Under the pieces are notes generated by a model that saw nothing but the letters and a program-made list of their open reading frames with translations, did not search any database and was not told the origin of the DNA. A program made the position numbers and the translations under genes. DNA of 32,753 bases from Oscillospiraceae bacterium (GTDB lineage Bacteria; Bacillota; Clostridia; Oscillospirales; Acutalibacteraceae): assembly GCA_015066165.1 (NCBI GenBank), contig SVOX01000003.1, positions 1 through 32,753 on the forward strand. Reading direction: 5' to 3'. Position 1 is the stretch's first letter. Every line of letters starts with the position of its first letter. Positions 1-32,753 of this stretch are shown piece after piece.

Positions 1-32
1 AAAACACCTGCATCCAAAATACAGGTGTTTTT
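1..32. terminator. Intrinsic terminator hairpin downstream of the PBP gene
   Basis: AAAACACCTG-N11-CAGGTGTTTT inverted repeat with flanking A/T runs, just past the stop of the minus-strand ORF. Confidence 0.8.
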
Positions 33-55
33 AAATTAATTACCGATTATCTTCA

Positions 56-2497
56 TCATCCGCCCGAAGTAGCGGGTTCTGTCGAAGTATTTGAACTCTC
101 ACCCGAAGAAGTTTCAGGTTTCGAAGTTGGTTGACTTGTGGAAGTTTCGGAAGAAGTACTACTTGTTTGAGAAGAAGTCACTTGTGAAGTTTGCGCAGAA
201 GAAGAACTTTGTACAGGTTGACTGGGAACTGCACCTGGTTGAATCTGGCTTTGTGAAGCCGAACTTGAAGAATTTTTATCCTTCTTCTTGTCTTTCTTAT
301 TTTTCTTTTCTTCGTCTTCGTCGGGCTCTAAATAATCTTCTTCTTTTAAGATTTTACCCGGTTTTGTACCGTTTTTATAATAGCCCTCACCTTGACGGTA
401 AACAAGTTCGCTGTCAACAAACTCTTTCTTTTCTAAATCTTTGTGAATTTCATGCATAATTTCACGCCAAATTGACTTTGCGGCACTTGTGTTGTAAACA
501 CGTTGGTTATGGTCAAAACCATACCATACCGAACCAACGTAATAAGGCGTACCGCCAACAAGCCAAGAGTCTTTGGTGTCGCTTGAAGTACCGGTTTTGG
601 CGTATGCTTTCATACTGTAGTTAAAGCCGGCTATTGCCGAACCTGTACCGCCCTTTTTATAAACAACTTCCCTTAGCAAGTGGTTCATTATTGTTGCGGT
701 ATCTTCACCAATGGCTCTTTTACCCTTTTTATCGGCCTCTAATACAACTTTATTATTTCTGTCAACCACTTTGTAGTAAGTGGTTGGTTCAAAATATACA
801 CCGCCGTTGCCAAAAACAGCAAACGCCGCCGCCGACTCGGTTGGAGTTATACCGTAAGTACAACCGCCCAGCGCCAAAGAAGAAGCGTTCATATCATCTT
901 TAACAAGGTGTTTAAAGCCAAGTTTTTGTGTTAAGAAATTGTAAGATTCTTCTAAACCAACTCTTTCAATAAGACGAACAGGAACAGCGTTCATTGAGTG
1001 ACGTAAAGCATAGTTAAGCGGTACTTCACCCAAATATTTGCCAAACCATTCTCTTGGACCGGATTTACCGTATGAATAGTAGTGTTTCACCGGTTTATCA
1101 AGAACAATTCCGGTATAATCGGAAATATCGTTTTCTATTATAAGAGAATATACACCAAGCGGTTTCATTGTAGAACCTGGCTGACGCGGAACGTTGTAAG
1201 CACGGTTAAGACCACGGTTTACCTTCTTTTTACCTGTTCCGCCAACAATACCAACAATATGCCCCTCATAGTCCAAAATTGTCATTGCAGACTGAACGTT
1301 TTCATTTTCACCGTCAGGGCCTAATCTTTTTTCATAAAAATAGCGGTCTTTGTTTTTATAAGTTTTTTCCATTGTCTTTTGAATGGAAGTATTTACGGTT
1401 GAATAAATCTTATAACCGCCGTTATAAAACATTTGCGAAGCTATATCAGCATCACATTTATACTTTTTAGCAAGGTCGTCAATAACGTCTTGAATTAAAG
1501 TATCTGTAAAATAATCGTTTATTTCGCTGTCAAGGTGCTCTTTTTGAGAAAAGTCAAGTTTTACCTTTTCGTAATATGCCTTTTTGCATTCTTCGTAAGT
1601 TATATAGCCCAATTCGTACATTTTGTAAATTACAGTACGCCTACGTTCAGTATTGGCTTCCATGTTTGTTACAGGATTATAGCGAGAAGGGTTTTTAGTT
1701 ATAGCGGCAATAGCAGCGCATTCCGACAAAGTCAGTTCATCAACCTCTTTGCTGAAATAATAGTTTGCCGCAACCTGCACACCGTTAATACCGTTACCCA
1801 AAGCAATTGTATTAAGATATGCTTCCATTATCTGATCTTTGGAAAGTTCACTTTCAACAATGAGCGCTCTTACAATTTCTCTCACTTTACGTTTGTAGAT
1901 TTTTTCATTATCAGACGTGACGTTTTTTATCAACTGCTGAGTAATGGTAGAAGCGCCAAAATCTACCTGACTAAACTTTAAAAATTGGTTTGCAACTGCC
2001 ATAAATGTTCTTTGCCAGTCAACACCGTGATGCTTTTCAAAGTCTTCATCTTCAATGGCGATAAACGCTTTTTGTAAAGTATCGGGAACCTTTTTAATTG
2101 GAATCCAAATACGGTTTTCATCACCGTGAACACGTTTATATTCTTTCCATTTACCCTTTGAATTTTTAGCGTAAATGATGGTAGTCATATTAAGTTCAAG
2201 ATTTCGAATGTTTTGGGCAATTCTTCTTGCCGAAAACAAATCAAACTTATCGTAATTTGCACCGTCGGTAAAAATTGAAGTAAAGAACACAATCAAAACC
2301 AAAATACAAGAAATAAGATTTAATGAATAATTTTTAAGTTCCTGTTTTGATAAGCCCCTGACCCACTTGTAAGCAATTTTCAAATACTTCCAAGCATACG
2401 CCAAGCCAATCAAAACATAATTGTACGCTTTTTTTATGTAATCCCAAGCTAACTTTGCGGTTTTCTTAAAATCCAATTCATCCCATCCCTTCCGCAA
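56..2497 (-). CDS. Class A penicillin-binding protein (bifunctional transglycosylase/transpeptidase, PBP1A-like) with Ser/Thr/Gln-rich C-terminal tail
   Basis: GT51 motifs (EDEDFEKHHGVDW, GASTITQQLIKN) and transpeptidase motifs (RQPGSTMKP, SMN, KTGTS). Single N-terminal TM. The ORF opens with TTG; a downstream TTG at ~2476 has a better-spaced AAGGGA RBS. Confidence 0.95.
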   Translation of the reverse strand: MRKGWDELDFKKTAKLAWDYIKKAYNYVLIGLAYAWKYLKIAYKWVRGLSKQELKNYSLNLISCILVLIVFFTSIFTDGANYDKFDLFSARRIAQNIRNLELNMTTIIYAKNSKGKWKEYKRVHGDENRIWIPIKKVPDTLQKAFIAIEDEDFEKHHGVDWQRTFMAVANQFLKFSQVDFGASTITQQLIKNVTSDNEKIYKRKVREIVRALIVESELSKDQIMEAYLNTIALGNGINGVQVAANYYFSKEVDELTLSECAAIAAITKNPSRYNPVTNMEANTERRRTVIYKMYELGYITYEECKKAYYEKVKLDFSQKEHLDSEINDYFTDTLIQDVIDDLAKKYKCDADIASQMFYNGGYKIYSTVNTSIQKTMEKTYKNKDRYFYEKRLGPDGENENVQSAMTILDYEGHIVGIVGGTGKKKVNRGLNRAYNVPRQPGSTMKPLGVYSLIIENDISDYTGIVLDKPVKHYYSYGKSGPREWFGKYLGEVPLNYALRHSMNAVPVRLIERVGLEESYNFLTQKLGFKHLVKDDMNASSLALGGCTYGITPTESAAAFAVFGNGGVYFEPTTYYKVVDRNNKVVLEADKKGKRAIGEDTATIMNHLLREVVYKKGGTGSAIAGFNYSMKAYAKTGTSSDTKDSWLVGGTPYYVGSVWYGFDHNQRVYNTSAAKSIWREIMHEIHKDLEKKEFVDSELVYRQGEGYYKNGTKPGKILKEEDYLEPDEDEEKKNKKDKKKDKNSSSSASQSQIQPGAVPSQPVQSSSSAQTSQVTSSQTSSTSSETSTSQPTSKPETSSGESSNTSTEPATSGG

Positions 2498-2600
2498 ATA
2501 TTATAACTCACAATAATTATAACACCTTTACACAAAATTATCAATTACTTTTTTATCTATTATTAAATTGTAAATTTTTTCTTAAAAATACCAAATTTTG

Positions 2601-2628
2601 TTGAAAGTTTCACATAAAATATTATAAT
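2601..2628 (+). promoter_or_regulatory. Putative sigma-A-type promoter for the ABC transporter gene
   Basis: TTGAAA-N16-TATAAT, about 36 nt upstream of the start codon. Confidence 0.6.
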
Positions 2629-2663
2629 AATAGATATAGATAATTCTTGAAAGGACACGTGCA

Positions 2664-5663
2664 ATGTTAAAACTCTCAAATATTAAAAAAGATTATATTA
2701 CCGGAAGCACAAAAGTCGAAGCCCTTAAAGGTGTTAATTTAAGTTTTCGCAAAGCCGAATTTGTATCGGTTCTCGGACAGTCGGGTTGCGGTAAAACCAC
2801 CCTTTTAAATATAATAGGCGGACTTGATAAATATTCAAGCGGCGACCTTTTTATAAACGGTGTTTCCACAAAACATTTCAAAAGCAGAGATTGGGACAAC
2901 TACCGTAACCACTCGGTCGGATTTGTTTTTCAAAGTTATAACCTTATTCCTCATCAATCGGTTTTGCAAAACGTTGAACTTGCACTCTCGCTTTCAGGTG
3001 TTTCAAGAAAAGAACGAAAAAGAAGAGCAAAAGAAGCGCTCGAAATGGTGGGACTTGGCGACCAATTAAGGAAAAAGCCAAGTGAAATGTCGGGCGGACA
3101 AATGCAACGTGTGGCAATTGCCCGTGCTATTGTAAATAATCCGGATATTATTTTAGCAGACGAGCCAACAGGCGCTCTTGACACCGAAACCAGCGTTCAG
3201 GTTATGGAAATTTTAAAAGAAATTTCTAAAGAACGTCTTGTAATAATGGTAACCCACAACCCCGAACTTGCCGAAAAATACTCAACACGTATTATTCGTA
3301 TGTTGGACGGTTTGGTTACAAGCGATTCAAAACCGCTAACAACAGAAGAAATGCAGGAATTTGAACCCAAAAATGAAAAACCAAAAAATACAAAGCGTCA
3401 AAAAATGCCTTCAATGTCGCTTTTTACTTCCTTTTCACTTTCACTCAAAAACCTTTTCACAAAAAAAGGACGAACAATTTTAACTTCGTTTGCGGGTAGT
3501 ATTGGCATTATTGGTATTGCGCTTATTTTTGCGGTTTCTCAAGGTATGACAACCTATATTGACATGGTGCAGGAAGACACTTTGGCTTCATACCCAATAA
3601 CACTTGAAAATCAGTCAATGGATATTTCTTCCCTGCTTGAGACATTTATAGGAACAGCGCATTCGGGCAAAAATCACGAAAAAGATGCCGTTTACCAAAA
3701 GTCTATGGTTTACGATATGTTAAACGCTTTAAACTCGGCAGAAACCAATAAAAACGACCTTAAATCTTTTAAAACGTATCTTGAAAATCAACTGGCAGAC
3801 GATATTGAAAACCCCGAACTCAAACAGGCAATAAACGGTGTTTCTTACACCTATGATTTTGACCTTTTGGTATATACAGAAAATATTGACGGCAGTATCA
3901 TTCGTTCGGATAGCGAGGAACTTATGCAAGAAGTTTTGCTTGAGCATTTTGGTATGGATATGACCACTATTGTTGATATGGGCGCCTCAAGCGGAATGTC
4001 AAAAAATATGATGCCTATGGGTAGTATGAAACTTTGGCAAGAAATGCTTTCAGGCAAAGACGGTTCGCTTATAAGTCCGCTTATCAAAGACCAATACGAT
4101 ATGGTTTACGGTTCTTGGCCAAACGATTACAATGAAATTGTATTAGTACTTGACAAAAACAACGAACTTGACGATATGGCGCTTTACTCTTTAGGTCTTA
4201 AAACTAAAGAAGAAATCGATAAATTAACAAAAGCCGCCATAAAACAAGAAAATATTGAATATGACAATGTCAGTTGGTCTTATGAAGAAATATGCGACAG
4301 AGAATTTCGTGTTATCCTTAATTCCGACTGTTACACCTACGACAAAAAGAACAAAGTTTATAAAGACCTTCGTGAAACAAAAACAGGGCTTAAATATCTT
4401 TACGATAACGGTATTTCCTTAAAAGTTACGGGCATTATCCGTCCTAACGAAGACGCCGTTTCAACAATGCTTACCGGCTCTATTGCTTACACAAAAGACC
4501 TGACTGAATTTGTGGTTGAAAAAGCCCATAAATCAAAAGCAATAAAAGAGCAAAAAAGCAATAAAGATACCGATATTTTTACAAATCTCCCCTTTAGTGA
4601 GAACAGTACAAATCTTACCGACCGTCAAAAGCAAAAAGAGTTTAAAAAGTATTTAAACTCGCTTGACAAAAAGGAAAAAGCCGAAACCTACGTAAAGATA
4701 AAATGCGTTCCCAAGACAGAAGACGTTGACAAATTTGTTGACGACACTATAAAGGACAAAAAACGTAAAGATATTGAAGAAATTCTTCTACCTGTACTCT
4801 CGTCTCAAACGGGTATGAGCGAAAAAGAAATTAAAGAATATCTTTCTTCTATGAAGGACAAAGATTTAGAAGATATTTACTCAACAATTCTTGAAGAGCA
4901 ATATAAAATGCAATATGCCAAGGGTGTTATGGCGCAACTCGCCGTTATGCCTGAAGATATGAAAGCCACCGCATTAGACCAAGAAAAATCAGACTACACC
5001 GTAAAAGAATGTGCCCTTTATTACGACGAAGTTTTAGAGTTTTCGGAGTCATCATACGACAGTAATATGCGAGAACTCGGCTACGTGAAATTAGACACCC
5101 CTTCTACCATAAATCTTTATGCCACCACCTTTGAAGACAAGGATATTATCGAGGCAGCAATTAAAGAATACAATAACGGTGTCGAAGAACTTTCAAAAAT
5201 TTCTTATACCGACTATGTAGGAATTATGATGTCTTCTATCACCACCATAATCAACGCTATAACCTACGTTTTAATTGCCTTTGTTGCAGTATCGCTTATT
5301 GTATCTTCAATTATGATTGGTGTAATAACCTTAATTTCAGTGCAGGAAAGAACAAAAGAAATTGGTATTTTACGTGCTATAGGTGCTTCAAAGCGGAACG
5401 TTTCAACAATGTTCAATGCCGAAACAGTAATAATCGGCTTCACTTCGGGGGCTTTGGGCGTTATCATAACCTATTTGCTGTGTATTCCAATAAATCTTAT
5501 TTTGCACAAACTCACAGGCATTGGAAATCTTAATGCAATTCTTCCGCTCCCCGTGGCGATAGTATTAGTAATTATAAGCGTGTTACTCACAATGCTTTCA
5601 GGACTTATCCCGTCAAGAAGCGCCGCTAAAAAAGACCCTGTTATAGCGCTTCGAACTGAATAA
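2664..5663 (+). CDS. Fused ABC transporter ATP-binding protein/FtsX-family permease (MacB-like) with large extracytoplasmic domain
   Basis: Walker [10 protein letters not shown], signature [14 protein letters not shown], Walker [12 protein letters not shown], then one TM, ~550-aa soluble insert and three C-terminal TMs (FtsX-like: [17 protein letters not shown]). Confidence 0.93.
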
Positions 5664-5670
5664 ACTTTCA

Positions 5671-5699
5671 AAAAAGTCGGCATTTTTGCCGACTTTTTT
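5671..5699 (+). terminator. Intrinsic terminator
   Basis: AAAAAGTCGGCA-TTTT-TGCCGACTTTTTT just after the ABC transporter stop. Confidence 0.9.
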
Positions 5700-5787
5700 A
5701 TTTTTTGGTTAATTTTTGAAAAAAAGTACTTCTATTTTATATTATTATTTGTTATAATAAATATGATTATGTATAGGCGGTGAAAAT

Positions 5788-6546
5788 GTGTTTGTTGATA
5801 TAGACGGTTTAAATATTGAATATTGTGAAGAAGGCGATGGTTATCCTGTGCTTTTGCTTCACGGTTGGGGTGCCTCTTTCGATACCTACCGTGGTATTAT
5901 AAACACCCTTAAAGACCGCCATCGTGTAATTGCACTAAACTTTCCCGGTTGCGGAAATTCCGATACAATGGAAACTCCTTGGGATTTAGATAATTACTGC
6001 GATTTAGTTTTAAAGTTTATGAAAAAGTTGAATATTGAAAATCCAATAATTTTCGGCCATTCCCACGGGGGCAGAGTTACCATTAAACTCGTTGCTGAAG
6101 GTATGGTAAACCCGCCCAAAATCGTATTGCTCGATTCAGCAGGTCTTATCCCTGAAAAAACTCCCCGTCAAAAACGCCGTGCTAAAAACTTTAAACGAAT
6201 TAAAACGTTTTTAATGTTACCCGTTATTAGAAATTTTTCAGGTGGTTTGCTTGAAAAAGCCCGTAATCACTATGGCTCGGCAGATTATAACGCCGCTCCC
6301 TTGGTTTTAAGGCAAACTTTGGTATCGCTTGTAAACACCGATTTGCGTGACATACTTCACAAAATCTCTTGCCCTACTCTTTTAATATGGGGTGAAAACG
6401 ATACCGCAACACCACTTTCAGATGCCAAAATAATTGAAAGCCGTATAAAAGACTGCGGTTTATGTGTAATAGAGGGCGCAGGCCACTTTTCTTTCCTTGA
6501 AAGTCCGTTTAAAGCCCACGCAATTATAAACAGTTTTATAAAATAG
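5788..6546 (+). CDS. Alpha/beta hydrolase fold protein
   Basis: LLLHGWGAS oxyanion region, nucleophile elbow GHSHGG, acid LLIWGENDTATPL, catalytic His in GAGHFSFLESP. GTG start. Confidence 0.9.
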   Translation: MFVDIDGLNIEYCEEGDGYPVLLLHGWGASFDTYRGIINTLKDRHRVIALNFPGCGNSDTMETPWDLDNYCDLVLKFMKKLNIENPIIFGHSHGGRVTIKLVAEGMVNPPKIVLLDSAGLIPEKTPRQKRRAKNFKRIKTFLMLPVIRNFSGGLLEKARNHYGSADYNAAPLVLRQTLVSLVNTDLRDILHKISCPTLLIWGENDTATPLSDAKIIESRIKDCGLCVIEGAGHFSFLESPFKAHAIINSFIK

Positions 6547-6557
6547 AGGTTATCTAA

Positions 6558-8132
6558 ATGAATATTTATTTACTTATTTTGTTGGTACTTTCGGCACTAT
6601 GCGCCATATTCTCCTTAACGCAACATTTTCAAATGTTGCAACAAAATTCATATTTCCCATCACGCTATTTCGGGTGGCTTCGCCAAAGTTATAATAAAGC
6701 ATTGTTAGTGGATGCAATATTCTACTTTATTATAACTGCATTTTATCTTTTAAAGTTTTTTAGAATTGGTTGTGTTGCGGCTTTTATAATTCTTTTCTTC
6801 AAATTAAGAAAATCCCGTGACATTCAAAAAACTTCAATCAAACCCTTGGTTTTCACCGACCGCATAAAGCGTATGTACGTTATTGTAATATTGCTTTTCG
6901 CATTACTTATTGGTATATATGCCAAATTCCCAACAACAGTAGTTGCAAGAATAGCAATTACTCTTTGTTTGTTGCTTGGGTTTATAACAATAGCCCTAAC
7001 CTTTGCCGTTTGGGGTATCACTTTGCCAATTGAAAAACGCATTTCAAAATATTATATTGACGACGCCGTAAAGATTTTAAAATCTCGCCCTGACCTTAAA
7101 ATAGTTGGTATTACAGGCAGTTACGGTAAAACAACAACAAAATTTATTTTAACCCGCATTTTAAGTGAGAAATTCAACGTTGTTTGCACACCTCTCAGTT
7201 ACAATACCCCAATGGGTGTAGTTAAAACAATTAGAACCTTACTAAAACCCCAAACTCAAATCTTTGTATGTGAAATGGGCGCCAAAAATATTGGCGATAT
7301 TGAAGAAATTTGCAATATTGCAAATCCAAACTTTGGTCTTATCACTTCGGTAGGACCTCAACACCTTGAAACTTTCAAAACTGTAGATAACGTTTTTAAC
7401 ACCAAGTTTGAACTTGCAAACGCTGTAAAGCAAAATGGCGGTACACTATTTGTTAACGGTGACAGTAAAGAAATTATCAGTCGTATTAAAGATGAATACG
7501 TAACCTACGGCACAAATAAAAAGTTTGATTTTTGCGGTGAAAACCTTTCTTATGGCAGAGACGGTTCACAATTCACCATAAAACTCGGCGGAGAAAAGGT
7601 TAAGTTTTCTACCAAACTTTTAGGTCTTCACAGCATAATTGACATAATAGGCGCTGTATCACTTGCTTTCACTTTGGGTGTGCCTGTTTCAGATATACAG
7701 TTTGCAGTAGCATCTCTCAAACCGGCAGAACACCGCCTTGAATTAAAACCGTTCCAAAACGGCTCACTTCTTATTGACGATGCTTACAATTCCAACCCCG
7801 AAGGTTGCCTTGAAGCAGTTAGAGTGCTTGGTTCCTTTGAAGGAATGAAAAAAGTTATTGTCACCCCCGGTCTTGTAGAACTTGGTGACAAAGAATATGA
7901 ATATAATTATGCATTAGGTAAAGAAGCAGCAAAGAATTGCGATATTATAATATTGGTTGGCAAAAACCGCTCAAAGCCAATGCAAGACGCTGTTAAAGAC
8001 AGTAATTTCAACCCGTTAGGGCTTTACGTTGTTTCAAGTTTTAAAGAAGCAATGTCTGTTTATTCGCAACTTGCCGATAATAACACCGTTGTTCTTTTTG
8101 AGAACGACTTACCCGATAACTATTTGTATTAA
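6558..8132 (+). CDS. Membrane-anchored Mur ligase family protein (MurF-like)
   Basis: Mur ligase P-loop GITGSYGKTTTK, central-domain EMGAKNIGDI, DDAYNSNPEG motif. N-terminal ~160 aa are hydrophobic TM segments rather than a canonical MurF domain 1. Confidence 0.85.
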   Translation: MNIYLLILLVLSALCAIFSLTQHFQMLQQNSYFPSRYFGWLRQSYNKALLVDAIFYFIITAFYLLKFFRIGCVAAFIILFFKLRKSRDIQKTSIKPLVFTDRIKRMYVIVILLFALLIGIYAKFPTTVVARIAITLCLLLGFITIALTFAVWGITLPIEKRISKYYIDDAVKILKSRPDLKIVGITGSYGKTTTKFILTRILSEKFNVVCTPLSYNTPMGVVKTIRTLLKPQTQIFVCEMGAKNIGDIEEICNIANPNFGLITSVGPQHLETFKTVDNVFNTKFELANAVKQNGGTLFVNGDSKEIISRIKDEYVTYGTNKKFDFCGENLSYGRDGSQFTIKLGGEKVKFSTKLLGLHSIIDIIGAVSLAFTLGVPVSDIQFAVASLKPAEHRLELKPFQNGSLLIDDAYNSNPEGCLEAVRVLGSFEGMKKVIVTPGLVELGDKEYEYNYALGKEAAKNCDIIILVGKNRSKPMQDAVKDSNFNPLGLYVVSSFKEAMSVYSQLADNNTVVLFENDLPDNYLY

Positions 8133-8143
8133 GGAGAGTTTTT

Positions 8144-9337
8144 ATGAAAATCAATGTGGCTTTTGTTTACGGTTGCCGTTCGGTTGAACACGAAGTTTCA
8201 ATAATTTCGGCTGTTCAGGCAATGCGCTCGGTTGACCGTAACAAGTATAAAATCACACCAATTTACGTAACCAAAAACGGTGAAATGTACACCGGTGAAG
8301 ATTTGTTTGAAATTGAAAACTACCGCAACTTACCCGAACTTTTGAAAAAATGCCGTAAAGTATATCTCACCCGTGAAAACGACAACGTGCTTGTGAAATC
8401 GGTTGAAAAGAAACTCTTCAAAAACGAAAAAGATATTGCTATTGACGTTGCTTTCCCTGTTGTTCACGGCACAAACTGTGAAGACGGTACAATTCAAGGT
8501 CTTTTTGAATTTTTAAACATTCCTTACGTTGGCTGTGATATCGTGTCTTCGGCTGTGGGTATGGATAAAGCAATTTTTAAAGACGTTCTTAAAACCGCAA
8601 AACTTCCCGTACTTGACTGTATTTGTATTTATTCTAAAGAATACGTGGCTGATAAAAACGCAGCCGTTAAAAAAATAGAAAAAGAAATCGGTTTCCCGCT
8701 TATTGTAAAACCCGTAAATCTTGGCTCAAGCGTTGGTATTACAAAAGTTAACTCTAAAGAAGAACTTGACAACGCAATGATGCTCGCTTTCAGTTTTACC
8801 GACCGTGTTTTACTCGAACACGCTATAAACAACCTACGTGAAATCAACTGCTCGGTTGTGGGCGACAGCGACCATTGCGAAGCCAGTGTTTGCGAAGAAC
8901 CAATTGCTAATGATGAAATTTTATCTTACCAAGATAAATATTTAGGTGGCGGAAAGCAACAAGGCGGCAGTAAGGGAATGGCATCTCTTGGCAGAAAAAT
9001 CCCTGCCGAACTTTCAAAATCTAAAGAAAAAGAAATTCGTGACCTTGCTTGTAAGGTGTTTAAAGCCATTGGAGCAAACGGCGTTGTTCGTATCGACTTT
9101 ATGATAGATGTTGACACTGACACCGTTTATGCCAACGAAATTAATACTATCCCCGGTTCGCTTGCTTTCTATTTGTGGGAAGCCACGGGTATTAATTACA
9201 CTGCCCTTTTAGACCAACTTATTGAACTTGCATTTAAAAGAGCACGTGCCCGTGACAATATAACCTACACAATAGATACAAATATTCTTTCGGGCGTTTC
9301 CTTTGGTTCAAAAGGTTCTAAAGGAGCAAAAATGTAA
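8144..9337 (+). CDS. ddl: D-alanine--D-alanine ligase
   Basis: ATP-grasp ligase motifs VAFPVVHGTNCEDGTIQGLFE, GCDIVSSAVGMDKAIFK, PLIVKPVNLGSSVGITKV, ANEINTIPGSLAFYLWEATG. Strong RBS AAGGAGAG. Confidence 0.95.
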   Translation: MKINVAFVYGCRSVEHEVSIISAVQAMRSVDRNKYKITPIYVTKNGEMYTGEDLFEIENYRNLPELLKKCRKVYLTRENDNVLVKSVEKKLFKNEKDIAIDVAFPVVHGTNCEDGTIQGLFEFLNIPYVGCDIVSSAVGMDKAIFKDVLKTAKLPVLDCICIYSKEYVADKNAAVKKIEKEIGFPLIVKPVNLGSSVGITKVNSKEELDNAMMLAFSFTDRVLLEHAINNLREINCSVVGDSDHCEASVCEEPIANDEILSYQDKYLGGGKQQGGSKGMASLGRKIPAELSKSKEKEIRDLACKVFKAIGANGVVRIDFMIDVDTDTVYANEINTIPGSLAFYLWEATGINYTALLDQLIELAFKRARARDNITYTIDTNILSGVSFGSKGSKGAKM

Positions 9338-10521
9338 TGACCAACCTTTTAATAAAACTGTTTGTGAAAGATTTTCAAAACACAAAAGATAATAAAGTTC
9401 GTGAAAACTATGGAAATCTTGGCAGTATAACTGGTATTGCCTGTAACTTATTACTTTGTATTTTAAAAATCACTGTTGGCCTTGTAATTGGCAGTATTTC
9501 CATCACTGCCGACGGTTTAAACAATTTGTCCGATATGGGTTCTTCGGTTATTACAATGATTGGCTTTAAACTTTCAAACAAACCTGCCGACACCGACCAC
9601 CCCTTTGGACACGGAAGAATGGAATATATGTCGGCGTTTATTGTAGCAATTCTTATTTTGCTTGTTGGTTTTGAACTTTTAAAATCTTCGGTAACTGCTC
9701 TTATTAATTCCAATCCCGCACCTACTTATTCAATTATATCAATTATAATTTTAGCGGTATCGGTTGTTATTAAGTTTTGGATGTACTGTTTTAACCGTAA
9801 AATCGGCAAAAAAATAGAATCTGAATCGCTACTCGCCACCGCACAGGACTGTCTTAACGACGTTATAGCCACCACAGTAATCTTAATCGCAGCGGGTGTG
9901 ACATATTTCTTAAATCCACCCTTTAACCTTGACGCCGTAATGGGTGTTGCAGTTGCAATATTTATACTGATTTCGGGAATAAACACCGCTAAAGAAACAC
10001 TTAACAGCATATTAGGTGCTCCACCTGAAAAACAACTTATTGAAGACATTGAAAAATCAATAATGTCTTATCCCGAATTTGTTGGTATTCACGACCTTAT
10101 AGTACATAACTACGGTCCAGGTAGGCAGTTTGCTTCGGTTCACGTTGAGGTGCCCCAAGACATTGATATTGTAAAGTGTCATGAGCAAATCGACATTTGT
10201 GAAAAGCAAATCGCTGAAACTTTGGGAATACAACTTGTAATACATATGGACCCAATAGACGTCAACAACGAAACGGTAAATAACACTAAAGCCGAATTGG
10301 CAAGAGGTATTAAAATAATCGACGAAAATCTCACACTTCACGATTTTCGTATGACCCCCGAATGTGAGCAACAAACAAATTTAATTTTCGACGTTGTAAT
10401 CCCCGCAAGTTGCAAACTTGGCAAAAAAGAATTAAATAAAAAAATCAGTGAGATAGCACGTCTTATAAACCCAACGTTTTGTTGTGTTATAACCTTTGAC
10501 CAAAATTTCATTGGTGAATAA
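9337..10521 (+). CDS. Cation diffusion facilitator (CDF) family transporter
   Basis: CDF motifs SISITADGLNNLSDMGSSV, DTDHPFGHGRMEY; C-terminal cytoplasmic domain. Start overlaps the ddl stop (TAATG). Confidence 0.93.
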   Translation: MTNLLIKLFVKDFQNTKDNKVRENYGNLGSITGIACNLLLCILKITVGLVIGSISITADGLNNLSDMGSSVITMIGFKLSNKPADTDHPFGHGRMEYMSAFIVAILILLVGFELLKSSVTALINSNPAPTYSIISIIILAVSVVIKFWMYCFNRKIGKKIESESLLATAQDCLNDVIATTVILIAAGVTYFLNPPFNLDAVMGVAVAIFILISGINTAKETLNSILGAPPEKQLIEDIEKSIMSYPEFVGIHDLIVHNYGPGRQFASVHVEVPQDIDIVKCHEQIDICEKQIAETLGIQLVIHMDPIDVNNETVNNTKAELARGIKIIDENLTLHDFRMTPECEQQTNLIFDVVIPASCKLGKKELNKKISEIARLINPTFCCVITFDQNFIGE

Positions 10522-10526
10522 AAACT

Positions 10527-10557
10527 AAAAGCGAACGGAAATTTCCGTTCGCTTTTT
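10527..10557. terminator. Bidirectional intrinsic terminator between convergent genes
   Basis: Perfect palindrome AAAAGCGAACGGAAA/TTTCCGTTCGCTTTT with T run. Confidence 0.9.
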
Positions 10558-10566
10558 TTAACTGTA

Positions 10567-11397
10567 TTATTCGTAAATACTAAATGCAGTATCTAAATCT
10601 AATGTAATTTTCTTACCCTTAAGTTCATAAGGAATTTTAACAGTATGTTCGGATTTTGAATATGTAATGTAAATATAGTTCTTTTTAACTTTATATTTAC
10701 CACCGTTTGTACCAAATGAAGTTCTTACTTCAAATTTATTCGGTGCAAAGAATTCAATCTCGTGAGTTTGAATTGAAGTACCCGCTGTAACGTAGAAAGT
10801 GTAATAATATCCATTTAAAAGTGATCTTACTTTCTTAACTGTTGCAGAATCTGCATCCTTGTGCTTAGCACTTTCTTTTTTATAACCCTCAGGGTCGGCT
10901 TTTTGACAAATTTCTTTTTCGTTTTTACATGCTATAATATCATCTGTTTTTATTCTTAAATCATCAACAGGAATTGCGGTATCTTCAAAAACAATTTCTT
11001 TGCCCGCAACTAAATCCCCTTCGGGAACCTTAAAGGTAAGTACGAGTTTGTTTGTTTTTCCAACATACAAATCTTCAATAAATGAAGAGTAATAATAGTT
11101 GGGAGCGTATGTACATTGACCTTTATAGAAAACTGAATCATAAGAGTTAGATTCGCCGATTTTCATTTTTGTATATTGGCTATCAATTTTCAGGTTCTTA
11201 TCTTTTGCATTTATAGATAAAAACAAATAAACCATTTTCAAAGCAGAACTTTCTTTGTCTTTGTATGAATTATTAACGTAAATTCCGTCAATATTCACAT
11301 AATCGTTTGACGTTACTTTTTCGGGTTTTGAAGCGCCACATCCGGCAAAACTGAACAACAAAGCAACAACCAAAAATACCGCAATAATTTTTTTCAT
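10567..11397 (-). CDS. Putative lipoprotein of unknown function
   Basis: Signal peptide with lipobox LLFSFAGCG; 276 aa; AGGAGG-like RBS. Possible DUF4352-like beta-rich middle region (weak). Confidence 0.8.
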   Translation of the reverse strand: MKKIIAVFLVVALLFSFAGCGASKPEKVTSNDYVNIDGIYVNNSYKDKESSALKMVYLFLSINAKDKNLKIDSQYTKMKIGESNSYDSVFYKGQCTYAPNYYYSSFIEDLYVGKTNKLVLTFKVPEGDLVAGKEIVFEDTAIPVDDLRIKTDDIIACKNEKEICQKADPEGYKKESAKHKDADSATVKKVRSLLNGYYYTFYVTAGTSIQTHEIEFFAPNKFEVRTSFGTNGGKYKVKKNYIYITYSKSEHTVKIPYELKGKKITLDLDTAFSIYE

Positions 11398-11415
11398 TTT
11401 AATTCCTCCTATGTT

Positions 11416-11431
11416 ATAACCAAATGGTTAT
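11416..11431. promoter_or_regulatory. Candidate XRE operator O1 (dyad)
   Basis: ATAACCA-AA-TGGTTAT, 7-bp perfect half-sites; lies in the spacer of the + promoter and just downstream of the - promoter -10. Confidence 0.55.
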
Positions 11432-11442
11432 TAGATATAATA

Positions 11443-11471
11443 AGTATAGCAAAATAATGTTAATATGTCAA
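11443..11471 (-). promoter_or_regulatory. Sigma-A-type promoter for the lipoprotein gene
   Basis: On minus strand: TTGACA (11471..11466)-N17-TATACT (11448..11443). Confidence 0.75.
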
Positions 11472-11503
11472 TACCAAATAGTTATAAAAGGAATGAACTT
11501 GAC

Positions 11504-11728
11504 ATGGATAACTATTATCCTCGACTTAAAGATTTGCGTGAAGACCGCGATCTTTCACAACAATACATCGCCGAATTTTTAGATATGAAGCAACCACAAT
11601 ATAGCCGATATGAGCGAGGTATTCGTGACATTCCAACCGATATTTTAATAAAACTTGCAAAATTTTATAACACTTCAACCGATTATATTTTAGGACTCAC
11701 AACAGAAACCACACCATATAAAAAATGA
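11504..11728 (+). CDS. XRE-family helix-turn-helix regulator
   Basis: LKDLREDRDLSQQYIAEFLDMKQPQYSRYERGIRDIPTDILIKLAKFYNTSTDYILGLT. ORF track opens at 11465; ATG 11504 has the upstream AAAGGA RBS. Confidence 0.93.
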   Translation: MDNYYPRLKDLREDRDLSQQYIAEFLDMKQPQYSRYERGIRDIPTDILIKLAKFYNTSTDYILGLTTETTPYKK

Positions 11729-11759
11729 GCATTACAGCGTAACTGTAATGCTCATTTTT
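11724..11759. terminator. Intrinsic terminator shared by xre (+) and recG operon (-)
   Basis: ATGAGCATTACAG-CGTAA-CTGTAATGCTCAT-TTTTT. Confidence 0.88.
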
Positions 11760-11772
11760 TACTGAAATATAT

Positions 11773-13797
11773 TTATTTCAACTTCTTATAAAGTTCAATT
11801 ACTTCTTGTCTAAGCCCTGCGTTTTCAGGTGCCTTTAATTGCGGGTCTTGTTCAAGCAATTTTTGCGCTTGGGTTCTGGCGTCAATCAGCACCTGCTTAT
11901 CGGCAAAAAGGTCGGCAATTTTCATTTGCGGAATACCGCTTTGGCGGTTGCCCAAAAAGTCACCGGGTCCTCTGAGTGCCAAATCGTAATCGGCAATTTT
12001 AAAACCGTCGGCACAGGTTTTTATAACTTCAAGACGTTTTTTTGTATCGTCGCTTTGGCTATCTGAAATTAAAATACAGTCCGACTTATACTGCCCACGC
12101 CCAATTCTGCCACGAAGTTGGTGCAGTTGCGAAAGGCCAAATCTTTCAGCGTTTTCTATAACCATTATCACGGCATTAGGAACGTCAATACCAACTTCAA
12201 TTACAGTTGTTGCAATTAGCAACTGTATTTCACCGTTTGCAAATTTTCGCATAACGGCATCCTTTTCCTTTGGCGACATCTTACCGTGCAAAAGCCCTAA
12301 AGAATATCCCGAAAATTCACCTTTTGCCAGGTTTTCATAATACTCTTTAGCCGATTTTATATCAAGTTCTTCATTTTCACTTACCAATGGGCAAACAATA
12401 TAACCCTGTCTTCCCTCACCCAAAAACTTCTTTATGTAATTATAAATACGTGTGCGGTAAGAAGAATCTACACTGTAAGTATCTATTTTTTGTCTTCCTT
12501 TTGGATACTCGTCAATAACACTAATATCAAGGTCACCAAAAAGAATATACGAAAGGGTTTGCGGAATAGGTGTTGCCGACATTACAAGTTTATGTGGATT
12601 AAGCCCCTTGTTTTCAAGTTTACCACGTTGCGCCGCACCAAAACGGTGCTGTTCATCAGTTATTACAAGACCAAGGTTATCAAACTCAACGTCGTTTACT
12701 ATAAGCGCATGAGTACCCACCACAACGTCAATTTCGCCGTTTTTAAGTTGCTCTTTAACAACGCTTTTTTGTTTTTTGGTCATTGAGCCGGTCAAAAGTC
12801 CGCAGCGAACGTTAGTATTAGCGGTGATGTTTTTAAAGGTTTCAAAATGCTGTTCAGCCAAAATTTCGGTTGGAGCCATAAGTGCAGACTGATATCCGTT
12901 TTTAGCCGCAGAATAACAAAGTGCCGCTGCTACAACAGTTTTACCGCTACCAACATCACCTTGTACAAGACGTGACATCGGTTTGCCCGAACGCATATCC
13001 AAAAGGCATTCTTGTATTACACGCTTTTGGGCATTTGTCGGTTCAAAAGGCAAATATTTTAAAAATTCATTTAAGACGTCTTTTTCAATTACACAACCGC
13101 TTTGCTTATGGGTTTTAAGTTTTATAACCGTAAGAGCCACTTGCAAACAAAATAGTTCTTCAAAAACAAGACGGCGTTTAGCCCGTTCAAAAGATTCTTT
13201 TGTTTTTGGAAAATGTATATTCCAAAGTGCATATTTAATGTCACAAAGTCCGTTTTTGCGGCGAATTTCTTCGGGCAAAACCTCGGGCATTTCTACTTTT
13301 TCCAATGCAGTTTTCACAAGTTTTTGTATTGCTTTAGAACTCATATTTCGGCTTTCAGGATAAATTGGTTCTATTAAGTTATAACCAACCTCCTGTATCA
13401 GCGGTGAATTCATTTGCTTTATAACAAAACTGCCGTCAAACTTACCGTAAAAAAGATATTCCCTGTCACAGCGTAATTTGTTAGCCAAAAAATACTGATT
13501 AAAAAGCGAAACATAAAATTTTCCGCTCTCGTCTTCGGCAATAAATTTGTAAATCATTACTTTGTTACGTGTTTCAAAGGTTTCAATAGGGGTTACAATT
13601 TTGGCTTTTACACAAACATTTTCATAGTAAGGAGCCGCCATAACAGTTGTGGTTTTGGTCCAGTCAAGATATTTCCTTGGGTAAAAGCGCAAAAGGGCAC
13701 CGACTGTATCGATGCCCTTTGATTTTAAAATTTCAGCTCTCTTTTCACCGACACCCTTTAGATATTGAATATCAGTATTAGCTGTCACATTAAACAC
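11773..13797 (-). CDS. recG: ATP-dependent DNA helicase RecG
   Basis: Wedge/OB N-terminus, MSRLVQGDVGSGKTVVAAA, TDEQHRFGAAQR, SATPIPQTL, QLRGRIGRGQYKSDCIL, RGPGDFLGNRQSG. Confidence 0.97.
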   Translation of the reverse strand: MFNVTANTDIQYLKGVGEKRAEILKSKGIDTVGALLRFYPRKYLDWTKTTTVMAAPYYENVCVKAKIVTPIETFETRNKVMIYKFIAEDESGKFYVSLFNQYFLANKLRCDREYLFYGKFDGSFVIKQMNSPLIQEVGYNLIEPIYPESRNMSSKAIQKLVKTALEKVEMPEVLPEEIRRKNGLCDIKYALWNIHFPKTKESFERAKRRLVFEELFCLQVALTVIKLKTHKQSGCVIEKDVLNEFLKYLPFEPTNAQKRVIQECLLDMRSGKPMSRLVQGDVGSGKTVVAAALCYSAAKNGYQSALMAPTEILAEQHFETFKNITANTNVRCGLLTGSMTKKQKSVVKEQLKNGEIDVVVGTHALIVNDVEFDNLGLVITDEQHRFGAAQRGKLENKGLNPHKLVMSATPIPQTLSYILFGDLDISVIDEYPKGRQKIDTYSVDSSYRTRIYNYIKKFLGEGRQGYIVCPLVSENEELDIKSAKEYYENLAKGEFSGYSLGLLHGKMSPKEKDAVMRKFANGEIQLLIATTVIEVGIDVPNAVIMVIENAERFGLSQLHQLRGRIGRGQYKSDCILISDSQSDDTKKRLEVIKTCADGFKIADYDLALRGPGDFLGNRQSGIPQMKIADLFADKQVLIDARTQAQKLLEQDPQLKAPENAGLRQEVIELYKKLK

Positions 13798-13799
13798 TC

Positions 13800-15476
13800 C
13801 TACTCAACCGAGAGAATATAATAGTAAATTGGTTGACCGCCGTTTATAACGGTGATTTCCACCTTTTCGCCGAATTTTGCTTGAATTTGCGCCTCAATTT
13901 CTTCGGCTTGTTCGGGTGTTACGTCTTCACCGTAAATTACGGTTACAAATTCACTGTCCGGCTTAATCATTTTTTTCAAAAGTTTCAAAACGCTCTTTTG
14001 TAAATCAGTATCGGTAAAGGTTACCTTACCGCCAAGAAGCGCCATTAGTTCACCTTGCTTAATTTTAAAGCCGTCAAAATCAGCGTCACGGGCAGCAAAT
14101 GTAATTTGACCTGTAGCAATTCTTTCGGTTGCTTTTTGCATTTCAATAGCATTTGCATTATCATCGCTGTCAGGGTCGAAAGAAAGCATTGCCGCAATAC
14201 CTTGAGGAATGGTTCTTGTGTGAATAACAATAACCTTACGGGTACTAATCGGAATTGCTTGTTCAGCCGCCATAATAATATTTTTATTATTAGGCAATAC
14301 ATATACTGTTTCAGCCGGTGTGGCTTCAATCGCTCTTAAAATATCATCGGTGCTGGGGTTCATTGTTTGACCGCCCGAAACTATTGTATCAACGCCTAAA
14401 TCACGGAAGAGTTCAGCCAAGCCGTCACCCGCACAAACCGATACAAAACCAAATGGGTTTGTTGGCTCTACAGGAGTGATAGTTTCTGTTCTGTCAGCGC
14501 TCTTTGTTGGCTTTTTCTTGGTGTTTTGAGCGTCATGCTTTGCCCTTTCATGTTGGTCACGCATATTCTCAATTTTAAGGTTTACAAGCGAACCAAAGGT
14601 AAGACCGTTTTCAATAGCATTACCCGGATGGTCGGTATGAACGTGAACCTTAATTATTTCTTCATCGTCAACCACAACAACGCAGTCACCAATAGTTTCA
14701 AGGAACATGCGAAGTTCGTTTGGCTCTTTAGTTACTTCAGGGTTACGGTTTACAATAAATTCGGTACAGTAAGTAAAGGTAATATCGGTTTCAAATTCAC
14801 CCGCAGCATTAAAACCATCATTTTCTTCTTGCTCTTCGGGGGCAGATGAACTTTCGTTTTTAATAATAACGCCATCCTTAAATACCGAAAGCATACCTTC
14901 AAGAATAATTACAAAACCACGTCCGCCCGCATCAACAACTCCTGCTTTTTTAAGAACAGGAAGTAATTCGGGTGTTTCGTCAAGTGCTTTTTTAGCACCT
15001 TCAATAGCATATTCAAAAATTGCGAGTTCGTCTTTGCCTTGTGCCAATGCTTCTTTTGCATATTCACTTGCAACTCTTGCAACTGTTAAAATTGTACCCT
15101 CGGTTGGTTTCATAACTGCTTTATAAGCGGCTTCTACACCGTATATAAAAGCGTTTGTAATATTTTCGGGGGTTACAAATTCATCATCACCAATTCCCTT
15201 TGCAAAGCCACGGAAAAGCAAAGATGTTATAACGCCCGAGTTACCTCTGGCACCACGAAGCAATGCAGAAGAGTTAACAGCAGCCACTTTACCCGCTGTT
15301 TCACCTGAAAGTTTTTCAAGTTCTCTTGCCGCATTAGATAGCGTCATAGACATATTTGTACCTGTATCGCCGTCTGGCACAGGGAAAATGTTAAGGTCAT
15401 CGACTGCCTTACGGGAATTACTTATACTATTAGCCGCGGAAATCCACGCATCACGCAAAATATCGCCGTTTATCAA
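13800..15476 (-). CDS. DAK2 domain fatty acid kinase-type protein (FakA/YloV-like)
   Basis: LNIFPVPDGDTGTNMSMT, LLRGARGNSGVITS, VVDAGGRGFVIILEGM. TTG start with GGAG RBS; directly downstream of asp23-like gene as in the yloU-yloV pair. Confidence 0.94.
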   Translation of the reverse strand: MINGDILRDAWISAANSISNSRKAVDDLNIFPVPDGDTGTNMSMTLSNAARELEKLSGETAGKVAAVNSSALLRGARGNSGVITSLLFRGFAKGIGDDEFVTPENITNAFIYGVEAAYKAVMKPTEGTILTVARVASEYAKEALAQGKDELAIFEYAIEGAKKALDETPELLPVLKKAGVVDAGGRGFVIILEGMLSVFKDGVIIKNESSSAPEEQEENDGFNAAGEFETDITFTYCTEFIVNRNPEVTKEPNELRMFLETIGDCVVVVDDEEIIKVHVHTDHPGNAIENGLTFGSLVNLKIENMRDQHERAKHDAQNTKKKPTKSADRTETITPVEPTNPFGFVSVCAGDGLAELFRDLGVDTIVSGGQTMNPSTDDILRAIEATPAETVYVLPNNKNIIMAAEQAIPISTRKVIVIHTRTIPQGIAAMLSFDPDSDDNANAIEMQKATERIATGQITFAARDADFDGFKIKQGELMALLGGKVTFTDTDLQKSVLKLLKKMIKPDSEFVTVIYGEDVTPEQAEEIEAQIQAKFGEKVEITVINGGQPIYYYILSVE

Positions 15477-15501
15477 AATCTTACACTCCTTAATGACAGT
15501 A

Positions 15502-15852
15502 TTATTCTTTTATACCGTCAACTTTAACAGTTACTTTATTAACTTCAATACCTGTTGCTTCTTTTACTACGTATTTAACCTTTTCGGTAATGCTTTGTGC
15601 GATAGCATTAATATTCATACCAAAAGTTACAACAATATGAAGTACAACGTCAACACCGTCAGCGTTACCTATTACCTTAATACCGGTATCGATTTGTTCT
15701 TCTTTAGAAAAAATATTAAATATTTTTTGTTTCGAGTTGCTTGGAACCATTCCAACAACCCCAAAACAAGAAGTAACTTCATTTCCGATAAGCTTTGAAA
15801 GATATGCTTCACTTAAGTTAATTTTACCTAATCTTGTTTCATAAGCTATCAT
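15502..15852 (-). CDS. Asp23/Gls24 family envelope stress response protein (YloU-like)
   Basis: 116 aa with typical Asp23 pattern (GVDVVLHIVVTFGMNINAIAQSITEKVKYVVKEATGIEVNKVTVKVDGI). Confidence 0.92.
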   Translation of the reverse strand: MIAYETRLGKINLSEAYLSKLIGNEVTSCFGVVGMVPSNSKQKIFNIFSKEEQIDTGIKVIGNADGVDVVLHIVVTFGMNINAIAQSITEKVKYVVKEATGIEVNKVTVKVDGIKE

Positions 15853-15862
15853 AAAAACACTC

Positions 15863-17476
15863 CTAATTATCTTTTATTTTATATGATTGTATTGAATAGT
15901 AAATATCACTCAAAGAAGAGTTGTTTACATTTTCAATATTTTCATTGCAAAACAAAACGCCTTGTCTGTAACAAACGGGAACTATTGGCATATCACTTTG
16001 TAAAGTGACCGCAACGTCGTTAATTGAATTTTTGCCTTCATAAAAACCACTGATAACCTTTTGACAAGAAAGTTTGACTTTTTTGGGCTTTTTACTGTCA
16101 GATGTCTGGGTTTCTTTTGAAGAATCCTCAGTGTCTTTTTTCGCCTTTGTGGCCTTTATTCCATAAGCCACCGAACCGCCGGACAAAACCAACTCAGAAA
16201 GGTCCATATTCTCGGTTATTTTAACCTCGCCCAAATACAAATCAAACTGACCTTTTTTAAGACGGCGTTTATAATCTTTATAAGATTCTTCAACAACAGT
16301 GATTATTATACCGCATTCTTTAAGTTGATTTTTAATGAGTTTTGCCGCCGCAACACGAGCCGAATTGTCTTTATTAACAAGCAAACTAAACCTTAACGAC
16401 TTGTTGCCGTTTCTGCGACATTTATCCTTATCTAATTCATTATACCCTATTTTTTCTAAATTCTCAATAGTTATTTGCAAATTTGATGTTATTTCTATAT
16501 TTTGAAGTGACTTTGTTTCTTCCCAAACGGGATTAAAAAAGCCGGTTGCAGCAAGTGCATTATCATAAAAAACGTCTTTGCAAATGCGTTTACGGTCAAG
16601 TGCACTTGAAATTGCCTGTCGCAATTCGTTTTGCGAAAACTTGCCGTTTTTGTGGTTAATGCCAATATACACAAGATTATTAAGATTGATATTTGTTTTG
16701 GTTCCGCTCATTCGAAGTATTGTACCGTCAGAAATGTCGCTAAAATAAATATCAGTAGCACCTATTTCCACAAAGTGTGCAATAGACTCGCCATCGGGTG
16801 CGTTTATAAGGTTGATTTTTTTAATGCTACCCTTTTCGCCATAATAATTTTCATTTAGAACAAGACAAGATTTCTTCAAATCCACCTTATATCTGCCCGA
16901 GCCGATAGGCGGATATTTAACACTGTCAGAGTCTTTTCTCTTTTCACTCTTGGCTTTAATAATTGGAAAATCAAGCACGTTTTGAAAATATGGGTCATGC
17001 TTTTCCAATTTAAAAACAACAGTTTCGCTGTCTTGAGCCGAAACACTTTCAACCGAGTACAACTTATATCCATAATAAGTTTTTGATTTTTTTGCAAGTT
17101 TATAAGAATACACAACGTCACTTGCAGTAAGTGTACTGCCGTCAGAAAACTTTACATCACGAAGTTTTACTGTGCATTTATTTTTTGAAATTTCAACACT
17201 TTGCGCAATGTTATTATGCGGCACAAATTCGTTATCCGTCTTTACAAGTGAATCGTATAACAAACGGCAAAGTTGACGGTTAGTCTCGGTTTGGGCGTCA
17301 TAAGGATTAAAAGTATCGGCCGCTGAATAAAGAATTGTAATGGAATCTTTATATCCTTTTTCCACTTCCGCCGTCGGCTTTTTAGACACAGTATTATTAT
17401 TGTTGTTTGTTTCTTTACAACCGCAAAGCGATAAAACAAACACCAAAATTAAAATGAGCGATATAATCTTTTTCAT
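15863..17476 (-). CDS. ABC transporter substrate-binding lipoprotein, family 5 (peptide/oligopeptide)
   Basis: Lipobox VFVLSLCGC; SBP5 pattern DSITILYSAADTFNPYDAQTETNRQLCRLLYDSLVK, FSDGSTLTASDVVYSYKLAK, ELRQAISSALDRKRI. Confidence 0.9.
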   Translation of the reverse strand: MKKIISLILILVFVLSLCGCKETNNNNNTVSKKPTAEVEKGYKDSITILYSAADTFNPYDAQTETNRQLCRLLYDSLVKTDNEFVPHNNIAQSVEISKNKCTVKLRDVKFSDGSTLTASDVVYSYKLAKKSKTYYGYKLYSVESVSAQDSETVVFKLEKHDPYFQNVLDFPIIKAKSEKRKDSDSVKYPPIGSGRYKVDLKKSCLVLNENYYGEKGSIKKINLINAPDGESIAHFVEIGATDIYFSDISDGTILRMSGTKTNINLNNLVYIGINHKNGKFSQNELRQAISSALDRKRICKDVFYDNALAATGFFNPVWEETKSLQNIEITSNLQITIENLEKIGYNELDKDKCRRNGNKSLRFSLLVNKDNSARVAAAKLIKNQLKECGIIITVVEESYKDYKRRLKKGQFDLYLGEVKITENMDLSELVLSGGSVAYGIKATKAKKDTEDSSKETQTSDSKKPKKVKLSCQKVISGFYEGKNSINDVAVTLQSDMPIVPVCYRQGVLFCNENIENVNNSSLSDIYYSIQSYKIKDN

Positions 17477-17490
17477 CGTTCTTTTCCATT

Positions 17491-18270
17491 CTATATATAA
17501 ATTCTTTCAATCAAAACCGTTTTGCCGGTTTTTTCGTCCACTTCAAAAATACAACCGTTTAACATACATTCGCCGTTTGCAAGTTCAAATTTAGACATAT
17601 CATTATCTTTAAGTCGGTTAATTATAATTTCCTTTTTAACCCCTAAAACCGAATCAATTGGCCCTGTCATTCCAATGTCGGTAATATAGCCGGTGCCATT
17701 TTCTAATATTTGACTGTCGGCAGTTTGTATATGGGTGTGAGTTCCAAAAAACGCCGAAACTTTACCGTCTAAATAAAGCCCCAAAGCACGTTTTTCACTT
17801 GTGGCTTCGGCGTGAAAATCTACAACAATAATTTTAGCGCCGTCTTGTTTTGCCTTATCACAAAGTTCGTCTGCCGCCGCAAACGGACAAGAAGCATTAA
17901 GTCGGTCAAGAAAAATTTTACCGCTTAAATTTATAACCGCTACCTGAATTTTGCCAAAATCAACAAGGCAATAACCTTTACCGTTTTGAGCATCGGGCAA
18001 ATTATGGGGACGTAAAACACAGTCGTTACTGTCTAAATAATCATAAACTTCGGCACGGCGAAGCGAGTGATTACCGCCTGTCAAAACATCGGCTCCAATG
18101 TTCAAAAGATAATCGGCACTTTTTGGGGTAATGCCGTTGCCGTCTGCCGAATTTTCAGCATTAATAATAACCATATCAATTTTATACTTGCGTTTAAGAG
18201 TTGGTAAAGTTTTGCGAACGTATTCGCACCCAATAGAGCCACAAACGTCTCCCACTGCTAATATTCGCAT
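17491..18270 (-). CDS. TIGR00282-type metallophosphoesterase (YmdB-like)
   Basis: MRILAVGDVCGSIGCEYVRKTLP, NAENSADGNGITPKSADYLLNIGADVLTGGNHSLRR, FHAEATSEKRALGLYLDGKVSAFFGTHTHIQTAD, TDIGMTGPIDSVLG. ATG 18270 has GGAGGTGGG RBS (ORF track starts 18291). Confidence 0.95.
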   Translation of the reverse strand: MRILAVGDVCGSIGCEYVRKTLPTLKRKYKIDMVIINAENSADGNGITPKSADYLLNIGADVLTGGNHSLRRAEVYDYLDSNDCVLRPHNLPDAQNGKGYCLVDFGKIQVAVINLSGKIFLDRLNASCPFAAADELCDKAKQDGAKIIVVDFHAEATSEKRALGLYLDGKVSAFFGTHTHIQTADSQILENGTGYITDIGMTGPIDSVLGVKKEIIINRLKDNDMSKFELANGECMLNGCIFEVDEKTGKTVLIERIYI

Positions 18271-18301
18271 TTTACCCACCTCCAAAAGCACATATATATT
18301 T

Positions 18302-18330
18302 ATTTTACCATAAAGTCACTTTAAAAACAA
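18302..18330 (-). promoter_or_regulatory. Putative promoter of the ymdB-like operon
   Basis: Minus strand TTGTTT-N17-TAAAAT. Confidence 0.5.
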
Positions 18331-18512
18331 TAAAAAAATATTAAGAAAATATAACCGCCTTTATGCATTTATTTGTACAAATTTTACGGATAACAATTTA
18401 TTCATACCCTGTTCCATATTAATTAAAAATACCTAAAATGGCGGCTCCCGTCGGTCACCCGACTTACCCCAAAATATACCTATATTTATAACATAATTCC
18501 GCATTACGAATT

Positions 18513-18540
18513 CAAAAAACTCCGCCGAAGCGGAGTTTTT
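18513..18540 (-). terminator. Intrinsic terminator after the LRR gene
   Basis: AAAAAACTCCGC-CGAA-GCGGAGTTTTT. Confidence 0.85.
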
Positions 18541-18542
18541 GT

Positions 18543-21161
18543 CTATTTAGTCTTCTTTTTCTTTACGCTTGACCAAGCAGAATAATACTTCTTACCCTTA
18601 TAGATTTTGTAAGTACGAACTCTCACGTAGTAAGTTTTCTTCGCTTTCAACTTTTTAATAGTCTTTGAAGTGTTCGTATATTTCTTAAGTGTTACTTTCT
18701 TGGCCGATTTAAAATTTTTCTTGAGTGAATACTGAATTTCATAACCGGTAACACTCTTATTACGCTTAATCTTAACTACCAAACTCTTCTTTTTAGCGGT
18801 AACTTTTGAAATTTTTGTGGTTTTTGGTACAAGTTTTGGAATAACTTTTACGTTCTTTTTATCACCGCAAACCGTACACACGTTACCAGATGAACCCGCT
18901 TGTACATAAGTAGCTTTGTTATTAAACGGTGCATAGTTATGTACGTTTGTTTTTGGAATAACTGTAGTATAAAAATCACCGCAAGAGCATTTGTAATTCA
19001 TAATACCGCTAGCACCACAAGTTGCCGATTTTCCTATGCTTGCTACGTGACTGTGACCTTTGGAAGTGCCCTCTGTTACATAACACTCTTTGCAAGTTTT
19101 TGGACTATCACAAGTGGCATTTATCCAGTCGTGTTCTTCCTTTTCAATTATATTTCCACAAAAACATATCAACCAATGATAATCTGCATTTGTTTCCCTT
19201 GAATATCCGTGATTATAGCGGGAATCGGCTTTTTCTTTGCCGCAAGAACATTCGCACCAATATTGTGTGTCATTGAAAACTAAATTGAATTCATGTTCTT
19301 GTTTTTCAGCAATTTCCCCACAATCGCAACTTTTCCAATGATATGTTTCGTCGCTATTTGTATTTTTATAATTATGTGGCTCAACTTGACGAATATCGCC
19401 ACACAAATTACAACTTGTATCACAATCGTTAAAGTATTTATGTGTTAATTTGCTACTAACAATTTCACGGGTATTAGTTTTTCCGCAACCGTTATCACAA
19501 ATTGCAGTTTCAGTACAGTTATTATGACATGTTGCATTTTCGTCGCTAATATAATTTGTAAACTTGTGTCCTAATACATTTCCTTCAATTTTTCCACAAT
19601 TTAAACATTTTTTAGGTGAAGTGCAAGTAGCTGATTTCCAATCATGATTTGCAATACGAACAAAATCACAAACATTACACTTCTCGTCACAATCATTAAA
19701 AAAAGTGTGCACACTACTTTGAATACAACTATCATAATACCAAGTGGCATTTTTTAAATAAGTATTATCTAAACCGATAAATATTTTTGCTTTTTGTTCT
19801 TGAGTGCCAAGATAATATACATTTGAAAGCTTTTCACAATACTCAAATGCCCAATCTCCTATATTAATAACACTAACAGGAATAGTTATACTTACCAGAG
19901 AAGTACATCCTTCAAACACACTATCTTTAATTTCAGTTATATCATTTGGTATTACTAAATCCGTTACTAATTCATTATTTAAATATAAATTTTTAGCATA
20001 AAGAAGTGGATTAGAAAAAGCACCGCAAAAATTAATTTTACACCAAGCGCTTAAGTCTGTAATATGCACACTTGTAAGACTGTCACAATATTCAAATGCA
20101 AATTCACCTATACTAATAACACTTTCAGGTATAGTTATACTTGTAAGTTCATTACAATCAGAAAACGCATCATCAGAAATCATTTTTGTTTTTGGTTTTA
20201 TTGTATAACTACCACTAATGACAGATTCCGCTTCAATTAAATGATTTCCAATATATAATACACCATTTTCCCAATTTGAAGAATTGTTATAATATCCGGT
20301 ATTATAAAACGCATTATAACTTATATCTGTAACACTATCGGGAACGGTTATACTTGTAAGGTTTTTGCAATCACAAAATGCAAGCCCATCAATACTAGTA
20401 ACACTATTAGGAATAATTACACTTTTAAGCAAGGTATAATTTTCAAATACGCTTTTTTTAATTATGGTTATATCGTTTGGTATTTCTAAATCAGTTATTA
20501 ATTCATTATCTAAATACAAATTTTCAGCAAAAGAAAGCGGATTAGAGTAAAAGAAACCAAAATCAATTTTACACCAGGCACTCAAATCAGTAATATATAT
20601 ATTTTTCAAATTTTCACAACAATCAAACGCATAATTTCCTATACTGATAATACTATCTGGAATAGTTATACTTGTAAGATTGACACAATCGGAAAATGCA
20701 TAATCACAAATCTTTTTTGTTCCTGATTTTATGATATAATCACCGCTAATAGTGACTTTTGCTGCGATTAAATGATTTCCAATATATAATACACCATTTT
20801 CCCAATTTGAAGAATTGTTATAATATCCGGTATTATAAAATGCATTATAACTTATATCTGTAACACTATCGGGTATATTTATGACAGTAAGTCCTGTACA
20901 ATCTATAAATGCCGAACCCCCCACGTTAGTAACCCCATCTTCTATAATTACCTGTGTAAGTTGGGTACCCCAAGGGGCTTTCTCCCAATCGACATAATTA
21001 TCCATTGCACCATTACCACTAATGGTAAGAACCGTACCGTCAAGTGTCCAATAACAGTCGCCCGTAGTACCACTCGTCGCAGCAGAAACTGTCACTGCAC
21101 CCAAAGGTACGATAGAGAATACCATAACAAGTGTTAAAACAATTGCCAAAATCTTTTTCAA
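18543..21161 (-). CDS. Secreted BspA-type leucine-rich repeat protein with Cys-rich repeats and C-terminal Lys-rich Fn3-like domain
   Basis: Signal peptide MKKILAIVLTLVMVFSIVPLGAVTVSAATSG; LRR_5-type repeats (TSITIPDSVxxIGxxAFxxCxxL); many CxxC/CxC pairs; Fn3-like C-terminus. TTG 21161 follows a GGGGAGA RBS (ORF track starts 21209). Confidence 0.9.
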   Translation of the reverse strand: MKKILAIVLTLVMVFSIVPLGAVTVSAATSGTTGDCYWTLDGTVLTISGNGAMDNYVDWEKAPWGTQLTQVIIEDGVTNVGGSAFIDCTGLTVINIPDSVTDISYNAFYNTGYYNNSSNWENGVLYIGNHLIAAKVTISGDYIIKSGTKKICDYAFSDCVNLTSITIPDSIISIGNYAFDCCENLKNIYITDLSAWCKIDFGFFYSNPLSFAENLYLDNELITDLEIPNDITIIKKSVFENYTLLKSVIIPNSVTSIDGLAFCDCKNLTSITVPDSVTDISYNAFYNTGYYNNSSNWENGVLYIGNHLIEAESVISGSYTIKPKTKMISDDAFSDCNELTSITIPESVISIGEFAFEYCDSLTSVHITDLSAWCKINFCGAFSNPLLYAKNLYLNNELVTDLVIPNDITEIKDSVFEGCTSLVSITIPVSVINIGDWAFEYCEKLSNVYYLGTQEQKAKIFIGLDNTYLKNATWYYDSCIQSSVHTFFNDCDEKCNVCDFVRIANHDWKSATCTSPKKCLNCGKIEGNVLGHKFTNYISDENATCHNNCTETAICDNGCGKTNTREIVSSKLTHKYFNDCDTSCNLCGDIRQVEPHNYKNTNSDETYHWKSCDCGEIAEKQEHEFNLVFNDTQYWCECSCGKEKADSRYNHGYSRETNADYHWLICFCGNIIEKEEHDWINATCDSPKTCKECYVTEGTSKGHSHVASIGKSATCGASGIMNYKCSCGDFYTTVIPKTNVHNYAPFNNKATYVQAGSSGNVCTVCGDKKNVKVIPKLVPKTTKISKVTAKKKSLVVKIKRNKSVTGYEIQYSLKKNFKSAKKVTLKKYTNTSKTIKKLKAKKTYYVRVRTYKIYKGKKYYSAWSSVKKKKTK
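20236..20873. repeat. Intragenic direct repeat pair in the LRR gene (20236..20342 and 20767..20873)
   Basis: 107-bp segments ATTAAATGATTTCC...ACACTATCGGG, offset 531 bp, one difference seen (C20310/T20841). Confidence 0.93.
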
Positions 21162-21252
21162 AAAAATCTCCCCAAAAATCAAAATTCTTACAAGTACAAT
21201 ATACCACAAACATCCAAAAATTGCAAGATTTTATGGATCGTTATTGCATACG

Positions 21253-21320
21253 GTAGGGGCGACCATTGGTCGTCTGCGTGGGTTTATATAATTAAAACAA
21301 ACCGGCAATGCGGTCCCTAC
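21253..21320. repeat. Small palindromic, MITE-like intergenic element
   Basis: Ends GTAGGG...GTCCCTAC are inverted; internal hairpin GCGACC-ATT-GGTCGT; GC-rich against an AT-rich spacer; no ORF. Confidence 0.45.
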
Positions 21321-21388
21321 AATTTTTATATAAATTTTTTCATAGCGATTGGCACTTGCAACAACTTACAAGCGAACATTAAACATAA

Positions 21389-21419
21389 AAAAATCCCCTG
21401 CTTAAAGCAGAGGATTTTT
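21389..21419 (-). terminator. Intrinsic terminator after gap
   Basis: AAAATCCCCTGC-TTAAA-GCAGAGGATTTTT hairpin with one internal mismatch; T run on minus strand. Confidence 0.82.
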
Positions 21420-21432
21420 AAATAATCTATTA

Positions 21433-22464
21433 TTAGATTTCAGCGAAGTACTTAATTGTACGAACCATTTGGCTGGTGTAGCTGTTTTCGTTGTCATACC
21501 AAGAAACAACTTGTACTTCATAAAGGTCGTCAGCAACCTTTGATACCATTGTTTGAGTAGCATCAAAGAGTGAGCCGTAACGCATACCAATAACGTCTGA
21601 AGAAACGATTTGGTCTTCATTGTAACCGAAAGATTCGCAAGCAGCAGCTTTCATAGCAGCGTTGATGCCTTCTTTAGTTACGTCTGTACCCTTAACAACA
21701 GCGGTAAGGATTGTTGTAGAACCTGTCGGAACAGGAACACGTTGAGCAGAACCGATAAGTTTGCCGTTGAGTTCAGGAATTACAAGACCGATTGCCTTTG
21801 CAGCACCTGTTGAGTTTGGAACGATGTTAGCAGCACCTGCACGTGCACGGCGAAGGTCACCCTTTCTGTGAGGACCGTCAAGAATCATTTGGTCGCCGGT
21901 GTAAGCGTGGATAGTGCTCATGATACCGCTTTGAATAGCAGCATAATCGTTAAGAGCTTTAGCCATAGGAGCTAAGCAGTTTGTTGTACAAGAAGCAGCA
22001 GAAATGATGTTGTCTTCTTTAGTAAGGGTGCCTTCGTTTACGCTGTAAACGATAGTGGGAAGGTCGTTACCTGCGGGAGCAGAAATAACAACTTTCTTAG
22101 CACCTGCATCGATATGAGCTTGGCTCTTTTCCTTTGAGCAGTAGAAACCGGTGCATTCGAGAACTACGTCAACACCGAGTTCGCCCCAAGGAAGATCCTT
22201 AGCGTCTTTTTCAGCATAGATTTTGAGAGTTTTGCCATCTACAGTGATGGTACCAGCTTCGTCGTCAGCTGCTACGGTGTGAAGATTTTCACCAATATAA
22301 CCGCAGTAACCGCCCTGTGCTGTGTCATACTTTAAAAGATTAGCAAGCATTGAGGGTTTTGTAAGGTCGTTGATAGCTACTACATCGTAACCTTCAGCGC
22401 CGAACATTTGACGAAATGCGAGACGACCGATACGGCCGAATCCGTTAATTGCAACTTTAACCAT
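21433..22464 (-). CDS. gap: Type I glyceraldehyde-3-phosphate dehydrogenase
   Basis: [61 protein letters not shown] 22464 follows AGGAGGTAT (ORF track starts 22494). Confidence 0.98.
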
Positions 22465-22593
22465 TGGAATATACCTCCTAAATTTTTTACTCATATATTT
22501 TACTCTATTTTTACAATAATTGCAAGTAGTTTGTCAAATTTTTAACAATTTTTTTAATTTTTATATAAATTGGCATAATAAACTTATATTCAA

Positions 22594-23151
22594 GTGGGAA
22601 AGTTTGTGATAGTTTTGCCAAATTCTTTTGAGAGATATCTTGCAAATTTGCGAATTTACGTATCTCTTTCAATATTAAAGCACGGTTTTAAAAAACATCA
22701 CCTTAAAAATTTAAAAAAAATCTACTTTGCCGAAGCAATGTATAATAAAAATACGGTTCAAAGCGTTGATATAAACAAACTTTATAATAATATTTTAAGC
22801 GCTGTAAAAGCAACAAACTCTCACTTAAAATTTAATTCCGGTATGAGCGGAAACTTTTATATAAATAAATCTTTATTTTCGCTTTTTTTAATTCATATAT
22901 CAACTGTTACCAATGACGTTACTGCGAACTATTCAAGGGAGTGTATTTGTATATCCTTTAATTGCAAAAACCCAAACCCTCTCCCCTATTTAAAAGAGTT
23001 GGGCGGATATTTGCTAAAACACAAAACAACCTGCCTTGCCGTTATACCCGTTTTAAAATCTTTAGATGAATCAATTTATATTGAAAGCGAATTCGAATTT
23101 ATTTTTGACAAATTTTCTGTTGTGAATGTTTTTTATAATAATTTATTATAG
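22594..23151 (+). CDS. Hypothetical protein, possibly a degenerate histidine-kinase/HATPase-like fold
   Basis: 185-aa ORF from GTG (GTG 22606 is an alternative start). Own terminator. Weak HATPase_c-like segment order. Confidence 0.6.
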   Translation: MGKFVIVLPNSFERYLANLRIYVSLSILKHGFKKHHLKNLKKIYFAEAMYNKNTVQSVDINKLYNNILSAVKATNSHLKFNSGMSGNFYINKSLFSLFLIHISTVTNDVTANYSRECICISFNCKNPNPLPYLKELGGYLLKHKTTCLAVIPVLKSLDESIYIESEFEFIFDKFSVVNVFYNNLL

Positions 23152-23157
23152 CAAAAT

Positions 23158-23185
23158 AAAAACTCCGCCGTAGCGGAGTTTTTTG
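23158..23185 (+). terminator. Intrinsic terminator (bidirectional between convergent genes)
   Basis: AAAAACTCCGC-CGTA-GCGGAGTTTTTTG. Confidence 0.87.
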
Positions 23186-26100
23186 TTACGCTTTTTTAAG
23201 TGCTATTCTTGCTTTCTTAAGTTTTAAAAGTGATTTTTCTACATCTTTTTGAAGTTTATCAGCACTGGCTAAAACAACTTCCGCTTCGGTTCTTGCTGTT
23301 TTATATTCAGCATAACTTTCGGCTGTGTAGTCACTTTCTTTAATTTTACGGGCAAGTTCTTTTTCAAGATAGTGAGTATCAACAAGTTTACCGCCGTTAA
23401 ACAACACTTTTTTAATCTTAATCCATTTACCCGAATGGTCTTTAATAATAATTCTTGCAGATAAAACGGGTGTTTTTTCAAAATTTACAGTACGTTGGTC
23501 TTCCATATCGTTAAGGTCGGCAACATTAATATAATTTTCACCGTCTTTTGAAATTTGAAACTCGGCTCTATAAAGTCGGTCATCACCGCAAGACACAAGT
23601 GTAAAACTTTCAAGTTCTAACGGATGGCTAAACTTAAAGGTGATATTATCATTTGGAACTTGCGGTCCGTTTTGCCAGTAAATAAGTTGGTCGTCATCTT
23701 TCAATACGTTTCCAACAGCATTTTCTTTCCACTGTTCACGGTTGGTGGAAACTGTTGCAATTTCAGGTACCGAGATAACAAGTTTTTCTTTGGCATTTAT
23801 AATACGTTTTACTGCGTAATCAAAGGCATCTTGGTCACTTTGGGAGTTGCAAAGCACCGAAGCGGCAACAAGACACGCTAACTCATATTCCGAGAAACTT
23901 TCAGGTGCATAGTCAATTTTAGAAATATCTTCCAAAAGAAGTTGCACAAGTGCCGAAGTATCGCAAGGTAAAAACTCTTTGGCTTCGAGTTTAACCATTC
24001 TATAAGCCAACAAATTAATCAGCGAAGCGTTTTCTGTTTGCTTTGCATTTTCAAATACCGCTAAAATATCGTTTACACGGTTTTCCATTAAGCCCAAATC
24101 TGTGGCTTTAATTTTTTCACAACCTTGTTTTAAACAAATTTTTCCGTCGCCGTTCATACTGTCAGCGGTTGTGTCACCGCTCAAAACAGTAATGCCGCCA
24201 ATTACACCTGTAAAACCTTCACCTATTTTACCAAGCGGTAAGTCAAGAGAAGAAGAATTGAAATGAGCTAACTTTTCGCCGTGATAATATCCTTTTGCAA
24301 CAAAAACACCGTCAACACAAAGACCTGCCTCTATTCGCACGTCTTCAATAAGCGCTGTGGTAATTTTAATGTTTTGCATACGGCCTGTATCTATCACGTA
24401 CGGGAAACTGTATTTAAAGCCCTGACGCTCGTACCCGATTTTACCCGTTCCTTCATAATTCAGGTAAACCTTTGTGTCACGGCTTGAGAAAATAACTGCG
24501 TTTTCTCTAACATTATCATCAATTAAAATATCCATTGAAATGGTACTGTTATATCCCACTTCGGTCATATCGGTTGTGATATAAGAATTTGCATCAAACA
24601 AAAGGCCTTTTTCGGTTTTCTTTGCGCCAAAATTTTCCACAGTATGACCATTACCGCTTTGGTCTTCAAGACCGCAGGCAAAATCAAACTTTGCAATAAT
24701 ACCGTCAGCATTTGGCTCAAAATATTTAAACGGATTAACACCGGGGGCAAATTTTCCAAATTTTTTTGTCAAGGCAACAAAATCATCACCTGTCATCTCG
24801 CCTGTGTTTTTGCCTTGCCATGCTTTTTCAGCAGTGGTCATAATAGCGTTTTTAACACTCTCAAAAACGTCAGTTTGACTTATACCCGATTTACAGTCAT
24901 TCCAAAACGTTGGTTCATATCCCAAAAGCAAAGGACTTGCCATTGGCATTTCATAACCCACAACCTTGTTAACGTTCTTATTTTCGTAATTCCATTTAGC
25001 GTCAATACGCATTTGATTGCCGTAATATGGGTTAGAAGGACAAATGTAAAGTGCTTCACGAACGTCGTTATTTATAAACTTATGACCTTTCTCAATCATA
25101 AGCGCAGGGTTTGTGGCAGTATCAATCCAGAAATTGAGAACCGCATCGGTAGATACAGGGGTTTTGCCTGTAACACCGCTACCTTCTTCACCGCCAAGCA
25201 CCGCCCAATATTGCGGAGTGATACCCTTATTATTAAGGTAAACAATAAGCTCATTCAAATACTTGCGCTGTTGCTCATGCATACCTTCAACCCAGTATTC
25301 ATCATTACCGATATGCAAGCGTTTGCCACGAAAAACAGGGTCTTCGCCGTCAACCATTTCATCAATGAGTTCTTTAATAAATTTAAGCGATTTTTGAAGT
25401 TTTTCTTCGGTTGTAAGGTCCATCATACCGTTAAGTGAAATTTCTTTATCATAAAGTTCCAAAAATGCACAGTGACCGGGGGTATCAATTTCGTTAACCA
25501 TATCAATACCAAAACTTTCAGCCATTTTTTGAAACGCTTTGTAATCTTCTTGACGGTAAATTTTACCCTCTTCTAAATTGGCGTTAATTTGGGGGAATTT
25601 TTTACTTTCAATACGGAAAACGGTGTGTGTTTCACCGCCGTTGTCGTTTATATGCATATGTAATTCGTTCATTTTAAAATACGCCATATAACGAGCAATT
25701 TCGTGCATATAGTCAAGTTGTATAAACGTACGTCCAAGGTCAATCATAAGACTGCGCACAGGGTACTGCGGATAGTCACGAATAATACCGCAAGGAAGTA
25801 ATTTTTTATCAAATAAAATTTGGGTAATAGTTGTTCCGCCGTACAAAACACCTTTTTCAGTTGGGGCAGAAATTGTAACCTTTTGGGGCTCAATCTCCAC
25901 ATAATAACCCTCACTGCCAAGTTCGGTATTATTTGATAACTCAAGAACTATATCGCCATCACAATCACTTATTGCAATATTTACACCAAGCATTTTTTCA
26001 AAGTAAAATGCAATTTGCTCGGCTTTTTCTTTAAGAGACGTATCTTTATAATATATTTTAGAAGTATCTTTAAGCAAAAACTCTCCGCTGTCGCCCTTCC

Positions 26101-26434
26101 ATTCACGAAGTGTTGGTAAAACTTGCGGTTTTTTATTTTCACCTTGTTCTTTATATAGTCCCGGAACAATGAAATTTACTTCATTAAAATTGTCTATAGC
26201 AGTATCGTTTAAATCTTTTTTATTCGTCACACGGTACATTACCGAAACCGCAGTATCAAAAAGCGGACTGTAAACCCTACCGTCAAGGTCAACAACCGTT
26301 AAATTTGAAGAACCGTAAAGCGAAACATTAAATCCATCCCACTTTGGCAAAATAATACTTTTACCGTCTTGCGATAATGTCGGTGGAGTAAATTTAATTT
26401 GTTCAAGTATTTTTGAAGCAGTAGTTGTACTCAT
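23186..26434 (-). CDS. Glycoside hydrolase family 20-like protein with LamG-like and F5/8-type C (discoidin) modules and C-terminal helical (FIVAR-like) region
   Basis: YPVRSLMIDLGRTFIQLDYMHEIARYMAYFKMNELHMHINDN, NEIDTPGHCAFLE, LHIGNDEYW; LamG-like GIIAKFDFACGLEDQSGNGHTVENFG; discoidin-like NGPQVPNDNITFKFSHPLELESFTLVSCGDDRLYRAEFQISKDG. ATG 26434 follows AAGGGAGA (ORF track starts 26461). Confidence 0.87.
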   Translation of the reverse strand: MSTTTASKILEQIKFTPPTLSQDGKSIILPKWDGFNVSLYGSSNLTVVDLDGRVYSPLFDTAVSVMYRVTNKKDLNDTAIDNFNEVNFIVPGLYKEQGENKKPQVLPTLREWKGDSGEFLLKDTSKIYYKDTSLKEKAEQIAFYFEKMLGVNIAISDCDGDIVLELSNNTELGSEGYYVEIEPQKVTISAPTEKGVLYGGTTITQILFDKKLLPCGIIRDYPQYPVRSLMIDLGRTFIQLDYMHEIARYMAYFKMNELHMHINDNGGETHTVFRIESKKFPQINANLEEGKIYRQEDYKAFQKMAESFGIDMVNEIDTPGHCAFLELYDKEISLNGMMDLTTEEKLQKSLKFIKELIDEMVDGEDPVFRGKRLHIGNDEYWVEGMHEQQRKYLNELIVYLNNKGITPQYWAVLGGEEGSGVTGKTPVSTDAVLNFWIDTATNPALMIEKGHKFINNDVREALYICPSNPYYGNQMRIDAKWNYENKNVNKVVGYEMPMASPLLLGYEPTFWNDCKSGISQTDVFESVKNAIMTTAEKAWQGKNTGEMTGDDFVALTKKFGKFAPGVNPFKYFEPNADGIIAKFDFACGLEDQSGNGHTVENFGAKKTEKGLLFDANSYITTDMTEVGYNSTISMDILIDDNVRENAVIFSSRDTKVYLNYEGTGKIGYERQGFKYSFPYVIDTGRMQNIKITTALIEDVRIEAGLCVDGVFVAKGYYHGEKLAHFNSSSLDLPLGKIGEGFTGVIGGITVLSGDTTADSMNGDGKICLKQGCEKIKATDLGLMENRVNDILAVFENAKQTENASLINLLAYRMVKLEAKEFLPCDTSALVQLLLEDISKIDYAPESFSEYELACLVAASVLCNSQSDQDAFDYAVKRIINAKEKLVISVPEIATVSTNREQWKENAVGNVLKDDDQLIYWQNGPQVPNDNITFKFSHPLELESFTLVSCGDDRLYRAEFQISKDGENYINVADLNDMEDQRTVNFEKTPVLSARIIIKDHSGKWIKIKKVLFNGGKLVDTHYLEKELARKIKESDYTAESYAEYKTARTEAEVVLASADKLQKDVEKSLLKLKKARIALKKA

Positions 26435-26469
26435 AAAAAATCTCCCTTTATAAAATATCAACTGTTTAT

Positions 26470-26498
26470 ATAATAAAATAACCCCCCAAAAAAATCAA
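26470..26498 (-). promoter_or_regulatory. Putative promoter of the GH20 gene
   Basis: Minus strand TTGATT (26498..26493)-N17-TATTAT (26475..26470). Confidence 0.6.
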
Positions 26499-26505
26499 TA
26501 GTATT

Positions 26506-26524
26506 TTCCTATATTTTCTAGGAA
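26506..26524. promoter_or_regulatory. Inverted repeat upstream of the GH20 promoter
   Basis: TTCCTA-N7-TAGGAA, just upstream of the GH20 -35. Confidence 0.4.
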
Positions 26525-26535
26525 TTTTCAATACA

Positions 26536-26558
26536 AAAATCCACCAATGGTTGATTTT
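26536..26558. promoter_or_regulatory. Candidate operator of the HTH-serine dehydratase
   Basis: AAAATCCACCA-A-TGGTTGATTTT, 10 of 11 positions complementary, overlapping the + strand -35 box. Confidence 0.6.
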
Positions 26559-26579
26559 ATCATAAAAAATAATTATAAT
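26551..26579 (+). promoter_or_regulatory. Promoter of the HTH-serine dehydratase gene
   Basis: TTGATT-N17-TATAAT. Confidence 0.7.
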
Positions 26580-26640
26580 TAACTTTATAGTTGAGAAAAA
26601 ATGTTGTAAAATTAAAACACAAAAAAACGTGAGGTAAATT

Positions 26641-28071
26641 ATGGCATATTTTAATTACTCAAAAATAAAAGAATTTAGAATTAAAAACAAACTTACCCAA
26701 AAAGATTTAAGCCAGAGTTTAGGTATTAGTAACCGTGCGGTATCGAAATGGGAAAACGGTTTATCTTTTCCCTCAAGCCAACATATTTTTGAACTTTCAA
26801 AAATATTTGGTGTACCAATGGATATTTTTTATTCAAAAAACAGTTCTAATATCCAAAAACCAAAAATTACTGGTATGAGTTCTATAACCGAACTTTATAA
26901 AATAGGAAGAGGACCATCAAGTTCACACACAATAGGGCCTGAAAAGGCGTGTAAAGAATTTTTAAAAGAATATAAGGAAGCCGATTTCTTTAAAGCGGTT
27001 TTATGTGGTTCACTTGCCAAAACGGGCAAAGGTCACGGTACCGATACCGTTATTAAAAAAACTTTTTCACCTTATAAATGCCAAATTGAATTTGATTTTA
27101 ACAAAACCGATTTGCCCCACCCTAATACAATGTATCTTTTGGCTTTTAAAGGTAAAACCCAAATAGCCGAAAAACAAGTGCAAAGTGTTGGTGGTGGAAG
27201 TATTGTTTGGCAAGATGAAAAAGCCACACCCGAAAAAATCATATACCCTCATACAACCTTTAGTGACATTGCAAAATATTGTACACAGCACAATATTCGC
27301 ATTTGGGAATACGCTTTGAAATACGAAGATAATAACTTTAAAAACTTTATGCAAAAAATTTGGACCCAAATGAAAGATACTATTCACAAAGGTCTTGAAA
27401 GTGAAGGTATTTTACCTGGTGGACTTGAACTTCAAAGAAAAGCCAAAACTCTATATGAAAGTCAACACATAGACGAAACTGCCCAAACACGCGAAAACCG
27501 TATGGTATGTTCTTTTGCCTTTGCCACAAGTGAGCAAAACGCCTCGGGCGAAACAATAGTAACTGCTCCTACTTGCGGTGCGGCAGGGGTGCTTCCGGCA
27601 GTTCTTTATTACTACCAAAAGAAAAACGGCTTTACTGACAGCGAAATTGTAAATGCACTAATTACTGCAGGAATTATTGGAAATCTTATCAAAACCAACG
27701 CTTCAATTTCGGGCGCAGAATGTGGCTGTCAAGCCGAAATCGGCTCGGCTTGTGCTATGGCAGCGGCCGCTTTGGCAGAACTATTAGACCTTAATTTTGA
27801 TAAAATTGAATATGCTGCCGAAATTGCCATTGAACATCATTTGGGCCTCACCTGTGACCCAATTTGCGGACTTGTTCAAATTCCTTGTATTGAACGCAAC
27901 GCAGTTGCCGCAATGCGTGCCATAAATGCCGTAAATCTCTCAAGTTTTCTTTGGAGCACTCGTAAAATATCATTAGACAGCGTTATTAAAACAATGAAAG
28001 AAACCGGCCACGACCTGTCTTCACCATATAAAGAAACCTCCGAAGCCGGACTTGCTAAAATAAAATTATAA
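26641..28071 (+). CDS. XRE HTH domain fused to single-chain Fe-S L-serine ammonia-lyase (L-serine dehydratase)
   Basis: aa 1-62 HTH: IKEFRIKNKLTQKDLSQSLGISNRAVSKWENGLSFPSSQHIFELSKIFGVPMDIFY. aa 79-476 lyase: SSITELYKIGRGPSSSHTIGPEKA, GSLAKTGKGHGTDTVI, VTAPTCGAAGVLPAVLYYY, SGAECGCQAEIGSACAMAAAA, LTCDPICGLVQIPCIERNAVAAMRAINA. RBS GTGAGGT. Confidence 0.95.
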   Translation: MAYFNYSKIKEFRIKNKLTQKDLSQSLGISNRAVSKWENGLSFPSSQHIFELSKIFGVPMDIFYSKNSSNIQKPKITGMSSITELYKIGRGPSSSHTIGPEKACKEFLKEYKEADFFKAVLCGSLAKTGKGHGTDTVIKKTFSPYKCQIEFDFNKTDLPHPNTMYLLAFKGKTQIAEKQVQSVGGGSIVWQDEKATPEKIIYPHTTFSDIAKYCTQHNIRIWEYALKYEDNNFKNFMQKIWTQMKDTIHKGLESEGILPGGLELQRKAKTLYESQHIDETAQTRENRMVCSFAFATSEQNASGETIVTAPTCGAAGVLPAVLYYYQKKNGFTDSEIVNALITAGIIGNLIKTNASISGAECGCQAEIGSACAMAAAALAELLDLNFDKIEYAAEIAIEHHLGLTCDPICGLVQIPCIERNAVAAMRAINAVNLSSFLWSTRKISLDSVIKTMKETGHDLSSPYKETSEAGLAKIKL

Positions 28072-28078
28072 TAAAATC

Positions 28079-28126
28079 GCCTTGAAGCACACTCTTTAAG
28101 TTATTGTGCATCAAGGCAATTTTTTT
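28079..28126 (+). terminator. Intrinsic terminator after the HTH-serine dehydratase gene
   Basis: GCCTTGAAGCACA-N13-TGTGCATCAAGGC then AATTTTTTT; 12 of 13 paired. Confidence 0.85.
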
Positions 28127-28128
28127 GA

Positions 28129-30180
28129 TTATTTGGTTTTTTTGGATTTATAACCCGACCAAGCAGAATAATATTTTTTACCGCTTGAAGTCTTGTAAGT
28201 TCGAACTCTTACGTAATATTTTTTCTTTGATTTTAAACCTTTCAACGTTGCAGTTGTTTTCTTGTTGCTTGAAACGGTCAAAATTTTGGTGGTAGATTTG
28301 CTAAACTTTTTAGAAGTTGAATATTGTATTTCATAACCCTTTACTTGTTTTGTCTTTTTTGTAATTTTAACCTTTAAACTCTTCTTTGCTGCTGTGAGTT
28401 TTTTTATAGAAGACTTGGGTGGGTTTATTTTAAACTTAACTGTTTTCGAACCCGAATAATTTCCTTTAAAAGTGACTTTTACTTTGTAACTGCCTAAATT
28501 TTTTCTCTTGCCGTAACACTTTAAAGTATAATATTTCGAAGAAACCGTCTTCCCTGCTGAATCTTTCACAGTAACTTTTGGAGTTTGTACTTTTCCGTTA
28601 TAGTGACAATCGTTCGCTTTTACAGATTTAATCTTTTTTATGGTAACAACGTCATCAAAACGTCCGCATAAAGAACATATTTTTTCGCCTTTGCCATTTT
28701 TATAAAGTGTTGCCTTTTTGGTAGGCACAACTACAAACTTATGTGTCAATTTACTGCCTAAATCTACAACAGTTTTAAATTTATCACAATTTTTTATACA
28801 ACATTTTGCGGTTTTTGTTCCATTTTTAACACAACTCGCATTCTTGTCACTTATATAATTACCATATACGTGCTCGTGGTCGTATTTTGCGGTAACCGCT
28901 CTATCATCACGCACAAAAAACGCCTTTATCAAAAACTTACTGTTATCTTTTGCAGAATTTGCAAAATACGGCCTAATAATTACAGTATGCTTACCGTATT
29001 CAAGCCCTGTAGCCAAAACTGTTGGGGTCATTTGACGAGCCACGGATTTTTCTTCTTGATTATCCACTTTTATACTGTAGTATTCAACCTTGTTATCGTT
29101 TTCACACGTTTCTAATATTGCAATTTCAGTGCCTGTAAATTCAAGTGCAAAACTTACTGATTCATTTTTTTCTATAGAAGCCGCGCCGTCATCACCGAAA
29201 GTCCTAAATGGATTTCCTATATTCATTTCGCTATAATGTTTAAGCTTAAGGTTTTTGCCACCAAGTTCTTGTGATTTTGTAACCAACGCTTCATCTACAT
29301 CAATAACTTCAATATTACCGTCGAGTAAATATTCATTAACCATTTTTGGAAGCGTATGATTTTTAGCGCTGCCGTCATAACTTGAATTAATTAAGCAATT
29401 TTCTAAATATTCCTTAATCGCATCAAAATAAATTTTGTATCCTTTGTTATTAGGGTGAACGTTTGTACCATCATCATAAAAGTATTCAGGCCATTCTTGT
29501 TGTGCTTTTCCAACAGTAATTTTATCCGCCAAAGCACGTCCAATATGTATTGAAGGAATATTATAAGCAACGCAAATTTTTTCGTGTTCCTTTGCTTCGT
29601 CGTGAAGTTCACCTGCTTGGTTGGTGTTTACGTGTGAAATTTCGGTTGTGTAAACTGTCACAATATCACACAAAGGTAACTCTTTTCTGATATTGCGAAC
29701 AATGGTTTCAAACCGCATTCCGTATTCAGCCAACGGTATGTCTTCACCTTGATTATCATAATAATCGTTTATCGCAAATTCAACAAAAACCAAATCCGGC
29801 TTATGTGCTATCACATCGTGATTCAAACGGTAAGCGCCAAACTTAGACCCTGTAGCACCAATTGCACTATTGATATTATTTATGGTTACATTATTAAAAT
29901 TATCTACAAACCATTGCCCAACAAGTCCACGCCAAGAATCAGTTTGGGCATTAGTGGCTCCTGTACCGTTAGTAACCGAACCGCCAAAATAAACAATATT
30001 TAATTCATCGCCTGCGCTAAGTTTAGCGTAGGTATTTTTTAAATCTTGCCCACGCTTATATATGTACTTCTGATATTGATTTGTTTGGCTTGTGGCAAAA
30101 ACCGAGCCAAGCGAACAAACCTCTACAGAAAAAACAATTACTAAAGCCAACACCAAACTAATTGCTTTACGAAATTTCAC
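28129..30180 (-). CDS. Secreted SGNH/GDSL-type hydrolase with Ig-like and C-terminal Lys-rich Fn3-like domain
   Basis: Signal peptide KFRKAISLVLALVIVFSVEVCSLGSVFA; SGNH blocks VYFGGSVTNG, PDLVFVEFAINDY, DDGTNVHPNNKGY. GTG 30180 follows GAAAGGAAGGA (ORF track starts 30225). Confidence 0.88.
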   Translation of the reverse strand: MKFRKAISLVLALVIVFSVEVCSLGSVFATSQTNQYQKYIYKRGQDLKNTYAKLSAGDELNIVYFGGSVTNGTGATNAQTDSWRGLVGQWFVDNFNNVTINNINSAIGATGSKFGAYRLNHDVIAHKPDLVFVEFAINDYYDNQGEDIPLAEYGMRFETIVRNIRKELPLCDIVTVYTTEISHVNTNQAGELHDEAKEHEKICVAYNIPSIHIGRALADKITVGKAQQEWPEYFYDDGTNVHPNNKGYKIYFDAIKEYLENCLINSSYDGSAKNHTLPKMVNEYLLDGNIEVIDVDEALVTKSQELGGKNLKLKHYSEMNIGNPFRTFGDDGAASIEKNESVSFALEFTGTEIAILETCENDNKVEYYSIKVDNQEEKSVARQMTPTVLATGLEYGKHTVIIRPYFANSAKDNSKFLIKAFFVRDDRAVTAKYDHEHVYGNYISDKNASCVKNGTKTAKCCIKNCDKFKTVVDLGSKLTHKFVVVPTKKATLYKNGKGEKICSLCGRFDDVVTIKKIKSVKANDCHYNGKVQTPKVTVKDSAGKTVSSKYYTLKCYGKRKNLGSYKVKVTFKGNYSGSKTVKFKINPPKSSIKKLTAAKKSLKVKITKKTKQVKGYEIQYSTSKKFSKSTTKILTVSSNKKTTATLKGLKSKKKYYVRVRTYKTSSGKKYYSAWSGYKSKKTK

Positions 30181-30231
30181 CTTTAAAATCCTTCCTTTCA
30201 ATAATAAAACATAAGTTAAAATCAAAAATAG

Positions 30232-30256
30232 AAAAAAGTCCCCCTTGGGAACTTTT
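30232..30256 (-). terminator. Intrinsic terminator after the XRE gene
   Basis: Minus strand AAAAGTTCCC-AAGG-GGGACTTTTTT. Confidence 0.78.
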
Positions 30257-30659
30257 ACTTTTCTCCTTTTTCACTGATACCGCGGTATATTTCGCCCACC
30301 ATTCGTTCAATTTTTTCATCAGTTAAATCAGCACCGCCGTCCATAGCAATTATACTTAAAAATTTTTCAGCGCTTTCGCTATCGCCAATTTTACTTTTGA
30401 TTTGTTTTATAACGTAATCACTGTCTTTGTTTTGTGATAAAGTTTTAGGAGAAAATGAAAAAAGTTCGTCTATTGAACAACCAAACGCTTCTGCCATAGC
30501 CGGCAAAAGCAAAACATCGGGAGATGATTTTCCGTTTTCCCATTTTGAAACTGCTTGAAAAGTAACGCCAAGTTTTGTGGCAAGTGCTTCTTGAGTTAAA
30601 CCGCTAATCTTGCGGTATTTTTGAATATTTGCCGATAATATCTTACTAATTGCAGTCAC
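30255..30659 (-). CDS. XRE-family transcriptional regulator
   Basis: ANIQKYRKISGLTQEALATKLGVTFQAVSKWENGKSSPDVLLLPAMAEAFGCSIDELF. GTG start with AAGGAGATG RBS. Confidence 0.93.
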   Translation of the reverse strand: MTAISKILSANIQKYRKISGLTQEALATKLGVTFQAVSKWENGKSSPDVLLLPAMAEAFGCSIDELFSFSPKTLSQNKDSDYVIKQIKSKIGDSESAEKFLSIIAMDGGADLTDEKIERMVGEIYRGISEKGEK

Positions 30660-30698
30660 AAAATCATCTCCTTTTCTTATTCACTAATCTCTACAAAG

Positions 30699-30727
30699 TT
30701 ATTATAACACAATTTTTATATTCTAAC
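30699..30727 (-). promoter_or_regulatory. Putative promoter of the XRE gene
   Basis: Minus strand TTGTTA-N17-TATAAT. Confidence 0.65.
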
Positions 30728-30730
30728 AAT

Positions 30731-30782
30731 AAAACACAGGTTGAATTATTCAACCTGCAGTTGAGAGTATAACCTATGTTTT
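30731..30782. other. Nested/competing hairpins between MATE and XRE genes
   Basis: Inner CAGGTTGAAT-T-ATTCAACCTG (30737..30757); outer AAAACACAGGTT/AACCTATGTTTT (30731..30742 with 30771..30782), one mismatch; both use the same strand segment. Confidence 0.6.
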
Positions 30783-30790
30783 ATTATTAA

Positions 30791-32188
30791 TTACTTATCG
30801 ATAATATTTCTTACCCATATTCCTTTTTTAACAAATATGAACCCTACAATGCATTTCACAAACTCAAGACCTTGAACTATAAAGTATAAAGGCACAATAG
30901 CAAGATTTGTAAAATTTGCAAGAATATATGCCACCGGCACCGCTACACCCCAAGTAAAAAGACTGTCAAACATAAATGTAATTATTGTTCTGCCACCCGA
31001 ACGAATAGTAAAATAACAGTTATGTGCAAAAGCGTGAACCGGCATCAAAACCGCCACGACAAGCAAAAATTTGGTAGCCATTTCTTTTACAACAGTTTCG
31101 GTGTTATAAATATGCGGAACAAAAGGCGCCACAGCAGCCAATACACTGCCCATAACAGCGCAAGTAGCAACGGCCAATGCCAATAACTTCCAGGCAGAAT
31201 CTTTGGCTTTTCTAATTTCATTAGCGCCCAAATGTTGCCCTACAATAATTGCAACAGCGTTACCCATTGTAAGAAATACAACGTTAAACAAATTGTTTAC
31301 GGTGTTTGAAATATTTATTGCCGCCACTACCGATAATCCGCGTACAGAATAGCATTGAAGTTGTACCGCCATACCAAGCGACCATAAAAATTCGTTTATA
31401 AGAAGCGGAAATCCCTTTTTCAAAATATCAAAACATAGCGCTTTTGGAACGTATAAACTCCGAAATGCCGATTTTATAAACTTAAATTTTTCACGTTTTA
31501 CTGCAGTTAAAATTATTATGAATAGCATTTCAACATAACGTGACAAAACGGTGGCAATCGCCGCGCCAACTACACCAAGTTTTGGAAAGCCGAATTTACC
31601 GAAAATAAGTAAGTAATTAAATATGAGATTAACGAAAATAGCAATAACACTTGCTGTCATTGGAAGTTTGGTTTCACCTGTTTCACGCAAAGTGCTTGAG
31701 TAAACCTGTGAGACCGCAAACGGCAAAAGCCCGATTATCATTACTTTTAAATAATTTGTTGCATACCCCAAGGTCGCAACAGCGTCTTGAGCAGATGTAT
31801 CTTCGGCCAAATACATTGAAACAAGTGGTTTTGCGAAAACAAAAAATACTGTACCGCATATTAAAAACATTAAAACAGCAATAACCATTTTTATTCTAAA
31901 GCAATGACGCACACCTTGGGTATCACCTGCACCCGCATATTGAGTTGAAAAAATACCTGCACCTGCAAGTCCGCCAAAAATACAAAGATTAAACACAAAT
32001 ATAAGTTGATTTACAATAGCAACCGCCGACATTTCAAGTGTACCAACTCTACCAACCATTATGTTATCAAGCAAATTAACAACGTTTGTAACGGTATTTT
32101 GCACAATCATTGGTAAAACAATTGCAATAACTCTGCGATAAAAAGCAGCGTCACCAATAAGTTTGCTTTTAATTTTTGAAACTGTCAT
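30791..32188 (-). CDS. MATE family efflux transporter
   Basis: VLPMIVQNTVTNVVNLLDNIMVGRVGTLEMSAVAIVNQLIFVFN and repeated 12-TM MATE architecture; AAGGGA RBS. Confidence 0.94.
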   Translation of the reverse strand: MTVSKIKSKLIGDAAFYRRVIAIVLPMIVQNTVTNVVNLLDNIMVGRVGTLEMSAVAIVNQLIFVFNLCIFGGLAGAGIFSTQYAGAGDTQGVRHCFRIKMVIAVLMFLICGTVFFVFAKPLVSMYLAEDTSAQDAVATLGYATNYLKVMIIGLLPFAVSQVYSSTLRETGETKLPMTASVIAIFVNLIFNYLLIFGKFGFPKLGVVGAAIATVLSRYVEMLFIIILTAVKREKFKFIKSAFRSLYVPKALCFDILKKGFPLLINEFLWSLGMAVQLQCYSVRGLSVVAAINISNTVNNLFNVVFLTMGNAVAIIVGQHLGANEIRKAKDSAWKLLALAVATCAVMGSVLAAVAPFVPHIYNTETVVKEMATKFLLVVAVLMPVHAFAHNCYFTIRSGGRTIITFMFDSLFTWGVAVPVAYILANFTNLAIVPLYFIVQGLEFVKCIVGFIFVKKGIWVRNIIDK

Positions 32189-32268
32189 AAAAATCCCTTA
32201 TTCATATTAAAAGCATCTTATAGAAGTTTAACACTCTACAAGACGCTTAAAATTTTAATTTTATGTAT

Positions 32269-32511
32269 TTATCCCATCATTGCATTCATACAAAACAGGT
32301 AAGCAATTATTCCGCCAATGCACAACGAAATAACAATAATCGATATAACCGTTGCAGTAATATCAATTTTGTCTTTTACAATAAAATCTTTTAAATGTGT
32401 AATTTTTGCAATAAGCATACCGGTAAAAATAAACAATACAATGACTAATACAATAAGTAAGCCAATTGAAAAATTAAACATTGTTTCATGTTGTGGTAAG
32501 ATATTTTTCAT
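32269..32511 (-). CDS. Small two-TM membrane protein of unknown function
   Basis: MKNILPQHETMFNFSIGLLIVLVIVLFIFTGMLIAKITHLKDF...ISIIVISLCIGGIIAYLFCM; RBS GGTG before ATG 32511 (ORF track starts 32520). Confidence 0.65.
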   Translation of the reverse strand: MKNILPQHETMFNFSIGLLIVLVIVLFIFTGMLIAKITHLKDFIVKDKIDITATVISIIVISLCIGGIIAYLFCMNAMMG

Positions 32512-32570
32512 AATTTTCACCTGTTTTTTGAAAATTAAATGACTTTTTACATATTATAACATAAAAAAAT

Positions 32571-32592
32571 AGAGATAGCAAGTGCTATCTCT
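32571..32592 (-). terminator. rRNA operon terminator
   Basis: AGAGATAGCA-AG-TGCTATCTCT, followed by ATTTTTTTAT on the minus strand. Confidence 0.85.
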
Positions 32593-32656
32593 TAAAAAAC
32601 ATATAAAGCTCACACCCTGAAAACTGAACAAGTAATGGAAGGGATCGAAAAAATAG

Positions 32657-32753
32657 GTCAAGCCCTCGGTCTATTAGTACTGCCTAGCACACATGTCACC
32701 ATGCTTACACATGCAGCCTATCAACCCGGTAGTCTTCCGGGGACCTTACTAGC
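32657..32753 (-). rRNA. 23S ribosomal RNA, 3' end (partial, runs off the window)
   Basis: Plus strand GGTCAAGCCCTCGGTCTATTAGTACTGCCTAGC...CAGCCTATCAACCCGGTAGTCTTCCGGGGACCTTACTAGC matches the reverse complement of the conserved bacterial 23S 3' end. Confidence 0.95.

Follow-up and report, generated by a model that had tools for sequence, protein, structure and literature searches.

The E. coli trigger enzyme PutA, which degrades proline, represses its own gene when its substrate is absent, and BirA and NadR, which likewise combine a metabolic enzyme with a helix-turn-helix (HTH) domain and regulate genes of the same pathway, are also counted among the trigger enzymes (PMC8249747). The locus studied here lies in a 32,753-nt stretch of Oscillospiraceae DNA (the window) and encodes an HTH fused to an L-serine dehydratase. 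PutA is the nearest functional parallel of this fusion: it degrades an amino acid and, through a DNA-binding domain of its own, occupies operators at the gene that encodes it (PMC8249747). Compared with PutA, the sign of regulation by the fusion is predicted, and operator placement varies by lineage. PutA further differs in its DNA-binding domain, which is a ribbon-helix-helix, in its enzyme, and in its second target, the transporter gene putP rather than a biosynthetic gene. BirA and NadR are enzymes of cofactor synthesis or salvage, whereas the fusion is a catabolic iron-sulfur lyase with an HTH of the XRE/HTH_3 type. With DicA, RstR and lambda cI the fusion shares the HTH_3 domain and a predicted operator that is palindromic and about 17 bp long, with half-sites roughly one helical turn apart; unlike in these regulators, the HTH is fused to an enzyme, there is no separate effector or partner gene, and in several lineages the predicted sites are spaced from the promoter as for an activator. 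An excess of serine is toxic, its synthesis is costly, and to our knowledge the setting of its level in these bacteria has been little described. In the open-access literature we found nothing on an HTH-serine dehydratase fusion or its regulon. The novelty lies in bringing together an XRE domain, an iron-sulfur lyase, an operator and a serC target; the trigger enzyme as a kind is already known.

The fused gene and its upstream dyad

The features of the locus are collected in Table 1. The HTH_3 domain (E 8e-14) is in the same chain as a complete enzyme, with SDH_beta and then SDH_alpha C-terminal to it, and the 476-residue protein scores above the cut-off of TIGR00720 (L-serine ammonia-lyase, NCBIfam). 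When aligned to PDB 4rqo, an iron-sulfur type 2 L-serine dehydratase with beta and alpha domains, the protein keeps all of the GCQ, LTCDP and PCIERN cluster cysteine motifs, and differs in its added N-terminal HTH and its shorter enzyme part (about 400 vs. about 450 residues). No second such dehydratase was found in the window's genome, which is 88% complete. The 3' end of a 23S rRNA gene lies at the window edge (32654–32753, minus strand; Rfam RF02541).

Table 1. Features of the fused gene and of the region upstream of it in the window.
Feature	Positions	Strand	Basis
Reported 23-bp dyad, AAAATCCACCA-A-TGGTTGATTTT	26536..26558	.	sequence
O1, predicted operator, conserved 17-bp core ATCCACCAATGGTTGAT	26539..26555	.	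orthologous sites; matrix, 21.3 bits
P1, promoter of the first-pass annotation, TTGATT-17-TATAAT, -35 in the right arm of O1	26551..26579	+	unconserved in orthologues
P2, conserved gene-specific promoter, CTTTATAGTTGA...TAAAAT	26583..26612	+	genome-wide pattern search, spacing table
Probable ribosome binding site, GAGG	26631..26634	+	sequence
Fused gene, XRE/HTH_3 and single-chain iron-sulfur L-serine dehydratase, 476 aa	26641..28071	+	domain and motif searches
HTH_3-coding part (residues 9–62), recognition helix SNRAVSKWE	26665..26826	+	domain search, helix comparison

The first-pass annotation had drawn attention to a dyad overlapping a promoter upstream of this gene, and both are present as it described them (dyad centre at 26547, 10 of 11 half-site positions paired; TTGATT at 26551–26556 and TATAAT at 26574–26579). 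As a bare inverted repeat, the dyad is weak evidence, because dinucleotide shuffles of the AT-rich 179-bp intergenic region attain 10/11 in 2% of cases with a 1-nt gap and in 10% when gaps of 0–7 are allowed, and we do not regard such statistics as convincing proof by themselves. Comparison with the orthologous sites gave a different picture. The site in the window, whose half-sites are TCCAC/GTTGA, matches the orthologous-site consensus at 11 of 12 positions, which 0.05% of shuffles attain. When 24 dehydratase sites, that of the window left out, were used to train a palindromic matrix, the site reached 21.3 bits (0 of 2000 shuffles; top shuffle 14.1). The conserved unit is the 17-bp core, and the AAAA/TTTT flanks are not conserved among the orthologous sites. 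Judged against the orthologous-site consensus, the dyad in the window is real and not a chance match.

Conservation of the dyad with the fusion

Fused orthologues were gathered from the genus, family, order and class, and their upstream regions were read in the correct orientation. A 17-bp dyad, RTCAACY-N3-RGTTGAY, is found upstream of most of them, centred about 28–120 bp 5' of the start codon. Counted class-wide over the genes on the tree, with presence set at 10 or more of the 12 outer positions, the dyad precedes 25/42 fused genes vs. 0/51 unfused relatives; the unfused set contains nine genes of the window's own genus that are 69–73% identical in the enzyme part, all without the dyad. Seventeen of the 42 fused genes lack it at this strict cut-off, and L093, L094, L100, L101 and L125 have the same helix as the operator-bearing proteins, yet no dyad at that cut-off. 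The recognition helix follows the same pattern, as the operator accompanies 31–32 of the 37 fused proteins with the helix [RQ]A[VI]S[KN]WE and none of the seven with other helices (three of the latter, L102, L105 and L106, are encoded directly 3' of a co-directional gene). The fusion label has to change 11 times on the tree, and in no case does the dyad move in the opposite direction. Since well-supported branches carry just three fused/unfused contrasts, phylogenetic correction is weak and strict pairing is underpowered, and the association, very strong by count, is suggestive only after such pairing.

Conserved 5' of the orthologues and tied to the HTH by these counts and by the helix, the palindrome shares this feature with autoregulatory XRE operators. 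Its conservation upstream of orthologues was the check that the first-pass annotation had proposed for autoregulation, which is not refuted, and the proposal of an operator tied to the fused HTH is borne out by a dyad that is kept in fused orthologues, absent from the 51 unfused genes and absent where the helix differs. Control of the fused gene by its own HTH, acting at the dyad, seems to us quite likely.

The exact sequence RTCAAC-N5-GTTGAY occurs 0–2 times per genome in 20 fused genomes, nearly always at the fused gene, and the remaining TCAAC-N5-GTTGA matches in fused genomes are mostly coding or terminator-like. A pattern search of the window's genome gave seven other sites within one mismatch, all of them inside long ORFs. 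The first-pass annotation had suggested defining a regulon from like sites; at one mismatch in this genome there are only coding-sequence matches besides O1, and a wider regulon was rejected on this ground.

Several other operator-like sequences were noted. At 30739–30765, with a MATE-like transporter gene on one side and a separate XRE gene (30255–30659) on the other, there is a perfect 9-bp inverted repeat, CAGGTTGAA-TTA-TTCAACCTG, together with an operator-like TTCAACCTGCAGTTGAG (19.3 bits). This second high-scoring match of the window (30749) was set aside as part of the upstream transporter's terminator-like hairpin, with its T-rich tail on the minus strand; the element might still control the XRE gene. 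Operator-like sites at two unrelated loci of one genome, L136 (G618:C4:8736) and L092 (G618:C28), have a common 16-nt tail, GTTGATTTTGAGAGGT. In family f10, L099, L102, L105 and L106 have a fused HTH with a diverged or decayed recognition helix and no dyad, and these genes are close behind a co-directional gene, which looks like loss of the regulatory role. In genus g203 (L093, L094, L100 and L101), a variant dyad-like sequence (TTCTAATAATGGTAGAA in L094) lies over the -10 and the serC sites have TTCTACC half-sites, suggesting a shifted operator specificity.

Promoters and operator placement

Sigma-A-like promoters were tabulated against the dyad and fell into two upstream classes and several core-promoter classes; the automatic table held other candidates at some loci and, where these scored higher, the promoter common to the orthologues was chosen. 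The first-pass annotation had treated the -35 overlapped by the dyad, that of P1, as belonging to the main promoter. This is doubtful, as P1 is unconserved, its sequence being seen nowhere in the orthologue promoter table but in the window, and the conserved P2 lies downstream of it (-35 at 26584–26589, -10 at 26607–26612, with a GTTGA half-site directly behind the -35). The P2-type pattern CTTTATAGTT-N14-TANAAT has exactly one match in 10 of the 14 genomes searched, each at the fused gene.

In the window and at 12 further loci (L007, L017, L027, L085, L086, L087, L089, L090, L114, L116, L120 and L121), the dyad centre lies 37–39 bp 5' of the first base of the -35 in a TTTATA-16/17-TAWAAT-like promoter, with variants in L027 (TTTATG) and in the -10 of L017 (TATACT) and L090 (AATAAT). 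In a second class, one helical turn closer, the distance is 28–29 bp (L091, L095, L097, L117 and L123; by eye L096 and L118), and no assigned promoter of the upstream classes falls between the two. The intervening 28–30 bp are nearly randomised in sequence (41% identity vs. 33% when shuffled), so the length of the spacer is probably under selection. Relative to the start site the dyad lies at about -72 in the first class and about -63 in the second, and the class I activator positions of CRP resemble both. The location near -72 of P2 therefore suggests an activator or a cooperating upstream operator. The classes are an argument for activation and not a test of it, because they are not independent draws, the helical-phase argument resting on related promoters. 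Elsewhere the dyad has a repressor position: in L056, L057 and L059 it occupies the spacer of TTGACA-17-TAAAAT or TAGAAT, in L098, L103 and L104 it overlaps the -10 and the start (if translation of L098 and L103 begins at the upstream start codon, MIESVKK), and in L092 it is at the start. In the window such a core-promoter-blocking position exists solely with respect to the non-conserved P1. For the lineages with the dyad in the core promoter, repression is the natural reading of this placement.

The first-pass annotation had favoured simple negative autoregulation, in which a dimer would cover the -35 of P1 and keep the gene off until serine releases it, in the manner of PutA and proline. P1 does outscore P2 in the window (10.8 vs. 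7.9), the dyad is in the core promoter in the seven loci just named, and a site likewise lies over the -35 at serC of G942 and G832 and, judged by eye, at that of G1125 and G1176. On the other hand, P1 is unconserved in all orthologues of the same layout and P2 is conserved with fixed spacing, and the dyad near -72 of P2 is at a typical activator distance, which goes against the "negative" part of the proposal; we regard this explanation as rather unlikely. For the window's clade we lean slightly towards the view that the site activates P2 from upstream, or acts jointly with the GTTGA half-site that follows the -35 of P2. Repression in this clade, which we think doubtful overall, could possibly act via P1 or the weak second half-site.

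serC sites and a proposed serine balance

The second exact site of G353, G201 and G289 precedes serC-serA, with serC confirmed by TIGR01364, and the sites of G443 and G1189 likewise precede serC. In G942, which belongs to another family, two tandem sites 31 bp apart lie 5' of serC, the second being one of those over a -35. When the serC upstream regions of 50 genomes were scanned with the dehydratase matrix, 15 scored at least 11 and the next scored 3.8. These sites were present in 13/34 genomes with the fusion, 2/3 of uncertain status and 0/13 without it, the last being a confounded control because all but one of the 13 (12) belong to the genus of the window, whose fused genomes lack a serC site too. 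The scan found none in the window's genome, G004 or G058. Since the unfused control is weak, the argument is carried by the score gap and by recurrence in different families, the sites being found in six lineages (the G353 genus; G942 and G832; G1125 and G1176; G1107; G721, G669 and G635; G134 and G247). The first-pass annotation had missed that the site also marks serC in several lineages.

We also considered whether the dyad is bound by another XRE regulator, one that stands alone and has a similar recognition helix. These genomes have many such genes with similar HTH domains, and in two genomes with a serC site, G443 (L149) and G1189 (L148), both drafts that are 81–84% complete, the fused gene was not detected; against this, the dyad tracks the fused domain, being absent from all 51 unfused genes and from those whose fused helix differs, which makes a stand-alone owner improbable. 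The long membrane XRE proteins of the G353 genus were rejected as owners of the serC sites, as they are unrelated beyond the HTH. It is more improbable still that the dyad serves the divergent 1091-residue gene (23186–26461, minus strand) instead of the fused one: the two genes do share the intergenic region in which it lies, some 110 bp from the divergent gene's likely ATG at 26434, but orthologous loci keep the site with other neighbours in either orientation. Indeed, the upstream neighbours differ between loci and in orientation and the site persists, which argues that the fused gene is its owner; the divergent gene might conceivably be affected incidentally. Finally, a transcription terminator or RNA hairpin is hardly credible, for although extended arms with T runs after them occur 3' of a co-directional gene in L087, L116 and L091, the gene upstream of the dyad in the window is divergent, no stem and T run ends a co-directional gene there, and neither the terminator scan nor Rfam gave a match, while elsewhere the dyad sits inside a promoter spacer (L056, L057 and L059) and arm length varies around a constant 17-bp core.

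We return to the fusion as owner of the site. The site follows the fused gene class-wide and marks serC in some lineages, and for this reason the dyad is predicted to be the binding site of the fusion; very probably it is a DNA-binding site through which the serine-degrading protein controls serine supply. From the conservation of the site, its link to the fusion and to the recognition helix, the conserved promoter and the serC sites, all of which are read from sequence, we infer binding, serine as the ligand, and the sign of regulation. A dimer of the fused XRE HTH, probably brought together by the dehydratase part, would bind both half-sites (TCAAC/GTTGA, spaced about 11 bp), and the natural signal would be serine bound to the enzyme part, so that the fusion would be a trigger enzyme controlling its own gene and sensing serine via its own enzyme part. 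In the window's clade it would most likely act on P2 from upstream or together with the half-site behind the -35, and elsewhere the same operator in a core promoter would give repression.

With putative operators at its own gene and at serC, the protein would regulate its own pathway as trigger enzymes do, and because the operator also precedes serC in several lineages, it appears to balance serine breakdown against synthesis. In G942 and G1125, the dehydratase site is at activator distance and a serC site lies over the -35; in G353 and its genus, the dehydratase site is in the core promoter and the serC site is far upstream. Where both genes have sites, these positions suggest that breakdown and synthesis are regulated with opposite signs, which a homeostat would require. 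We tentatively propose, as a possibility short of even odds, a one-protein serine homeostat that sets its own synthesis and that of serCA with opposite signs, the sign being determined by operator placement and flipped between lineages.

The best reading of these features is that the fusion is a new XRE-type trigger enzyme for serine homeostasis. If this is true, the trigger enzyme would be a widespread one, and sequence would already have defined its operator, promoter and second target; its lineages would offer a natural experiment, with the operator missing where the HTH is missing and with activator-like and repressor-like positions among them.
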